Assembly: GCF_014217565.1 (NCBI RefSeq)
Contig: NZ_CP043661.1
Location: 7,192,001-7,256,000, forward strand
DNA length: 64,000 nt
DNA from: Kribbella qitaiheensis
GTDB lineage: Bacteria > Actinomycetota > Actinomycetes > Propionibacteriales > Kribbellaceae
Direction: 5' to 3'
In this document: positions 1-64,000 of the stretch, piece after piece
Position numbering within the stretch: the stretch's first letter is position 1
Layout of the letters: every line of letters starts with the position of its first letter
Position numbers and translations under genes: made by a program
Notes under the pieces: model-generated
The model's database searches: none
What the model was told of the DNA's origin: nothing
The model's input: only the letters and a program-made list of their open reading frames with translations

Positions 1-1
1 T

Positions 2-946
2 TGCTCGGTCTCCGCGCTACTGGTGCCGTCGTGTGGCGCCTGGTTCGGTGCCGCCGCGAACCCGCTGGGCAGCGAGTCGTGGGACACCGCACTGCCGGCG
101 TTCGAGTCCACCGTCGGCCGGACGGTCGACATCGCCCACTACTACAACTCGAGCCCGAAGGTCTTCCCGAGCGCGGACATGATCAAGCGGGCCCGGGAGC
201 CAGGCAAGAAGCGGATGCTGCTGCTGAACTGGAAGCCCGAAATGGGCCGTACCTGGGCCCAGGTGGCGGCCGGTGACCCGGCGGTGGACGCGGCGATCGA
301 TGCCGAGGCCAAGTACCTGAAGTCGACCTTCCCGGAGAAGTTCTTCCTCGGAATCCACCACGAGCCGGAGGACGACGTGAAGCCGGCCGCCGGATCGGGG
401 ATGACGGCCAAGGACTACAAGGCGATGTACCGGCACGTGGCGCTGCGGCTGAAGGCCGGCGGCGTGACGAACGCGGTGTTCGTGATGAACTACATGGGAA
501 CGCCGCACTGGGGCTCGCAGTCCTGGTTCGCCGATCTCTACCCCGGTGACGACGTCGTCGACTGGATCGCGGAGGACCCGTACATCTTCGGGACCTCCAA
601 GGACTGGTGGACCGACTTCGCCAGCGCGGTCGACCGCAAGGACACCTACACCTACCCGAACTGGCCGGGCTTCTACACGTGGGCGACCACGAAGCACCCG
701 GGCAAGCCGATCATGCTGGGTGAGTGGGGTATCAACGAGCAGACGACCTTCGGCAAGACGAAGGCCGACATCCTCAACACGGTCGACGAAGGCCTGGCCA
801 AGCGGCCGGCGATCAAGGCGCTGGTGTACTGGAACGAGACGAAGTTCGACCCGGTCGGTGAGACCAGGCTGGACTCGTCGAGTACGGCCAGGTCCACCGC
901 CCAGCAGGTACTGGACAGCGGTCCGCTGGCCCGCAGGCTGAACTAG
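2..946 (+). CDS. GH26-like secreted glycoside hydrolase (5' end cut by window)
   Basis: The frame is already open at base 2 and gives 314 residues before TAG, so the N-terminus lies outside the window. The protein looks like a clan GH-A hydrolase of the GH26 type. It has the opening CGAWFGAAANP, an IHHEPEDD segment whose glutamate fits the acid/base, and LGEWGIN, whose glutamate fits the nucleophile. A near copy starts at 1240 with the same motifs in the same order, so the missing part is probably the same lipoprotein signal plus Pro/Thr/Gly linker. The first in-frame GTG here (base 23) falls inside the conserved domain and is not the real start. Family knowledge: GH26 enzymes cut mannans and related beta-glycans. 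The true substrate is unknown; the neighbouring polysaccharide operon suggests a self-made glycan (inference). The stop codon sits in a CTAG. Confidence 0.8.
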   Translation, partial: CSVSALLVPSCGAWFGAAANPLGSESWDTALPAFESTVGRTVDIAHYYNSSPKVFPSADMIKRAREPGKKRMLLLNWKPEMGRTWAQVAAGDPAVDAAIDAEAKYLKSTFPEKFFLGIHHEPEDDVKPAAGSGMTAKDYKAMYRHVALRLKAGGVTNAVFVMNYMGTPHWGSQSWFADLYPGDDVVDWIAEDPYIFGTSKDWWTDFASAVDRKDTYTYPNWPGFYTWATTKHPGKPIMLGEWGINEQTTFGKTKADILNTVDEGLAKRPAIKALVYWNETKFDPVGETRLDSSSTARSTAQQVLDSGPLARRLN

Positions 947-960
947 CCCTCCCCAGGGGT

Positions 961-1187
961 GGCCAGGCCTTGCCTGGCCCTCCAACCGCCCTCCCCGGGG
1001 TGCCAGGGTCCGCCCTGGCACCCCACCCGAAGCCCCCGGGCCTCCAGAAGGCCTGGGAACCGGGACTGGCCCAACCCCCGAGGGGCCAGTCGCCCGGGGA
1101 GGCGTCTGAGCCCATCCCCCATGGGTTCAGACGCCGCGCAGTACCAGGTCCCGCGGGGTGCATCCGCCCCCACTCACCCCGCGGGAC
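961..1187 (+). repeat. Cluster of six consecutive hairpins between the two GH26 genes
   Basis: The 293-base gap holds six back-to-back inverted repeats: 961-968/972-979 (8 bp), 997-1008/1013-1024 (12 bp, loop TCCG), 1035-1043/1049-1057 (9 bp), 1065-1072/1083-1090 (8 bp), 1101-1115/1121-1135 (15 bp, loop CCCCC) and 1148-1160/1175-1187 (13 bp). The only imperfect pairs, in hairpins 3 and 5, are G-U wobbles if the plus strand is transcribed. There is no T-tract, so these are not classical intrinsic terminators. They could block read-through, protect the 3' end of the upstream mRNA, or be remnants of palindromic mobile repeats. Confidence 0.75.
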
Positions 1188-1239
1188 ACTGGGGGCGCCC
1201 TCAATCACCCTTTTCCGGGGCTCTTGGCAGTAACATGCA

Positions 1240-2433
1240 GTGATGAAAGAGCCGAGCAGGGGGCGAGGCTGGAACCGGTGGTTCATGACCGCGGCGGTGT
1301 CTACCGGCGCGATCGCTGTCGGTCTGGTGAGCTGTGCACTGGTTTCCGACCACGATGGCCAATCCGGTGGCGGCACCGTGGTCCCTACGACGAGCCCGCC
1401 GGGCACTCCACCCGGTACGCCGGGAACGCCCGGCACCCCGGGAACACCTGAGACCCCCGGTACGCCGACTCCGACGCCCGGTTGCGGTGTCACCGAGCTG
1501 CTGGTGCCGAAGTGCGGAGTCTGGTTCGGCGCGGCCGCGAACCCGATCGGTAGCGAGACCTGGGACGAGGCACTGCCCGACTTCGAGAACGTGATCGGGC
1601 AGCCGGTCGACATCGCCCACTACTACAACTCCAGCCCGTCGCTGTTCCCGTCCTCCAACATGATCAAGCGCGCCCGCGAGCCCGGTAAGAAGCGGATGCT
1701 GATGCTCAACTGGAAGCCGGAGATGGGCCGGACCTGGGCCGAGGTGGCGGCCGGCGACAAGGTCGTCGACGCGGCGATCGATGCCGAGGCCACCTACCTC
1801 AAGACGACCTTCCCGGAGAAGTTCTTCCTGGTGATCCACCACGAGCCCGAGGAAGAGGTCCAGCCGAAGGCCGGTTCCGGGATGACCGCCAAGGACTTCA
1901 GCGCGATGTACCGGCACGTGGCCGAGCGGATGCGCGCGAACGGCGTGACGAACGCGATCTACGTGATGAACTACATCGGCACGCCGCACTGGGGCTCGCA
2001 GCCCTGGTTCGAGGACCTGTACCCCGGTGACGACGTGGTGGACTGGATCGCCGAGGATCCCTACATCTTCGGAAACAACCCGGTTTGGGGCAGCGGCCTC
2101 GGCCGCGCTGTGAACCGCACCGCCGGCGACTTCCCGAAGTGGCCCGGCTTCTACACCTGGGCGACCAAGAAGCACCCGGACAAGCCGATCATGCTCGGCG
2201 AGTGGGGTGTCGACCGGAAACTGGGCGAGACCAAGCGGAGCGCCATCTTCGGAGCCATCCCGGCCCAGCTGAAGCCGTACCCGCAGCTCAAGGCGCTGGT
2301 CTACTGGAACGAGACCGAGTTCGGCACCGTCGGCGAGACCCTGCTCGGGCCCGACGACCCGTCGGTCAAGATCCTCAGCAAGGTCATCGACGAGCTGCCA
2401 CTCAAGCCACCGGACGTCCCCAAGCAGAAGTAG
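1240..2433 (+). CDS. GH26-like lipoprotein glycoside hydrolase
   Basis: 397 residues. An N-terminal basic stretch and hydrophobic segment end in LVSC, a lipobox that would make Cys32 the lipid anchor. A linker of Gly-Thr-Pro repeats (about residues 47-82) follows, then the catalytic domain. Glu202 in HHEPEEE is the likely acid/base and Glu321 in LGEWGVD the likely nucleophile of a clan GH-A, GH26-like fold; these assignments come from family layout. GTG at 1240 or ATG at 1243 can start it; neither has a good ribosome site. It is a duplicate of the upstream hydrolase and converges on the RCC1 gene, with a MITE-like element in the 100-base gap. It is probably anchored outside the membrane to trim a surface or environmental polysaccharide (inference). 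Confidence 0.85.
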   Translation: MMKEPSRGRGWNRWFMTAAVSTGAIAVGLVSCALVSDHDGQSGGGTVVPTTSPPGTPPGTPGTPGTPGTPETPGTPTPTPGCGVTELLVPKCGVWFGAAANPIGSETWDEALPDFENVIGQPVDIAHYYNSSPSLFPSSNMIKRAREPGKKRMLMLNWKPEMGRTWAEVAAGDKVVDAAIDAEATYLKTTFPEKFFLVIHHEPEEEVQPKAGSGMTAKDFSAMYRHVAERMRANGVTNAIYVMNYIGTPHWGSQPWFEDLYPGDDVVDWIAEDPYIFGNNPVWGSGLGRAVNRTAGDFPKWPGFYTWATKKHPDKPIMLGEWGVDRKLGETKRSAIFGAIPAQLKPYPQLKALVYWNETEFGTVGETLLGPDDPSVKILSKVIDELPLKPPDVPKQK

Positions 2434-2435
2434 GG

Positions 2436-2543
2436 CTAGTGCCCCGAGTCCGAAGTTCTTTGACGTGGACCGGCGCCCAAGCACCCCGATGCACGCACCT
2501 GAACACCGCCCACTGTCAAACAACTTCGAACTCGGGGCACTAG
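2436..2543. mobile_element. MITE-like element, 108 bp, CTAG-bounded
   Basis: The 29-base ends at 2436-2464 and 2515-2543 are inverted copies with only two mismatches, both beginning CTAGTGCCCCGAGT. The 50-base interior has no coding potential. CTAG at both borders could be a target-site duplication or part of the ends. The right border supplies the TAG stop codon of the RCC1 gene. A second, larger element with the same first eight bases lies at 57951. The parent transposase is not known from this window. Confidence 0.7.
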
Positions 2544-3883
2544 CGCAGCGCGATCAGCAGGTGCCGTCGGCCCGCGCCGATGGCGGTGACCCAGCTTGGC
2601 GGCGGTACGCCGTTCTCGACCGTGACCGGTCCGGGCTTGCTCCGGTCGGTCCGGTCGCTGGTGGCCAGCTGGCCGCGTCCGTTGGCCCCCCACGTCATCA
2701 TCGTGCCGTCCGTCAGCACCGCGACGCTGTACCCCTCACCGGCCACGACATGCTGCACACCAACGAGTTTCGGGTCCTTGCCGCGACCGCGGACCTGGGT
2801 GGCGTACGCACGCGTCTTCAGCGTGCCGTCCCCGAGCTGACCACCGTTGTTGCGGCCCCAGCCCACCACCGTGCCGTCCTTGAGCAACGCCAGCGTGTGC
2901 TTCTCCGCCGTCGAGATCTCGATCGCGCCTGTCAACGGCCGCCCCGGCGCCATCAGCACCTCGCGGGCGAAGTTCCGGGCGGTGGCGGTCCCGTCGCCCA
3001 GCTGGTTGACCTCGTTCCGTCCCCACGCGACGACGTGCCCGTTCCCCAACAGGGCAACGGCATGCTGCCCGCCGATCGCGACCGCCCGTACGCCGGTCAG
3101 CGGCGCCCGGCCGGCCCCGGTGACAACTACCGGCAGCTTGGCAACCGCAGGAGCCGAGGAGCCGAGCTGGCCGTAGGTGTTGTCACCCCAGCCCAGCACG
3201 GTGCCTTGATCGGTGAGCGCAAGCTCGCTGCCGCCGTCCACCGAGATGGCCCGTACGCCGGTCAGCGGCCCTGATGCGGTCGGGTTCAGCACGACGCTGG
3301 GCGTCAGCGGATCCGGAGTGATGTCGGCGTTGCCACGCTGGCCGGAATTGTCCCGGCCCCAGACGACCACGGTGCCATCCTTGCGCAGGGCAACGGACGT
3401 GTTGGAGTCGGCGGCGATGTCGGTGACGCCGGTCAACTGGCCGGGCGCACCGTCCGGGGCACGCACGTACGCCGGTTGGGCCGTCGCCGCGCGACTGCCG
3501 TTGCCGAGTTGCCCGTCGTCGTTGGCTCCCCAGGACAGCACCCGGCCGTCATGGCGTAGTGCGAGCGAGTGTTGCTCGCCGGCCGCAAGGTGCACGATTC
3601 CGACCAGGTTCTGCCCCGCCGAGTCCACGACCGGACCGAAGCTCGTCCGGATCCCGGTCGGTGCCGAGCGGCCCAGCTGGCTGGCGTCCGAGAAGCCGGT
3701 CGACAGCACCAGGCCACCCGTGTTCGCCGGGCCGGCCGCACTGGGTGCGGCCAACGGCTCCGCCTGCGCACAGCCCGACATCCCGACCACGGCCAAGGCC
3801 AGTAGGGCGACCGCGGACCGCACCCCGCCGGAGCGGTGAAGGATCGCAGCGGTGGGGAACGGCGAGGAAGAGCTAGAGGTCAT
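2540..3883 (-). CDS. RCC1-repeat lipoprotein
   Basis: 447 residues. The start ATG at 3883 overlaps the flippase stop (ATGA), which decides it over longer in-frame extensions. The signal peptide ends in GMSGC (Cys38), a slightly unusual lipobox. The body has about seven RCC1-type blades with the hallmarks 'HSLAL..DG.V..WG.N..GQLG' (for example SWGANDDGQLG, GWGRNNGGQLG), so it should fold as a seven-bladed beta-propeller outside the membrane. It is the last gene of the polysaccharide operon. Bacterial RCC1 propellers are usually binding scaffolds rather than enzymes; here one could bind the exported glycan (inference). Its TAG stop lies in the CTAG border of a MITE-like element, which may have trimmed or replaced the original 3' end. 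Confidence 0.85.
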   Translation of the reverse strand: MTSSSSSPFPTAAILHRSGGVRSAVALLALAVVGMSGCAQAEPLAAPSAAGPANTGGLVLSTGFSDASQLGRSAPTGIRTSFGPVVDSAGQNLVGIVHLAAGEQHSLALRHDGRVLSWGANDDGQLGNGSRAATAQPAYVRAPDGAPGQLTGVTDIAADSNTSVALRKDGTVVVWGRDNSGQRGNADITPDPLTPSVVLNPTASGPLTGVRAISVDGGSELALTDQGTVLGWGDNTYGQLGSSAPAVAKLPVVVTGAGRAPLTGVRAVAIGGQHAVALLGNGHVVAWGRNEVNQLGDGTATARNFAREVLMAPGRPLTGAIEISTAEKHTLALLKDGTVVGWGRNNGGQLGDGTLKTRAYATQVRGRGKDPKLVGVQHVVAGEGYSVAVLTDGTMMTWGANGRGQLATSDRTDRSKPGPVTVENGVPPPSWVTAIGAGRRHLLIALR

Positions 3884-5481
3884 GACGTCTCTACCGGCTT
3901 CGCTTCTGCGGCCGGTAGGGTGCCGGCCAGGTCGGGGGTACGACGGCGCCGCAGCATCGCGGTGAATGCCGTCAGCGCGAGTTGGTCGCGCAATTTGTAC
4001 AGCGCCCCGAGGTAGGCGACGGCCCCGAGTGCCAGCACCAGGACAAGCAGCCCCTCGGACGGGTCGCCGGCGAGTTGGAGCAGTTGAGCGGGTACGGCGA
4101 AGCAGACCAGTGCCAGCCCGCCGACGTACACCGACAGCCGGCTGAACGGCAGCCAGTGCAGGTTGCTGATCACCTGGATCATGCCGAGCACGTTCCGCAC
4201 CACGATCGCGGCCGCCCACGCGGTGGCCGCGCCGATGATGCCGATCTTCGGGATCAGCAACAGGTTCAGGCCCAGGTTGACGCCGAGCGCGACCAGGCTG
4301 TTGACCAGGCTGAGCCCGCTCCGCCCGGCCATCAGCAGGATCAGGTCCACCGGTCCACCGGCCGCGGCCAGCAGCGCGGCGATCGCCAATACCACGACGA
4401 CGCCATGGCCGCTGCTGTACGTCGAACCGCCGAACAGGTGCAGCAGCATCGGCGCAAGAGCCAAGCAGGCAAGGAAGAACGGCCAGGTGAGCGACATCGT
4501 CCAGGCAGTGATGGTCTGGAAGACCCGCTTGGTCTCCTTGTGGTCACCAGAGGAGAGCAGTGCGCTCGTGTGCGGCGCGGCTACCTGCTGGATCGCCTGC
4601 GTACCGAGCTGCCCGAGCACGAACAGCCGGGTCGCGACCGTGTAGACAGCGGCCTCGGCAGGGGAGCGGAACGCCGCGATGAGCACGATGTCCGCCCGCT
4701 GCAGGATGCTCTGGCTGATCCGCGAGATCACCCGTGGCCAGGTGTAGACGGCGTACTCGCGCCAGAGCGCCTTCCGGGTCGACGCCACCTGCCCGAGGCC
4801 CCGGCGGGCGATCAGGCGGTGCTCGATCTTCACGAACCAGGCGACCGCGACAACGGCGCCGACGAAGTACGGGCCGGCCCACGCGATGGTGAGTCCACCG
4901 AGACCCGCGTTGGCGGCGACAGCGACAAGGATGCAACCGACCTGCAGCAGCGCGCGGCCGACCTTGTCGACCAGCACGGTCGGCCTGATCGTGGCGAGCC
5001 CGCGGGTAGCCGACAGAGCCGTGTTCATCACCGCTGCCAGCGGGATACAGACAGCCAGTACTACGACCGCCTGCTTGGCGCCGGCATCAGCGTCACCGAG
5101 AACCATGTCGGCGACCTGGTCGCGCAGCAGGATCAGTACAGCTCCCACCACGGTGCCGCCGGCCAGTGAGACCAGGGCGGCCAGCCGGACCGTCGTTCGC
5201 GCGTCGGCCAGCCGGTCCTCGACCAGGAAGTGCGGAAGGAACTTCGACAACGACACGTCGGAGCCGAGCTCGGCGACCGCCGCGACGATGAGGAACACCG
5301 AGGTCAGCGCGAACAGCCCACCGGCGACGGTCGCCTCGGTGGACCGGGTGACGACCCAGGTCAGCAGCAGGGTGAGGATCGCACCGCCGGCGGTGCCGAC
5401 CAGGTTGGCCGAACCGCCGCGGGCGATCTTCGTCAGGCTGGCCGGAGGTGCGTCAGTCGTTTCGGACAGCGGAACGGCCAC
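3880..5481 (-). CDS. Wzx-like polysaccharide flippase (MOP superfamily)
   Basis: 533 residues, almost entirely hydrophobic, with 12-14 predicted membrane segments. The first is near residues 27-46 (NLVGTAGGAILTLLLTWVV). Layout and length fit the oligosaccharide flippase branch of the MOP superfamily, which moves undecaprenyl-linked repeat units across the membrane. The GTG start at 5481 shares one base with the TAG of the upstream chain-length gene, and its stop overlaps the RCC1 start by four, so translation is probably coupled. With the sulfotransferase, GT2 and ligase-like genes upstream it completes a Wzx/Wzy-type export set. The exact substrate cannot be read from sequence. Confidence 0.88.
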   Translation of the reverse strand: MAVPLSETTDAPPASLTKIARGGSANLVGTAGGAILTLLLTWVVTRSTEATVAGGLFALTSVFLIVAAVAELGSDVSLSKFLPHFLVEDRLADARTTVRLAALVSLAGGTVVGAVLILLRDQVADMVLGDADAGAKQAVVVLAVCIPLAAVMNTALSATRGLATIRPTVLVDKVGRALLQVGCILVAVAANAGLGGLTIAWAGPYFVGAVVAVAWFVKIEHRLIARRGLGQVASTRKALWREYAVYTWPRVISRISQSILQRADIVLIAAFRSPAEAAVYTVATRLFVLGQLGTQAIQQVAAPHTSALLSSGDHKETKRVFQTITAWTMSLTWPFFLACLALAPMLLHLFGGSTYSSGHGVVVVLAIAALLAAAGGPVDLILLMAGRSGLSLVNSLVALGVNLGLNLLLIPKIGIIGAATAWAAAIVVRNVLGMIQVISNLHWLPFSRLSVYVGGLALVCFAVPAQLLQLAGDPSEGLLVLVLALGAVAYLGALYKLRDQLALTAFTAMLRRRRTPDLAGTLPAAEAKPVETS

Positions 5482-7440
5482 TACATCATTCTCCGCGACG
5501 GCGCGAAGTCGGTCTCGTCACCGTCGTCCGTGTCATCGTCGACCTCGGCGAACCAAGGTGTCGGCGCCGGCGTGGCCGGTACGTCGGCCGAGTCGGCGGG
5601 CAGCGGCTTCGGACCGATCGGCGTGGTGCTGGTCAGATGACCGTTCGTCGCCGAGCCGTGGGTGGGTCCGTTGCTCGAAGAACCGTTCACGGCCGCGCGC
5701 TTGGCCGAACCGTTCAGCGGTGCGTCGATCTTCGGGATCTCCTCGGTCCGCGCGTCCACCGCGGCCACAGCTCGCCTGGCCTTCGGCGCCGGCACCAGTC
5801 CTTCCGGAGTTCGGGCGACCGGGACGGCCGCCGGAGTCGCCGCGGGTGCGGCCGGAACAGCCTCCGGAGCAGCGACGGGAAGGTCGGCGACGCTCTCGTC
5901 GGCGACGTTCTGGTCGACCACGTTCTCGTCGTGCTTCGTGCGGTGCAGCAGGCCGTGCTTCTCCGGGGCGTCGAGCACGATGCCGGCCAGCTTGGCACCG
6001 CCACGCGTGACCGCGTCGGCCGCGTGCTGGAGCTCCGTCGTCGTGGTGTGCCCGAGGCTGACCAGGATCACCACGTCGGTGCACAGGTCAGCCAGCGTCA
6101 GGGTCTCCGGCGCCGAAGCAAGCGGCCCGGCCACCAGCAGCCAGCGGCAGCCCGGGATCAGCATGTCGAGGAAGCCCCGCATCTGCGGCGATGCCAGCTT
6201 GTCGACCGATCCCGTGTGCTGGACACCGGCCGGGACGAACCGCAGGCCGGGCTGGTACTCCTTGGCCACCTCGTAGGGCTGAGCACCGTCGGACAGCACC
6301 TCGGCCAGGCCCTTGAGCTTGGTCGTCTGGGTCGCCTCGGTGAGCTCGCCGTCAGTGTCCACCAGCGTGACGCTCTGGTCCGCGCGGGCCAGAGCGGCCG
6401 CCAGAACCAGGGGAGTGGTGGTGTGCGACTCGACTGCGCTCGCCGGGACGAGCAGCACCGCGCCGCCGTCCGGGCTGGTCACACCCAGCACGCTGCGGAG
6501 CAGCCGCGAGCCGTCGGGCAGCTCGGCATTCACATCGGACAACAGAGCGGCCGGGCGGGCGACCGACGTCGTGATGACCGTGCTCAGCACCGGGTAGCCC
6601 AGTGCCTTCACATCGTCGGCAGTGCGCAGCTTGCGGTCGTTCAGCGAACGCCAGACGGCGAACACGAGACCGAGCAGCAGGCCGAGTCCGGCACCGGCGG
6701 CCGGCAGGATCCAGCCCGGCAGTCCGGCGGCACTGCCCGGCACCGTCGCCGGCGACAGCACCTGACCAGGGTCGCCCTGGAACAGCCGGAGGTCGCTGAT
6801 CTGGCTCTCCAGCTTGGAGGCCTCGGCGGTCGCCGCGTCCACCCGCTGCTGGGCAAGCGCACGGGCGGGCGACCCGGCGGCGGTCTTGCCGAGCGCGGTG
6901 ACGTTGCGCGTGAGCACCGACTGGTTCGCAGTACGGGCGTTGGTCAGGTTGTTGATCTTGGCCTGCACCCACTGGGCCGCACGCCGTTCGCGGGCGACTA
7001 GGTAGGCGTTGGCGAAGGCGTTCGCACCGTTGCGCGCAGTCACCGGGGTGATGTCGCTGTAGGCGACCTCGAGGACCTGGGAGTTCGGCGGGTTGGTCAC
7101 GGCGAGCTGCTCGACCAGCGCGGCGACCGAGGAGTTGCTGCGCAGCGACGCCTTGGCCAACTGGGCGACGGCGTCAGAGCTGACCAGCTGAGCCTCGGTG
7201 CCGAGGTTCGCGAGGTTCTGGCCGCGGGTGCCGGGCGCGTACGGGTTGCCGTCGGCCCGGCTCGACCAGCACGGTCGCCGTCGCGGTGTAGGTGGCCGGC
7301 TGCTGGGCCGAGGCGAGGTAGCCCAGACCGGTGCCGATCACCAGCAGCAGCGCGACGATCGGCAGTCGCCGAGCCACACCTACCCAGCTGAACCGGCTGG
7401 CCAGCGCTTGCTGGCTCGTCTCTTCCATCGTGCTACTCAT
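5481..7440 (-). pseudogene. Wzz-like chain-length protein with degenerate BY-kinase domain, frameshifted
   Basis: The start ATG at 7440 overlaps the GT2 stop (ATGA) and has a GGGCGGGGA ribosome site. Frame 1 gives the N-tail and first membrane helix (LPIVALLLVIGTGLGYLAS), then is lost near 7255-7266. The next frame continues with the periplasmic coiled region, a second helix (WILPAAGAGLGLLLGLVFAV) and a C-terminal ATPase-like domain. Removing one base restores a 652-residue Wzz/YveK-type protein. The kinase-like part lacks a Walker A: the place of GKST reads ESHTT, while the LVDTD strand is kept. The tail has no tyrosine cluster. It therefore looks like a non-catalytic polymerisation regulator. 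The frameshift may be a sequencing error, since three other genes in the window show the same +1 pattern. Confidence 0.8.
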
Positions 7441-8390
7441 ATTCCCCGCCCTCTCGCGTTCGCCCATTGCAGAACTCTGTTCGCCGGCACGACCCCAGAT
7501 GCGATCGCCAGCGCGAGATATCCGCGCTTCTCACCAGGTGCCAGACGGAGAGCTCGCAGAGCCCACCGCGATGAATCCGAGCGGCGGTGCAACGCTGCAT
7601 ACGCCACCGCTTTCTGACCGTAGATCCGGGCCAGTCCCCGTGGGCTTTCCCTGATCACAGCATGTTTGTCGACCATATAGTCCAACGCTTCGATGATGAC
7701 GGCCCAGCGCGCGGTGTAGAAGGAGCCCGGGTGCCAGAGCACCTCGACCAGAGGCTTGCTCACCACTGCCACCTTCTCCGCGGCCAGTGCCCGCAGCATC
7801 CAGTCGTAATCCTCGGCGTACCCACCGGGAAGTTCTTCGTCGACCCAGCCGATCCGGTCGAACGCAGCCCGCGATACCAGCACGGTGGACGGATGCGCTT
7901 CCATCACCCGGCGACGGGCCAGCTCTGCCACCGTCACGTCGGCCGGGCTGGGCACCCGCACGTGCCGCTGGTCGCCGATGGTGATCTCGATTCCGCAGAC
8001 CGACAGGCCAGCGTCGGTCGCGGTCAGCATCGCCACCTGGGTGCTCAGCTTCTCCGGCTTCCAGCTGTCGTCGTCGTCGCAGAACGCGAGCAGCTCACCG
8101 CTGGAGCCGGTCACCCCGCTGTTGCGGCCGCCGGGCAGACCCGGTGCTCGCGTGTTGCTGATCACCTTCAGCGTCCGCTGGCCGGCCTGGCCGGTCAGCG
8201 GAAGATCCGCCTCCAGGCCGGTCTCGGGCTCGCTCTGGTCGTAGACGACGACCATCTCCACCGCGCCCGGGTAGTCCTGGGCGGCGATCGAGGCGAGTGC
8301 CTTTCGGAGCAGCTCCGGCCGGTTCCGTGTCGCGACCACGACGCTGACCGTCGGTACCGCGGTGCCGGTCGGCACGGGGGGTGTACTCAT
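7437..8390 (-). CDS. GT2-family glycosyltransferase
   Basis: 317 residues. The ATG at 8390 is preceded by AAGGAG and overlaps the upstream stop by one base. The N-terminal GT-A fold is clear: VSVVVATRNRPELLRKAL, then FCDDDDSW (DXD-type metal and nucleotide-sugar site) near residue 100, and GGYAEDYDWMLR, the usual acceptor and base region. No membrane segment is seen, so it acts on the cytoplasmic face. It would add one sugar to the lipid-linked repeat unit made by this operon. It is the only glycosyltransferase in the operon, so the initiating phosphoglycosyltransferase and further transferases must be elsewhere. Confidence 0.9.
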   Translation of the reverse strand: MSTPPVPTGTAVPTVSVVVATRNRPELLRKALASIAAQDYPGAVEMVVVYDQSEPETGLEADLPLTGQAGQRTLKVISNTRAPGLPGGRNSGVTGSSGELLAFCDDDDSWKPEKLSTQVAMLTATDAGLSVCGIEITIGDQRHVRVPSPADVTVAELARRRVMEAHPSTVLVSRAAFDRIGWVDEELPGGYAEDYDWMLRALAAEKVAVVSKPLVEVLWHPGSFYTARWAVIIEALDYMVDKHAVIRESPRGLARIYGQKAVAYAALHRRSDSSRWALRALRLAPGEKRGYLALAIASGVVPANRVLQWANARGRGI

Positions 8391-9700
8391 CAGGTGCTCC
8401 TTCTCAGCACTGCGGGCATGAACCGGCCGTCCGGAACGGCGAACCGGGTCAGCAGGACAACTCCTTGGACGGTCGCGCCGACTTCGGCGGCGCGGTGCAC
8501 GGCATTGATCAACGCTCGCTGCCGGGTGCGCGGGGTGACGATCAGTACGACGTTCCCGGTCAGGGCGGCGAGCACCGAGCCCGGCTCGCTGGTGACGCCC
8601 TCGCCGGTCACGAGCACCGTGCTCGCGTGGTGCGGATCGAGTGCCGGGATCGTGTCGGCGGGCAGGACGGACCGGTCCACCACCCGGGACTCCCGGCCGT
8701 GTGAGCGCAGGGCCGCCGACAGCTGATCCGCGGCGGACCTCTCGGCCTCGCCCGGCTCGCGGTCGGGTGGCGCGACCATCACCGCGCCGGCGCCGATCCC
8801 CAGTACGCCGACGGTGATCGGGTCCCAGGTGTGGACCCGGATACCGGGCGGCCCGAACCAGTGCTTCGGCAGCGTCACCACAGACCGGCCCGGAACCAGC
8901 CGGGACACGTCCGAGGCGCGGCCGAGCCGGGTCGAACGGATGTAGGCGACCAGCAGACCGGCAAGCCCGCCCAGCACCAGTCCGTCGACCGGCGGGACGA
9001 ACGGGTTGATCTGCCGGGCCTTGGTGGTGCCACCGATCCGGAGCACCTGTCCGGGGTAGGCGCTGGTCGTGCGGACCTGCCGGGACTCGGTCTGCCGAGC
9101 CGCGATCTGCTGTGCGATCGCCAGCCGGCTGGCCTTCTGCTCGGCGATCTTGCCGGCGTTGGACTTGCCCTTGATGACGGTGTCGTCCAGCTTGGCGTTC
9201 AGCGTGGCGATCTGCTGGCCGATCAACTCGACCCGGTTGTCCCGGCGGGCCTCCAGGTCGGTGCGGCGCAACTGCAGATAGGTCTCGGTCATCGTGGCCG
9301 CGCCCTTCTGGGCGGCGACCTTGTCGGTGGAGTTGTAGGTGACCTTGAGGACCTTGGTGGTCGGTACCGCCGCCAGGTGCAAGTGGGCCCGGATGTTCTG
9401 CTCGCCGGTGGCTTTCCGGGTCGCGTCCAGCACCGGTTCGGAGACCAGCCGGGATGCCTCGGTGTCGATGGTGAACCACTTCGCGCCCACCTCGCCCTTG
9501 CGGGCCAGATAGAGCGGAACGTCCGAGACCAGCACGGACGAGGTGGAGGAGTAGACCTTCGGCGTACGGATCGTCCAGGCCACACCGATCGTCGCGCCGA
9601 CCAGCGCGCAGACGCCGACGGCCACCAGCCCCCTGCGAATCGCACGCAGGTAGGCGGACAGCTCGATGGCGTCGACGCGCGCCGGACGGCCGGGCTTCAC
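8390..9700 (-). CDS. Wzz-like polysaccharide chain-length regulator
   Basis: 436 residues from a GTG at 9700 that overlaps the sulfotransferase stop (GTGA); longer in-frame extensions would run deep into that gene. One membrane helix lies at about residues 24-46 and a second (LVLGGLAGLLVAYI) past the middle, flanking a helical extracytoplasmic domain, which is the Wzz/polysaccharide co-polymerase plan. The C-terminal 150 residues look like a worn BY-kinase or ParA-type fold: the strand NVVLIVTPRTRQ and the GVVLLTR end are recognisable, but no Walker A is present. With the second Wzz-like gene downstream the operon has two different co-polymerases. Its role would be to set polymer length together with the ligase/polymerase-like protein (inference). 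Confidence 0.82.
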   Translation of the reverse strand: MKPGRPARVDAIELSAYLRAIRRGLVAVGVCALVGATIGVAWTIRTPKVYSSTSSVLVSDVPLYLARKGEVGAKWFTIDTEASRLVSEPVLDATRKATGEQNIRAHLHLAAVPTTKVLKVTYNSTDKVAAQKGAATMTETYLQLRRTDLEARRDNRVELIGQQIATLNAKLDDTVIKGKSNAGKIAEQKASRLAIAQQIAARQTESRQVRTTSAYPGQVLRIGGTTKARQINPFVPPVDGLVLGGLAGLLVAYIRSTRLGRASDVSRLVPGRSVVTLPKHWFGPPGIRVHTWDPITVGVLGIGAGAVMVAPPDREPGEAERSAADQLSAALRSHGRESRVVDRSVLPADTIPALDPHHASTVLVTGEGVTSEPGSVLAALTGNVVLIVTPRTRQRALINAVHRAAEVGATVQGVVLLTRFAVPDGRFMPAVLRRST

Positions 9701-10611
9701 CGGCGCCAGCTCGGCGGCTGACCGAGGAGCTCGGTCAGCTCGGTGTCGGAGGTCTCGAACCCGGCCAGCAGCCGCTCCCGCAGGGCAGCCGGCATCGGCT
9801 TGCTCGGCCGCGCGTTCGCCTGCTCGACCTTCGCCGGATTGTGCACCGGCAGGCCGAGCCACTCCTGCAGCTTGGCGAACTGCTCGACCGGCTGGTCGAA
9901 GAACCGGTTCGCGTCGATCACGAAGACCTGCTCCGGCGACAGCGCCTGCTGCAGCCGGACGATCTGCCCGGCGTACTGGCCACGCCCGATGTAGGCGTGG
10001 TGGCGGTGATGGAAGCTCTGGTACGACGGGTCGGCGTGCATCCGCTCGACCTCGCCCGCGAGTCGCTCGTTCTCCAGCGCCAGCGCGGTCTCGAAGTCCT
10101 CGGTCTCGAAGCCACGGGCCAGCTCGTGCTTGTACGCCGAGAAGGCGCGCTCGACCGGGTCGCGGACCAGCGTCACCACCTTCACGTCGGGCAGGTGCTT
10201 GGCGATCCGGTCGGCCGCGAGCGGGTGGAACATGTAGTACCCGCTGCTGTCGAAGGTCATCGGCTTGCCGACCTTCCTGGTCCGCGCGGCGGCGACCGGG
10301 GAGACCGGGAAGTGCCCGTGGTACCAGGACCAGGGGTTGTCGTAGCCGACGTCGAAGTACCCGATTCCCTTGTGGAACAGGGGTCGCACGATGGCGGGGT
10401 GCTCGACCAGGAGCCGGTAGAGCGTCGTCGTACCGCAGCGCTGAGCGCCGGCGACGATGAAGTCCGGCAGCATCCGCACACCCGCCGTGGCCCGTCCGAC
10501 GGCCCTGGTGGCCTTGCGGATCGCGTCCTGCGTTCCGTCGGGCAACACGTCCCGGGTAGAACGCAGTACTGCGGTGCGCTTTGCGGCCAGGCCGGTCTTG
10601 GCGGTGCTCAT
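9697..10611 (-). CDS. PAPS-dependent sulfotransferase
   Basis: 304 residues. The ATG at 10611 overlaps the upstream kinase stop (ATGA). The 5'-phosphosulfate loop is AGAQRCGTTT (residues 54-63) and the 3'-phosphate motif is VRDPVERAFSAYKHE (about 149-163). Both are standard for the Sulfotransfer_1/3 superfamily, and the full-length fold appears intact. No signal peptide or membrane helix is seen, so it should act in the cytoplasm on the lipid-linked repeat unit before export. It needs PAPS, and an APS kinase is encoded 19 kb away at 29900-31822. Sulfation of a surface polysaccharide is the simplest reading of the context. The acceptor sugar is unknown. Confidence 0.9.
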   Translation of the reverse strand: MSTAKTGLAAKRTAVLRSTRDVLPDGTQDAIRKATRAVGRATAGVRMLPDFIVAGAQRCGTTTLYRLLVEHPAIVRPLFHKGIGYFDVGYDNPWSWYHGHFPVSPVAAARTRKVGKPMTFDSSGYYMFHPLAADRIAKHLPDVKVVTLVRDPVERAFSAYKHELARGFETEDFETALALENERLAGEVERMHADPSYQSFHHRHHAYIGRGQYAGQIVRLQQALSPEQVFVIDANRFFDQPVEQFAKLQEWLGLPVHNPAKVEQANARPSKPMPAALRERLLAGFETSDTELTELLGQPPSWRR

Positions 10612-11837
10612 CGGGTGGCTCCCTTCGGAGTCGGCGCGGACAGCCGCCGACTGTGCGTGGTCAATGCCTCGAGCACGGTCTCGGTAGTGGGCCGGATGAC
10701 CTCGCCCTGGTCGCCTTGACTGCCGACCAGGTACCGCGCGGTGATGGACGCCAGGTAGAGCACGCCAAGCAGTTCCTGCGCGGGCGGTGGGCAGGCCGGG
10801 TGGTGCATGAACGGACTGGCCAGAGCGGTGTCGATCACCTCGGCCGAGAAGCCGGCCGCCCGCGTACTGGTGTGCAGCACGTAGTGGATCCGGTCCAGCC
10901 CAGCCGGTACGCCGGTGGCGAACCGTTCCCAGTCCCACAGTTGCAGCCGGCCCCGGCGCATCCCGAGGTTCCACGGCGCGAAGTCTCCGTGCCAGGCGGT
11001 GAGCCGGACCTGGTCATCGCCGTGACTCTGACCGACGCGATCCAGAGCTTCCTTGTACGCCGTACGCAGCCGTGCGTCGTCGACCTGATCGGCGATGTCG
11101 ATCAGCTCCTGCCAGTACGCCGACTGGCCGAGTCCAGCCGAACCCTCGTCGAACCGGTCGTACAGCTCGTCGAGCGCAGCCAGCGGCGGCTGCAGCAGGG
11201 GTCCACCGGCAGGGCGGACAGCAGTGTCGAGTGCGGAGATGACCAGCAACTCCAGGCCTTGCCAGTTGCCGAGGTGGAGCAGCGCGGGGAGCTCCAGCAG
11301 GCGCCAGTCCTGCTTGGCCAGCTCGGCCAGTGCGGCGCCCTCCTGCTGGACGAGGCCCGCGGTCAGCTCGGAGTCGCCTACTTTCACGTAGGCGATACAG
11401 CGGCCGCTGCGGTCGAATGCTTGCAGGATCGGCTTCTGGTTGGCCCGCAGTGAACCGACACCCAGGCCGACCACCACCTCGGTGCCGAGCACCTCGGACA
11501 GGTGCTGCTCGATCGAGGTCTCACCACCCGGGCGCGGCGTCATCCGGATCCGGTCGGCCAGCAACCCTTCGGCACCGGCCCGCAGGGCCAAGGAGCCGAC
11601 CAGCCGGACAGCGCGCTCCTTGCTGGACAAAGCGCGGCTGAAGCGGCGTAGCCCGCTCGCGGCCGCGGCGGGACGGCCCGCGGGCACGAGCAGCCGCGGC
11701 GAAGCCATCGACGGAACGAAGATCAACTCCCGGGCCGCTCTGTCCCGGCGGCGGTTCCGCAGCAGGGCGACGTCGTGGCCCGGCCAGAGCCGGGCCACCG
11801 TCCGCACGAGGCGGTCGACGTTCTGGTCCGCGCTCAT
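10608..11837 (-). CDS. Aminoglycoside-phosphotransferase-like kinase in the polysaccharide operon
   Basis: 409 residues; ATG at 11837 overlaps the upstream stop by four. The APH/choline-kinase catalytic signature is present: WHGDFAPWN (His283-Asp285, the catalytic loop) followed by LWDWE (Asp302, the metal-binding DxE position). The first 100 residues are Arg-rich and match nothing obvious. Family members phosphorylate hydroxyls of sugars, choline or antibiotics. Inside this operon a sugar or phospho-substituent kinase acting on a glycan precursor is more likely than a drug-resistance enzyme (inference). Cytoplasmic. Confidence 0.78.
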   Translation of the reverse strand: MSADQNVDRLVRTVARLWPGHDVALLRNRRRDRAARELIFVPSMASPRLLVPAGRPAAAASGLRRFSRALSSKERAVRLVGSLALRAGAEGLLADRIRMTPRPGGETSIEQHLSEVLGTEVVVGLGVGSLRANQKPILQAFDRSGRCIAYVKVGDSELTAGLVQQEGAALAELAKQDWRLLELPALLHLGNWQGLELLVISALDTAVRPAGGPLLQPPLAALDELYDRFDEGSAGLGQSAYWQELIDIADQVDDARLRTAYKEALDRVGQSHGDDQVRLTAWHGDFAPWNLGMRRGRLQLWDWERFATGVPAGLDRIHYVLHTSTRAAGFSAEVIDTALASPFMHHPACPPPAQELLGVLYLASITARYLVGSQGDQGEVIRPTTETVLEALTTHSRRLSAPTPKGATR

Positions 11838-13315
11838 CGGGCCGTCACCTCCACTCGCGTCTCCTTGACCGGCGTTTCCTTCACCGTCGTCAGCCGAGCG
11901 GCCTGGCGGTCGCGGTCGGCGCGCCACATCAGGGCAAGCGCGATCATCAAGGTGAACAGTGGTGCGCCCAACGTGTCGTAGACGAAGATCTCGATCAGGA
12001 AAAAGATGATCAGGGCCACTCCGATCATCGCGACCGGATCGCGGCTGCGGACATGCCGCGCGAACCGGATGACGAAGAAGGCCAGGAACACTATGGTGCC
12101 AAGGAACCCCTGGGCGAAAATCACCAGCCACAAGTGTCCCTGGGTGCCGAACGGCGGCACGGCGCAGGCCGGGCAGCCGAGGGTGGCGCCACCGGCGATC
12201 GAGCCGAAACTACCTTCCACGTCACGGGTATTGCCGAATCCGATCAGCGGCGAACCCTTCACCGTCGACTCGATCGTCTTGACCGCCAGCTCGCCGCGGC
12301 GCTCGTTGCTGTGCTGGTGGGCGAACCGCTCGCTGACCATGGTCGGCAGCGGCGACAGCAGTGCCCCGACCACCATCAGCACCCCGACCGGCGCCAGCCA
12401 GGCGACGGCGTTGAAGCCGCGGAGGCGGATCACCTGCACGACGGCGTACAACATGCCGATCACCAGGACGCCCCACAGGCCCCGGTTCAGCGAGTAGACG
12501 ACCGGGATCGCGGCGACCACGAGGATCAGCGGGGCCGCGATCTTGCGCCAGCCGGCGTCGCGGCCGAACCAGGAGTACAGGAAGAACGGCAGATAGAAGG
12601 AGAGGTTGGATCCCCACGAGTTCGCGTACGAGAACGGCGCCCGCGGCCGGGGCTGCGCGAACCCGAGCACGCTCTGGATGTCGGCCGTGGCCGGGTGGAT
12701 CAACGCGTGCACGAAGCGGTTGGTGGCCGCCGAATGCGGCAGCACCAGCTCCAGGAACGACTTGAACTCCAGATGCGGGGCGACCACACCGAGCAGGCCG
12801 CCGAACGCGGTGATAACGAACATGTAGGCCAGCAGCCGGACCACCTTGGCGGTGGGCAGATCGGCCTGGCTGGTATTGCCGACGTACAACAAGACGATCG
12901 TGACCGTGAGGTACCAGATCAGCCGGAAGCTGTACGTCAGCAGGGTGTTGCCGAGCGGACTCAGGTTGCTGAACGGCGCGTCGGTGGTGAGCATGGTGCC
13001 GCTGACCAGGACCACGGCCAGGAACCCGATCCACCAGCCGAAGCCGCGCGGCGCGATCACCGTCCGCCCTCTGATCAGTGACCAGGCCATCGGGATCGCG
13101 GCCAGGAAGAAGGCGAACTCGGTCAGCCCGAGCACCCACCACAGCGGAAAGCCCAGGAACAGCACGGACAGCGGCCAGCCCGCCGACCAGCGTCGGCGCC
13201 GGCGCGGCCCCGCGGCCGCGGTGACGCTGACGGCGTCGGTGCCCGCGGCGACGTTCGGTGACGACAACTGAATTCCCCCACCCGATATCTGAGCCAACGT
13301 TCCGCCCCCCGGCAC
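11834..13315 (-). CDS. O-antigen ligase/polymerase-like membrane protein
   Basis: About 493 residues with 11-12 membrane segments. A long extracytoplasmic loop near residues 330-400 (after AWLAPVGVLMVVGALLSPL) carries GFGNTRDVEGSF, typical of the Wzy/WaaL (O-antigen ligase) family. It is the first gene of the minus-strand operon. The start is uncertain: GTG at 13315 follows GGGGA at a good distance, but TTG codons at 13267 and 13363 are also in frame. Role by family: polymerises lipid-linked units outside the membrane or ligates finished chains. With Wzx- and Wzz-like partners in the same operon, Wzy-type polymerase fits best (inference). Confidence 0.82.
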   Translation of the reverse strand: MPGGGTLAQISGGGIQLSSPNVAAGTDAVSVTAAAGPRRRRRWSAGWPLSVLFLGFPLWWVLGLTEFAFFLAAIPMAWSLIRGRTVIAPRGFGWWIGFLAVVLVSGTMLTTDAPFSNLSPLGNTLLTYSFRLIWYLTVTIVLLYVGNTSQADLPTAKVVRLLAYMFVITAFGGLLGVVAPHLEFKSFLELVLPHSAATNRFVHALIHPATADIQSVLGFAQPRPRAPFSYANSWGSNLSFYLPFFLYSWFGRDAGWRKIAAPLILVVAAIPVVYSLNRGLWGVLVIGMLYAVVQVIRLRGFNAVAWLAPVGVLMVVGALLSPLPTMVSERFAHQHSNERRGELAVKTIESTVKGSPLIGFGNTRDVEGSFGSIAGGATLGCPACAVPPFGTQGHLWLVIFAQGFLGTIVFLAFFVIRFARHVRSRDPVAMIGVALIIFFLIEIFVYDTLGAPLFTLMIALALMWRADRDRQAARLTTVKETPVKETRVEVTAR

Positions 13316-13655
13316 ACTGGCTCCCCCACGGAGAGGATAGGCGCAGGGCGAGCAGATCGCCAATGAGCGGTGACCATTTCGGCACCTGTCTGTGACGAGC
13401 AGGTGTCCAGGAGCTGGCCGGGAGGCGAGAAACGGCCGATTTTCGTCACTGAGTGTGACATTTTGGTGTCCTGAAGTTCTTTGTAACGCTATTTCACGCC
13501 GTCGGCAAGCGATTTGTGGATGAACTGATGCAGGAAAACGCTTCGAGGGTGTTTACTGTCCGACCAAGGGGACCTGGCCTACCACTGGTACGCCGGGCAA
13601 CGGTGTGCCCGACACGGCCTTCTGCGTGCCGGCCCGGGCAAGGGGAGGAAACACT
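13316..13655. promoter_or_regulatory. Divergent control region between the polysaccharide operon and the first PKD gene
   Basis: About 340 bases without a gene. It holds a dyad GTCAC-TGAGT-GTGAC (13445-13459), flanked by TTTT-type sequence on both sides, and the element GGTGTTTACTGTCCG at 13548-13562, nearly matched in front of the second PKD gene. A small hairpin CGGGCA/TGCCCG follows, and the strong ribosome site AGGGGAGG lies just before the GTG at 13656. No clear -10/-35 pair could be assigned with confidence. Confidence 0.4.
13548..13562 (+). promoter_or_regulatory. Shared upstream element of PKD genes, copy 1
   Basis: GGTGTTTACTGTCCG, 93 bases before the GTG of the first PKD gene. The second PKD gene has GGTGTTAACTCTCCG 88 bases before its start, with 13 of 15 bases identical. 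GTAAAC (the reverse complement of GTTTAC) occurs at 21095 and 24053 before the other two paralogs. It could be a promoter or regulator site; no regulator is identified. Confidence 0.4.
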
Positions 13656-16600
13656 GTGCGTAAGTCTGTTGTCTGTCTGCTCGTAGCTCTGGTCACAGGG
13701 CTGGCGGGCTTCGTGGTCTTCCTGGCGCCGTCGGCCGATGCCGTCCACGTCAGCCAGGACCGCCTGGTCAGCGACGATCCGGCCAACTGGACGCCCAACG
13801 TGCTGGACGGATCGGTCAAGTCGATCCAGCAGTTCGGCGACCGGATCATGATCGGTGGAGATTTCTCCCAGATCCAGTCCAAGGACGGGACGACCACCTA
13901 CACCAGGCACAACCTGGCCGCGTTCAACGCGACCACCGGTCTGATCGACGAGACCTTCGTGCCCGACCCGGACGGTGAGGTCTCGACGATCATCCCGGCC
14001 GAGGACGGGGTGAACGCCTACGTCGCTGGATACTTCAACAACATCTCCGGTGGCGGTTCGGCCAGCCTGGCCAAGATCAACATCCTGACCGGTGCCCGGG
14101 TCGGCGGCTTCAAGGCGCCGAAGCTGAACGGCCGGATCAAGGACCTGCGGCTGACGAACGGGCGGCTCTGGATCGCAGGCCTGTTCACCACCGTGGCCAC
14201 CATTCCGCAGACCGGACTGGCGACCGTCAATCCGACCACGGGTGCCTACGACCCGTACATGACGCTACAGATCGCCGGCGTGCACCACGGCGGCATCACC
14301 ACCGTGATGAAGATCGACGTCACGCCGGACGGCAGCGAGCTCGTTGCCATCGGCAACTTCGACACCATCTCCGGGGTCAAGCACCACCAGGCGTTCATGC
14401 TGAACCTGACCGGTGCCACGGCAGCCGTCGAGAACTGGCAGACGAACTTCTACAACACCGCCTGCTCGAGCAGCTTCGAGACCTACATGCGTGACCTCGA
14501 CATCGCGCCGGACGGCTCGTACTTCGTCATCTCCACCACCGGCGCGTACGGCGGCTCGATGATCGCCTGTGACTCGACCGCGCGGTGGAACATCGACTCC
14601 CGTGGCTCCGCGCTGACGGCCAAGTGGATCGACAACACCGGCGGCGACACGACGTACGCGGTCGCCATCACCGGCACGGTGGTCTACACCGGCGGCCACG
14701 CCCGCTGGCAGAACAACCCCTTCGCGGCGGACAACCCCGGCCAGGGGGCGGTCTCCCGGCCCGGTATCGCGGCGCTCGACCCGATCAACGGCCTGCCGCT
14801 GTCGTGGAACCCGACCAGGGACCGCGGTGTCGGCGTCTTCGACCTGCTGCCGACCCCGGCCGGACTGTGGGTCGGTTCGGACACCGACCGGATCGGCGCC
14901 TCGGAGTACCACGCCCGGATCGCGTTCTTCCCGCTCACGGGTGGCGGCACGATCCCGCTGGGTAACACGCCGACCCTGCCGAACAACCTGTTCGTCGCCG
15001 GTCGCCGGGGCGGGAACATTCTCCTCCCGACCTACGACAACACGATCAGCAAGTCGTCGTACAACGGCACCACCGCATCACCGCTCACCTCGGTGCCCGC
15101 CGGTGGCATCACCTGGAGCAACAACCGGGGCGCGTTCATGCTCAACGGCCAGCTGTACGCCGGCTGGTCCAACGGAACGTTCGACCGGCGCACCTTCGAC
15201 GGCACCACCTTCGGGGCACCGACCGCGGTGAACACCGGTGACCTGCTCACCAACATGTCCACCTGGCACAGCAGTGAACAGCCGAACATCACCGGGATGT
15301 TCTTCAACTCGGGGCGGATCTACTTCACCCGGTCCGGTCAGTCGAACCTGTACTACCGGTACTTCACCCCGGAGAGCGACGTGGTCGGCGCGAACGTCTT
15401 CACCGCGACCGGCAACGTCACCGGTATCACCTGGTCGACCGTCACCGGCATGTTCCTGGCCGGCAACCAGCTGTACTGGGCCCAGTCCGGTGACAGCACG
15501 CTGCGGCGGATGACCTTCAACCCCGCGACCGGTGCACCAGTGGCCGGCACAGCAGTCACGCTGAACACGGGCGGCATCGACTGGCGCTCCCGGACGCTGT
15601 TCCTCTACCAGGACCCGACCGGTCAAGGCCCGAACCAGTTGCCGACGGCCCAGGCCGCGGTCAACTGCACCGATCTGGACTGCACCTACTCCTCGGCCGG
15701 TTCGTCCGACCCGGACGGCACCATCGCGTCGTACGCGTGGACCTTCGGTGACGGCGGCACCAGTACGGACGCCAACCCGTCGCACCACTACGCGGCAGCG
15801 GGCACGTACTCGGTCGGTCTGACCGTGACCGACAACCGTGGCGGCACCAACACCAAGACGGTGAGCAAGGTGGTCACGCACGTGAACACGTTGCCGGTGG
15901 CCACCTTCGGGGAGTCCTGCAACAGCCTGACGTGTTCGTTCGACGGATCCGCGTCGAGCGACGCCGACGGCCCGATCGCCGGTTACGCCTGGAACTTCGG
16001 GGACAGCTCGACCGGCAGCGGCGCGACGACTTCACACACGTACGCCGCCAGCGGGACCTACACGGCCAGCCTCACGGTGACCGACGGCGACGGTGGCACC
16101 AACACCACCTCGCACCAGGTCACGGTGACCCGGATCAACCAGGGCCCGACGGCGAGCTTCACCACGAACTGCACCGATCTCGGCTGCAGCGTGGACGGCT
16201 CGGGGTCCAACGACCCGGACGGCACGCTGACCGGGTACGCGTGGGACTTCGGTGACTCCACTACCGGCAGCGGGGTGACGACATCGCACACCTACGCGGC
16301 AGCGGGGACGTACACCATCGGCCTGACGGTGACGGACAACGACGGCGCGACGGCATCGACCACCAAGTCGGTCGCGGTGGTCGACCCGGCCAAGTCGGTG
16401 GACTTCGTCGGAGCCAGCCGGGTCAACGGCAACGCGGCAGCCTTCACCAACACGGTGCCGGCAGCCGTCACAGCAGGGGACACGCTGCTGCTGTTCTTCA
16501 GCGACAACGACCCGCTTCCGACCGTCAACGGTCCGGCGGGCTGGACGCAGGTCGAGACGGTGGGCTCCACCAACCAGAACGGCCGGCTGTGGCGGAAGAC

Positions 16601-17012
16601 CGCGACGGCAACCGATGCGGGGACCGCGGTCGCGGTGACCACCTCAGCAGCCACGAAGGCGGATGCCACCCTGCTCGCGTACCGCGGTGCGGCTTCGATC
16701 TCCAACTCCGCGACCGGCAGCGAGACGCTCACCCAGGCGGCGCACACCACGCCGACGCTCACCACGGCCACTGTCGGTGGCCGCCTGGTCAGCTACTGGG
16801 CGGAGAAGTCGTCGCTCACCACTACGCTGTCCACGCCGGCCGGGACGACCTCCCGGGCGACCAGCACGGGGGCCGGCTCCGGCCGGATCACCGCACTGGC
16901 AGTGGACAGCAACAGCCCGGTCGTCCCGGGCACCGTCGGCGGGCTCACCTCGACCGCGGACTCGACGTCTTCCAAGGCGTTGATGTTCACGGTGGTGCTC
17001 GCGCCGAACTGA
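13656..17012 (+). CDS. Secreted propeller/PKD surface protein, copy 1 (3 PKD domains)
   Basis: 1118 residues from GTG at 13656, chosen because AGGGGAGG lies 6 bases upstream. A Sec signal peptide (CLLVALVTGLAGFVVFLAPSADA) is followed by about 430 residues of beta-propeller-like repeats of the delta-60/DUF5122 kind ('IGGDF..I', 'LAAFNATTG'). A second repeat region with 'GAFMLNGQLYAGWSNG' and 'YYRYFTPES' comes next. Three PKD domains (about 660-910; SYAWTFGDGGT, GYAWNFGDSST, GYAWDFGDSTT) and a 200-residue C-terminal domain end it. Each PKD domain keeps a Cys pair (C..L.C), suggesting disulfides. No LPxTG or membrane anchor is seen. It is probably an adhesin or polysaccharide-binding cell-surface protein. 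It is one of four tandem paralogs. Confidence 0.88.
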   Translation: MRKSVVCLLVALVTGLAGFVVFLAPSADAVHVSQDRLVSDDPANWTPNVLDGSVKSIQQFGDRIMIGGDFSQIQSKDGTTTYTRHNLAAFNATTGLIDETFVPDPDGEVSTIIPAEDGVNAYVAGYFNNISGGGSASLAKINILTGARVGGFKAPKLNGRIKDLRLTNGRLWIAGLFTTVATIPQTGLATVNPTTGAYDPYMTLQIAGVHHGGITTVMKIDVTPDGSELVAIGNFDTISGVKHHQAFMLNLTGATAAVENWQTNFYNTACSSSFETYMRDLDIAPDGSYFVISTTGAYGGSMIACDSTARWNIDSRGSALTAKWIDNTGGDTTYAVAITGTVVYTGGHARWQNNPFAADNPGQGAVSRPGIAALDPINGLPLSWNPTRDRGVGVFDLLPTPAGLWVGSDTDRIGASEYHARIAFFPLTGGGTIPLGNTPTLPNNLFVAGRRGGNILLPTYDNTISKSSYNGTTASPLTSVPAGGITWSNNRGAFMLNGQLYAGWSNGTFDRRTFDGTTFGAPTAVNTGDLLTNMSTWHSSEQPNITGMFFNSGRIYFTRSGQSNLYYRYFTPESDVVGANVFTATGNVTGITWSTVTGMFLAGNQLYWAQSGDSTLRRMTFNPATGAPVAGTAVTLNTGGIDWRSRTLFLYQDPTGQGPNQLPTAQAAVNCTDLDCTYSSAGSSDPDGTIASYAWTFGDGGTSTDANPSHHYAAAGTYSVGLTVTDNRGGTNTKTVSKVVTHVNTLPVATFGESCNSLTCSFDGSASSDADGPIAGYAWNFGDSSTGSGATTSHTYAASGTYTASLTVTDGDGGTNTTSHQVTVTRINQGPTASFTTNCTDLGCSVDGSGSNDPDGTLTGYAWDFGDSTTGSGVTTSHTYAAAGTYTIGLTVTDNDGATASTTKSVAVVDPAKSVDFVGASRVNGNAAAFTNTVPAAVTAGDTLLLFFSDNDPLPTVNGPAGWTQVETVGSTNQNGRLWRKTATATDAGTAVAVTTSAATKADATLLAYRGAASISNSATGSETLTQAAHTTPTLTTATVGGRLVSYWAEKSSLTTTLSTPAGTTSRATSTGAGSGRITALAVDSNSPVVPGTVGGLTSTADSTSSKALMFTVVLAPN

Positions 17013-17029
17013 CCCCCCACCCCGCAGTA

Positions 17030-17070
17030 CCGGACAGCCGTCGACCCCTCACCGGTCGGCGGCTGTCCGG
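17030..17070 (+). terminator. Hairpin after PKD copy 1
   Basis: Perfect 11-bp stem 17030-17040/17060-17070 (CCGGACAGCCG / CGGCTGTCCGG) with a 19-base loop, 17 bases after the stop. There is no T-tract, so a factor-assisted or weak terminator is likely. The rest of the 367-base gap up to 17379 holds the shared upstream element at 17277-17291 and nothing else I recognise. Confidence 0.55.
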
Positions 17071-17276
17071 CCGTACGGCCGCGGCAGGACCGGAGTCTTT
17101 TCCACGCGGATGCGAATTCCCGGCCGAATGTTATTCACCCGGCGCGGTTGTTATCGGATTGCCAGGCTTTTGTCACTTCGGGTGAGCGCCGAATTGCCCT
17201 TCGCCGTGCGAGCCGGATCCTTCACAAAAGAAAGCCGATTCATTTCGCTTTGAAGTGCTGACGTACGTCCCCGGCA

Positions 17277-17291
17277 GGTGTTAACTCTCCG
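17277..17291 (+). promoter_or_regulatory. Shared upstream element of PKD genes, copy 2
   Basis: GGTGTTAACTCTCCG, differing from the copy at 13548 at two positions and at nearly the same distance from the start codon. A hairpin-forming stretch (GGCCCG...CCGGGCC) and the GGGGGAGGA ribosome site lie between it and the GTG at 17380. Confidence 0.4.
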
Positions 17292-17379
17292 TGTAAGGGG
17301 GGCCGCCACCGGATCTCGGTGCCGGCATCAGGGGTAAGTGGGCCCGTCCACGCTCGTGGCCGGGCCGGGGGAGGAATTC

Positions 17380-20300
17380 GTGCGAAGAAGTGTCTGTTCC
17401 GTCATGCTCGCGATCGCCTTGGCGGTCACTGCCTGGAACGTTGAGGTGCAAGCGAGCCAGGCCGTCCACCTCAGCCAGGACCGGGTCGTCAGTGCCGATC
17501 CGGCGAACTTCACGCCCAATGTGCTGGACGGTTCGGTGGAGTCGATCCAGCAGGTCGGCACCACGATCCTGATCGGTGGCAACTTCCACCAGATCCAGGC
17601 ATCGACCGGGGGGCCGGTGCTGACCAGGAACAACCTGGCCGCGTTCGACGCGACCACCGGGGCGATCAGCACCACGTTCGTGCCGAACCCCGACGGCGAG
17701 GTGACCACGATCATCCCGTCCGGTGACGGCTCGACGGTCTACATCGGCGGCTACTTCAACAACGTCAGCGGTGCCGGCTCACCGAGCACCGCGCGGATCA
17801 ACGTCAGCACCGGCGCGCGGATCACCGCGTTCAAGCCGCCGAAGCTGGACGGCCGGATCAAGGACATGCGCCTGGTCGGCAACCGGCTCTGGCTGGCCGG
17901 CTACTTCACCACGGTGGAGGACCAGCCACAGGTCGCACTCGCCACCGTCAACGCGGCCACCGGTGCCTTCGACCCGTTCATGGGGTTGGCGATCGCCGGC
18001 GTCCACAACGGCGGCGTCACCACGGTGATGAAGATGGACGTCACCCCGGACGGCAGCGAACTCGTTGCGATCGGCAACTTCAACGACGTCGAAGGCGTCC
18101 AGCACCACCAGGCGCTCATGCTGAACCTCACCGGCACGAGCGCGGCGGTGGAGAACTGGCAGACGAACTTCTACAACACCGGCTGCTCTGGCGCCTTCCA
18201 GACCTACATGCGCGACCTGGACATCTCGCCGGACGGTTCGTACTTCGTCATCTCGACCACCGGCGCGTACGGCGGGGCCAACGTGGCTTGCGACTCCACC
18301 TCCCGCTGGGAGACCAGCGCTCGCGGCAGCAACCTGTCGTACCGGTGGGTCGACAACACGGGCGGTGACACCACGTACGCCGTGGCCGCCACCGGCACCG
18401 CCGTCTACGTAGGCGGCCACCAACGCTGGCAGAACAACCCGTTCGCGGGCGACAGCCCCGGCCCGGGTGCCGTTTCCCGGCAGGGGATCGCGGCGCTCGA
18501 CCCGGCGAACGGACTGCCGTTCTCCTGGAACCCGACGCGTGAGCGGGGCGTCGGCGTCTTCGACCTGTACTCGACCTCGACCGGCCTCTGGGTCGGCTCG
18601 GACACCGAGCACCTGGGCGCGAACTTCGAGTACCACCCGCGGATCGCGTTCTTCCCGATCGCCGGCGGCACCGTGGTGAAGCCGAACAACACACCCTGGC
18701 TGCCGAACAACGTCTACCAGGCCGGTCCTCGCGGCCCGGCTGCCAGCCCGAGCATCCTCTACCGGGTCAACGCGGCCGGTGACTCGATCGGCGCCACCGA
18801 CGGCGGCTCCGACTGGGCGGTCGACACCAACGACTCGCCGGACTCACATCATGGCGCGGGCAGCAACACCGCCGGCTACAGCCCGGTCCCGAACGTCAGC
18901 GCCAGTGTCCCGGCATCCACTCCAAGGGCGGTCTTCGACAGCGAGCGATGGGGTGCGCAGACCTGGAGCTTCCCGGTTCCGAACGGCGTACCGCTGCAGG
19001 TCCGGCTGTACTTCGCGAACCGCTACTCCGGCACCTCGTCGGTCGGCCAGCGCGTCTTCGACGTGTCGCTCGAGGGCGCCACGGTGCTCGACAACTACGA
19101 CATCGTCGCCGACGCCGGTGACCAGACCGGCACGATGAAGTCATTCGACCTCACCAGCGACGGCACGGTGAACCTCAGCCTGAGCAACGTGGTGGAGAAC
19201 CCGCTGATCAACGGCATCGAGATCGTCCGCACCGACCTGACCGACACCGGTGCCGCCGATGCGGTCACCAAGACGGCGTACGACGGGACGACCTTCGGCG
19301 CGCACGCGTCGACACCCAACGGCGGGATCGGCTGGCGCGACAACCGGGGCGCCTTCATGCTCAACGGCGTCCTGTACGCCGGTTCGTCGAACGGCAGCTT
19401 CACCCGCCGGACGTACGACGGCACCACCTTCGGTGCGGCGACGACGATCAACACCGCCGACGCGCTGGTCCCGATGGCCGACTGGCACAGCGAGGTGAGC
19501 CAGATCAGCGGGATGTTCTTCGACGCGGGCAGGCTCTACTACACGCTGGCCGGCCAGTCGAACCTGTACTACCGGTACTTCACCCCGGAGAGCGGAGTAG
19601 TCGGCTCCTACCGGTTCACCGCGACCAGCAACGTGGCCGGCGTCGATTTCTCCAAGGTGAACGGAATGTTCATCACGTCCTCGTCGATCTACTGGGCGAG
19701 TTCGGTGGACGGCAACCTGCGGCGCTCCGACTGGTCGTCCGCGATCGGTGCACCGACCGGTTCGTCGACCACGGTGTCCACCGACGACTGGCGGGCGCAC
19801 ACGCTGTTCCTGTACCAGTCCACCAACGGCACCCCGCCGAACCAGTCGCCGACCGCGCAGGTGGGAGTCACCTGCAACGACCTCAACTGCACGTACTCCT
19901 CGGCGGGCTCGACGGATCCGGACGGCACCATCACGTCGTACGCGTGGAACTTCGGTGACGGGGGCACGGACACCGGCGCGAGCCCGGCACACCGCTATCC
20001 GGCGGCCGGGACGTACACGGTGACGTTGACCGTGACGGACAACGACGGCGGCACCGGTCAGGCGACGCAGCCGGTCTCGGTGACCCACGTCAACGCGACA
20101 CCGACAGCGTCGTTCACCGTCTCGTGCGGCGGCCTGACCTGTTCGGTGGACGCATCGGGATCGAGTGATCCTGACGGCCCGCTCGCTTCCTACGCATGGA
20201 CGTTCGGTGACGGCGGTACGGCGACCGGCGTGACGGCGTCGCACACCTATGCCGGCACTGGCACCTTCACTGTCGGCCTCACGGTCAACGACGGCAACGG

Positions 20301-20967
20301 TGGCACCGACAGCACCACTCGATCGGCGACGGCGAACTCGGATCCCGTGACCTTCAAGGGCTCCGACAACCTGAACGCGAACGTGTCACAGTTCACGGTG
20401 ACCGTTCCATCCGCGGTGTCCGCCGGTGATCTGCTGTTGCTCTTGTTCACCGACAACGACCCGGTGCCGACGGTGACCGGGCCGGCCGGCTGGACCTTGG
20501 TCCAGACCGCGTCGTCGACGAACCAGAACGGCCGGGTCTGGCGCAGGACGGCGACGGCTGCCGACGCCGGCAGCCTGGTCCGGGTGAACACGTCGGCGGT
20601 CACCAAGGCCGACACCACCCTGCTGGCGTACTCGGGAATCTCCGGTACGACGCCGGTAGCGGCCTCCGCGGCCGGTAGCGAGACGGTCACCCGGGCGGCA
20701 CACACGACGCCGACCGTGGCGTCGTCGGTGTCGGGTGCCCGGCTGGTCAGCTACTGGGGCGAGAAGTCGTCCGCGACGACGGCGATGGTGCCGCCGGCCG
20801 GGATGACGACCCGGGCGTCCTCGAGTGGTTCCGGCTCCGGCCGGATCACGTCGCTCACCGGGGACAGCGGACCGCTGGCCGCCGGCACTCTCGGCGGACT
20901 GACCGCCACCGCCGACTCCACGTCGGCGAAGGCACTGATGTTCAGCATCGTGGTCGCACCAAGCTGA
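17380..20967 (+). CDS. Secreted propeller/malectin/PKD surface protein, copy 2
   Basis: 1195 residues from GTG at 17380 (ribosome site GGGGGAGGA). The N-terminal signal ends near VQASQA. The propeller-like region is close to copy 1. At residues about 457-618 a malectin-like domain is inserted ('YRVNAAGD', 'DSERWGAQTWSFPVP', 'VRLYFANRYSG', 'LINGIEIVR'), absent from the other three copies. Malectin domains bind glucose-containing glycans, so this copy has probably gained a sugar-binding module. The second repeat region, two PKD domains (about 820-983) and the shared C-terminal domain follow. It is secreted and possibly held in the envelope by glycan binding. The insertion sits where copies 1 and 3 have only a short linker (…LFVAGRRGG / …YLAGPRNPA). 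Confidence 0.88.
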   Translation: MRRSVCSVMLAIALAVTAWNVEVQASQAVHLSQDRVVSADPANFTPNVLDGSVESIQQVGTTILIGGNFHQIQASTGGPVLTRNNLAAFDATTGAISTTFVPNPDGEVTTIIPSGDGSTVYIGGYFNNVSGAGSPSTARINVSTGARITAFKPPKLDGRIKDMRLVGNRLWLAGYFTTVEDQPQVALATVNAATGAFDPFMGLAIAGVHNGGVTTVMKMDVTPDGSELVAIGNFNDVEGVQHHQALMLNLTGTSAAVENWQTNFYNTGCSGAFQTYMRDLDISPDGSYFVISTTGAYGGANVACDSTSRWETSARGSNLSYRWVDNTGGDTTYAVAATGTAVYVGGHQRWQNNPFAGDSPGPGAVSRQGIAALDPANGLPFSWNPTRERGVGVFDLYSTSTGLWVGSDTEHLGANFEYHPRIAFFPIAGGTVVKPNNTPWLPNNVYQAGPRGPAASPSILYRVNAAGDSIGATDGGSDWAVDTNDSPDSHHGAGSNTAGYSPVPNVSASVPASTPRAVFDSERWGAQTWSFPVPNGVPLQVRLYFANRYSGTSSVGQRVFDVSLEGATVLDNYDIVADAGDQTGTMKSFDLTSDGTVNLSLSNVVENPLINGIEIVRTDLTDTGAADAVTKTAYDGTTFGAHASTPNGGIGWRDNRGAFMLNGVLYAGSSNGSFTRRTYDGTTFGAATTINTADALVPMADWHSEVSQISGMFFDAGRLYYTLAGQSNLYYRYFTPESGVVGSYRFTATSNVAGVDFSKVNGMFITSSSIYWASSVDGNLRRSDWSSAIGAPTGSSTTVSTDDWRAHTLFLYQSTNGTPPNQSPTAQVGVTCNDLNCTYSSAGSTDPDGTITSYAWNFGDGGTDTGASPAHRYPAAGTYTVTLTVTDNDGGTGQATQPVSVTHVNATPTASFTVSCGGLTCSVDASGSSDPDGPLASYAWTFGDGGTATGVTASHTYAGTGTFTVGLTVNDGNGGTDSTTRSATANSDPVTFKGSDNLNANVSQFTVTVPSAVSAGDLLLLLFTDNDPVPTVTGPAGWTLVQTASSTNQNGRVWRRTATAADAGSLVRVNTSAVTKADTTLLAYSGISGTTPVAASAAGSETVTRAAHTTPTVASSVSGARLVSYWGEKSSATTAMVPPAGMTTRASSSGSGSGRITSLTGDSGPLAAGTLGGLTATADSTSAKALMFSIVVAPS

Positions 20968-20979
20968 TCACGAATTTCG

Positions 20980-21006
20980 GGGGGAGCAGTCACGCGCTGC
21001 TCCCCC
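20980..21006 (+). terminator. Terminator after PKD copy 2
   Basis: Perfect 10-bp stem GGGGGAGCAG (20980-20989) / CTGCTCCCCC (20997-21006), loop of 7, starting 12 bases after the stop codon. The following bases are TGTAACAAAT, without a T-run. Confidence 0.6.
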
Positions 21007-21161
21007 TGTAACAAATACGGGGATTTCCCGATATATCAACGTCGGGGTTAATGACAATGGGTGACGCATGGTAGTTGGCTGGTCCTGGGGAGCCGTAAAC
21101 CATCTATTGTTTCCAGGGGTGTTCGGCGCACATTCCGTGCGACGGACCGGGGGAGGATCTT

Positions 21162-23981
21162 GTGCGTAGCCGTGTAGTTTCTGTCGTGCTCGCGATCGCC
21201 GTGGCGGTCATGGCCTGGGTGATTCCGGTCCAGGCAAGTCAGGCTGTCCATGTTCCGCAGGACCGGGTGGTGAGCGACGACCCGGCCAACTTCACACCGA
21301 ACGTCCTGAACGGCTCGGTGAAGGCGATCCTCCAGGTCGGCAACATGATCCTGATCGGTGGCGACTTCACCCAGATCCAGGCCTCCACCGGCGGAACCGT
21401 GCTGACCCGGAACAACCTGGCCGCCTTCGACGCGACCACCGGGGCGATCAGCACCACCTTCGTGCCGAACCCGGACGGTTTGGTCACCACGATCATCCCG
21501 TCGACCGACAGCACCACGGTCTACATCGGCGGTTACTTCAACAACGTCAGTGGCGCCAGTTCGCCCAGTACGGCGCGGATCAACGCCACCACCGGAGCGC
21601 TGGACACCACTTTCAAGGCGCCCAAGCTGAACGGCCGGATCAAGGACATGCGCCTGGTCGGCAACCGGCTCTGGCTGGCCGGCTACTTCACCACCGTGCA
21701 GAGCCAGCCGCAGGTCGCGCTGGCCACGGTGAACGCGACGACCGGCGCCTACGACCCGTTCATGACGCTGGCGATCGCCGGCCTGCACAACGGCGGCGTG
21801 ACGACCGTGATCAAGATGGACGTCGCCCCGGACGGCGGTCACTTGGTGGCCATCGGCAACTTCGACACGATCCAGGGCGTCCAGCATCACCAGGTCTTCA
21901 TGCTGAACCTCACCGGCGCCACCGCGACGGTAGAGAACTGGCAGACGAACTTCTACAACACCGCGTGCTCACGGTCCTTCGAGACCTACATGCGGGACCT
22001 GGACTTCTCGCCGGACGGCTCGTACTTCGTCCTCTCGACCACCGGTGCCTACGGCGGCGCGGGTACGGCGTGTGACTCGACCGCGCGCTTCAACACCGAT
22101 GCCAGAGGCACCAACCTCGGCTACTACTGGCTCGACAACACCGGCGGTGACACCACGTACGCGGTGGCGATCACCGGTACGGCCGTCTATGTCGGCGGCC
22201 ACCAACGCTGGCAGAACAACCCGTTCGCGGGCGACAGCCCCGGCCAGGGAGCGGTCTCCCGGCAGGGCATCGCGGCACTCGACCCGGCGAACGGGCTGCC
22301 CTTCTCCTGGAACCCGACCAGGGAACGCGGCGTGGGCGTCTTCGATCTGTTCCCGACCTCGGCCGGTCTGTGGGTCGGCTCGGACACCGAGCACCTCGGG
22401 GCCAACTTCGAGTACCACCCGCGGATCGCGTTCTTCCCGCTCGCGGGCGGCACCGTGATCGCGCCGAACCTGACGCCCACCTTGCCGAGCGACATCTACC
22501 TGGCTGGACCACGCAACCCCGCGTCCGACCTGATCAACCGCACGCCGTACGACGGCACGACCTTCGGCGCCAGAACCGCGGTCGGTGCGGGCGGGATCCT
22601 CTGGGGGAACAACCGGGGCGCCTTCATGCTCAACGGCTTCCTGTACGCCGGTTGGTCCGACGGCAGCTTCAACCGGCGCAGCTACAACGGCAGCGCCTTC
22701 GGGGCCGCGGCGGCGATGAACACCGGTGACCTGATCGTCAACATGAGCACCTGGCACAGCGAGGTCACACAGATCACCGGCCTGTTCTTCGATGCCGGCC
22801 GGATCTACTACACCCTCGCGGGCCAGACGAGCTTGTTCTACCGGTACTTCACGCCGTCGAGTGGTGTCGTCGGCGCGGCGCGGTTCACCGCGACCGGCAA
22901 CGTCGCGGGCATCACCTGGTCGCAGATGAACGGCATGTTCGTCAGCGGCGGCTCGATCTACTGGGCGAGCTCGGCCGGCGGCGGTCTGCGGCGAGCAGGC
23001 TGGTCCAGTGCGACCGGCGTACCGACAGGGACCTCTGTCGTCGTGTCCACCGACGAGTGGCGCGCGCGGTCGCTGTTCCTGTTCCAGGGCGACGGAGCAC
23101 CGGCGAACCAGCCGCCGGTGGCGCGACTCGGCGCGACCTGCAGCAACCTGAGCTGCAGCTTCTCGTCCGCGGGCTCGACGGACCCGGACGGCACGATCAC
23201 GTCGTACGCATGGACCTTCGGTGACGGTGGCACCGCCAACGTCCCGAGCCCAAGCCACGTGTACGCCGCGGCCGGCACCTACCCGGTCACGCTGACCGTG
23301 ACGGACAACGACGGGGCGCCGGGTCAGACGTCGCAGAACGTCACGGTGAGCCAGACGGCTGGGGCCGTGACCTTCGTGGGCTCCAACGGAGTGAACACGA
23401 ACGCGACCCAGTTCCCGGTGACAGTGCCAGCCGGTGTAGCCGCCGGTGACCTGCTACTGCTCTTCTTCTCCGACAACGATCCGGTGCCGACAGTGACCGG
23501 ACCGGCCGGCTGGACCCAGGTTCAGACCATCGCCTCGAGCGGGCAGAGCGGCCGGGTCTGGCGCAAACTCGCGACCGCTGCCGACGCCGGGACGCAGGCT
23601 CTGGTGGCGACCTCCACACTCACGAAGGCCAACGCCACTCTGGTGGCCTACCGTGGGACCAACGGCACGGTGTCTGCGTCCGCGGCCGGCAGCGAGACCG
23701 TCCTGCAGGCAACCCACACCACGCCGACCGTGACAGCGACGGTGGACGGTTCGCGCCTGATCAGCTACTGGGGTGAGAAGTCCTCCGCGACGACAACGCT
23801 GGCCCCACCGGCCGGAATGGCGGTGCGGGTCTCCACGACCGGTACCGGGTCCGGCCGGATCACCTCGCTCACCGGGGACAGCGGACCGCTGGCCCCGGGC
23901 ACAGTGGGCGGTCTGACCGCGACGGCGGACTCCAGCTCGGCCAAGGTGATGATGTTCAGCGTTGTGGTCGCCCCTGCCTAA
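21162..23981 (+). CDS. Secreted propeller/PKD surface protein, copy 3 (1 PKD domain)
   Basis: 939 residues from GTG at 21162 with GGGGGAGGAT just upstream. The signal peptide is nearly the same as in copy 2 (VVSVVLAIAVAVMAW...VQASQA). It has the same propeller-like region, including the highly conserved 'WQTNFYNTACSRSFETYMRD' block. The second repeat region ('GAFMLNGFLYAGWSDG'), one PKD domain (about 646-728, SYAWTFGDGGT) and the C-terminal domain ('LLLLFFSDNDPVPTVTGPAG') follow. It has no malectin insertion. The leader has GTAAAC at 21095-21100 and a small hairpin CGCAC/GTGCG. It is likely a tandem duplicate with loss or gain of PKD modules. Confidence 0.87.
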   Translation: MRSRVVSVVLAIAVAVMAWVIPVQASQAVHVPQDRVVSDDPANFTPNVLNGSVKAILQVGNMILIGGDFTQIQASTGGTVLTRNNLAAFDATTGAISTTFVPNPDGLVTTIIPSTDSTTVYIGGYFNNVSGASSPSTARINATTGALDTTFKAPKLNGRIKDMRLVGNRLWLAGYFTTVQSQPQVALATVNATTGAYDPFMTLAIAGLHNGGVTTVIKMDVAPDGGHLVAIGNFDTIQGVQHHQVFMLNLTGATATVENWQTNFYNTACSRSFETYMRDLDFSPDGSYFVLSTTGAYGGAGTACDSTARFNTDARGTNLGYYWLDNTGGDTTYAVAITGTAVYVGGHQRWQNNPFAGDSPGQGAVSRQGIAALDPANGLPFSWNPTRERGVGVFDLFPTSAGLWVGSDTEHLGANFEYHPRIAFFPLAGGTVIAPNLTPTLPSDIYLAGPRNPASDLINRTPYDGTTFGARTAVGAGGILWGNNRGAFMLNGFLYAGWSDGSFNRRSYNGSAFGAAAAMNTGDLIVNMSTWHSEVTQITGLFFDAGRIYYTLAGQTSLFYRYFTPSSGVVGAARFTATGNVAGITWSQMNGMFVSGGSIYWASSAGGGLRRAGWSSATGVPTGTSVVVSTDEWRARSLFLFQGDGAPANQPPVARLGATCSNLSCSFSSAGSTDPDGTITSYAWTFGDGGTANVPSPSHVYAAAGTYPVTLTVTDNDGAPGQTSQNVTVSQTAGAVTFVGSNGVNTNATQFPVTVPAGVAAGDLLLLFFSDNDPVPTVTGPAGWTQVQTIASSGQSGRVWRKLATAADAGTQALVATSTLTKANATLVAYRGTNGTVSASAAGSETVLQATHTTPTVTATVDGSRLISYWGEKSSATTTLAPPAGMAVRVSTTGTGSGRITSLTGDSGPLAPGTVGGLTATADSSSAKVMMFSVVVAPA

Positions 23982-24126
23982 CCGGTCGGTGGTGACAGCG
24001 GGGTAACGGTGGGCCGGTGCTCTTCCCGTGGAGCATGGTTCCGGTCCACCATGTAAACAAAGCGGATCGGGTGGGGGGAAGCGCCACAGGCGCTCCATCG
24101 GGCCGCGTAGCCAGGGGGTTCTCCGT

Positions 24127-26946
24127 ATGGCGTCACGCCGTTCGTTGTTGCTGTTGTCCGCGGTCCTGCTCGCATTGCTGGGCTCGCTGCTGACCATTGA
24201 GCTGGGCCGGCCGGCCGACGCCGTTCAGTTGCCCAAAGCCACCATCGTCAGCGACGACCCGGTCGACTGGACCCCGCACGCGCTCGATGGTGAGGTGCAC
24301 GCGCTGATCCAGATCGGCAACCGGGTGATCGTCGGCGGCACCTTCACGATCATCCGCTCGTCGACCAGCACCACGCAGATCAGCCGGCGCAGCATCTTCG
24401 CCTACAACGCCACCACCGGCGCGCTCGACAACACCTTTCTGCCGACGCTGAACGGTGCGGTGGAGACCCTGCTGCCAAGTGCGGACGGGCAGTCCGTGTA
24501 CGTCGGCGGCAGCTTCAGCACGGTGAACGGGACCAGCCGGGCCCGGCTGGCCAGGATCAACCTCGCCGACGGCGTACTGGACAACACCTTCCGGCCGTCG
24601 GTGAACGGCTCGGTCTACGACCTGAAGACGTCCGGCGACCGGATCTTCATCGGTGGCACCTTCAGCCAGGTCGGTGGCGTGAGCCACACCCTGATGGCCA
24701 CGGTGAACCCGGTCACCGGTGCGGTGGACCCGTACGTCACTATTCTCTTCGGCTCGCCTGTACGCGGCGGCGCCCTGCAGGTGGACAAGTTCGACATCAC
24801 CCCGGACGGCACCAAGCTCATCGCGATCGGCAACTTCTCGGTGGTCGGCGGACAGTCCCGGACCCAGATCGTGATGCTGGATCTCAACGCCGCCTCGGCC
24901 GCTGTCCGGAACTGGTCGACGCCACGCTTCGAGCCGGACTGCTCGCCGCAGTTCCTGACCTACGTGCACGACGTCGACATCTCGCCGGACGGTGCGTACT
25001 TCGTCGTGGTCACCACCGGCGGCACCCCGCCGAACAAGCTCTGCGACTCGGCCTCCCGTTGGGAGACCGCACCGACAGGGTCCAACCAGCAGCCGACCTG
25101 GATCGACTACACCGGTGGCGACACCCTCTGGAGCGTCAGTGTCACCGGGGTCGCCGTGTACGTCGGCGGTCACCAGCGCTGGCTGAACAACACCGGCGGA
25201 AGCAACGCCGCAGCTCCGGGTGCCGTGTCCCGCGAAGGCCTGGCCGCGCTGGATCCGCTGAACGGTCTGCCCTACTCCTGGAACCCGACCAGGACCCGCG
25301 GTGTCGGCGTCTTCGACCTCACCTCGGTGCCCGGCGGCATGCTGATGGGCAGTGACACCGACCGGGTCGGACAGAACTACGAGTTCCACGGCCGGATCGC
25401 GCTGTTCCCGAACTCCTCGCTGGTACCGCCGCCTGGCTACAGCGGTCAGCTGCCCGGCTCCGTCTACCGGCTGGGCGCCACCACGACGGTCCGCCAGTAC
25501 GACGGGACGACGGCCGGCGACGCAAGCACGCTCAACACCGGTACTGCGAGCTTCGCCAACTCCCGAGGCGCCGTGATGATCGACGGCTTCCTCTACACCG
25601 GCAACTCCGACGGCACGTTCACCCGCCGGTCGTACAACGGCACCACCTTCGGTTCCGCCGGCACGGTGAACCTGCGGGGGCTGACGGCGTTCGGCACCGA
25701 CCTGCGCAACATCACCGGGATGTTCTTCAGCAACGGCCGGTTGTTCTACACCGTGGCCGGTCAGTCGTCGCTGTTCTACCGCTACTTCACGCCGGAGAGC
25801 CAGATCGTCGGCGCCTCCCGGTTCGTGGCCAGCGGCAACATCACCGGCATCAACTGGTCCCAGGTCTCCGGCATGTTCCTGTCCGGCAACCAGCTTTACT
25901 GGGGCACCAGCGCCGACGGCAACCTGCACCGCGTCAACTTCGCCAGCAACGTCCCGGTCGCCGGTACTGCGGTGGTGACAAGTGGTCCCGGGATCGACGG
26001 CCAGGACTGGCGTTCACAGGGCACGTTCCTGTTCGCCGGAACCGGTCCGGTGCCGAACATCCGCCCGTCGGCCTCCTGGAACGCCGGCTGCGATCTGCTC
26101 GTCTGCAGCTTCGACGGCAGCGCCTCCAGCGACCCGGACGGCAACCTCACGTCGTACGAGTGGGACTTCGGCGACGGGAAGACGGCCACCGGGCCGACGG
26201 CATCGCACACCTACGCGGCCGGCGGGACCTACACGGTGAAGCTGACCGTCACCGATGACGACGGCGCCACCGGGACGGACAGCCGGCCGCAGGTCGTGTC
26301 GAGCGTGGCCAACCCGATCGAGTTCGTCGGGGCCAACTCGTCCAACCAGAACGCGCAGACCCACACGGTGACGGTGCCGCCGTCCACCAGCGCCGGTGAC
26401 GGGCTCCTGCTGTTCTTCACCCAGAACACGACCGCGGCCTTGACAGGTCCGACCGGTGTCACCGGCTGGAACCTGGTCCGGACGCTCAACGGGTCCGGGT
26501 ACGTCACCCGGGTCTGGCAGAAGGTCGCGGTCGCGGGAGACGCCGGTAAGGACGTCTCGGTGAACCTCTCGGCGTACAGCAAGGCCGGTATGACGGTGGC
26601 TGCGTACTCCGGGACGAGCCCGACCAACCCGGTCGGCGCGTTCGAGTCCGCGAACGAGACGGTGACCAGGGCCGGCCACACCACGCCGCTGGTCAACAAC
26701 CCGATCGCAGGCGCCTGGCGCGTCTCGTACTGGGCGGACAAGTCGTCCTCGACGACCTCCTGGACGGCACCGGCGGGGGAGCAGGTCCGCAGTACCTCGT
26801 TCGGACTCCCGAGCGGGTACATCTCGACCCTGCTCACCGACCGGGGTGCCGCCGTACCGACCGGCTTGCAGGGTGGGCTGACGGCAACCGCAAACAGCTC
26901 TAGTCCGACGGCGACGATGTGGACACTTCTGCTGAGCCCGCGATGA
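24127..26946 (+). CDS. Secreted propeller/PKD surface protein, copy 4 (1 PKD domain)
   Basis: 939 residues from ATG at 24127, preceded by AGGGGG. It is the most diverged of the four: the signal peptide differs (RRSLLLLSAVLLALLGSLLTI) and the Cys block reads 'FEPDCSPQFLTYVHDVDISP'. Architecture is unchanged: propeller-like repeats ('VIVGGTFTII', 'IFIGGTFSQVGG'), second repeat region ('GAVMIDGFLYTGNSDG'), one PKD domain (about 641-724, SYEWDFGDGKT) and the C-terminal domain ('GLLLFFTQNTTAALTG'). Hairpins CATGGT/ACCATG and AGCGCC/GGCGCT lie in its leader with GTAAAC at 24053. Its stop overlaps an in-frame ATG of the next gene, though that gene probably starts 51 bases later. Confidence 0.87.
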   Translation: MASRRSLLLLSAVLLALLGSLLTIELGRPADAVQLPKATIVSDDPVDWTPHALDGEVHALIQIGNRVIVGGTFTIIRSSTSTTQISRRSIFAYNATTGALDNTFLPTLNGAVETLLPSADGQSVYVGGSFSTVNGTSRARLARINLADGVLDNTFRPSVNGSVYDLKTSGDRIFIGGTFSQVGGVSHTLMATVNPVTGAVDPYVTILFGSPVRGGALQVDKFDITPDGTKLIAIGNFSVVGGQSRTQIVMLDLNAASAAVRNWSTPRFEPDCSPQFLTYVHDVDISPDGAYFVVVTTGGTPPNKLCDSASRWETAPTGSNQQPTWIDYTGGDTLWSVSVTGVAVYVGGHQRWLNNTGGSNAAAPGAVSREGLAALDPLNGLPYSWNPTRTRGVGVFDLTSVPGGMLMGSDTDRVGQNYEFHGRIALFPNSSLVPPPGYSGQLPGSVYRLGATTTVRQYDGTTAGDASTLNTGTASFANSRGAVMIDGFLYTGNSDGTFTRRSYNGTTFGSAGTVNLRGLTAFGTDLRNITGMFFSNGRLFYTVAGQSSLFYRYFTPESQIVGASRFVASGNITGINWSQVSGMFLSGNQLYWGTSADGNLHRVNFASNVPVAGTAVVTSGPGIDGQDWRSQGTFLFAGTGPVPNIRPSASWNAGCDLLVCSFDGSASSDPDGNLTSYEWDFGDGKTATGPTASHTYAAGGTYTVKLTVTDDDGATGTDSRPQVVSSVANPIEFVGANSSNQNAQTHTVTVPPSTSAGDGLLLFFTQNTTAALTGPTGVTGWNLVRTLNGSGYVTRVWQKVAVAGDAGKDVSVNLSAYSKAGMTVAAYSGTSPTNPVGAFESANETVTRAGHTTPLVNNPIAGAWRVSYWADKSSSTTSWTAPAGEQVRSTSFGLPSGYISTLLTDRGAAVPTGLQGGLTATANSSSPTATMWTLLLSPR

Positions 26947-26996
26947 ACCGCGAATCCTCTAGGCCGGGGCACTACGCTTCCGCCAGGAGGTGGCGG

Positions 26997-27815
26997 ATGC
27001 CGGGCAGGATGACCAAGTGGGTTGTTGTCGGTGCGACGCTGGTCGCACTGGCGGCGACGCCGTCGTGCGGGGAAGCGGCGGGAGTGGAGCCGGTCGGCTC
27101 GGTGACGGCCACTACGCCGGCGCCGGACCCGCAACTGTTGCTCACGTTCGACGATCAGGAGCCGGGGGCGGCCACGGGCCGCGAGATCCAGGGCGAGGGG
27201 TCGGCGACCGCGGAGGTATCGCTCCTCGGCCTGAACAAGCAGAAGGCGACCTTCGTGAAGGGCCGCCAGGGTGGTATCGCGCTCCGCACACCGCCGTACT
27301 CGGGTGAGACCGGCGGCTCGTTCAGCGCGCTGCGGATCGAGCCGGAGGAGTGGCTGTCGCCGAGGCTGTCCGACTTCACTTTCGGCGCCGACGTCAAACT
27401 GGACGCGCTGTCCAACGGCAGCGCGATCGACAACGGCGACAACGTGATGCAGCGCGGCCTGTACGCCGACGCCGCGCAGTACAAGATCCAGGTCGACAAG
27501 CACCACGCGTCCTGCGTCGTCCGTGGTGCCGACGGCGCGGTCGTGGTGAAGTCGAAGGTGCTGCTCAACCCGTCGAAGTGGTACCGGCTGACCTGTCACC
27601 GGACCGACAAGACCGTCAAGCTGACGGTTCAGGACCTCGACTCGAACCAGCAGCCGGACGCGATCGAGAAGACCGGCCCGATCGGCTCGCTGGACATGAT
27701 CGGCTCGGAGCCGCTCGCCATCGGCGCCAAGATCGGCGACGACGGCGAGATCATCGGCTCGTCCACCGACCAGTTCAACGGCCTGCTCGACAACATCAGC
27801 TACGAGCGCGCTTGA
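26997..27815 (+). CDS. LamG/concanavalin-like secreted lipoprotein
   Basis: 272 residues. The start at 26997 is set by a perfect AGGAGG (26985-26990) six bases upstream; an earlier in-frame ATG at 26943 overlaps the previous stop but has no such site. A short hydrophobic signal ends at TPSC (Cys24), a weak lipobox. The mature part is a jelly-roll of the laminin-G/concanavalin type ('LLTFDDQEPG', 'FTFGADVKLD', 'WYRLTCHRTDKTVKL', 'FNGLLDNISYER'), as in many carbohydrate-binding secreted proteins. No catalytic motif is seen. It follows the four PKD genes and may share their job at the surface (inference). It converges on the glycerophosphotransferase gene with a 4-base gap. Confidence 0.75.
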   Translation: MPGRMTKWVVVGATLVALAATPSCGEAAGVEPVGSVTATTPAPDPQLLLTFDDQEPGAATGREIQGEGSATAEVSLLGLNKQKATFVKGRQGGIALRTPPYSGETGGSFSALRIEPEEWLSPRLSDFTFGADVKLDALSNGSAIDNGDNVMQRGLYADAAQYKIQVDKHHASCVVRGADGAVVVKSKVLLNPSKWYRLTCHRTDKTVKLTVQDLDSNQQPDAIEKTGPIGSLDMIGSEPLAIGAKIGDDGEIIGSSTDQFNGLLDNISYERA

Positions 27816-27819
27816 CGCC

Positions 27820-28908
27820 TTACTTGAAGACGGCCTCGATCAAGCGGTCTGCGGCGTGGCCGTCGTCGAGGTGGCAGTACTTGTCGCGGAAGGCGTCGTA
27901 CGCCCCGGCGTACGACGTCCGCAGCGACTCCTCGTCGTTCAGAACCGCGGTCAGCTCGGCTGTCGTCGTCACGAGCGGGCCGGGTGCCTCTGTCTCCAGG
28001 TCGAAGTAGAAGCCGCGGAGCTGGTCGCGGTAGTCGGCCAGGTCGTAGGTGTAGAAGACCATCGGCCGGCCGGTGACGGCGAAGTCGAACATCGTCGACG
28101 AGTAGTCGGTGATCATCAGGTCCGCGGCCAGGTACAGCGCCTGGATGTCCGGGTGCCCGCTCACGTCCAGGACCCGGGGGTGGCGCGGCACCGGTGACGA
28201 GGCCGCGACCAGGTGATGGAAGCGGAACAGCAGCACGGTGTCGTCCGGGGTGCTGGCGAGCACCTGCTCGACCTCCGCAGCCAACGGGTTCGCCTTTGCG
28301 GTCCTGCTCAGCGGGGCTCCGGTCAGTGCGTCGTCGCGCCAGGTGGGGGTGTAGAGCACCGCCCGGGTGTCGGGGGAGAGCCCTAGCTCGGCGCGGGTCT
28401 TGTCGCGCAGCTCGGTGGCGCCCGGCCCCGACAGCGAGTCGTTGCGGGGATAGCCGATCTCGAGCACCGACCCGTCGTACCGGAAGGCCTGCGAGAGCTT
28501 GCCGGTCGAGAAGTGGTTCGGCGAGACCAGGTGGTCCCAGCGCTTCACGTCCTTGGCCAGGCGGCGCGCGTACAGATCGGCGCCGTCGTACTGCGCGTCC
28601 GGTACGTCGAAGCCGACCCGCTTGAGCGGCGTACCGTGCCACAGTTGCACGTATGTCGTCCTGCTGGTCTTCAGCGGGTAGCGCGGCATCATGTCGTTGC
28701 TGAGGAAGTACCGCGCGGTGGCGATCCGGGCGAAGTACGCCGGGGTGTTGCGGACGACCCGGCCGACGTCGTCGGGAAGCTCTACTTCATCGCCGGAGAC
28801 GACCCAGATCCGGCGCAGGTCGGGCCGTAGTACGCCGAGCCGCTCGGAGACCGCGCGCGGACTGTCGGAGTACTTGCCCCGCCAACTCTCGAAAACCACC
28901 GTGCTCAT
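27820..28908 (-). CDS. CDP-glycerol glycerophosphotransferase-like (TagB/TagF family)
   Basis: 362 residues; ATG at 28908 shares one base with the TauE-like stop (TGATG). Family hallmarks are QLWHGTPLKRVGF near residue 92 and ITDYSSTMFDFAVTGRPMVFY in the C-terminal half, as in enzymes that transfer glycerol-phosphate (or ribitol-phosphate) to teichoic-acid or other lipid-linked acceptors at the cytoplasmic face. No membrane helix is seen; these proteins bind the membrane peripherally. It is the third gene of an operon with APS kinase and a sulfur-anion permease, which links a phosphopolymer transferase with sulfate activation and is unusual. It may act on the same envelope glycan as the sulfotransferase (inference). 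Confidence 0.85.
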   Translation of the reverse strand: MSTVVFESWRGKYSDSPRAVSERLGVLRPDLRRIWVVSGDEVELPDDVGRVVRNTPAYFARIATARYFLSNDMMPRYPLKTSRTTYVQLWHGTPLKRVGFDVPDAQYDGADLYARRLAKDVKRWDHLVSPNHFSTGKLSQAFRYDGSVLEIGYPRNDSLSGPGATELRDKTRAELGLSPDTRAVLYTPTWRDDALTGAPLSRTAKANPLAAEVEQVLASTPDDTVLLFRFHHLVAASSPVPRHPRVLDVSGHPDIQALYLAADLMITDYSSTMFDFAVTGRPMVFYTYDLADYRDQLRGFYFDLETEAPGPLVTTTAELTAVLNDEESLRTSYAGAYDAFRDKYCHLDDGHAADRLIEAVFK

Positions 28909-29897
28909 CAGGGCTGAACCTTCTGTTCGAGTTGGTCGGGGGAGCTTTTGCCCTCGTCTTCGCCCGCGTCTGTGTCTGTGTCGCCGGTTTTGTCGGCTCT
29001 GGCCAGCATCGGGAAGCCGTGGCGGCGGCGGACGAGCATCCACAGCGGCGGAGCGATCAGGGCGGCGCCGACCAGGGTCAGGGCCGTCGTGGCGTTCGGA
29101 ACGCCCAGCAGCTTGAGGGCTGAGGCCAGCAGGACGAAGGCGAGGACACGGCGGATCAGGCCACCTGGCGCTCGGGACGAGACTCGTGCGCCCAACCAGA
29201 CGCCGGGAACGCAGCCGATCAGCATCGCCAACGTCAGGTTCAGCTGGAATTCGCCGAAGAGCAGATGTCCGAGCGCGGCCGAGGCCACCAGCGGCACCGC
29301 CTGGAGCAGGTCGGTGCCGACCAGCTCGCTCGCCTTGAGGCCGGGGTAGAGCGCCATCAACGCGATGATGATCAGCGAACCCGAACCGACCGAGGTCAGT
29401 CCCACCACCAGACCACCGACGACGCCGACGGCGATGGTCGGGATCGGGCGGGCCGTGATCCGCGGCCGGCCCTGCGGGAGCGGCGGTAGCAGACCATCGC
29501 GTTTGCGGGCCCGCTCGACAAGCCGGATGTAGGCCCGGACGGACAGGCCGGTCGCGGCGATCAACAGCGCGACACCGAGGGCGCGCTGGATGATGGTCTG
29601 TACTTGCTCGCCGTCACCTAGCGCCCTGGCTATCAGTACGCCGCCGAAAGCCGCGGGGATCGAGCCGATGCACAACCAGCCGACGAGTTTGAGGTGGACC
29701 GTGCCGCGTTTGAGGTGAACTGCGGCGCCGACCGGCTTCATCACCGCGCTGGCGACCAGGTCACTGGAGACAGCAGCGAGTGGCGGTACGCCGAAGAACA
29801 GCACGAGCACCGGCGTCATCAGAGCGCCACCGCCCATACCGGTCAGGCCGACCACGATCCCTATCCCGAAGGCCGCGGCCGCAAGACCCCAATCCAC
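28908..29897 (-). CDS. TauE/SafE-family anion permease
   Basis: 329 residues from GTG at 29897, two bases after the cysC stop and preceded by GGGAGG. It has eight to nine membrane helices in two related halves. The family repeats are clear: GLTGMGGGALMTP near the N-terminus and GLTSVGSGSLIIIALM in the second half. Members move sulfite, sulfate, sulfoacetate or other organosulfur anions. Placed between APS kinase and the glycerophosphotransferase, it may import sulfate for PAPS synthesis or expel sulfite (inference). The C-terminal tail is hydrophilic and acidic (DKTGDTDTDAGEDEG). Confidence 0.83.
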   Translation of the reverse strand: MDWGLAAAAFGIGIVVGLTGMGGGALMTPVLVLFFGVPPLAAVSSDLVASAVMKPVGAAVHLKRGTVHLKLVGWLCIGSIPAAFGGVLIARALGDGEQVQTIIQRALGVALLIAATGLSVRAYIRLVERARKRDGLLPPLPQGRPRITARPIPTIAVGVVGGLVVGLTSVGSGSLIIIALMALYPGLKASELVGTDLLQAVPLVASAALGHLLFGEFQLNLTLAMLIGCVPGVWLGARVSSRAPGGLIRRVLAFVLLASALKLLGVPNATTALTLVGAALIAPPLWMLVRRRHGFPMLARADKTGDTDTDAGEDEGKSSPDQLEQKVQP

Positions 29898-29899
29898 GG

Positions 29900-31822
29900 T
29901 CAGCCTCCCGGCTGCGGATCGGTCGGTGTGGTCCGGGTCGGAAGCCAGCCGCCGGCCGCGAGGAACTCGGTGATGACGGCGAGCGATTCCTCGAACGAGA
30001 CCCCGGTGGTGTCCACCCGGAGATCGGCGTCCAGCGGCTCGTCGTACGGGTCGCTGATCCCGGTGAACTGGGTGACCACGCCGGCTCTGGCCTTCTTGTA
30101 CAGGCCTTTGACATCCCGGCGCTCGCACTCCTCGAGCGGCGTCGCGACGTGAACGAGCACGAGATCGCCAACAGCCTCGACCATCGCCCGTACGGCGGCG
30201 CGCGAATCGGCGTACGGCGCGATCGGCGCACAAACCGCGATCCCGCCATGCCGCGCGACCTCAGCCGCCACGAACCCGATCCGGCGCACGTTCAGATCCC
30301 GCCCGGCCCGATCGAATCCGAGCCCCGACGACAACATCCGCCGCACGATGTCACCGTCCAGCAACGTCACCGTCCGATCCACATGCCCGGTCAGATACTC
30401 CGCCAGCCCCTTCGCCAGCGTCGACTTCCCCGACCCCGACAACCCGGTGAAGAACACCACCACCCCACGCTCCCGCCGAGGCGGTCGCCACCGACTGAGC
30501 ACCGGCATCACCTTGGCCAGCAACACATCCCCACTACCAGCCATCTCCTTGGTTGCCCCCCGCAACCTCCCCAACCCCTCAACCCAAACCAAATCCCCAC
30601 CCACCGACCCCGCACGCTCCGCGCCGGCGTGCTCCGCGCCTCGCGCCCCACCGTGCTCCGCGCCTCGCGCCCCACCGTGCTCCGCGCCTCGCGCCCCACC
30701 GTGCTCCGCACCCGAACGCTCCGCACCCGAACGCTCCGCACCCGCGTGCTCCGCGCCTCGCGCCCCACTCCGCGCAAGCTCGCCATCGACGATGGTCTCG
30801 GCCGCCGAGCGAGGTCGCCAGAGGTGCGTCCCTTCAAGCCCAGCAGCGATCGCCTCGGCCAACATCTCGTCAACCTCAGCCCCACGCCAACTAACCGGCA
30901 ACGGCAGCACCGTGAACTCCTCCGGCGCGACCAGCTCCAGACACTGCCTCAAAACCGCCGCAGGCACCCCGTCCGGACTCGTCCCGACCTCAGGCACAAC
31001 AAGCACAACCTCATCCGCCCCAAACCCCCGCACACCCTCAACATCAACCTCAGTCAACGGCCGCGCCGGACACAACACAACCCGCCCCCGCCCCCGCCCA
31101 CCCCGCCCAGGCCGCGCGCCTCCATCCCGCTCAGCCACCGCAGCACCACCCTGCTCAGACAGCGGGCCACCGTTTCGCTCAGACCGTGCGGCATCGTGCC
31201 GCTCAAGCAGAGCGGCATCGCCCCGCTCAGGCAGCGGGCCACCGTGGCGCTCAGCCACCGCGGCACCGTGCCTCGCATGCAGCGCCGCACCCGGCTCCCC
31301 AACCCCCGACAGCAGCCCCTCAATCCACCCCGCCACCGCAGCACCAACAGCACCCGCACCACCGGCGCCATCAGCACCCGCGCTATCAGCACCCGCGCCA
31401 CGGACGCCATCGTCTCCAGCGATCAGCGGGGGAGACGTCGGCTCGGTCAGCGGGGGAGACGTCAGCTCGGTCAGCAGCGCGACCGGCGTGGACTCACAGT
31501 CGCCAACCACAACCTCGCCTACCGCCAGCGCCCTACTGATCTCATCCGCGCTCGCCGGAACCCGCACCCGCCCCTCGCGAGGAGGCTCACCCGCAGTGAC
31601 ATCCCCCAGCACCGCGAACGGCAACCGCACCCCGAGCAACGCCAGCCGCACGTCCGCAACAGTCCGATCGCAGGGACAAAGCACCGGCGACCCGGCTCGT
31701 GGTTCCCCAACCGCGCGCCATTGCATACGCGTAACTTCCTCCAGCACACCAGCCCCCCAGCTGTGATCACCCGCAACCCACGCAGGCACCCCGTCAACTT
31801 TCCCCCGGTGACTCACGGTCAC
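29900..31822 (-). CDS. cysC: Adenylylsulfate kinase with extra N-terminal domain
   Basis: 640 residues; GTG at 31822 or 31816 starts it. The C-terminal 185 residues are a complete APS kinase: P-loop GLSGSGKST (about 460-468), LLDGD, the R..N-RR region (RDLNVRRIGF), and TPLEECERRDVKGLYKKAR then FTGISDPYDEP. It makes PAPS from APS and ATP, the donor for the sulfotransferase at 9697-10611. The first 450 residues are odd: short stretches recall the PUA-like and catalytic parts of ATP sulfurylase (VVVGDCESTPVALL; PEEFTVLPLPVSWRG), but the sulfurylase HxxH signature is not seen and long Gly/Ala/Glu/Arg-rich spacers interrupt it. I read it as a decayed sulfurylase domain (inference). It is first in an operon with TauE and the glycerophosphotransferase. 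Confidence 0.85.
   Translation of the reverse strand: MTVSHRGKVDGVPAWVAGDHSWGAGVLEEVTRMQWRAVGEPRAGSPVLCPCDRTVADVRLALLGVRLPFAVLGDVTAGEPPREGRVRVPASADEISRALAVGEVVVGDCESTPVALLTELTSPPLTEPTSPPLIAGDDGVRGAGADSAGADGAGGAGAVGAAVAGWIEGLLSGVGEPGAALHARHGAAVAERHGGPLPERGDAALLERHDAARSERNGGPLSEQGGAAVAERDGGARPGRGGRGRGRVVLCPARPLTEVDVEGVRGFGADEVVLVVPEVGTSPDGVPAAVLRQCLELVAPEEFTVLPLPVSWRGAEVDEMLAEAIAAGLEGTHLWRPRSAAETIVDGELARSGARGAEHAGAERSGAERSGAEHGGARGAEHGGARGAEHGGARGAEHAGAERAGSVGGDLVWVEGLGRLRGATKEMAGSGDVLLAKVMPVLSRWRPPRRERGVVVFFTGLSGSGKSTLAKGLAEYLTGHVDRTVTLLDGDIVRRMLSSGLGFDRAGRDLNVRRIGFVAAEVARHGGIAVCAPIAPYADSRAAVRAMVEAVGDLVLVHVATPLEECERRDVKGLYKKARAGVVTQFTGISDPYDEPLDADLRVDTTGVSFEESLAVITEFLAAGGWLPTRTTPTDPQPGG
30629..30769 (-). 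repeat. Tandem repeats inside cysC (24-bp and 15-bp units)
   Basis: Three exact 24-base copies (30629-30652, 30653-30676, 30677-30700) encode GARGAEHG-type octapeptides. Two 15-base copies (30703-30732) then encode GAERS, followed by another 24-base unit at 30746-30769. Units are multiples of three, so copy-number change keeps the frame. A second, older-looking low-complexity stretch (PLPERGDAALLERHD type) lies at about 31130-31270. Confidence 0.8.
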
Positions 31823-31938
31823 CCACGCCTAGTCTCCCCCATTCCAACCCCAGACGCCACCACCACCCCGACCCGCAGCCCCGCCCACACCGCACGTTGC
31901 CCTCACCCCCTCACCACCACCGCCCCGCAGCCACCCCC

Positions 31939-32305
31939 GTCGTACTCACAGCCCGCTCAAGCACCGACACCGACGAACTGGCCTTCTACCGGTGCTGGGC
32001 TCCGACCCCGACATCCCTCGCCGCACTGATCAAGGTCGCCGGGAGGAGGTGGAGCATCGAGGACTCGTTCCAATCCGGAAAGGGTCTGACTGGGCTCGAT
32101 GAACACCAGGTCCGCCGCGGCCCGAGCAGCCCGACCTGCCCGAAGACACCGACCTCATCCCACTGACCCGCAACGAGATCGCGCACCTGGCCGCCATCGC
32201 CCCGCTCGCGAGGCTGTACGCGCCAGGACACCACCACCGCTGGCGCGGTGCTGGCGACGACGCCACCAGCACCGCGCCAAACAATGCCACCCCAAGCCTG
32301 GCTAG
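31939..32305 (+). pseudogene. IS701-like transposase C-terminal remnant
   Basis: One frame reads DELAFYRCWAP...LIKVAGRRWSIEDSFQSGKG, then LTGLDEHQVRR, which is the C-terminal third of IS701-family DDE transposases (the E of the DDE triad lies in the WSIED-F-GKGL-GLD-HQ block). After a short loss, other frames continue with DTDLIPLTRNEIAHLAAI and then RRRHQHRAKQCH up to TAG at 32303-32305, the usual end of these proteins. The N-terminal two thirds and the inner W-Y segment are gone, so it cannot be active. It abuts a truncated phosphatase, marking an old insertion and deletion. Confidence 0.7.
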
Positions 32306-32655
32306 CCGAGCGCCGCATCCCACTCCCGGAATTCGGCGATCGACTCAGCCACCACGACGGACCCGCCGGTGCGGAGACACGACTGGCATTGGTCGAACGC
32401 CTCTACCCGGCTCTCGACGACATCCTCAGTCGACCAGTCGCGAACCAGATAGTGGTGTCCCACGGATCCGCATCGAGCTATCTGATCGCTGCCTGGATCG
32501 GCATGCCGATGACGTCGACGGACCGGGGCTTCTTCCCCCTGACCGCAGGCGGTATCACCACCCTCTTCCGCAACGACACCCACTTCAGCCACCAGGTCGT
32601 GTCGCTGAACGAGACCCAGCACCTGCAGGGCCTCGAAGAGCCACCGCTGGTGTGA
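32305..32655 (+). pseudogene. Histidine phosphatase, C-terminal fragment
   Basis: The frame from the IS junction to TGA at 32655 encodes about 116 residues of a histidine phosphatase (phosphoglycerate mutase superfamily): PEFGDRLSHHDGPAGAETRL, then IVVSHGSASSYLIAAW with the second catalytic histidine, and the usual C-terminal strand. The N-terminal RHG motif is absent; transposase sequence takes its place and the fusion point sits at CTAG (32302-32305). No ribosome site or credible start is seen. It is most likely a dead gene beheaded by the IS element. Confidence 0.65.
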
Positions 32656-32804
32656 TCGTCGGCCCGGCCATCAGGACCAGGTCGGTCAGGATCGCGTCGC
32701 AGCATCCCGCCGGTATTGCCGTCAGCCGGTGCTGCTCGAGCGAACCCACGCACGCAGGCTGGCCTGGTTAGCGTCGGCCTGTGCCTGTCGGGCCGATCCA
32801 ACGG

Positions 32805-34217
32805 TTAAGCCCGCCGGGCGTAGGTGGTGGCGGCCAAGTTGTAGGCGAGGTCTTGGGCCACCTGGAAGGCGTCGTCTTCGTCGAGGCGGTGTTCGACCAC
32901 AAGCTTGGCGAGGTACCCGGCGTCTATGCGGCGTGCCAGGTCGTGGCGCGCCGGGATCGACAGGAACGCGCGCGTGTCGTCCACGAAGCCGGACGTGTTG
33001 TAGAAGCCGGCCGTCTCGGTGACCAGTTCGCGGAAGCGGCGCATCCCGTCAGGACTGTCCAGGAACCACCAAGGTGCGCCCAGCCGAAGGCTCGGGTACA
33101 CACCGGCCAGCGGCGCGAGTTCTCGTGAGTACACAGTCTCGTCGACGGTGAACAGCACCATCCGGAACCCGTCGGCATGCCCGAAGCGCTCCAGTAACGG
33201 TCGCAGCGAACGGGTGAACTCCGTCGCGACCGGAATGTCGTGCCCTTGATCCGACCCGTACGTCGCCTGGATGGCCGGGTCGTGATCCCGCAGCACGCCG
33301 GGGTGTAGCTGCATCACCAACCCGTCCTCGGCGGACATCGCGGCCATCTGGAACAACATGTGCCCCGCGAACACGGCCGCGTCCGCAGCAGACACCTCGC
33401 CCCGCAAGGCCGCCGAATAAATCCTCGCCGCTTCGCCGTTCTCCAGCGGTGTCGCCGCCGCACTCAGATGTCCATGATCCGTGGCCAGGGCACCCGCCGC
33501 GACGAAGACCTGCCGCCGCTGCCGGAGCGCCTCCAGGTAACCCTCGTACGACGAGGTGTCGGCGCCGGCCACCTCGCCGAGTTGGCGGGCGAGATCGCTC
33601 CAGCCGGCCCGGTCCAGGTGGACCAGCGCGTCGGGACGGAAGGTCGGGATCACCCGGCCCGGCAGATCGGCTGCGATCTTCGCGTGCTGGGCAAGGTCGT
33701 CGGTGGCCGCGTCGGTGGTCGAGATGACCTCGATGTTGAACCTGTCGAGCAACGCGCGCGGCCGGAACTCGGGCTCCTTCAGCCGGGCGGAGATCTCGTC
33801 GTACAGCTCGTCGGCAGCTTCGGCGGAGGGCGCCACCGTCAGCCCGAGCACCTCGGCGAACTCGTGCTCCAGCCAGTAGCGGCTGGGGGTGCCGAGGAAC
33901 AGTTGCCAGTGGGAGCAGAACTCCCGCCAGATCTCGCGCGGCTCGGCTGTCCTGGTCCCGTCGGCACGGGGGAGGCCAAGCCGGTCCGGTGATACGCCCT
34001 GGGAGACGAGCATCCGGGTCACGTAGTGGTCCGGCACGACCAGCAGGTCGGCCGGGTTGCCGAAGGCCTCGTCGGCAGCGAACAGGCCGGCGTCCACATG
34101 CCCGTGAAGGCAGAGCAGTGGCAGCGAGCGGGTGGAGTCGTGGATCCGCCGGGCCACCTCCCGCGCCTCGCCTGCGGGCAGCGCACGGTCCGGGTGGGGC
34201 TGCAGGGCCTTCGGCAT
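32805..34217 (-). CDS. uxaC: Glucuronate isomerase
   Basis: 470 residues, the normal family length. ATG at 34217 is preceded by GGAGG. The metal-site HGHVDA lies near residue 40, and RALLDRFNIEVISTTDAATD and HDIPVATEFTRSL are typical of UxaC. It converts D-glucuronate to D-fructuronate (and galacturonate to tagaturonate) in the cytoplasm, the first step of the pathway whose other enzymes are encoded on the opposite strand at 39609-43524. A LacI-type operator (34251-34266) lies 34 bases before the start, so it should be repressed with the divergent operon. Confidence 0.93.
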   Translation of the reverse strand: MPKALQPHPDRALPAGEAREVARRIHDSTRSLPLLCLHGHVDAGLFAADEAFGNPADLLVVPDHYVTRMLVSQGVSPDRLGLPRADGTRTAEPREIWREFCSHWQLFLGTPSRYWLEHEFAEVLGLTVAPSAEAADELYDEISARLKEPEFRPRALLDRFNIEVISTTDAATDDLAQHAKIAADLPGRVIPTFRPDALVHLDRAGWSDLARQLGEVAGADTSSYEGYLEALRQRRQVFVAAGALATDHGHLSAAATPLENGEAARIYSAALRGEVSAADAAVFAGHMLFQMAAMSAEDGLVMQLHPGVLRDHDPAIQATYGSDQGHDIPVATEFTRSLRPLLERFGHADGFRMVLFTVDETVYSRELAPLAGVYPSLRLGAPWWFLDSPDGMRRFRELVTETAGFYNTSGFVDDTRAFLSIPARHDLARRIDAGYLAKLVVEHRLDEDDAFQVAQDLAYNLAATTYARRA

Positions 34218-34250
34218 GAGTCCTCCGTCAGGTATCGGCTGCAACAGCTG

Positions 34251-34266
34251 CTGCAAAGGATTGCAG
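34251..34266. promoter_or_regulatory. LacI-type operator O1 (uxaC side)
   Basis: CTGCAA-AGGA-TTGCAG: 6-base arms, 4-base centre. The arms are identical to those of O2. It lies just upstream of uxaC. A further half-site GGCTGCAACAG is adjacent (34238-34248). Confidence 0.7.
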
Positions 34267-34337
34267 TCGTCCAAGCCTCGCACAAGTCCCGCAAATAAGG
34301 GAAATCAGCGGCTGTCCACAGACTGTGGAGCGAACAC

Positions 34338-34367
34338 TTGACACAACACTGCAACCGATTGCAGACT
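34338..34367 (+). promoter_or_regulatory. lacI operon promoter with operator O2
   Basis: A consensus -35 box TTGACA (34338-34343) is followed by the operator CTGCAA-CCGA-TTGCAG (34349-34364), which fills the promoter spacer and reaches the probable -10 (near 34362-34367, weak). The two operator centres are 98 bases apart, close to nine helical turns, so looping between O1 and O2 is possible. Confidence 0.6.
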
Positions 34368-34442
34368 CGCTCCCACGGCGCCGCTGACAGCGTCCGTGAC
34401 AGATCCGGCAGTGATTGGCCCGGCAGTGATAGGGAGGTGCCC

Positions 34443-35444
34443 ATGCCTGCAACGATTCGTGATGTCGCCCGTCTGGCCGGCGTCTCTCCGTCGACCGTGT
34501 CCCGTGCTCTTTCGATGCCCGGCGTGGTCAACCCCACCACCCGCGCCCGGGTGATGGCCGCCGCCGACAGCCTCGGCTACGCGCCGAACAAGGCGGCCCG
34601 CGGTCTGATCACCGGCCGGACCGGCAACATCGGTCTGGTCGTGCCGGATCTCGCCAACCCGTTCTTCCCCAGCGTGGTCAAGGGCGTCCAGGCGCGCGCC
34701 GGCGAGTCCGACGTCGCGGTCTTCCTGGCCGACTCCGACGAGGACGCGACGGCGGAGATCGGGCTGGTCCGGGCGCTGGCAAAGCAGGTCGACGGGATGA
34801 TCCTGTGCTCGCCCCGATCGTCGGACCAAGAGCTGATCGGGCTCGCCCAGGAAACCAACGTCGTCCTGATCAACCGGCTGGTCGAAGGTGTGCCGGCGGT
34901 GACCTTCGACAACGAGGAAGGCATGCGGCTGGCGATCGACCACCTGGTCGCGCTCGGCCACCGCAGGATCGCCTGGGTCGGCGGCCCGAAGGCCTCCTGG
35001 TCCAGCAAACACCGCATCATCGGCCTGTACTCCGCGGCGCACGACCACGGCGTGGAACTGGTCCCGGTGGGTTCGTTCCAGCCCACGTACGACGGAGGTA
35101 TGGCGGCCGCTGACCAGGCGGTCGCCACCCGCGCGACCGCCGTGGTCGCCTACAACGACCTGGTTGCGATCGGGCTGCTGTCCCGGCTGCATGCACGGGG
35201 AATCTCGGTGCCCGACGACCTCAGTGTGGTCGGCATCGACGACATCGCCATGTCCCGGATGGCCCATCCCGCCCTGACCACCGTGCGGTTGCCGAAGCAG
35301 AAGGCCGGCCGGCTCGCGGTCGAGTTGTTGCTCGGTCTGCTGGACGACCCCGATCCCGGGTCGATCAGCCTCCGCGGCACTCTGCACGGCGAACTGATGG
35401 TGCGGGAATCGACCGGCGTGGCACCCGACCCAGCACGACCCTGA
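34443..35444 (+). CDS. LacI-family hexuronate regulator
   Basis: 333 residues; ATG at 34443 with GGGAGGTG upstream. The N-terminal helix-turn-helix is canonical (TIRDVARLAGVSPSTVSRAL) with hinge residues AARGLITGRTGNIGLVVPD, then a periplasmic-binding-protein-like effector domain ('LANPFFPSVVKGVQ', 'AVVAYNDLVAIGLL', 'VVGIDDIAMSRMAHP'). It is first gene of the transport/catabolic operon and divergent from uxaC. The twin operators in the gap have the LacI-type symmetric form, so it probably represses both directions and is released by a hexuronate or a pathway intermediate (inference). Confidence 0.9.
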   Translation: MPATIRDVARLAGVSPSTVSRALSMPGVVNPTTRARVMAAADSLGYAPNKAARGLITGRTGNIGLVVPDLANPFFPSVVKGVQARAGESDVAVFLADSDEDATAEIGLVRALAKQVDGMILCSPRSSDQELIGLAQETNVVLINRLVEGVPAVTFDNEEGMRLAIDHLVALGHRRIAWVGGPKASWSSKHRIIGLYSAAHDHGVELVPVGSFQPTYDGGMAAADQAVATRATAVVAYNDLVAIGLLSRLHARGISVPDDLSVVGIDDIAMSRMAHPALTTVRLPKQKAGRLAVELLLGLLDDPDPGSISLRGTLHGELMVRESTGVAPDPARP

Positions 35445-35463
35445 ATCAGAGGAGAAATGTCCG

Positions 35464-36669
35464 ATGCGTCCCTTCCGGATGATTGCCGCCGTCAGCACGC
35501 TCGCCGTGCTGGCAGCCTGTGGAGCTCCGAACACCGGCAAACCGTCGGCCGACAGTACCGGTGACGTACCGGACAAGCCGGCCAAGGCGGTCACGCTGAA
35601 CATCCTGGACGTGGCCGGCAACCTCCAGCTGACCCAGGGAATGATCGACGAGTTCGTCAAACAGCATTCGGACGTGATCTCCAAGGTCACCTACTCGAAG
35701 TCCCCGGCACCCGAGCTGTCCGGCAAGATCAAGGCCCAGCAGAACGCGAACCGGGTCGACATCGACCTGGTGCTGACCGGGACAGACGGTTTGTCGGCCG
35801 GACAGCAGCAAGGGCTCTGGAACGACCTGCTGCCGAAGTACGCGGATCGCCTGCCCGGGATGAAGGACTACCTGGCCCCGGCGCAGAAAATGCAGGAGCT
35901 CGCCGGCAACAGTGGCGTGACTGTCACGTACTACCCGTCGGGCCCGCTGCTGGAGTACCTGCCGGCCAAGGTGTCGCAGCCACCGACGACGGCGGAGGAG
36001 CTGCTCGCCTACGCGAAGGCCAACAAGGGCAAGGTCATGTACGCGCGGCCGGCGAACTCGGGGCCTGGCCGGACCTTCCTGATGGGCCTGCCGTATGTGC
36101 TCGGTGACAAGGACCCCAAGGACCCGGTCAACGGCTGGGACAAGACGTGGGCGTATCTCAAGGAGCTCAACAAGTACGTCGACTACTACCCGTCCGGCAC
36201 CGCGGACACGATGAAGGCGCTCGCGAACGGCTCGTCGAACATCATCGTCAGCACCACCGGCTGGGACATCAACCCGCGAGTGCTCGGTACGGTGCCGAAG
36301 GAAGTCGCGATCACCACGTTGAAGGGCTTCCACTGGGTCACCGACGCTCACTACGCCGTTGTGCCGAAGGGCGTCTCCACCGACAAGCAGGCCGCGATCC
36401 TGCAGCTGCTGCAGTTCATGCTCACCCCGGAACAGCAGGCCAAGGCCTACGACAAGGGCTACTTCTACCCGGGTCCCGCGATCAAGGGCGTCGAGCTGAG
36501 CCAGGCGCCGCAGGAGAGTCAGGACGCGATCAAGGACTACGGCCGGCCGGAGTACGACAAGCTGATCGCGGACAACCCGACCGAGGTGCCACTGGACGCC
36601 AAGAGCCTGGTCGCCGCCTTCGACAAGTGGGATCGCGAGGTCGGCGGTAGCAAGGTGAAGAAGTCGTGA
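35464..36669 (+). CDS. ABC transporter substrate-binding lipoprotein
   Basis: 401 residues. Signal peptide with lipobox VLAAC (Cys19) and a linker rich in Ser/Asp/Lys. The body is a family-1 solute-binding protein of the iron/spermidine/phosphonate-like subgroup (two-lobed; 'VDIDLVLTGTDGL', 'VMYARPANSGPGRTFLMG', 'AQYAVVPKG'-like DAHYAVVPKG). Its stop overlaps the ATPase start (GTGA). The binding pocket residues cannot be assigned. Because every enzyme in the operon handles hexuronates, a uronate or short oligouronide is the likely ligand, although this transporter subgroup usually serves metals or polyamines. Confidence 0.85.
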   Translation: MRPFRMIAAVSTLAVLAACGAPNTGKPSADSTGDVPDKPAKAVTLNILDVAGNLQLTQGMIDEFVKQHSDVISKVTYSKSPAPELSGKIKAQQNANRVDIDLVLTGTDGLSAGQQQGLWNDLLPKYADRLPGMKDYLAPAQKMQELAGNSGVTVTYYPSGPLLEYLPAKVSQPPTTAEELLAYAKANKGKVMYARPANSGPGRTFLMGLPYVLGDKDPKDPVNGWDKTWAYLKELNKYVDYYPSGTADTMKALANGSSNIIVSTTGWDINPRVLGTVPKEVAITTLKGFHWVTDAHYAVVPKGVSTDKQAAILQLLQFMLTPEQQAKAYDKGYFYPGPAIKGVELSQAPQESQDAIKDYGRPEYDKLIADNPTEVPLDAKSLVAAFDKWDREVGGSKVKKS

Positions 36670-37802
36670 GCGGATTCAACGAACTCCGGCTGACCGGGGT
36701 GGGTCGCAGGTTCGGTACTGCGGACGCTCTGGCCGACCTGGATCTGACCATCCGGCGGGGCGAGTTCATCGCCCTGCTCGGGCCGTCCGGCTGCGGCAAG
36801 TCGACCGCGCTGAACTGCCTTGCCGGGCTCTTGCCGCTGACCGCGGGAAGCATCTGGCAGGACGACCAGCGGATCGACACGCTGCCCCCGGAGAAGCGTG
36901 GCTTCGGCATGGTGTTCCAGAACTATGCGCTCTTCCCGCACCTGACCGTCCGCGACAACATCGCCTTCGGGCTGCGGATGCGCCGGTTGCCGAAGGACGA
37001 GGTGCGCCGACGCACCGAGGCGGCGATCGAGATGGTCCGGCTGGCCGACCACGCGAGCAAGCTTCCGGGCCAGCTCTCGGGCGGTCAGCAACAGCGGGTG
37101 GCAATCGCTCGTGCCACCGTGCTCGAGCCGTCGCTGGTGCTGATGGACGAACCGCTGAGCAACCTGGACGCGAAGCTCCGGCTGGAGATGCGGACCGAGA
37201 TCAGGCGGTTGCACCAGTCGCTCGGCCTCACCACCGTCTACGTCACGCACGACCAGGAAGAGGCGCTCAGCATGGCCGACCGCCTGGTTGTGATGCGGCT
37301 CGGCAGGGTGCAGCAGATCGGGACGCCCGAGGAGGTCCACACCAAACCGGCCACCTGGCATGTCGCGGACTTCATGGGCTATCGCAACCTGCTGCCGCTG
37401 ACGGTGAGCCGGGTGGACGGCGACGCGGTCGTCGTGCCCCTCGGCGGCACCACCGTCGAAGGAGTCGCTCAACGTCCGGCCTCCGCCACCAGCGGTGGGG
37501 AGATCCTCAGCGTCGGGGACGAGGCGATCGCGGCGGTGCGCCCTGAGGACGTGCGGCTCGGGAACGACGACGTCACCGGGCTGCGAGGCCGCGTGGAGGT
37601 CGTCGAGTACCAGGGCCGCGAGCTGGCCGCCGAGGTCACGCTTCCCGATGGCGTCCGGTTGCACACTCGCACCGACCGCAAGGTCGAGCCGGGCGAGCAC
37701 GTGTCGATCACGATCACGCCTGGACGGCTCCTGGTGTACCCGTCCGACGGATCAGCCGACCTGCCGGCCACCGAACTCGCCACAGCAGGTCTAGCGGTAT
37801 GA
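36666..37802 (+). CDS. ABC transporter ATP-binding protein (MalK/PotA type)
   Basis: 378 residues; GTG at 36666 overlaps the preceding stop. Walker A GPSGCGKST (about 38-46), Q-loop FQNYALFP, signature LSGGQQQR, Walker B LVLMDEPLSNLDAKLR and H-loop VTHDQEEA are all intact. A C-terminal TOBE-like domain starts around residue 240 (MGYRNLLPLTV). It powers the importer formed with the two permeases that follow, each joined by a 4-base overlap. It is dedicated to this operon rather than being a shared MsiK-type ATPase, as it is encoded inside it. Confidence 0.93.
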   Translation: MSGFNELRLTGVGRRFGTADALADLDLTIRRGEFIALLGPSGCGKSTALNCLAGLLPLTAGSIWQDDQRIDTLPPEKRGFGMVFQNYALFPHLTVRDNIAFGLRMRRLPKDEVRRRTEAAIEMVRLADHASKLPGQLSGGQQQRVAIARATVLEPSLVLMDEPLSNLDAKLRLEMRTEIRRLHQSLGLTTVYVTHDQEEALSMADRLVVMRLGRVQQIGTPEEVHTKPATWHVADFMGYRNLLPLTVSRVDGDAVVVPLGGTTVEGVAQRPASATSGGEILSVGDEAIAAVRPEDVRLGNDDVTGLRGRVEVVEYQGRELAAEVTLPDGVRLHTRTDRKVEPGEHVSITITPGRLLVYPSDGSADLPATELATAGLAV

Positions 37803-38710
37803 CAGGCCCCGGCACCATAAGCAGAAGCGCGGCGGGGTTGGATTGGCGGCATCGGCTGGCCGAGCGTGGCGTGGATCGACGACTGTGGTTGTTGCTACCA
37901 GCAACGGTGTTTGTGCTGGTGCTGTTCATTTACCCGTTCGTCTACGGGCTCAGCCTGTCGTTCCAGCCGATGAACGGTGGTGGCGTGTTCGCCAACTACC
38001 AGAAGTTCTTCAGCGACGCCTACCAGCGCGACACGATCGTCACCACTCTCAGGATCGCGTTGCCGGCGGCACTGCTGAACGTGCTGGCGGCTGTCCCGAT
38101 CGCGTTCCGGATGCGGGGCAGGTTCCGCGGCAAGCGGCTGATGACGACGGTGCTGGTCATCCCGATCACCCTCGGCACGGTCCTCACCGCCCAGGGCCTG
38201 CTCAACTTCCTCGGCCCGACCGGCTGGTTCAACCGGGTTCTGATGGGCATCGGCCTGGCCGATGATCCGATCCGGTTGACGAACAACTACTGGGGCGTGT
38301 TCTTCTCGCTCATCATCACCGGCTTTCCGTTCGCGTTCCTGCTGGTGCTGTCCTACCTGAGCGGCATCGACCCGACTCTCGAGCGAGCGGCTGCCACCCT
38401 CGGTGCCTCCCGTTCACAGCGGTTCCGCCGGATCACGCTGCCGCTCCTCGCCCCAGGACTGGCGACCACCTTCCTGCTGACGTTCGTGCTGGCCTTCTCG
38501 GTCTTCCCGTCGGCCGTTCTGGTCGGCAACCCGGCCGGTTCCACCCGGGTGATCTCGCTCGCCGCCTACCAGGCCGCCTACGAGCAGTACGACTACGCCT
38601 ACGCCTCGGCGATCGCCATGATCATGGGAGCGGTCGAGCTCGTCGTCGTCGCGGTAGTGCTGGTCTGGCGGTCGCGGCTCTACACCGGATCCACCGGAGG
38701 CAAAGGATGA
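37799..38710 (+). CDS. ABC transporter permease (first subunit)
   Basis: 303 residues, six membrane helices; ATG at 37799 overlaps the ATPase stop (ATGA). The cytoplasmic EAA loop reads ERAAATLGASRSQRFRRITLP, contacting the ATPase. The layout matches PotB/ThiP-like permeases. It pairs with the next gene to form the channel for the operon's importer. The N-terminal 25 residues are Arg-rich and cytoplasmic. Confidence 0.9.
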   Translation: MTGPGTISRSAAGLDWRHRLAERGVDRRLWLLLPATVFVLVLFIYPFVYGLSLSFQPMNGGGVFANYQKFFSDAYQRDTIVTTLRIALPAALLNVLAAVPIAFRMRGRFRGKRLMTTVLVIPITLGTVLTAQGLLNFLGPTGWFNRVLMGIGLADDPIRLTNNYWGVFFSLIITGFPFAFLLVLSYLSGIDPTLERAAATLGASRSQRFRRITLPLLAPGLATTFLLTFVLAFSVFPSAVLVGNPAGSTRVISLAAYQAAYEQYDYAYASAIAMIMGAVELVVVAVVLVWRSRLYTGSTGGKG

Positions 38711-39612
38711 GCGCCAATACGTCGAGCGCCGCAGTGCGCACGGGCAGGCCGGCCGGCGGCCCACCTGCAGCTACAGGAGTACGCCGGGTTCTGCGGGCGA
38801 CCCCGACTGCCTGGGTGATCTGGGCCGTGGTTTTGTTCTTCTTCGTCAATCTGGCCGGTGTGGTCGGGTCGGTGCTGGTCAGCTCGTTCGGCCGGCGCTG
38901 GTTCGACACCTGGCTGCCGACGGGATTCACCACCCAGTGGTACGGCGAGGCCTGGCACGAGTTCGGTCTGCTGCACGTGATCACGGTGACGCTGATCGCG
39001 TCGGCGCTCGTGGTGGTCCTGTCGGTGCTGGTCGGTGCGCCCGCCGCCTACGTGCTGGCCAGACAGAACTTCCCCGGCAAGCGGCTGGTGTACCTCACCT
39101 TCCTGCTGCCGATCCTGATGCCGCCGATCACCTACGGGATCCCGCTGGCCACGGTGCTCTACAAGTTCGGCTTCGCCGGGCACCTGTCCGGCGTCGTCCT
39201 GGCGAACCTGGTCCCGTCGGTGCCGTTCGTGATCCTGACGATGACACCATTCATCGAGCAGGTGGATCCGCGGATCGAGAGTGCCGCCCGAATGCTCGGT
39301 GCCGGTACCAGAGCGGTGTTCCTCAAGATCCTGGCGCCGCTACTGGTTCCGGGTCTGCTCGCCTCCGCGATCCTCGTCCTGGTTCGCACGGTCGGCATGT
39401 TCGAACTCACCTTCCTGACAGCTGGACCCGACTCCCAGACACTTGTCGTGGCGCTGTACTACTCGATGTCCGCCGCGGGAATCCGGGCGCAGCAGTCGGT
39501 CGACGCGATGGCCGTGATCTACACGTCGATGATGCTGGTGCTGCTAGTCGTAGCACTCCGGTTCGTCAACCCGACCCAGCTGGTCGCACGGGTCAAGGAG
39601 GAACCTGAATGA
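38707..39612 (+). CDS. ABC transporter permease (second subunit)
   Basis: 301 residues with six membrane helices after a 35-residue cytoplasmic tail. Start ATG at 38707 overlaps the first permease stop. The EAA loop is [20 protein letters not shown]. It belongs to the PotC-like class. The stop overlaps manD (ATGA), so transporter and enzyme are translated together. Confidence 0.9.
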
Positions 39613-40823
39613 GGATCACCTCCGCGAAGGTCGTCGTCACCAGTCCGGGGCGCAACTTCGTCACCCTCAAGATCGAGACCGACGAAGGCGTGTACGGGAT
39701 CGGCGACGCGACCCTGAACGGTCGCGAGCTCGCCGTCGCCGCCTACCTGACCGAGCACGTCGTGCCGCTCTTGATCGGGCGCGACCCGGCCCGGATCGAG
39801 GACACCTGGCAGTACCTGTACCAAGGTGCGTACTGGCGGCGCGGACCGGTCACGATGTCGGCGATCGCTGCAGTGGACACGGCTCTGTGGGACATCAAGG
39901 GCAAGGTCGCCGGCCTCCCTGTCTACCAGTTGCTCGGTGGGCGCAGTCGCGACGGCGTCACCGTCTACGGGCACGCGAGCGCCGAGACGACCGAGGGGCT
40001 GCTGAAGGAAGTCGACCGTTTCGTTGCTCTCGGCTACAAGGCCGTTCGGATCCAGACCGGTGTGCCTGGCCTGCCCTCGACGTACGGCGTGGGTCATGCC
40101 GGTACGACCTACGAGCCCGCCAATGCCGAGTTGGCGTTGCCGGAGGAGAACACCTGGTCCACCGAGAAGTACCTGGCGCACGTCCCGTCGGTGTTCGCGC
40201 GGGTGCGTGAGGAGTTCGGGCCGACTCTGAGGCTACTGCATGACGTCCATCACCGATTGACTCCGATCGAGGCCGGCCGGCTGGGCAAATCGCTCGAGCC
40301 GTACACGCCGTACTGGATCGAGGATCCGGTCCGCGCGGAGTTGCAGGAAGGGTTCCGGTTGATCCGGCAGCACACCACGACGCCGATCGCGGTCGGCGAG
40401 GTGTTCAACAGCATCTGGGACTGCCAGCAACTGATCCAGGAGCAGTTGATCGACTTCATCCGTACGACGGTGGTGCACGCCGGTGGGATCACGCATCTGC
40501 GCCGGATCTTCGACCTGGCCGCGCTGCACCACGTTCGCAGCGGCTCGCACGGCGCGACCGATCTGTCGCCGGTCTGTCTCTCGGCTGCTCTGCAACTTGA
40601 CATCTCGATCCCGAACTTCGGCCTGCAGGAGTACATGCCGCACTCGGCCGAGACTGACGCCGTCTTCCCGCACGGATACACCTTCGACAACGGCTACCTG
40701 CAGCCGAGTGACGAGCCAGGGCTCGGCGTGGACCTCGACGAAGAAGCCGCTGCCGAGTATCCCTACCGCCCGGCCTACCTGCCGGTGAACCGCTTGGAGG
40801 ATGGAACGGTGCACTCATGGTGA
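39609..40823 (+). CDS. manD: D-mannonate dehydratase (enolase superfamily)
   Basis: 404 residues, as in RspA/ManD enzymes. The N-terminal capping domain ([15 protein letters not shown]) and the barrel are complete. Probable metal ligands sit at the barrel strand ends: Asp in LLHDVHHRL, Glu in YWIEDPVR and Glu in [10 protein letters not shown]; the catalytic His is in that DVHH segment and a further His in [10 protein letters not shown]. It dehydrates D-mannonate to 2-keto-3-deoxy-D-gluconate. The pathway context (uxaC and uxuB beside it) supports a true mannonate role rather than the weak side activity seen in some RspA proteins. No uxuA is present, so this enzyme fills that step. Confidence 0.9.
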
Positions 40824-41812
40824 GCGCGGCGGCAGCGCCGGACGTGGTGGTGATCGGGGAGATCCTGGTCGAGCTGAGTTCCAGAGAGCCACTCGACGCA
40901 GGTGTCGCACTCACGTTGAACTTCTCCGGTGACGCGCTCAACGCGGCGGCCGCGTCCGCGGCGGCGGGAGCCCACACGGCGCTGCTTGCCCGGGTGCCTG
41001 ATGACGAACTCGGCGACCGGCTGCTCGAGCGAGTGATTGCTCTGGGCATCGACACGACGCAGGTGATGCGGGTGAAGGGCCAGCACGGTCTGTATTTGCA
41101 ACACGCGGATCCGTCCGGGGCCCGCGAGTTCACCTATGTCCGCCGGGGGAGTGCCGGATCGGGGCTCGGCCCAGGCGACGTTCCGCTGGAGTTGGTGGCG
41201 AAGGCTGGGGCGGTGCTCGCGAGCGGGATCGCCTGCGCCATCTCGCCGCTCTCAGCCAAGGCGATCCGGGTGGCGGCGGCAACCGCGAGATGTTTCGTGT
41301 ACGACCCGAACTGGCGCCCTCGGCTGGTGGACGCCAACGGAGCAGCCGATCACCTGCGTGCCCTCGCGCCCTCGACGAGGCTGGTCACGCCGGCCTGGCC
41401 TCGGGAAGCGCAGTTGGTGAGCGACTCCCAAGATCCAGTCGCTGTCTGTACCGCGCTCAGGGAGCTCGGGGTGCAGGCGGTCGCGCTGACTCGCGGAGTC
41501 GAAGGAGTCCTGCTGGACGATGCTGGGAACCTCGTCGAGATCCCCGCGATCCCGGCGCCTGCGGTGGTGGACCAGACAGGCGCAGGCGATTCCTTCGCCG
41601 GCACAGTCACCGCGCGCCTCGCGCTCGGCGACTCCTTGATCGAGGCAGTCCGCCTCGGCGTCGCAGCAGCCTCGCTGTCCGTCAGCGGCCTCGGCGGCAC
41701 CGGCCACGTGGCAACACTCGAAGAGTCACGGGCCCACGCGGCCCCAGCGCACGTGGCAACACTCGAAGAGTCACGGGCCCACGCGGCCCCAGCGCACGTG
41801 GCAACACCTTGA
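40817..41812 (+). CDS. kdgK: 2-keto-3-deoxygluconate kinase (PfkB family) with repeat-coded tail
   Basis: 331 residues; ATG at 40817 or GTG at 40820, both overlapping the manD stop region. PfkB signatures are seen: N-terminal GEILVEL and [11 protein letters not shown], and the C-terminal [13 protein letters not shown], whose Asp is the catalytic base. It phosphorylates KDG to KDPG, completing uronate entry to the Entner-Doudoroff route. The normal domain ends near [11 protein letters not shown]. The last 35 or so residues come from a 45-base tandem repeat, with [15 protein letters not shown] twice. A one-base length change in repeat copy 3 then makes the TGA stop. The tail is therefore an accident of repeat growth, not a domain. 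Confidence 0.88.
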
Positions 41813-41932
41813 AGAGTCACGGGCCCACGCGGCCCCAGCGCACGTGGCAACACCTTGAAGAGTCACGGGCCCACGCGGCCCCAGCGCACGTGGCAACACC
41901 TTGAAGAATCACAGGCCCACGCGGCCCCAGCG
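41705..41932 (+). repeat. 45/46-bp tandem repeat, five copies, across the kdgK 3' end
   Basis: Copies start at CACGTGGCAACA at 41705, 41750, 41795, 41841 and 41887. The first two are 45 bases and keep the kdgK frame. Copies 3-5 are 46 bases (CTTGAAG instead of TCGAAG), and copy 3 creates the kdgK stop. The array ends at the uxuB ribosome site. Each unit holds a CACGTG palindrome and a GGGCC-CACGC-GGCCC inverted repeat. Confidence 0.9.
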
Positions 41933-41946
41933 GTGGAGGTATGCGG

Positions 41947-43524
41947 GTGAGTGAGCGGTTGAGTTTGCGGAGTGTGCCGGTGGGGTCTGCGCCGGGGGTG
42001 GATCCACGGGAGTTGACCATCGGGATCGTGCACCTCGGGCTCGGGGCGTTCCATCGCGCGCATCAGGCGGTGTTCACCGAACGAGCCGCGACGATCAGCG
42101 GCGAGACCCGGTGGGGGATCAGTGGCGTCAGCCAGCGGTCCGCCGCGGTGCGTGAGCAGCTCGCACCGCAGGACGGCCTGTACTCCGTGCTCACACGTGG
42201 GCTCGACGCCCCCTCCATCCAGGTGATCGGGAGCATTCGTGAAGTCCTGACGGCACCCGAAGACCCGGCCGCCGTGGTGGCGCGGATCGCCGATCCCGCG
42301 GTTGCGGTGGTGACGTTGACCGTTACCGAGAAGGGGTACCGAGCTGTCACGGGAGGCGGGCTCGATCTGACGGACCCCGAGATCCAGGCCGATCTTGCGG
42401 GCAGACCGCCGAGGACTGTTGTCGGGCAGCTGGCCGCGGGGCTGGTTCGACGCGCGGAGAGTGGCGCCGGCCCGTTGACGATCCTGTCCTGCGACAACCT
42501 GGTTGCCAACGGCCCCTTCCTGCGCCGCCTGATGCAGGACTACACAGCCGCCCTCGCAGCAGGCCCTGCCGCCGGGGGCGGCTCGTCCGCCGGGACGGGG
42601 TCTGCCGCCGGAACGAGGTCTGCCGCCGGAACGGGGTCTGCCGACGGGGCGGGGTCGGCCGGGCGAGTAGGAGAGGACATCGGTGGTCGGGGGAGTAGGG
42701 CGAGTGAGTTGCTTGCGGAGCAGTTGGAGCTGACTCGGTTTCCGGCGAGCATGGTGGATCGGATCGTTCCGGCAACCACTGACGCCGACCGGGACGATGC
42801 CGCACGACTGCTTGGCGTGCGGGATGAGGCGCTTGCTGTCGCGGAGCCGTTCCTTCAATGGGTGATCGAGGACGACTTCGCCGGTGCGCGGCCAGCTTGG
42901 GAGCAGGCGGGGGCGGTGCTCACCGATGACGTCGCGCCCTGGGAGCAGGCAAAGCTACGGATGCTGAACGCGACCCACTCGATGCTCGCCTACCTGGGCG
43001 GCCTGCGCGGGTACGAGACGATCGCCGAGGCGGTCCGCGATGCGGAGCTCGCCGAGCTTGCGGGCGAGTTGATGACGCACGACGTGGTGCCCACCTTGTC
43101 CCCGCCCGAGGGGCTCGACCTCACGGCGTACGGGACGAGTGTGCTGGAGCGATTCGCGAATCCCGCGTTGAAGCATCGGACCGCGCAGGTCGCGATGGAC
43201 GGTTCGGTCAAACTCCCGGTCCGGCTGCTCGGGACCGTGCGCGATCGCCTGGAGGCCGGAGCCGAGCCGCGGTTCGCTTCGCTCGCGGTCGCGGGCTGGA
43301 TGGTCTATGTCGCCACCGGCAAGGATGCCAACGGGCGTGAGCTCGCGCTCGACGATCCGCAGGCTCCTCGACTACGGGATGCGGTTGCGCAAGCTGATCC
43401 GGGACCAGCCGGTCTGGTCGACGCGATGCTGGCTGTCGAGACGGTGTTCGACGGAGAACTTGCCGCGGACAAGGTCTTCCGGTCGTTGCTGGTCGAGGGA
43501 GTGACGAGCCTGCAGAGCCGCTGA
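41947..43524 (+). CDS. uxuB: Fructuronate reductase (mannitol dehydrogenase family)
   Basis: 525 residues from GTG at 41947, which is seven bases from GGAGG; ATG at 41941 is only one base from it and less likely. The N-terminal NAD domain shows IVHLGLGAFHRAHQA, and ILSCDNLVANG is typical. The C-terminal domain has the Lys-centred catalytic segment EQAKLRMLNATHSMLAYLG and LKHRTAQVAMDGS. It reduces D-fructuronate to D-mannonate with NADH, the step between uxaC and manD. A Gly/Ser/Ala/Thr-rich insert of about 45 residues (near 205-250) made from an 18-base repeat interrupts the fold just after the NAD domain. The family also includes mannitol dehydrogenases; context favours uxuB. Confidence 0.88.
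   Translation: MSERLSLRSVPVGSAPGVDPRELTIGIVHLGLGAFHRAHQAVFTERAATISGETRWGISGVSQRSAAVREQLAPQDGLYSVLTRGLDAPSIQVIGSIREVLTAPEDPAAVVARIADPAVAVVTLTVTEKGYRAVTGGGLDLTDPEIQADLAGRPPRTVVGQLAAGLVRRAESGAGPLTILSCDNLVANGPFLRRLMQDYTAALAAGPAAGGGSSAGTGSAAGTRSAAGTGSADGAGSAGRVGEDIGGRGSRASELLAEQLELTRFPASMVDRIVPATTDADRDDAARLLGVRDEALAVAEPFLQWVIEDDFAGARPAWEQAGAVLTDDVAPWEQAKLRMLNATHSMLAYLGGLRGYETIAEAVRDAELAELAGELMTHDVVPTLSPPEGLDLTAYGTSVLERFANPALKHRTAQVAMDGSVKLPVRLLGTVRDRLEAGAEPRFASLAVAGWMVYVATGKDANGRELALDDPQAPRLRDAVAQADPGPAGLVDAMLAVETVFDGELAADKVFRSLLVEGVTSLQSR
42586..42657 (+). repeat. 18-bp tandem repeat inside uxuB, four copies
   Basis: Units such as GCCGCCGGAACGGGGTCT at 42586-42603, 42604-42621, 42622-42639 and 42640-42657 encode (S/A)AGT(G/R)S hexapeptides. 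The unit is a multiple of three, so the frame is kept. It produces a flexible Gly/Ser/Thr insert in the enzyme. Confidence 0.8.
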
Positions 43525-43596
43525 CGGATTTGCACCTTCCTGCAACGACAAGCCCTGTGCGTCCGGCCAGTACCCGACCTAGCCTCGGGTCTACGA

Positions 43597-43671
43597 GGCC
43601 GGTCCGGGGACCCGGCCACCATGCCAAACGGTCAGGTCGCTGACCGCGGTGTCAGGGCCGGACTTCCGGCC
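43597..43671 (+). promoter_or_regulatory. Structured 5' leader of the beta-helix gene, three hairpins
   Basis: Three consecutive stems precede the start at 43696: GGCCGG-TCC/GGACCCGGCC (43597-43617, one bulge), CGGTCAG-GTCG-CTGACCG (43629-43646 region, 7-bp stem) and GGCCGG-ACTT-CCGGCC (43656-43671). The spacing and the unpaired CACCATGCCAAA between stems 1 and 2 suggest a folded leader or riboswitch-like element. I do not recognise a specific class. Further up, TTGCA-CCTTCC-TGCAA (43529-43544 region) is a small palindrome. Confidence 0.4.
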
Positions 43672-43695
43672 GTGGAGTCAAGCAGGGGACTATTC

Positions 43696-45279
43696 ATGCA
43701 GGTCCGAAAGCAGCGGCGTCTGCTGGCGTTCGCGATCTCGACCGCGCTCGCCTTGCCGGTCGCAGCCGCCGTCACCGCGACGACCGCACAAGCAGTCGAC
43801 TGCGTCGGCGTCTCGATCCCGCTCACTGGAAACATCCAGACGACCATCAACGCGAACCCGGCCGGTACGACGTACTGCCTCGCGGCCGGCGTCTACAAGC
43901 TGTCGAGCCCGATCAGTCTCAAGACCGGCGACACGTTGTGGGGAGTTGGGCCGTCCCCGACCACCGGGACGATGCTTTCCGGCGCCCAGGTGATGACCGG
44001 CTGGGTCGCTTCCGGCTCCAACTGGTACGTCAACGGCGTGCTGCCGCCGGACTATGGATCGAACACGACCGGGATCCAGTGCGAGGACAACGTCCTGAAC
44101 CAGTGCTGGCGCAAGGAAGACATCTTCCGTGGCAGCAGCACCCAGCTCGTCCGGGTCGGCAGCATCGCCGATCTCGCGCCCGGCAAGTTCTATGCCGACT
44201 ACGCGGCGAACCGTGTTTACGTTCGCGACAACCCGACGACCACGACCATGCAGATCAGCAGGGCGTCGAGCGCGATCGCTTCCGGTACTACGACCGACGT
44301 GACCGTTCGCGGTCTGGGCGTTCGGTACTTCGCCAACCAGAGCCAGTCCGGCGCGGTGCAGCTCGGGACGCGGTGGAACGTGTTCAGCGTCTCGATCGCC
44401 TACAACCACGCGGCCGGGTTCAAGTTCGAGCAGGGTGACGGCGCATCGCTGTCTGCCTCGGGCGTCTCGTACAACGGCCAGCTCGGCGGTGCGGTCTACC
44501 GGGCGACGAACTTCAGCGTCACGGATGTCGAGGTGCATCACAACAACCCGCAGGCGAACTACCAGGTGTACGACTGGGAGTCCGGCGGGATCAAGGTGAG
44601 CACGCATTCGACCGGTGTGCTCGACACGGTCACCACCCACGACAACCTCGGGGTGGGCCTGTGGGCGGACAGCTACGCGGGCAGCAGTGCTACGACCAGT
44701 GGGCTGGAGATGCGCGACTCGGCGATCACCAACAACTCCGCGGACGGGATCCGGTTCGAGATCAGCTCGAACGGCTATATCCACGGCAGCACCATCACAG
44801 GCAACGGTTGCGACCTGCTCGGCCGCCGCGGTGCCGGCGTGGGCGGACTGTTCGACGGTGCGGGCATCGACGTGAACACCGCCAACACCGTTGAGATCAC
44901 CGGGAACACGGTGTCGGGGAACTTCAACGCGATCGGCGGACAGCACCGCAAGGACCGCACCCTGGAAGACAACGTGACTCCGATCTACCTCACCGGGCTG
45001 AACGTGCACGACAACACGGTGACGAGCACCCGCTGCGCCAACGGCTACGGGCTCGGTCTGACCGGCGTGGTGACGAACGACAAGGCGGGGCATCCGCAGA
45101 CCTACACCACGGACAACAACAGGTTCGTCAGCAACGACTACAAGATCCCGGCGGCTGACGGCGGGTTGACCGCGGTCCGCTACTCGTGGGCCGGCAGCAA
45201 CTCGCACAAGTGGGCGACGTGGACCAGCCCGACCGGCGACAACCAGGACGCGGGCGGGACGGCGGTCGCCATCCCCTGA
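43696..45279 (+). CDS. Secreted right-handed beta-helix protein
   Basis: 527 residues; ATG at 43696 with AGGGGA upstream. The signal peptide (RRLLAFAISTALALPVAAAVTATTAQA) is cut before VDCVG. The mature protein reads as a parallel beta-helix: an N-cap ('AGTTYCLAAGVYKLSSPISL') and repeated turns such as DSAITNNSADGIRFE, STITGNGCDL, NTVSGNFNAI, the form found in pectate lyases, alginate or mannuronan epimerases and other polysaccharide enzymes. Catalytic residues cannot be assigned. Its position right after a complete hexuronate operon suggests it cuts a uronic-acid polymer outside the cell (inference). The leader is unusually structured. Confidence 0.82.
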   Translation: MQVRKQRRLLAFAISTALALPVAAAVTATTAQAVDCVGVSIPLTGNIQTTINANPAGTTYCLAAGVYKLSSPISLKTGDTLWGVGPSPTTGTMLSGAQVMTGWVASGSNWYVNGVLPPDYGSNTTGIQCEDNVLNQCWRKEDIFRGSSTQLVRVGSIADLAPGKFYADYAANRVYVRDNPTTTTMQISRASSAIASGTTTDVTVRGLGVRYFANQSQSGAVQLGTRWNVFSVSIAYNHAAGFKFEQGDGASLSASGVSYNGQLGGAVYRATNFSVTDVEVHHNNPQANYQVYDWESGGIKVSTHSTGVLDTVTTHDNLGVGLWADSYAGSSATTSGLEMRDSAITNNSADGIRFEISSNGYIHGSTITGNGCDLLGRRGAGVGGLFDGAGIDVNTANTVEITGNTVSGNFNAIGGQHRKDRTLEDNVTPIYLTGLNVHDNTVTSTRCANGYGLGLTGVVTNDKAGHPQTYTTDNNRFVSNDYKIPAADGGLTAVRYSWAGSNSHKWATWTSPTGDNQDAGGTAVAIP

Positions 45280-45300
45280 CGGCCAACGACCCGCTCCTAC

Positions 45301-45334
45301 GAACGCCGTGCCGCTCCTCTGCGGTGCGGCGTTC
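45301..45334 (+). terminator. Hairpin after the beta-helix gene
   Basis: Stem GAACGCCGTGCCGC (45301-45314) / GCGGTGCGGCGTTC (45321-45334), 12 of 14 pairs, loop TCCTCT, 22 bases after the stop. A short GCCTTT follows. Probable terminator. Confidence 0.5.
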
Positions 45335-45342
45335 GCCTTTCC

Positions 45343-45492
45343 GGGTACGGCGTCGCCCCGTTCTGGGTACGGCGTCGCCCCGTTCTGGGTACGGCGTCGC
45401 CCCGTTCTGGGTACGGCGTCGCCCCGTTCTGGGTACGGCGTCGCCCCGTTCTGGGTACGGCGTCGCCCCGTTCTGGGTACGGCGTCGCCCCG
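45343..45492. repeat. 22-bp tandem repeat, seven exact copies
   Basis: The 18-base core GGGTACGGCGTCGCCCCG plus TTCT spacer repeats every 22 bases, at 45343, 45365, 45387, 45409, 45431, 45453 and 45475. A worn eighth copy begins near 45496 (GGGATACGGCGTTCGACCG). The array is flanked on both sides by TGCGGCGTTCGCC. Each core contains GGCG-T-CGCC dyad symmetry. It lies in the 504-base gap between the beta-helix and GT4 genes; the rest of that gap (45540-45783) has no recognisable gene. Confidence 0.9.
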
Positions 45493-45783
45493 TTCGGGAT
45501 ACGGCGTTCGACCGCTTTGTGCGGCGTTCGCCTGCTGAAGCGGCAACGATGCCAGGTGAGGGCGGAGGTTGTGATCGGTGTGTAGTTGTCCTGGCACACC
45601 TAGTGACGACCCGCCGACGGAACGGTTGTCGTCCTAGGCAAGGAGTGTCGACCTGTCCTACCCTCGAAGTTCGACGTCCGTTCAAGTTTCGGCCGGCGGG
45701 GGACGACCTGGGGGGTCAGGTATGAGGGGTTCCAGTGTGACGACGATCGGTTCTCTCGCCGGGTTCACCGGGCCGGCGATCGG

Positions 45784-46930
45784 ATGAAGATCCTGATCAG
45801 CGCCATCAGGTGCAGCCCGGGCGATCGCCGCGAGGCGGGAGCGACGTGGGCCTGGTGCAAGGCGGCCCGCGCGCGATCACGAGGTCTGGTTGGTCACCCG
45901 AGGCGATTCGGCGGAGCTGATCCGTAAGGAATTGACGGCTCGGCCGGTGGCCGGGCTGACCGTGGTACCGCTGGATCTGCCGTGGCGGCGTGACTATTGG
46001 TGGTCGGACTCACTCTGGTTCCGGCACGCGGCTCGCAGAGTCCAGCGTTTGCATGACGAGCATGACTTCGCGGTGATTCATCACCTGACGGTCGGCGCGC
46101 GGGGCGTTCCTTCCAGTACTGCGACGAAGGGCCCGGTCCGGATGATCTGGGGGCCGGTCAGTTTGCCGACCCCGATTCCGTTGAGCCTGACGCATTGGCT
46201 GGGGGCGGGTGGTCTGACCGCTGAGCTCGGTCGTCGGTTCGGTGCGGGCGTGACCCGGCGGATCTTCGGCCGGCGGGCTGCCAGGCAAGCCGATCTGGTG
46301 GTTGCCCAAGACAACGATGTGGCGTCCAGGATCGATCGCCGGGTGGTTGTCGAGCCGGTCGCGGCGATCCGGCCAGTGACGGGTGGCGGCGGACCAGGCG
46401 ACGGATTCGGGGCCGTGGGCACCAGTACTGCGGTGTTCGCCGGCCGGCTGGTTCCGGACAAGGGGCTGTTGCTCGCGATCAATGCGCTCGCCCGTCCGAC
46501 CGCGTCGAGGTGGGAGCTGCGAGTGATGGGGGACGGGCCGGACTGGCGACGAGCTGAGCGCCTGGCCGAGAATCTCGGCGTACGGGATCGGATTGAGTTC
46601 AGGGGCGATGTACCGCGGGCGCAGGTGTTGTCGTCGTTGCTGCGAGCCGATGCGTTGCTGGCGCCGTGGTTGCGGGCGCCTGCGGCGTGGACGATCGCGG
46701 AGGCTCTAGCGCGTGGATGCCCGGTGGTCTGCCTGGATCGCGGCGCACCGGCCGCGCTGGTCGGCCCGGGCGAAGGCGCTGTCGTCCCCTGGCGAGGCGA
46801 CGTCGTCGGCGCTCTAGCCGATGCCCTAGGCAACATCACGAGCCGGATCGAGCCGGTCACCCGCTGGGCACCGGACCGCCTCCCAGCCATCCTGGCGGAC
46901 TGGTACTCCACCCAACCAGCCAGAAGCTAG
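45784..46930 (+). pseudogene. GT4-family glycosyltransferase, frameshifted near the N-terminus
   Basis: The ATG at 45784 opens MKILISAIRCSPGD...TWAWCKAA, a normal GT4 N-terminus. The frame is lost near 45861-45872 in GGCGGCCCGCGCG, and the next frame continues ARDHEVWLVTRGDS to the end. Removing one base gives a 381-residue GT-B enzyme with VFAGRLVPDKGL in the C-terminal domain and APWLRAPAAWTIAEALARGCPVVC, the usual donor-binding region. It would transfer a sugar from a nucleotide donor in the cytoplasm. The lesion is a +1 in a C-run, like three others in this window, so a sequencing error is a real option. The TAG stop lies in CTAG. Confidence 0.75.
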
Positions 46931-46962
46931 CCCGGAGCCAGCCGAGCCGCCAGAAGCTAGCC
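46919..46962. repeat. Short direct repeats between GT4 and nadA
   Basis: GCCAGAAGCTAGCC occurs at 46919-46932 (over the GT4 stop) and again at 46949-46962. Further GCCGAGCCGCC and CGGAGCC(A/G)GCC variants continue to about 47030. It looks like local slippage growth in the 113-base gap between convergent genes. Confidence 0.55.
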
Positions 46963-47043
46963 GAGCCGCCCGGAGCCGGCCGCGCCGGTCGAAGTTAGCT
47001 CCGGCCGGCGCGGAGCCAGCCGAAGCCCGCCAGAAGTCAGAGG

Positions 47044-48234
47044 TCAGTCGCGGGCTGAGCGGCCGGGGAGGGCGAGCATGCGGTCCAGGGCGATCTTGGC
47101 GTACTTCTCGGTGTCGGGGTCGACCTTGATCGGATTCACCACCGTGCCGGCGACCAGGTTCTCCAGGACCCAGACGAAGTGCGGGAGATCGATCCGGTTC
47201 ATCGTCGCGCAGTAGCAGACCGTCTTGTCCAGGAAGAGGATGTTCTTGTCGGTGTGCAGTTTCGCCATCCGCTGCACCAGGTTCAGCTCGGTGCCGACGG
47301 CCCACGTCGTACCGGGCTCGGCTTCGTCGAGGGTCTTGATGATGTACTCCGTCGAGCCGACCAGATCGGCCTTGGTGACGACCTCGTGCTGGCACTCGGG
47401 GTGCACGATCACCTTGACCTCGGGCACCCGCGCGCGGACGTCGTCGACCGACGCCGCCGTGAACCGGCCGTGCACCGAGCAGTGCCCGCGCCACAGGATC
47501 ATCTTCGCCGCGGCCAGCTGCTCGCGAGTCAGCCCACCGCCCGGCTTGTGCGGGTCGTAGACCACACACTCGTCCAGGCTGATGCCCATCTTCAGTACGG
47601 CGGTGTTGCGGCCGAGGTGCTGGTCGGGAAGGAAGAGCACCTTCTCGCCCTGCTGGAAGGCCCAGTCGAGCGCGACGTCGGCGTTGCTCGAAGTACAGAC
47701 CGCTCCGCCGTTGCGGCCGCAGAACGCCTTGATGTCGGCGCTCGAGTTCATATAGGTGACGGGCACGGTCACATCGGCGATGCCGGCGTCGGCGAGCGCG
47801 TCCCAGGCCGCCTCGACCTGCTGGATCCGGGCCATGTCGGCCATCGAGCAGCCGGCGGCGAGGTCGGGCAGGATGACCGTCTGGTTCGCGTTGGTGAGGA
47901 TGTCCGCGGACTCGGCCATGAAGTGCACACCGCAGAACACGATGTACGGCGCGTCGGGCCGGGCCGCCGCGTCGCGGGCCAGCTTGAACGAGTCACCCGT
48001 GACATCGGCGAACTGGATCACCTCGTCGCGCTGGTAGTGGTGACCGAGCACGAACACCTGGTCACCGAGCGCGGCCTTGGCCTTCAGCGCACGCTCGACC
48101 AGATTGGGGTCGGAAGCGGGCGGAAGCGCACCCGGGCACTCGACTCCGCGCTCCGAGTGGGGGTCTGTGTCGCGGCCCAGGAACAGCAAGGGAAGGGACT
48201 TCGAACCAGTTGCGATGGTCGTCACGTCAACCAT
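47044..48234 (-). CDS. nadA: Quinolinate synthase
   Basis: 396 residues; ATG at 48234. It has the three cysteines expected for the 4Fe-4S cluster: CGVHFMAES near residue 100, CGRNGGAVCTSSNA in the middle, and VCYCATMNRIDLPH near the end. The LGHHYQRDEVIQFAD and DQHLGRNT motifs are standard NadA. It condenses iminoaspartate with dihydroxyacetone phosphate to make quinolinate for NAD. nadB and nadC are not adjacent, which is different from many actinomycetes. It is convergent with GT4 and divergent from the FAD oxidoreductase. Confidence 0.95.
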   Translation of the reverse strand: MVDVTTIATGSKSLPLLFLGRDTDPHSERGVECPGALPPASDPNLVERALKAKAALGDQVFVLGHHYQRDEVIQFADVTGDSFKLARDAAARPDAPYIVFCGVHFMAESADILTNANQTVILPDLAAGCSMADMARIQQVEAAWDALADAGIADVTVPVTYMNSSADIKAFCGRNGGAVCTSSNADVALDWAFQQGEKVLFLPDQHLGRNTAVLKMGISLDECVVYDPHKPGGGLTREQLAAAKMILWRGHCSVHGRFTAASVDDVRARVPEVKVIVHPECQHEVVTKADLVGSTEYIIKTLDEAEPGTTWAVGTELNLVQRMAKLHTDKNILFLDKTVCYCATMNRIDLPHFVWVLENLVAGTVVNPIKVDPDTEKYAKIALDRMLALPGRSARD

Positions 48235-48356
48235 CGTGCCACGCCTGAGGCCCCGGACCGCGTGGTGCACGTCACTGCCCAGAATGCGAAATTACCGCCG
48301 CTTCTCCCACTCGCTTCCGCAGGACCGAACCCGACCCTTCGTGCAAGCATCGACAG

Positions 48357-49580
48357 ATGACTGACGTGGTGGTCGTCGGAGCCGGACTGGCAGGGCTCAA
48401 CTGCGCCGTCGCGCTGGAGGCGAAGGGGCTGTCGGTGACGGTCCTGGAGGCCTCGGACGCGGTCGGCGGACGGGTGCGAACGGACCTGGTCGACGGATTC
48501 CGCTGCGATCGCGGATTCCAGCTCCTCAACCCGGGTTATCCGGCCGTCCAGCGGTACGTCGACGTCGCCGCACTCGACCTCCAGCCTTTTGCCGCCGGAG
48601 TCGCGGTCGCCGGACACGGCCGTACCGCGGTGGTCGCCGACCCCAGACGCAACCCGGAGCTGATCGGCCGCTCGCTGCTGAGCGGCTACGTCCGTCCGGC
48701 CGAGCTCGCCAGACTCGCGGCCTGGGCCCGTCCCGGACTAGGTTCGGTACGCCGTCTGCTCGACCGACCCGACGAATCCCTGGCTGACTCGCTCGATGCG
48801 GCCGGCGTCAACGGCCGCCTCCGTACGGAGATCCTCGAACCCTTCCTCGCCGGCGTACTGGCTTCCAATGACGGCTCGACCTCCGCCGCTTTCGTCCGCC
48901 TCCTGCTCCGTGCCTTCCTCCTCGGTACGCCGAGCCTCCCGGCCGCCGGGATGACCGCGTTGCCGGAGCAACTCGCAGCCCGCCTGCACGAACCGGTACG
49001 ACTGGGAGTGCCCGCGATCTCGGTCGGTGCCGGACCATCGGTCCAGACGTCGGACCTCAAGCTGGAAGCCAGAGCCGTGGTGGTCGCCACCGATCCGGCG
49101 GCGGAACTCGTGCCGTTGAGGAGACCGCGGATGAAGGGCCTCAGTACCTATTGGTTCGCCACAGACGAGGCACCGCGATCCGACAAGCTGCTGGTCGTCG
49201 CCGGCAACCAGGACGGCCCGATCGTGAACACGACGGTCATCTCGAACGCGGCACCGACGTACGCGCCGCCCGGACGGCATCTGGTGCAAGCCACGACGCT
49301 CTGGCCAACGGATGCGGTCGAGAGCGAAGTACGGATCCAGCTGAGCCGTCTATATGGCCAGTCAGCAGGCGCCTGGGATCTGGTCGTGAGGCACGACATA
49401 CCGGCAGCACTGCCTGAGCAGCCGGCCCCACTGGCCGCACGCCAACCTGTAGACCTAGGCAACGGCCTGTTCGTGGCCGGCGACCACCGCGACACAGCCT
49501 CGATCCAGGGCGCCCTGGTCTCAGGCCGCCGGGCTGCCAACGCAGTGGCACGCCACCTTGGACTTACCGCGGCTCGTTGA
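48357..49580 (+). CDS. FAD-dependent amine oxidase/desaturase-like oxidoreductase
   Basis: 407 residues; ATG at 48357. The N-terminal dinucleotide fold is textbook (VVVVGAGLAGLNCAVALEA, then EASDAVGGRVRTD). The C-terminal FAD motif is GLFVAGDHRDTASIQGALVSG. The layout fits the NAD(P)/FAD-dependent phytoene desaturase or protoporphyrinogen oxidase-like group. The substrate is unknown. Its end overlaps the convergent Nudix gene by 17 bases. Confidence 0.85.
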   Translation: MTDVVVVGAGLAGLNCAVALEAKGLSVTVLEASDAVGGRVRTDLVDGFRCDRGFQLLNPGYPAVQRYVDVAALDLQPFAAGVAVAGHGRTAVVADPRRNPELIGRSLLSGYVRPAELARLAAWARPGLGSVRRLLDRPDESLADSLDAAGVNGRLRTEILEPFLAGVLASNDGSTSAAFVRLLLRAFLLGTPSLPAAGMTALPEQLAARLHEPVRLGVPAISVGAGPSVQTSDLKLEARAVVVATDPAAELVPLRRPRMKGLSTYWFATDEAPRSDKLLVVAGNQDGPIVNTTVISNAAPTYAPPGRHLVQATTLWPTDAVESEVRIQLSRLYGQSAGAWDLVVRHDIPAALPEQPAPLAARQPVDLGNGLFVAGDHRDTASIQGALVSGRRAANAVARHLGLTAAR

Positions 49581-50052
49581 AGTACGGCCGATCTGTTCCA
49601 AAGGCGGTCGGAAGCAGCGGCACGTGGTTCGCGATCAGGGTGAGCTCAGCGGCCTCCGCAGCGGTGAACCAGCCGACCTCGGTGACCTCGCCCGACAGGC
49701 CCGCCGTGCCTTCGACCTGTTCGCCGCGAAACAGAATCCCGACGATCTGAGCCCGATTGCCATCCGGATACGCCACGACCACGTCCGGATTCGAGTACAC
49801 GCCAAGCAACTCTGTCGCCCGTACGACAAGGCCCGTCTCCTCAAGCACCTCTCGCTCAGCGGTCTCGGCGGGCCGCTCGCCCGCATCCATCCCGCCACCC
49901 GGTAGGCACCATTCCCCGTTGTCGCTACGTCTCGTCAGCAACAGCCGATCACCGTCCAGTACGGCGGCGGTCGCTCCGACCCGAAGGACCGCAGTCGCCC
50001 CGATCCGCTCGCCGTACTCGTGCGTCGTTTGCCTAGGTGCTGAGTCGGTCAC
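49564..50052 (-). CDS. Nudix hydrolase
   Basis: 162 residues from GTG at 50052. The Nudix box is complete: GGMDAGERPAETAE then REVLEETGL, i.e. G-x5-E-x7-RE-x2-EE-x-G with hydrophobic tail. The frame before it (AAVLDGDRLLLTRRSDNGEW) is typical of the MutT-like group that removes nucleoside diphosphate derivatives. Specificity cannot be told. The start overlaps the end of an endonuclease V-like remnant on the same strand by 20 bases. Confidence 0.9.
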   Translation of the reverse strand: MTDSAPRQTTHEYGERIGATAVLRVGATAAVLDGDRLLLTRRSDNGEWCLPGGGMDAGERPAETAEREVLEETGLVVRATELLGVYSNPDVVVAYPDGNRAQIVGILFRGEQVEGTAGLSGEVTEVGWFTAAEAAELTLIANHVPLLPTAFGTDRPYFNEPR

Positions 50053-50224
50053 GCGCCCGATAATGCCTCTCGGGGCCGAGGCGATCCACCTGACCGCGGA
50101 GTTCTTCCTGTACGGCGAGCGCCTCGGCTGCGGTAGTCGGCCAGTCCACCAGCGCACCGTATCTGTCCGCGAGGTGGTTGGCGCGCGGCGAGGCGCCGGG
50201 GGAGTGGGGGAGGATGGGTGCCAT
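50033..50224 (-). pseudogene. Endonuclease V-like N-terminal remnant
   Basis: From a possible ATG at 50224 the minus strand reads to TGA at 50033 and includes DWPTTAAEALAVQEELRGQV. This matches the N-terminal motif of actinobacterial endonuclease V (deoxyinosine 3'-endonuclease; 'WP.T..EA..VQ..LR..V'). The rest of that enzyme, including all catalytic acids, is missing; the frame ends over the Nudix start. It is probably the remains of a gene lost by deletion, though chance similarity cannot be excluded from so short a stretch. Confidence 0.4.
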
Positions 50225-51318
50225 GCGTGTGCTGATTGCTCCGGACAAGTTCGCTGGGACGTTGACTGCTGTCGAGGCCGCGGCCGCGATCGAGGAAGGA
50301 TGGCGCCGGCGGGACCCGGAAGCCGAGGTGCTCACCGCACCGATGGCCGACGGCGGCCCCGGCTTCATAGACGTGCTCTCCGCCGTGGTCGACGGCACAC
50401 TCCTGTCCGTCACCGTGCACGGACCGCTCGGCGACGAGGTCCCGGCGACCGTCCTGGTCGCGGGCGAGACGGCGTACGTCGAGACCGCGCAGGCGTGCGG
50501 GTTGCACCTGGTCGAGCCGAAGGAGCGGCGACCGGAAGACGGTACGACGTACGGCGTAGGCCAGCTGATCGCGGCGGCCATCGACGCCGGAGCGAAGCGG
50601 ATCATCCTCGGCCTCGGCGGCTCGGGGACGAACGACGCGGGAGCGGGCCTGCTCGCGGCGCTCGGGGCCACGGCGGCCCGGCGGAGATCTCGCCAAGGGC
50701 GCGGCCGGGCTGGCCGAGTTGAGCGGCGTGGATCTGGAGCCGGCGCGGACCCGGACCGCCGGGATCGAGTTCGTGGCGGCGAGCGACGTGGAGAACCCGA
50801 TGCTCGGGCTGCGCGGCGCGACCAACATCTTCGGCACCCAGAAGGGCATCGCCGACGAGCGGAAGCCGGCGGTGGACGGCTGGCTGACCAAGTTCGCCGA
50901 GCTGGCCGACCGCAAGACCGCCGACGCGAAAGGCGCTGGGGCCGCGGGCGGTCTTGGCTACGCACTGTTACTGCTCGGTGCCGAGCGGGTGTCCGGGATC
51001 GACCTGGTCGCGGAGCTGACCGGGCTGCGGGAGAAGGCGAGCCGCGTGGACCTGGTGATCTCGGGAGAGGGAGCGTTCGACTTCCAGTCCAGGGACGGCA
51101 AAGTGATCGCAGGAGTGGCGAAGGTGGCCAACGAGGCGATGCGGCCGTGCGTAGTACTGGCAGGCAAGGTGCAGATCGGCGCGCGGGAGATGCGCACGAT
51201 GGGCGTCGAGTCGGCGTACTCGCTGGTCGACGCGGTCGGCGAGGAGCGCGCGTTCGCCGATCCGCACGGGTCACTGGCCGCCGTGGCGGAGCGGGTCGCC
51301 AAGACCTGGGCCCGCTGA
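50223..51318 (+). pseudogene. Glycerate kinase, frameshifted
   Basis: ATG at 50223 opens RVLIAPDKFAGTLTAVEAA, the glycerate kinase family start, with APMADGGPGF and ILGLGGSGTNDAGAGLL following. The frame breaks near 50675-50685 in GCGGCCCGGCGG. The next frame resumes GGDLAKGAAGLAELSGVDLE and runs to TGA at 51318 with LVISGEGAFDFQS and AGKVQIG. Removal of one base gives 364 residues, the usual size. It phosphorylates D-glycerate to a phosphoglycerate. As with the other three frameshifts in the window it is a +1 in a GC-rich run, so the gene may be intact in the organism. Confidence 0.8.
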
Positions 51319-51474
51319 GTCCACGCAGGCGACGGGTAGTTGATCCTGCGAACTGGTGTGCGACCATGGGAATGGTTCCGGGACGGCGGTTGTTGGCCCG
51401 GAAGACGGCGGAACTTCCGCGCGCGGCGCGCTGCCCAAAGCAGCCGGGCGCTCAAGAGATGACTGGAGTCAGGA

Positions 51475-51843
51475 ATGACTGAAGCGCAGACCGAGCAGGC
51501 TGCTGATGTGACCACGGCCAGCGGCATCCTGCTGAGCGACGGTGCGGCGGCCAAGGTGAAGGCGCTGCTGGACCAGGAAGGTCGCGACGATCTCGCCCTG
51601 CGGGTCGCCGTGCAGCCGGGCGGTTGCTCCGGCCTGCGGTACCAGCTGTTCTTCGACGAGCGTCAGCTCGACGGGGACGTGGTGACCGACTTCGGCGGCG
51701 TCAGCGTGGTGACGGACCGGATGAGCGCTCCGTACCTCAAGGGCGCCTCGATCGACTTCGTGGACACGATCGAGAAGCAGGGCTTCACGATCGACAACCC
51801 GAACGCGACCGGCTCCTGCGCCTGCGGCGACTCGTTCAACTGA
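51475..51843 (+). CDS. erpA: HesB/IscA-type iron-sulfur insertion protein
   Basis: 122 residues. Carries the three cysteines that define A-type carriers: VQPGGCSGLRY (first) and the C-terminal pair GSCACGDSF. ATG at 51475 with GGAG upstream. It delivers Fe-S clusters to apo-enzymes; NadA, 3 kb away, is one such client class, though no direct link is shown. It is followed by a strong hairpin terminator. Confidence 0.92.
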   Translation: MTEAQTEQAADVTTASGILLSDGAAAKVKALLDQEGRDDLALRVAVQPGGCSGLRYQLFFDERQLDGDVVTDFGGVSVVTDRMSAPYLKGASIDFVDTIEKQGFTIDNPNATGSCACGDSFN

Positions 51844-51853
51844 GCCTGTAAAG

Positions 51854-51887
51854 GAAGCCCCGCTCACCATCGGGTGAGCGGGGCTTC
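51854..51887. terminator. Terminator between erpA and the MFS gene
   Basis: Perfect 15-bp stem GAAGCCCCGCTCACC (51854-51868) / GGTGAGCGGGGCTTC (51873-51887), loop ATCG, ten bases after the erpA stop. It is placed between convergent genes and could serve both. Confidence 0.8.
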
Positions 51888-51952
51888 TGCCTGTCCGGAA
51901 CAACTTTCAAATGCTTGCTTGTGGCTGGTGAACCAGGGTTCCGGACCGACTG

Positions 51953-53413
51953 TCAGTGCGTCGGAGCGTCTTCGCGGGCCCGCTTCGGGAGGGCGAAGGT
52001 GACCAGCAGGCTGACCACGAAGAGGCCGACGGCGACCAGCGTGCTGGTCTTGGTGGCGCCGAGGAACTGGTGCGCCGGGATCAGCTGGAAGAAGACCGTA
52101 CCGATCACGGCGACGCCGATCGCACCGCCGAACTGCTGCATCGCGGTCAGTACGCCGGAAGCCGAGCCCGCGGCCTTGTCGTCGATCGAAGCCAGGATGA
52201 TGTCGAACAGCGGCGCGAAGACCATGCCTGCCCCGATGCCCATCGCCAGCGTGGCCGGCACCAGGTTCCAGACCGTCGTCAGATCGCCGTAGTGGCGCAG
52301 GGTGAACCAGACACCGGCCGTCGCGAGCGTCATCACCACGATGCCGAGCTGCAGTGCCTTCCGGCCGAACCGCGGCGCGAGCAGGCCGGCCGACAGCGGA
52401 GCGCCGATCGCGATCCCCAGTGAGAACGGCACCATCGCGAAGCCGGCCCGCAGCGGGCTGTAGTGCAGACCGAGCTGGGTGAACAGGTTGAAGACCAGCA
52501 TGAAGCCGGACATCGCCAGGAAGAACGTGGTGATCACGCCGAGCCCCGCGACGTACCCGCGGCTACGGAACAGCGACGGGTCGATGACCGGGTTGCCGGA
52601 CCGGCGCTCACGCCGGCCGAACAGCGCGAAGACGGGCACGGACGAGATCATCATCGCGATCGACCAGGCCGGCCAGTCCAGTTCGCGACCCTGCACCAGC
52701 GGGTAGATCAGCAGACCGCTGGCCAGGCTGACCAGGAACACGCCGGCCGCGTCGAGCCGGGAGGCGCCGGGCGTCTTCAGTTCGGGCATGAACCTGAGGG
52801 CGCCGATCACGGCCAGGATGCCGAGCGGCACGTTGATGAAGAAGATCATCCGCCAGCCGGTGTCGAACAGGTTCGCGCGGATCAGCAGCCCGGCGACGAC
52901 CGGACCGGCGACCGCGGACAGGCCCATCACCGGCCCGAACATGCCGAACGCCTTTCCGGTCTCCTCGGCTGGGAAGACCGCTTTCAGGATCGCGAAGCCT
53001 TGCGGGATCATCACCGCGCCGAGCAGGCCCTGGGCCACCCGGCTGCCGATCAGCATCTCGGGGGAGGTGGCGAATCCGCACAGCGCCGAGGCGATGGTGA
53101 AACCGACCGCGCCGATCAGGAACAGCCGGCGCCGGCCGACCAGGTCGCCGAGGCGCCCGAAGGTGATCAGGCCGATCGCGAACGCCAGCGTGTAGCCGGC
53201 CAGCATCCACTGCAGCGCGGATTCGGAGCCACCGAGCTCGGCCCGGATCGAGGGGGCGGCGATGTTGACGATGGTCGCGTCGACCAGGTCCATGATCTCG
53301 GCGAGCAGCACGGTGCCGAGCACGACCCAGCGCCACCTGTACGCCGTACCGGTGGCTGGGGTGGATCGGTCGGGTGCGGGGTCTTGGGGGCGGTCGGTGG
53401 TGACGATGCTCAT
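51953..53413 (-). CDS. MFS drug exporter, DHA2 (14-helix) family
   Basis: 486 residues; ATG at 53413 with AGGAG upstream. Hydrophobic throughout, with about 14 helices. Motif A is GRLGDLVGRRRLF (after helix 2), and the helix-1 acid lies in LLAEIMDLVDATIVNIA, followed by SALQWMLAGYTLAFA, typical of DHA2 proton-drug antiporters. It faces a TetR gene across a palindromic operator 19 bases before its start, the usual arrangement of a self-induced efflux system. Confidence 0.92.
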   Translation of the reverse strand: MSIVTTDRPQDPAPDRSTPATGTAYRWRWVVLGTVLLAEIMDLVDATIVNIAAPSIRAELGGSESALQWMLAGYTLAFAIGLITFGRLGDLVGRRRLFLIGAVGFTIASALCGFATSPEMLIGSRVAQGLLGAVMIPQGFAILKAVFPAEETGKAFGMFGPVMGLSAVAGPVVAGLLIRANLFDTGWRMIFFINVPLGILAVIGALRFMPELKTPGASRLDAAGVFLVSLASGLLIYPLVQGRELDWPAWSIAMMISSVPVFALFGRRERRSGNPVIDPSLFRSRGYVAGLGVITTFFLAMSGFMLVFNLFTQLGLHYSPLRAGFAMVPFSLGIAIGAPLSAGLLAPRFGRKALQLGIVVMTLATAGVWFTLRHYGDLTTVWNLVPATLAMGIGAGMVFAPLFDIILASIDDKAAGSASGVLTAMQQFGGAIGVAVIGTVFFQLIPAHQFLGATKTSTLVAVGLFVVSLLVTFALPKRAREDAPTH

Positions 53414-53431
53414 CGGTGGCTCCTACGAGTC

Positions 53432-53459
53432 GAACGGTGTTCGTTAACGAACACTGTTC
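53432..53459. promoter_or_regulatory. TetR operator in the MFS/TetR gap
   Basis: A 28-base palindrome with one mismatched pair; its 18-base centre GTGTTCGTTAACGAACAC (53437-53454) is perfect. The half-site ACGGTGTTC recurs in the same gap at 53469-53477 and 53487-53495, near the putative -10 of the TetR gene. Binding would shut both promoters. Confidence 0.8.
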
Positions 53460-53510
53460 TACGCTCGTACGGTGTTCCTGTCAAGTACGGTGTTCGCTAC
53501 AGTGGGCGGT

Positions 53511-54221
53511 ATGAACCAGTCGCCGTGGCAGCCGATCAGCCCCGAGAAGCCCGCCCGTCCCGTCCGTACGCCGCTCAACCGCGAGCGCATCGTCGACGCC
53601 GCGATGCGGGTCCTGCTCGACCAGGGCTACGAGGCGGTCTCGATGCGGAAGGTCGCCCAGGCGCTGGACACCGGCCCGGCCTCGCTCTACGCGCACGTGG
53701 CGAACAAGAGGGAACTCGACCAGTTGATGGTCGACCGGGCCGCGGAGGGGATCGTGGTGCCGGCCGCCGACCCGGCCAAGTGGCAGGAGCAACTCAAGGA
53801 CGGCATGCGTTCGATGCTGAAAGTGATGCGCGCCTACCCCGGGGTGGCCCGGGCGGCCATCGGTCAGGTGCCGTTGGGGGAGCGCGCGATGGCCAGTACC
53901 GAAGCCATGCTCGCGATCCTCAAGGCGGGCCGGGTGCCGGATCAGGCGGCGGCCTGGGCGATCGACATGCTCTCGCTCTACGTGACCGCGGTCGCGTTCG
54001 AGGAGAGTGTCCAGGGCGCGTCGGGATGGACGCTGGAGGATGTCGAGGGCTTCATCGCCGGCCTCCGGACCTACTTCGAGGGTCTTCCGGTGGACCGGTT
54101 CCCGCTGACGGTCGCCCTGGCCGGTGCGCTGGTGGCGGGGTCCGGGGGTGACGAGCGCTTCGAGTTCGGGCTCGAGGTCATCGTCGGCGGGCTGGCCGCC
54201 ATGGTTCCCGCGGACCAGTAG
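53511..54221 (+). CDS. TetR-family regulator of the MFS exporter
   Basis: 236 residues from ATG at 53511. The N-terminal helix-turn-helix is clear (RERIVDAAMRVLLDQGYEAV, then SMRKVAQALDTGPASLYAHV). The C-terminal ligand domain is of the TetR_C type. There is no real ribosome site: the -10-like TACAGT (53498-53503) ends seven bases before the ATG, so the mRNA may be leaderless. It is divergent from the exporter and very likely represses it. Confidence 0.9.
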   Translation: MNQSPWQPISPEKPARPVRTPLNRERIVDAAMRVLLDQGYEAVSMRKVAQALDTGPASLYAHVANKRELDQLMVDRAAEGIVVPAADPAKWQEQLKDGMRSMLKVMRAYPGVARAAIGQVPLGERAMASTEAMLAILKAGRVPDQAAAWAIDMLSLYVTAVAFEESVQGASGWTLEDVEGFIAGLRTYFEGLPVDRFPLTVALAGALVAGSGGDERFEFGLEVIVGGLAAMVPADQ

Positions 54222-54269
54222 GTCCTGAGTGCTTGCTGTGCAGCGCGACGCTGCCCGTGGTGCGGCCCG

Positions 54270-55079
54270 CTAAGGCATGAGTGGTTCCTGCAATTCGGTG
54301 ACCCAACCTGCGGAGTCATCAGGGCAGTCGAGGTAGAGCTCACGGGCCGGCCCATTGGAGCGATGACCGTTGTCGTCGACCCAGCGGGCCAACGCCTGCC
54401 ATGCCGGTAAAACGTCATCGATGCGGCCACGATGCACCAGCGTCGCAGCCCGGACGGCCGGTGTGTCCAGCACGGTGAGCCCGTTCAGCTCCCCGTCGTA
54501 GGAGACAACAGCCGGTACTGCGGCGTGCAGCGCCACCTGGTCGCCCGACGTCTCGTAGAAGCAGGTCAGCCGGCCGGACGGTATGACGCCTGTTGCCTCG
54601 GGCAACCGTTGGCCGAGTTCGGCGCAGAGGGGCTGGATCACCGGGCCGATCTGCTCGGGCCTGAAATCGTCGGCGATCCCCGCCAGCGCGACGTACCGAG
54701 TGGCTGGCAGGTCCTTCACGACCGCAGCCGGTACTTCGTCGCCCAGCTCGATGCTGTGCAAGCGCGATTCGACCTGGGTGAGTCTTGCGGTGCCCTCGGC
54801 GACCTCGGTCTCGAGCTCTGCCCGGCGCAGCGCGAGCATCGCCCGTACTTCGACCAGGCTGATCTCGTCGGCGAGCATCGTGCGGACCTGTTCGAGCGTG
54901 AACCCCAGATGCTTGAGCGCGACCACGCGGTTCAGGTCCGCGAGCTGGGCGGCCTCGTAACTGCGATAGCCCGTGGCCTCGTCGACGTGGGCGGGCCGGA
55001 GCAGCCCGATGGCGTCGTAGTGGCGCAGCATCCGTACCGACACCCGGCCGTGCCGGGCGAAGTCCCCGATCGCGAACAT
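54270..55079 (-). CDS. MerR-family regulator with GyrI-like ligand domain
   Basis: 269 residues; ATG at 55079 with AGGAAGG upstream, 12 bases after the amidase stop. N-terminal MerR helix-turn-helix and wing: FAIGDFARHGRVSVRMLRHY, DAIGLLRP, TGYRSYEAAQL, then a dimer coiled coil. The C-terminal half resembles the GyrI/BmrR ligand-binding domain. As it is co-transcribed with the amidase, whose promoter has the long 19-base spacer and central dyad favoured by MerR proteins, it probably activates its own operon when a small hydrophobic ligand binds (inference). Confidence 0.9.
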   Translation of the reverse strand: MFAIGDFARHGRVSVRMLRHYDAIGLLRPAHVDEATGYRSYEAAQLADLNRVVALKHLGFTLEQVRTMLADEISLVEVRAMLALRRAELETEVAEGTARLTQVESRLHSIELGDEVPAAVVKDLPATRYVALAGIADDFRPEQIGPVIQPLCAELGQRLPEATGVIPSGRLTCFYETSGDQVALHAAVPAVVSYDGELNGLTVLDTPAVRAATLVHRGRIDDVLPAWQALARWVDDNGHRSNGPARELYLDCPDDSAGWVTELQEPLMP

Positions 55080-55091
55080 GCTGTCACCTTC

Positions 55092-56420
55092 CTATGGGTG
55101 GAGTGAATCAGCAACGAGGTCCGCGAAGGTGATCGCCGTGTCGTCTTCGTGGAACGCGCTGATCACCTGAGCCCCGACAGGTAGGCCGCTGGACCTGATC
55201 GGCATGCTCACCGCAGGCAGTCCGGTCAGGGATGCGTGCGAGATCCAGAAGACCTGCGCGTCGTACGGCCGTCCGTCGATCGTGCGTTCGTCGAACGGGC
55301 GGTCGTCATGCGGGAAGGCCGTCGTGAAGCTGGTCGGGCAGAGGAAGACGTCGATGTCCGCGAAGTACGCCTGCCAGGTCGCTCGCGCCGCCATCCGCCG
55401 ATGCTCCTGCTGGAGGATCTCGGCCAGGCTCGCGAAGTCGGTGCCCTCGCCGTGCAGAGCGAAGAACAGTCCGACCTGGAACCCGAAGTCCTCTGCTTGA
55501 GCACTCGGATCGACGCCGTCCGGCCAACCCTCGACGAGCTTCACGCCTTGATTTGCGAGCGCGTCCAGGTGATCCGACAACGCTTCGCCGACCTCGTCGG
55601 TGACCGGTGCGTCCGGGTGGTCGAGCACGTACCCAACCCGGTAGTCGGCGAGTCTGCGGTGTCGCGGCGGTTCCAATCGCCAGCACATCGCCTTGCCGAC
55701 CGGTCCGCCGGTGACCTGCAGCGCGGTCCGGAGATCCGCGGCGGATCGAGCAAGTGGGCCGACGTTCGAGATGGAAGGGAATTCGGTGGCGGGCAGGGTC
55801 GGCCCAGGTGGCTGGAAACCATCCAGCGGTACCAGGCCGGCTGTCGGTTTCAGGCCGTAGACGCCGCAGTACGCCGCGGGAAGGCGGATCGAGCCGACCA
55901 GGTCGGAGCCGTACTCGAGATAGGTCAGTCCCGATGCCAGCGCCGCCGCGCTGCCGCCGCTGGAGCCGCCCGGCGTACGGCTCACGTCGTACGGGTTGTT
56001 CGTGCGGCCGTAGATCGCGTTGCTCGTCTGGCCGAAGTCGCCGAGCATCGTGTGCACATTGCTCTTGCCGACGATGATCGCTCCGGCCCCGGCCAGTCGG
56101 TCGGCGAGCGTCGCGGAGGTGTCGGGTACGTAGTCCGCGAAGGCCGGATCACCCCAGGTCGTGTGCAGCCCGGCGACGTTGATCGCGTCTTTGATGGTCA
56201 TTGGTACGCCGTGCAGCGGCCCGAGGTCGGCGCCTGATGCGACCGCTTCGTCAGCGGCTGTCGCAGCCTTCAGTGCGTACTCCGGGCGGGTCTCGACCAC
56301 CGCGTTGATGCTCGTGGCGGCGGCGATCCGGGCCAGCAGTTCTTCGGTGAGTTCACGGGACGAGGCCTGGCCGGCGCTGATCGCGGCGGCTGCCTGCTGG
56401 GCGGTACGGAATTCATTCAT
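55092..56420 (-). CDS. Amidase signature-family hydrolase
   Basis: 442 residues; ATG at 56420. The Ser-cisSer-Lys triad is complete: Lys in PMTIKDAINVAG, the cis-Ser in TPGGSSGGSAAALASG and the nucleophile Ser in YGSDLVGSIRLPAAYCG. Family members hydrolyse amides of aliphatic or aromatic acids, amino-acid amides or urea derivatives. It is not the GatA subunit, because no gatB/gatC neighbours are present and the length is short. It is controlled by the adjacent MerR gene. Promoter spacing suggests a leaderless transcript. Confidence 0.9.
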   Translation of the reverse strand: MNEFRTAQQAAAAISAGQASSRELTEELLARIAAATSINAVVETRPEYALKAATAADEAVASGADLGPLHGVPMTIKDAINVAGLHTTWGDPAFADYVPDTSATLADRLAGAGAIIVGKSNVHTMLGDFGQTSNAIYGRTNNPYDVSRTPGGSSGGSAAALASGLTYLEYGSDLVGSIRLPAAYCGVYGLKPTAGLVPLDGFQPPGPTLPATEFPSISNVGPLARSAADLRTALQVTGGPVGKAMCWRLEPPRHRRLADYRVGYVLDHPDAPVTDEVGEALSDHLDALANQGVKLVEGWPDGVDPSAQAEDFGFQVGLFFALHGEGTDFASLAEILQQEHRRMAARATWQAYFADIDVFLCPTSFTTAFPHDDRPFDERTIDGRPYDAQVFWISHASLTGLPAVSMPIRSSGLPVGAQVISAFHEDDTAITFADLVADSLHP

Positions 56421-56427
56421 GGCGCCA

Positions 56428-56458
56428 GCAGTACGGTCTGACACCGTGTCAGGGTCAA
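56428..56458 (-). promoter_or_regulatory. MerR-type promoter of the amidase operon
   Basis: On the minus strand: -35 TTGACC (56458-56453), a 19-base spacer holding the perfect dyad CTGACAC-G-GTGTCAG (56452-56438), then -10 TACTGC (56433-56428). Seven bases separate the -10 from the start ATG. A 19-base spacer with a central dyad is the hallmark of MerR-controlled promoters. Confidence 0.7.
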
Positions 56459-56535
56459 GCCCGTTGCCAATCGGAGATTACCCGAGCGCCGGACCAACTG
56501 GAGGCGCCTTCGGTGATTTCGACAGACTGATGGTA

Positions 56536-56565
56536 TTGACAAGATTTGTACGGCGTGCAAATAAT
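56536..56565 (+). promoter_or_regulatory. Promoter and operator of the TetR-VOC operon
   Basis: -35 TTGACA (56536-56541), 18-base spacer, -10 AATAAT (56560-56565). Within the spacer lies TTTGTAC-GGC-GTGCAAA (56545-56561), an inverted repeat with one mismatch and a likely self-operator. The -10 ends seven bases before the ATG at 56573. Confidence 0.7.
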
Positions 56566-56572
56566 ACTGACT

Positions 56573-57169
56573 ATGTTAAAGGGGGAAGGGAACTGGCGCG
56601 AGGCGCGGCGGGCGAGTGCCCGGGCGGCCGTGTTGGTGGCGGCCTGGGAACTGGTGCGGGCGGACGGACCGGCCGCGCTGTCGATGCGGGAACTGGCTCG
56701 CAGGGCCGGCATCACCACGCCGACCGTCTATGCGTACTTCGAGTCGAAGAACGCGATCTTCGACGCGATGTTCGCGGAGGCCGCGCAGAGTTTCGTCGAG
56801 CTGAAAGCCGCGGTGCCGACCACCGACGATCCGCGGCAGGACCTGCTCGCCGAAGCTCGGGCATTTGTGGAGTTCTGCGTGTCCGACGCGCCTCGGTACC
56901 AGCTTCTGTTCCAGCGTTCCGTGCCGGGCTTCACGCCCTCGCCGGAGTCCTATGAGCTCGCAGTGAGTGCCCTGGAGGTCACTCGCGGGCTCCTCGCACG
57001 CAATGGCGTGCACGATCCGCGACACCTCGACATCTGGACCGCCGTCACGGTCGGCCTGGTCGACCAGCAGGTCTCCAACGACCCTGATGGCGACCGGTGG
57101 AGCCGGCTCGTCGACGACGTGACCCAGATGTTCCTCGATCGCTACGCGACCGGGGGAGTCAGTTCCTGA
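56573..57169 (+). CDS. TetR-family regulator
   Basis: 198 residues from ATG at 56573. Helix-turn-helix in the N-terminal 60 residues (AAWELVRADGPAAL then SMRELARRAGITTPTVYAYF), with a TetR_C-like WHG-type ligand domain after it. No ribosome site is present and the promoter places the transcript start at the ATG (leaderless). It is followed 12 bases later by the VOC gene and probably controls this two-gene operon through the operator in its own promoter. Confidence 0.88.
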   Translation: MLKGEGNWREARRASARAAVLVAAWELVRADGPAALSMRELARRAGITTPTVYAYFESKNAIFDAMFAEAAQSFVELKAAVPTTDDPRQDLLAEARAFVEFCVSDAPRYQLLFQRSVPGFTPSPESYELAVSALEVTRGLLARNGVHDPRHLDIWTAVTVGLVDQQVSNDPDGDRWSRLVDDVTQMFLDRYATGGVSS

Positions 57170-57181
57170 AGGGGGCACCTC

Positions 57182-57616
57182 ATGTCCGGCGTTACCCAGG
57201 CAACACTCCACCATCTCGCCCTGACCGTGACCGATCTGGATGCCAGCGTCCGGTGGTACGGCGAGGTCTTCGACGTCCACCCGATCATGGATGTCCCACA
57301 CCAGGGCGGCGTCGGCCGGATCCTCGCCAACGCCGACTATCGCCTGATGATCGCGTTGCACCGCCACGAGACCAACGACGGCGGGCTCTGCGCCGAGACG
57401 ACGACCGGGCTCGACCATGCGGGCTTCACCGTCGGCAGTCGCGCCGATCTCGAGCAGTGGCAGGACCATCTGGAGGCTCACGGTGTGGTGCGCGCTGACC
57501 ACGCCGACAAGCCGCTGACCCAGTCGCCGATCGCGGACGAGCCGTACGCCTCGGTCCTGGTCTTCCGCGACCAGGACAACATCCAGCTCGAACTCTTCTC
57601 GCCCGTCCAGCACTAG
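57182..57616 (+). CDS. VOC-superfamily (glyoxalase/dioxygenase-like) protein
   Basis: 144 residues; ATG at 57182 with AAGGGGG upstream. Two beta-alpha-beta-beta-beta modules: LHHLALTVTDLDASVRWYGE opens the first with the metal-ligand His, GLDHAGFTV the second, and a late Glu in NIQLELFS. Metal ligands of type His-His-Glu are therefore available. It could be a lyase, a dioxygenase or a resistance protein that binds an antibiotic. Co-transcription with TetR suggests an inducible detoxification role (inference). Confidence 0.88.
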   Translation: MSGVTQATLHHLALTVTDLDASVRWYGEVFDVHPIMDVPHQGGVGRILANADYRLMIALHRHETNDGGLCAETTTGLDHAGFTVGSRADLEQWQDHLEAHGVVRADHADKPLTQSPIADEPYASVLVFRDQDNIQLELFSPVQH

Positions 57617-57891
57617 CGCCGTCCTGCCTCTTGCCTGGTAGGGACTGCTTGGTAGATGTCGACAATCGGCAGATATCGAGGCAGTGCATACCGGGCCGGA
57701 GAGTTCCGATGCCGAAGGTCAGGACCTCGGCGGGGGCGAAGGCGAACACGTCGGCGGGGGCTGAGGGGGAACCGGCGTTGAGTCGCTGGTTGCGGACGCG
57801 TGCAAGGTGGCGCTTCCGTGCTGACTGAAGGAGCGGTTGCCTCTGGCAACGGATACTTCTATCCGTCGACAAATGCTGACAGGCATACCGC

Positions 57892-57954
57892 GCGTTGATG
57901 TCGGACCAGGAGATCTTCGGCCCGGTCGCGCCGCTCACCCCCTCCTCAGGCTAG
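57892..57954 (+). pseudogene. Possible aldehyde dehydrogenase fragment
   Basis: Reads ALMSDQEIFGPVAPL before a TAG supplied by the CTAG border of the element at 57951. EIFGPVAP is the C-terminal signature of aldehyde dehydrogenases (usually 'EE.FGPV.P'). Only about 20 codons remain, with no start, so it is a degraded remnant if real. The preceding 57617-57890 has no gene, only two tiny hairpins at 57836-57864. Confidence 0.3.
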
Positions 57955-58368
57955 TGCCTCGTCAAGCAACGTTGGGGGTGGTACTCGCCGCCGCTGGGTT
58001 CTGCTCGCGTCTTGGCGATCGCGCGGATCGCCGGTGCGGTGGGTGGCGGGACGGTGATGGGTGTAGCTGGGCCGGGCGGGTGGCGGGACCTGGGACAGGA
58101 TGTCGGGGGCTCGGACAAGCTATTTGGTGTCCCAGGTCGCGGCGGTGTGTCCCAGCCCCCGGCAGCACGTCCCGGGTTCGGGCGGGGCTGCGACTATGTG
58201 CACCAGATCTGTGATCCCGCGGCCGGAATCTGCTCAGCCGGTGCACAAAGTCGCGATCCGGATGGCTGGCCGCGGGTGAGGAGTCGGTGCTGAGGCGGCT
58301 GGGCGGTGCATTGGTCCAGCCGGGCTGACCACCGATTCCGACCTCAACGTTTCTTGTCGCGGCACTAG
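57951..58368. mobile_element. CTAG-bounded inverted-repeat element, 418 bp
   Basis: The 27-base ends (57951-57977 and 58342-58368) are inverted copies with four mismatches, both starting CTAGTGCC and containing AACGTTG. The interior has no convincing protein but is highly structured, for example GACCTGGGACA (58087-58097) with its exact inverse at 58138-58148. The right border CTAG gives the TAG stop of the GNAT gene; the left border gives the TAG that ends the aldehyde dehydrogenase fragment. It is non-autonomous (MITE-like) or a long-decayed IS. It shares its first eight bases and CTAG borders with the element at 2436. Confidence 0.65.
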
Positions 58369-58952
58369 CTCTTGTGGTCGGTAGCGATGAGGCCGTGGAG
58401 GTGCCAGTCGTGCCAGCCGTCGGCGTGTTTGATCGCTTGGCGGAGGGTGCCTTCGAGGTGGTAGTTGGTGCGTTCCGCGACGCGGCAGGAGGCTGTGTTG
58501 GCTGTAGAGTGGTTGATGTTCAGCCGGTGGAACCCAATCTGCCCGAAAGCCCAAGCGGACAAGGCCTTTACGGATCTTGCGGCGAGGGCTTGGCCTCGGG
58601 CTGCTGGGGTCATCCAGTACGACAAACCGGCGGATGCCTCGGTCAGCGAAATCGCGCGTAGTCCGATCTGGCCGAGTGGCTGATCGTTGCCGTCGACGAC
58701 TGCCCAGCTCGCTGACGTTTCCTCATCCCATCGCGCCGCCCATTGCCCGGTCCACTCGACCGCCTCATCGAGAGAGTCGAGCCGCCGCACATGCCACCGC
58801 TGGATATCAGGACAACCAAACGCGGACTGCACCATAGGCGCGTCGCTCTCCCGCCAGGGCCGCAGTACGAGCCCGTCCTCACTCGCGATCCGGGGCTGTT
58901 CGAGCTCCCGTAACGTCCCACGCCGCAAGACCGGCTCAACAAGCAGAGGCAT
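58365..58952 (-). CDS. GNAT-family N-acetyltransferase (RimJ/RimL-like)
   Basis: 195 residues; ATG at 58952. GNAT fold of the RimJ/RimL type: LVLRPWRESDAPMV near residue 28, PLGQIGLRAISLTEASAGLSYW, the acetyl-CoA loop TPAARGQALAARSVKALSAW, and HRLNINHSTANTASCRVAER, the typical late motif. It acetylates an amino group of a protein N-terminus, antibiotic or small metabolite; the target is unknown. Its TAG stop falls in the CTAG end of the neighbouring inverted-repeat element. Confidence 0.9.
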   Translation of the reverse strand: MPLLVEPVLRRGTLRELEQPRIASEDGLVLRPWRESDAPMVQSAFGCPDIQRWHVRRLDSLDEAVEWTGQWAARWDEETSASWAVVDGNDQPLGQIGLRAISLTEASAGLSYWMTPAARGQALAARSVKALSAWAFGQIGFHRLNINHSTANTASCRVAERTNYHLEGTLRQAIKHADGWHDWHLHGLIATDHKS

Positions 58953-58982
58953 GGTCCAGATGTTAGTGCCCCGGGGGAGGGG

Positions 58983-59375
58983 CTACCCGTCGGAGACTAA
59001 CCGGCCTCCACGGGTGGGTGGAGCCGAAAGCCACCAGTCCAAGCTCGCCTTGCTTTCTTCCAGTAGATCGATCTTCGCCACTGCGTGCTCAATGACCTGT
59101 TGCGGGAGCCGGAGATCGTGGTCGATGACGTAGTGCGCCAAGCCCTCGGGCCACTGATAGACGCCATCGGTGAATTCGAGCGCACCGTTCGGCTGGCCGC
59201 ACAGTCGGCAAGGGGAGAGCCCCATAAACGACATGATCATGGTCCCGCTGCAAAGGTAGGCCCAGACGACGTGCCTCTCGTCCTCGTTCCACGACTCGTC
59301 TACCAAGTCCTTGGGATCCGGATACTCCGGATGCATTTCGTTGCGCCAATACCCGATCAATCGCCGCGATTCCAT
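58983..59375 (-). CDS. Conserved hypothetical protein with CxxC
   Basis: 130 residues from ATG at 59375. I do not recognise a named family. Features: PEYPDPKDLVDESW near the N-terminus, then CRLCGQPNGALEFTDGVYQW, a CxxC that could bind zinc or be redox active, then PEGLAHYVIDHDLRLPQQVI. The composition is acidic and soluble with no signal or membrane segment. The well-ordered aromatic/His/acid pattern suggests a real globular protein. It lies 30 bases upstream of the GNAT gene on the same strand and may be co-transcribed with it; a GCCCC/GGGGC hairpin sits in the gap. Confidence 0.65.
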   Translation of the reverse strand: MESRRLIGYWRNEMHPEYPDPKDLVDESWNEDERHVVWAYLCSGTMIMSFMGLSPCRLCGQPNGALEFTDGVYQWPEGLAHYVIDHDLRLPQQVIEHAVAKIDLLEESKASLDWWLSAPPTRGGRLVSDG

Positions 59376-59449
59376 TGACACAGTCTGACCCGGCCGCTCC
59401 GACGACCAGACGTCACCAAGGCCGGCATAGAAGCCGGCCCTCGTCACGG

Positions 59450-59749
59450 CTAGCCGCGACGAAGGAGCTGCGTGGGGGCCTTTCCCCCGCAGTACAGGGG
59501 CTTGGTGGGGTCGCCGGAGTGGATGGCGTTGGCCAGGGCGCGGGCGTGGATGCACATCCGGGTTTCGGTGATGAAGGTCTGGTGCGTGCGGGACAGGCGC
59601 GGGCTGCCGGCCAGGGCGACCAGGCGTTCGTGGAACGCGATGTCGACCTCGCCGCGGTGGACCCGTCGACGGTCGTGCTCGCCGATGGCTTCAGTTGCCG
59701 TACGCAAATCAGCCATGGCTCCGACCGCAACCCCCTGCACGTCGCCCAA
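59450..59749 (-). pseudogene. GntR/FadR-type regulator, FCD-domain fragment
   Basis: Contains DIAFHERLVALAGSPRLSRTH and FITETRMCIHA, which is the central FCD-domain motif of GntR regulators (the D-x3-H and late metal-binding region). The DNA-binding N-terminus is absent and the C-terminal part after ETRMCIHA is altered (ANAIHSGDPTKPLYCGG) and ends early. No start signal is seen. It is a remnant, probably of a deleted regulator once next to the peptidase gene. The rest of 59376-59782 holds nothing else recognisable. Confidence 0.6.
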
Positions 59750-59782
59750 TTGCTCGCAGCCGCACGACCCAAAGACTGACGA

Positions 59783-60961
59783 TCAGGCGAGCAGTCGAAG
59801 CGCGGTGAGTGCGTAGGTGCGGGCGGCGACCAGGAGTTCGGCGACGGCGACGGACTCGTCGGGGCGGTGGGCCTGGTCGGTCACCGAACCGGGGCCCAGG
59901 ACAACCACCGGTACGCCGAGGTCGCGCGCGATGAAGCCGCCGTCGCAGGCCGCGGTCCAACCGCCCAGCGGAAGGCCCGGGCCACCCGCGTCGCCAAGGG
60001 ACGCATCGGTCACCTTCACCAGCTCGGCCGATGGAGCTGTCTCGAAAGCAGGCATCTCCATCGGCATCTCGAGCTCGAAGGTCAACCCGCGCTCGCCAAG
60101 CCCGAGCCCCTCGACGCGGCTCCGCAACTCAGCGAGTACGACGTCAGGCGACTCGCCAGGGAGCAACCTGCGGTCCGCGACCACCACGCACTCGGCCGGG
60201 ACGATCGAGCCACCGGTGCCACCGTCGATCTGCCCGACGCTCCAGGTCGCCGGCCCGAGCAGAGGATGCGGCGAGGCGGCCAACGACTTGTGCAGGCGTT
60301 CGATCTCGGCGACCACCGCGGCCGCGCCGTAGATCGCGTTGGCGCCACCGTCCGGATTGCCGGCGTGGCTGGCCCGGCCGTGGATCGCGACCCGCAGGTA
60401 CGAGTCGCCGCGGGCGCCGATGATGGTCTGCAGGTCCGTCGGCTCGGCGGTGATGCACCCCAGGAACGCGCGATCGACCGATTCGACGTACGAGCGGATG
60501 CCCTTGCCGGTCTCCTCCTCGTCCACGAGGGCGGCGAGCTCGACCGGGCCGCTCAGCTCAACGCCGCGCAGGGCAGCCATCGCAACGAGTGCCGCGGCCA
60601 CCCCGCCCTTCATGTCCGACGCGCCGCGCCCGTAGATCCGGCCGTCGACGAGCTCGCCGCCGAAGGGATCCTTGGTCCAGCCGGCACCGATCGGTACGAC
60701 GTCCGTGTGCCCGAGGAGCAGGAGTCCAGGACCGTCGCCGCCGGCCAGTGCGACCGACAAATTGTCCCGGCCCGGCTCGACCCGGGAGGCGGTCATGTCG
60801 AGGCCGAGCTCGATCGCGGCGGCGCTCAGAGCGGCCACCGTCGCGGCCTCGTCGCCGGGCGGGTTCTGACCAGTTGCCCGGAGCAACGACTGCGTAGTAC
60901 GGACCAGCAGGTCCTCGTCGATCCGGTCGAGTACGGCCTGTTCGGTGCCGGAAAGACTCAC
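59783..60961 (-). CDS. M20-family metallopeptidase (ArgE/DapE-like)
   Basis: 392 residues from GTG at 60961, with AAGGGA upstream. Di-zinc site residues are in place: LLLLGHTDVVP (His-Asp), YGRGASDMKGGVAA (bridging Asp), VDEEETGKG (catalytic and metal Glu), ITAEPTDL, and the late His in TDQAHRPDES. The dimerisation/lid insert starts at AIHGRASHAGNPDGG. It removes an acyl or amino-acid group from a small peptide or N-acyl amino acid; the precise substrate is open. It is divergent from the 2-hydroxyacid dehydrogenase. Confidence 0.9.
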   Translation of the reverse strand: MSLSGTEQAVLDRIDEDLLVRTTQSLLRATGQNPPGDEAATVAALSAAAIELGLDMTASRVEPGRDNLSVALAGGDGPGLLLLGHTDVVPIGAGWTKDPFGGELVDGRIYGRGASDMKGGVAAALVAMAALRGVELSGPVELAALVDEEETGKGIRSYVESVDRAFLGCITAEPTDLQTIIGARGDSYLRVAIHGRASHAGNPDGGANAIYGAAAVVAEIERLHKSLAASPHPLLGPATWSVGQIDGGTGGSIVPAECVVVADRRLLPGESPDVVLAELRSRVEGLGLGERGLTFELEMPMEMPAFETAPSAELVKVTDASLGDAGGPGLPLGGWTAACDGGFIARDLGVPVVVLGPGSVTDQAHRPDESVAVAELLVAARTYALTALRLLA

Positions 60962-61100
60962 TGAGTTCCCTTCGCGAGGAGATCGACTGCGCGCCGTAGC
61001 CGGGTGACTCCCCTCGTGGATCCGGTCCGGTCCGGGGAGGTCAGTGTGACGGCGGTCGTGGTTGTTGACGATCCTACGGCCGAGTTTCTAGCCTCGAAGC

Positions 61101-62085
61101 GTGCCTCAGCCCTCGGAGCGTCCTGTCGTGGCGGTGCTCTGCGAGCGGGCGACGGACCGGCCGCCCGGCCTCTACGGACTCGCGGTGGACTTCCGGTACT
61201 GCGCTGCCGACGGCCTCGCCGACGCTGTCCGGGGTGCTCAAGGCCTGATGCTGTGGGACTTCTTCTCGACGGCGATCCGCGATGTCTGGTCCGAAGCCGA
61301 CGCGCTCGAGTGGATCCACGTCACCGCGGGCCGGGGTCGACACCCTGTTGTTCGACGAACTGCGCGACTCGCCCGTCGTGGTCACCAATGCGCAGGGAGT
61401 CTTCGACCGGCCGATCGCGGAGTACGTGCTCGGCGCCGTGATCGCGCAGGCCAAGGACAGCCGGCGTAGCTTCGAGCTTCAGCAGGACCACGTCTGGCGG
61501 CACCGCGAGACGAGGAGCATCCTCGATGCTCGCGCGCTGGTGGTCGGCACGGGCGCGATCGGCCGTGCGGTGGCCCGGCTGCTCCGCGCCGCCGGGCTCT
61601 CGGTCCGCGGCGTCGGCAGGGTCGCGCGCCAGGACGATCCCGACTTCGGTGATGTGATCGCCAGCTCTTCATTGGCCAGTGAAGTCGGCTGGTGCGATCA
61701 CCTGATCCTCGCCGCACCTCTGACGACCGCGACCCGCGGCCTGGTGAACGCCGACGTGCTCGCGGCGATGAAGCCCGGTGCTCATCTAGTAAATATTGCC
61801 CGCGGCCCCCTTGTGGACGAGGCGGCGCTCCTGGCCGCTTTGCTGGACGGCAAGCTCACGGCCACTCTCGACGTCTTCGACACCGAACCGCTGCCTGCGG
61901 ATCACGCATTGTGGACGGCGACGAACGTGACGATCACTGCGCACATGTCGGGTGACGTCATCGGCTGGCGGGAGACGCTGGGCGCGCAGTACGCCGCTAA
62001 TGTCCGCCGCTGGCTCGCGGGTGAACCACTGCTCAACGTGGTGGACAAGCAGCTCGGCGACATCCCTGGAGGAATGGCCATGTGA
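61101..62085 (+). pseudogene. D-2-hydroxyacid dehydrogenase, frameshifted
   Basis: GTG at 61101 opens PQPSERPVVAVLCERATDRP and runs to ALEWIHVTAG, then the frame breaks near 61326-61336 in GCGGGCCGGGG. The next frame resumes AGVDTLLFDELRDSPVVVTNAQG and continues through the NAD motif VVGTGAIGRAVARLLRAAG and HLVNIARGPLVDEAALLAALLDGKL, with the catalytic Arg, Glu (DVFDTEPLP) and a His-equivalent region (TITAHMSGD) present. Removing one base gives 327 residues, the family norm. It reduces or oxidises a 2-hydroxy acid with NAD(P). The frameshift is a +1 in a G-run, probably a sequencing error. Confidence 0.8.
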
Positions 62086-62291
62086 CTGAGGTGGATCCCG
62101 GGCTCGCGGATTCGCTGGAAGCGTTCAACGTGTTGTGGTTCTCGGGCGCCGCGGCATGCGGACGCGCTCGTACTGCGGGTCGGCCAGACGTGTCAGGCCG
62201 CGACGACTGGCGTCTCCGTCGACCTTCGTGGGGAGCGCGACAGGCAGGTTCATCACCGTCACGCGGCACAGGTGCGGGGGCCATCACCTAG
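62082..62291 (+). CDS. Small ORF of unknown function, coupled to the dehydrogenase
   Basis: GTG at 62082 overlaps the dehydrogenase stop (GTGA), which suggests translational coupling. The first 24 residues (TEVDPGLADSLEAFNVLWFS) look protein-like, but the rest of the 69 codons is Arg/Gly/Ser-rich and doubtful. If one base is dropped near 62148-62155, the frame reads HADALVLRVGQTCQAA and runs to 62331, over the end of the convergent SDR gene. It is either a small real protein, a frameshifted fragment, or chance. Confidence 0.25.
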   Translation: MTEVDPGLADSLEAFNVLWFSGAAACGRARTAGRPDVSGRDDWRLRRPSWGARQAGSSPSRGTGAGAIT

Positions 62292-63230
62292 CTACAGGCC
62301 TTCGCGGAAGCCCGTGCGCCAGCTGGAGTAGCCGGGTTCCCAGTCGAAGGTGTGCTTGGCGAGGGAGTTGTCGGCGCCGCGGATCTCGGTGAAGGCCCCG
62401 ACTCCGACGTCGCCGACCGCGAGCCGCGCCAGCCAGACCGGCAGGTGGCGGGGCGGCTTGGCGCCGAGGATCCGGGCGAACTCGGGCAGCCAGACCGACG
62501 CGGCGGCAGGGTCGTCGTCGGCGATCTGGTAGATGCCGGTCGCAGTACCTTCGATCGCCTTCACGGTGGCGTCGGCCGCGTCGTCGTAGTGGATGAACGA
62601 CCAGACCCCGGCTCCGTTGCCGACCATCGGGAGCTTGCGCCGGCGGATCATCTCCACCATCGAGCCGCCGGCGCCGATGTCGCCGGTCGGGCCGTAGAAG
62701 CTGGCATACCGCAGTACGACGCCTTCGATGCCTTCCACGCTGGTGACGCGCGACTCCAGGTAGCGCAGGGCGGCCATCGTCTGCTGGGCCGCCGCGACCG
62801 GGGTCTCCTCGAGCGGTGTGTCCTCGGTCTTCGTCGCGGAACCACCGTGCTGGAGGTTCCAGCCGGCGTACCCCTGGAACACCACCCGCCGTACGCCGGT
62901 CGCCTGGGCCGCGGCGAGCAGGTAGTCCGTGCCCTTGGTGCGCAGCTCGTTCGTCGTCGCGAAGCTCTGGTCGAACTTCTTGAAGTTGATGCCGCCCCTG
63001 AGTGCGGTCATCTGGTGGACCACCACCTCGGGCTCGGTCGAAGTGACGGCGGCCTTGACCGCCTCGGCGTCGAGCCCGTTCGCGATCACCACCCCCGCCC
63101 CGTGCGCCCGGACCGCGGCCGCACTCGACTCCGACCGGATCAACCCGGTCACCTCATGCCCGGCGGCCACCAGTTTCGGCACCAGTGACTGCCCGAGCCC
63201 GCCCGTCGCACCCGCAACCAGAATCTTCAT
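62292..63230 (-). CDS. NAD(P)-dependent epimerase/SDR (extended or atypical)
   Basis: 312 residues; ATG at 63230 with GGAGG nine bases upstream. Rossmann start ILVAGATGGLGQSLVPKL (GxxGxxG). The active-site Tyr-x3-Lys is not evident; the region VVFQGYAGWNLQH replaces the usual YG.SK, so it may be a non-canonical, NmrA-like or reductase form. Other conserved parts are GVVLRYASFYGP and a C-terminal FDWEPGYSSWRTGF of the nucleoside-diphosphate-sugar epimerase type. It is divergent from a TetR gene and probably controlled by it. Confidence 0.85.
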   Translation of the reverse strand: MKILVAGATGGLGQSLVPKLVAAGHEVTGLIRSESSAAAVRAHGAGVVIANGLDAEAVKAAVTSTEPEVVVHQMTALRGGINFKKFDQSFATTNELRTKGTDYLLAAAQATGVRRVVFQGYAGWNLQHGGSATKTEDTPLEETPVAAAQQTMAALRYLESRVTSVEGIEGVVLRYASFYGPTGDIGAGGSMVEMIRRRKLPMVGNGAGVWSFIHYDDAADATVKAIEGTATGIYQIADDDPAAASVWLPEFARILGAKPPRHLPVWLARLAVGDVGVGAFTEIRGADNSLAKHTFDWEPGYSSWRTGFREGL

Positions 63231-63329
63231 CTCTCTCGTCCTCCATCTCGGTGTCTACGACCCAGGGACACGTCGATCGGCGGCTTTGTGACTGTGACCC
63301 GCATCACTGAGGATCGCAAGGCAGCTCAG

Positions 63330-63367
63330 TTGACAGCGGTGCACTTGTGACTGTTCAATCAGTTACA
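63330..63367 (+). promoter_or_regulatory. Promoter and operator of the TetR gene opposite the SDR
   Basis: -35 TTGACA (63330-63335), 18-base spacer, -10 TTCAAT (63354-63359), which ends seven bases before the ATG. Inverted repeat TGTGACTG (63346-63353) / CAGTTACA (63360-63367), one mismatch, overlaps the -10. The same TTGTGACTGT also occurs at 63284-63293 nearer the SDR, a second likely binding site. Confidence 0.6.
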
Positions 63368-63948
63368 TGTCACCCCGAACCAGTCGCCCAACCGCTTCCC
63401 GGTCCAACGCCGAGGATCAGCGGGCGAACATCGTCGCCAAAGCGGTGGCTGCCTTCGCCCGGGCCGGCTATCACGCGACACCGGTCGCGGAGGTCGCCAA
63501 GGCAGCCGGGGTGTCGCCGGCGTACGTGTTCAGCCTCTTCGCCGGCAAGGTCGGACTCTTCGCCGCGACGGTCGACCGCTGCTATGAGCAGGTCGCGGAC
63601 ACGCTGGTCGCCGGGGGAGAGGCGGCAGGCCCGTTCGCCAAGCCGGACGAGGTGCTCGCCGCGATGACCGCCGCGTACGTCGAGCTGATCCGCGACCGGG
63701 ATCTGATCATGTTGCAGGTGCACGCTCAGAGTGCCTGCGACGTGCCCGAGATCCGGGCGGCCGTGCATCGCGGTGTCGCGCGGGTGGTGCGTGCCGTCTC
63801 GACCGTCTCCCGGGCGGACTCGGCCGCGGTCCAGCAGTTCCTGGCCTACGGGCAGTTGTGCCATCTGATCGTCCAGGCCGACCTGGGAGCCGTCGACGAG
63901 GACTGGGCCCACGTCGTCAGCGACGGCATCAGCCACCACCCGGGATAA
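63367..63948 (+). CDS. TetR-family regulator
   Basis: 193 residues from ATG at 63367. DNA-binding domain: IVAKAVAAFARAGYHATPV followed by AEVAKAAGVSPAYVFSLF. The C-terminal ligand domain is shorter than average but complete. No ribosome site is found and the promoter implies a leaderless mRNA. It is divergent from the SDR and likely represses it and itself. Confidence 0.88.
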   Translation: MSPRTSRPTASRSNAEDQRANIVAKAVAAFARAGYHATPVAEVAKAAGVSPAYVFSLFAGKVGLFAATVDRCYEQVADTLVAGGEAAGPFAKPDEVLAAMTAAYVELIRDRDLIMLQVHAQSACDVPEIRAAVHRGVARVVRAVSTVSRADSAAVQQFLAYGQLCHLIVQADLGAVDEDWAHVVSDGISHHPG

Positions 63949-63962
63949 GTAAGCCTTCCAGT

Positions 63963-63991
63963 GGCGCCGTCACGCCGACGGCGCCTTTTTT
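63963..63991 (+). terminator. Rho-independent terminator after the last TetR gene
   Basis: Perfect 9-bp stem GGCGCCGTC (63963-63971) / GACGGCGCC (63977-63985), loop ACGCC, followed directly by TTTTTT. It is the only classical intrinsic terminator in the window. Confidence 0.93.
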
Positions 63992-64000
63992 CGGATCAAG

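Follow-up and report, generated by a model that had tools for sequence, protein, structure and literature searches.

The element and its neighbours

Within the window, a 64,000-nucleotide stretch of the Kribbella qitaiheensis genome, a 418-bp element (E418) lies between two CTAG sites at the end of an acetyltransferase gene. Its coordinates and length, first given in an earlier note on this DNA, are confirmed. The features of the locus, together with a second and shorter element of the window, are the following:

57951..58368, plus strand: E418, MITE-like element, CTAG to CTAG, 418 bp
57951..57977, plus strand: left terminal inverted repeat of E418 including CTAG, 23/27 identical to the right end
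58342..58368, minus strand: right terminal inverted repeat of E418 including CTAG
about 58074..58138, plus strand: palindromic interior module 1, GGACA...TGTCC, also solitary elsewhere in the genome
about 58190..58254, plus strand: palindromic interior module 2, GCGACTATGTGCACC...GGTGCACAAAGTCGC, also dispersed in the genome
58365..58952, minus strand: GNAT acetyltransferase gene, TAG stop within the right CTAG of E418
57886..57954, plus strand: short frame with an aldehyde-dehydrogenase-like motif (by eye), closing at the left TAG of E418
56463..57950: about 1.5 kb adjoining E418, missing between the same neighbours in the relatives G014 and G037
2436..2543, plus strand: A-type MITE, 108 bp, CTAG to CTAG, of a subfamily other than that of E418

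The first bases of E418 are CTAGTGCC. If TA is the duplicated unit, the C and the TA of the left CTAG come from the target and the G is base 1 of the element. For all 463 pairs of window CTAGs separated by more than 30 bp, the inverted match of the ends was scored across the 23 bases lying inwards of each CTAG. The highest scores belong to 2436-2543 (21/23) and E418 (19/23), followed by a third-ranked pair with 13/23. Chance pairing of CTAGs was considered for both elements and ruled out, as both are outliers among the 463 pairs. Both elements begin with the same eight bases, as the earlier note had pointed out, and have a similar end style, yet they belong to different subfamilies.

The same note had placed E418 on stop codons at both sides. 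On the right, the CTAG indeed supplies the TAG of the GNAT gene. On the left, the short frame contains EIFGPVAPL, which we take to be an aldehyde-dehydrogenase-like motif, and closes in frame with the TAG at 57952-57954. A Pfam search with a 22-aa stretch of the frame gave no match, the aldehyde-dehydrogenase-like name being based on the motif, and the gene caller found no gene there. As far as can be seen, this frame is not a gene end. Similarly, the right end of the 2436 element forms the TAG of a gene, while the gene to its left has its own TAG 2 bp before the left CTAG. Each of the two window elements therefore has one stop-codon end, not two, and the two-sided placement fails for both.

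The aldehyde-dehydrogenase-like fragment and its in-frame TAG are located within the 1.5-kb segment at 56463-57950, which also carries a glyoxalase-family gene and, by eye, a frame of TetR type. As G014 and G037 lack this segment, a further rearrangement took place on the left side of E418, and the left flank is not the ancestral neighbour of the element.

Genomic copies, interior and a matching insertion sequence

E418 has matches elsewhere in the 8.16-Mb genome at 74-94% identity, in pieces. Longer copies are found at 4356675, 5731301, 6489109, 1135405, 2030491 and 6215929, besides fragments. The four E418-type copies with both ends recognisable range from 418 to 632 bp, and their differences in length are largely due to tandem repeats: a 9-bp unit (CCGCGCGAT) is repeated perfectly 13 times in the copy at 5731301 (positions 1928-2045 of the extracted stretch L013), and the copy at 2030491 has an array of about 10 units of 20 bp. 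In the 37 other genomes of the genus, with up to 17 first-pass candidates scored per genome, no E418 match was obtained at E 1e-10. Short B-type MITEs of similar kind, unlike E418, are present in other species of the genus (G007, G003, G027, G028 and G030).

The interior of E418 consists of hairpins and variable tandem repeats with no recognised coding. E418 lacks a transposase frame of its own, as would be present in an autonomous IS630-family insertion sequence, and a search for transposase remains in five E418 copies gave nothing convincing (best E 0.53). No Rfam family was found within 57800-58500 at E 1. Folded as RNA, the interior is more stable than all of 100 shuffles (z -5.2). In places, the solitary copies of module 1 lie beside apparent gene ends (read by eye).

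A pattern was built from both ends of E418, starting at the G of the element and without requiring CTA. In public genomes it has 31 matches, distributed over 30 stretches that include species of Kribbella, Amycolatopsis and Nocardia. In Kribbella catacumbae, two such ends enclose a CTAG-bounded element of 1190 bp that encodes a 364-aa protein. This protein is an IS630-family transposase according to NCBIfam NF033545 (199.9 bits, cut-off 100) and also matches Pfam DDE_3. The left end of E418 is identical to the left end of this insertion sequence over 26/26 bases, and the right ends agree at 83% over 36 bases. The crossed comparisons give 96% over 25 and 84% over 38 bases, so the sides are not assignable by score.

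The search for a transposase with matching ends proposed in the earlier note thus leads to an IS630-type element in K. catacumbae, but the relative in the genome of E418 is broken and no intact copy was found there. This relative has the same left end at genome positions 69806-69843, adjoining DDE_3 pieces; its transposase pieces (68-92% identity) lie in two parts, at about 64.8-65.3 kb and about 69.1-69.8 kb. A second IS630-type transposase is present in the genome, with a 371-aa open frame at each of two places; in three copies, the right end likewise reads CACTAG. Nested and broken insertion sequences cluster in the region from 61300 to 70000 of the genome, among them two IS630 types and an IstB-like gene (by eye).

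The IS701 and IS5 families, which the note had named along with IS630, have CTAG-like targets. The duplication length can be read in more than one way here, which leaves room for an origin of E418 from either type; as the insertion sequence with the ends of E418 encodes an IS630-family transposase above the curated cut-off, this origin is given almost no credence. E418 might alternatively be a non-mobile repeat of the intergenic hairpin or REP-like terminator type, bounded by CTAG and spread by recombination, not by transposition. The strong folding of its hairpins would fit such a repeat, as would the occurrence of its two interior modules on their own elsewhere. The match of its ends to a transposase-encoding insertion sequence, the CTAG on both sides and the empty CTAG in relatives (see below) make this highly improbable. 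E418 is short and non-coding, has terminal inverted repeats and several genomic copies and shares its ends with an autonomous insertion sequence, all of which are properties of MITEs. It is one of several IS630-type MITE-like families that the genome carries.

A further CTAG-bounded element of 543 bp is located at genome positions 6144838-6145380 (L251 1539-2081), with ends GTGCCCTG(C/T)TTCTGAAGTTCG. Near-identical copies (97-99%) occur at several places in the genome, and in its ends it is similar to the second IS630-type insertion sequence. Its inner palindromic part is found solitary at many more places.

CTAG sites and stop codons

Elements with paired ends were searched over 1,124,215 bases of the genome, made up of the surroundings of matches and an even sample. 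TA was required at the ends and the outer C and G were not, although one seed pattern did contain GC before TA. The search yielded 18 clean elements of several subfamilies, one of which (8153941-8154543) combines ends of two types, alike at 17/22 positions, and could represent a pair of elements. Degenerate copies with mutated ends and D-type copies with a changed end are outside the 18. The left TA is preceded by C in 18/18 clean copies and the right TA is followed by G in 17/18. Similarly, CTA precedes the end in 27/31 pattern matches in public genomes, and two of the four exceptions look by eye like chance matches in metagenome bins. The evidence for CTAG targeting, as claimed in the earlier note, is strong. 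TA is present on both sides of the elements, and in the clean copies and the empty sites of relatives TA and CTAG are not distinguishable as the duplicated unit.

Corresponding sites in relatives were compared at four places. In G014, the GNAT gene ends in AGC-TAG and thus holds an empty CTAG, while G037 has the GNAT gene without CTAG. Among the 29 GNAT relatives with loci, four end in TAG, two of these in CTAG (counted by eye). Beside the copy at 4017551, three of six loci are comparable: G030 and G007 carry CTAG, and G027 carries TTAG. Beside the copy at 2627841, CTAG is present in 5/5 relatives, at least 4/5 of which have a TGA stop for the left gene ahead of it (by eye). Where the 2436 element lies, the corresponding place in G014 and G037 holds TGA and lacks CTAG, and no match was found in G005 and G002. 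Relatives hence end at TGA instead of TAG at two of the four compared sites.

The window contains 31 CTAG sites against 78 expected from dinucleotide shuffles. A simple codon-based gene caller, trained on 864 kb (the window and 40 further stretches of 20 kb each), returned 815 genes, 191 of them with TAG, and called 82% of the sequence coding, probably an under-call. The 432 CTAG sites in these 864 kb divide into 77 TAG stops (3 shared by two genes), 188 intergenic sites, 166 genic sites and 1 site at a gene edge. CTAG is thus both scarce and frequent at TAG stops, in agreement with the earlier note. After removal of 10 sites inside elements, the background comprises 422 CTAGs (73 stops, 183 intergenic, 166 genic).

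The TAG of a called gene lies exactly at one end in 9/18 clean copies. Another 9/18 have no stop end, and stop codons at both ends occur in 0/18. A degenerate copy near 3863450-3863620 has TAG at both ends by eye; it fails the end-pairing rule and is not counted. Copies at stops (9/18) exceed the share among all CTAGs (73/422; one-sided Fisher P 0.002, this and the following P values coming from several tests and being uncorrected). Against non-genic CTAGs (73/256), the one-sided Fisher P is 0.053, and it is 0.077 with looser and 0.094 with stricter gene calls, the latter giving 8/18 copies at stops. Since insertion breaks a gene, the flanks of each copy were also joined to restore the empty site, which assigns 9 of the 18 copies to stops, 8 to intergenic sites and 1 to a gene (6437476-6438020). 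On this basis, copies are depleted within genes (1/18 vs 166/422, one-sided P 0.0019). With the genic copy set aside, 9/17 copies are at stops compared with 73/256 non-genic CTAGs (one-sided P 0.036). In a separate count, 8/17 elements lie in convergent gaps compared with 57/229 non-genic CTAGs (one-sided P 0.048). In other genomes, TAG stops make up 5/26 CTAG ends with enough flank, several of which are from one species and non-independent, against 80/530 strand-ends of non-genic CTAGs.

The stop-codon association is real, and its excess over non-genic CTAGs is marginal. The earlier note had gone further and suggested a stop-seeking strategy. Under such active seeking, insertion would be guided to gene ends by the transposase or a partner, through recognition of the ends themselves or of terminating ribosomes or transcripts. 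The excess over all CTAGs, the joined-flank value for non-genic stops and the count in convergent gaps speak for it; against non-genic CTAGs, however, P ranges from 0.036 to 0.094 and stays at 0.053 or above under the other way of counting. Half of the clean copies have no stop end and none has two, the proportion in other genomes is 5/26 against 80/530, and relatives have TGA at half of the compared sites. Active seeking is accordingly regarded as very unlikely. The milder claim of the note, in which insertions are guided to gene ends by the rarity of CTAG, is in keeping with a passive effect; the counts are compatible both with and without a small additional preference. The association is mostly accounted for by the target word together with the paucity of genic copies. 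Few copies lie in genes and non-coding CTAG is concentrated at TAG stops, hence the many surviving copies next to stops.

Proposed origin of E418 and comparison with known systems

Taken together, E418 is very probably a non-autonomous MITE-like element with IS630-family (Tc1/mariner-type) ends that was moved in trans into CTAG and reached stop codons passively. In this view, E418 would be excised by an IS630-type transposase provided in trans and inserted at the TA within a CTAG, with duplication of the TA. As the element begins with G and ends with C, C-TA-G would become C-TA-[G...C]-TA-G, and CTAG would be restored on both sides. A TAG stop read from either side would therefore remain unchanged after insertion, a direct consequence of the sequence. 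The scheme presumes mobilisation in trans, duplication of TA and not of CTAG, and selection against genic copies; for E418, movement in trans is suggested by analogy with the proposal for the RUP repeats of pneumococcus.

A more far-reaching version would be a built-in safe harbour in IS630-type elements of GC-rich actinobacteria, in which the CTAG target and the terminal G that rewrites TAG exactly are joined by a genuine additional preference for gene ends and convergent gaps. The hairpin cargo might then serve as a two-way transcription terminator, and insertion might help the host. This extension is considered unlikely; an extra preference for stops or convergent gaps, if it held true in a larger curated set, would be of real interest. 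With passive placement, E418 offers a countable case in which a short palindromic word, scarce in coding DNA, puts a transposon at harmless spots without a dedicated targeting factor. It also illustrates that annotated 3' ends of genes in such genomes can be ends of mobile elements.

The kind of element is already known, and E418 is a further example. In the open-licence literature, nothing was found that links IS630 or CTAG targeting to stop codons, or that combines Kribbella, insertion sequences and IS630. The preference of IS630 of Shigella sonnei for the TA in CTAG was published in 1991 and is evident from the titles of Tenzen et al. 1990 and Tenzen and Ohtsubo 1991, cited in PMC2170065. 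IS630 resembles E418 in this preference, and its transposase family is that of the insertion sequence with the ends of E418; the likeness is in target preference and transposase family, and IS630 is autonomous whereas E418 has no transposase. According to PMC2170065, IS630-family transposases insert into TA and duplicate it, as does ISY100 of Synechocystis, a member of this family. Unlike E418, which is known here from sequence alone, ISY100 is autonomous and works in vitro (PMC2170065).

The 1190-bp insertion sequence of K. catacumbae has the same ends as E418 and is likewise bounded by CTAG, but it encodes its transposase and has only the ends in common with E418. RUP differs in its length (107 bp) and host, and the passages of PMC2229807 consulted mention no CTAG rule for it. 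Like E418, RUP is described there as a short non-coding repeat with ends resembling those of an IS630-type insertion sequence, with TA as its target and with proposed movement in trans (PMC2229807).
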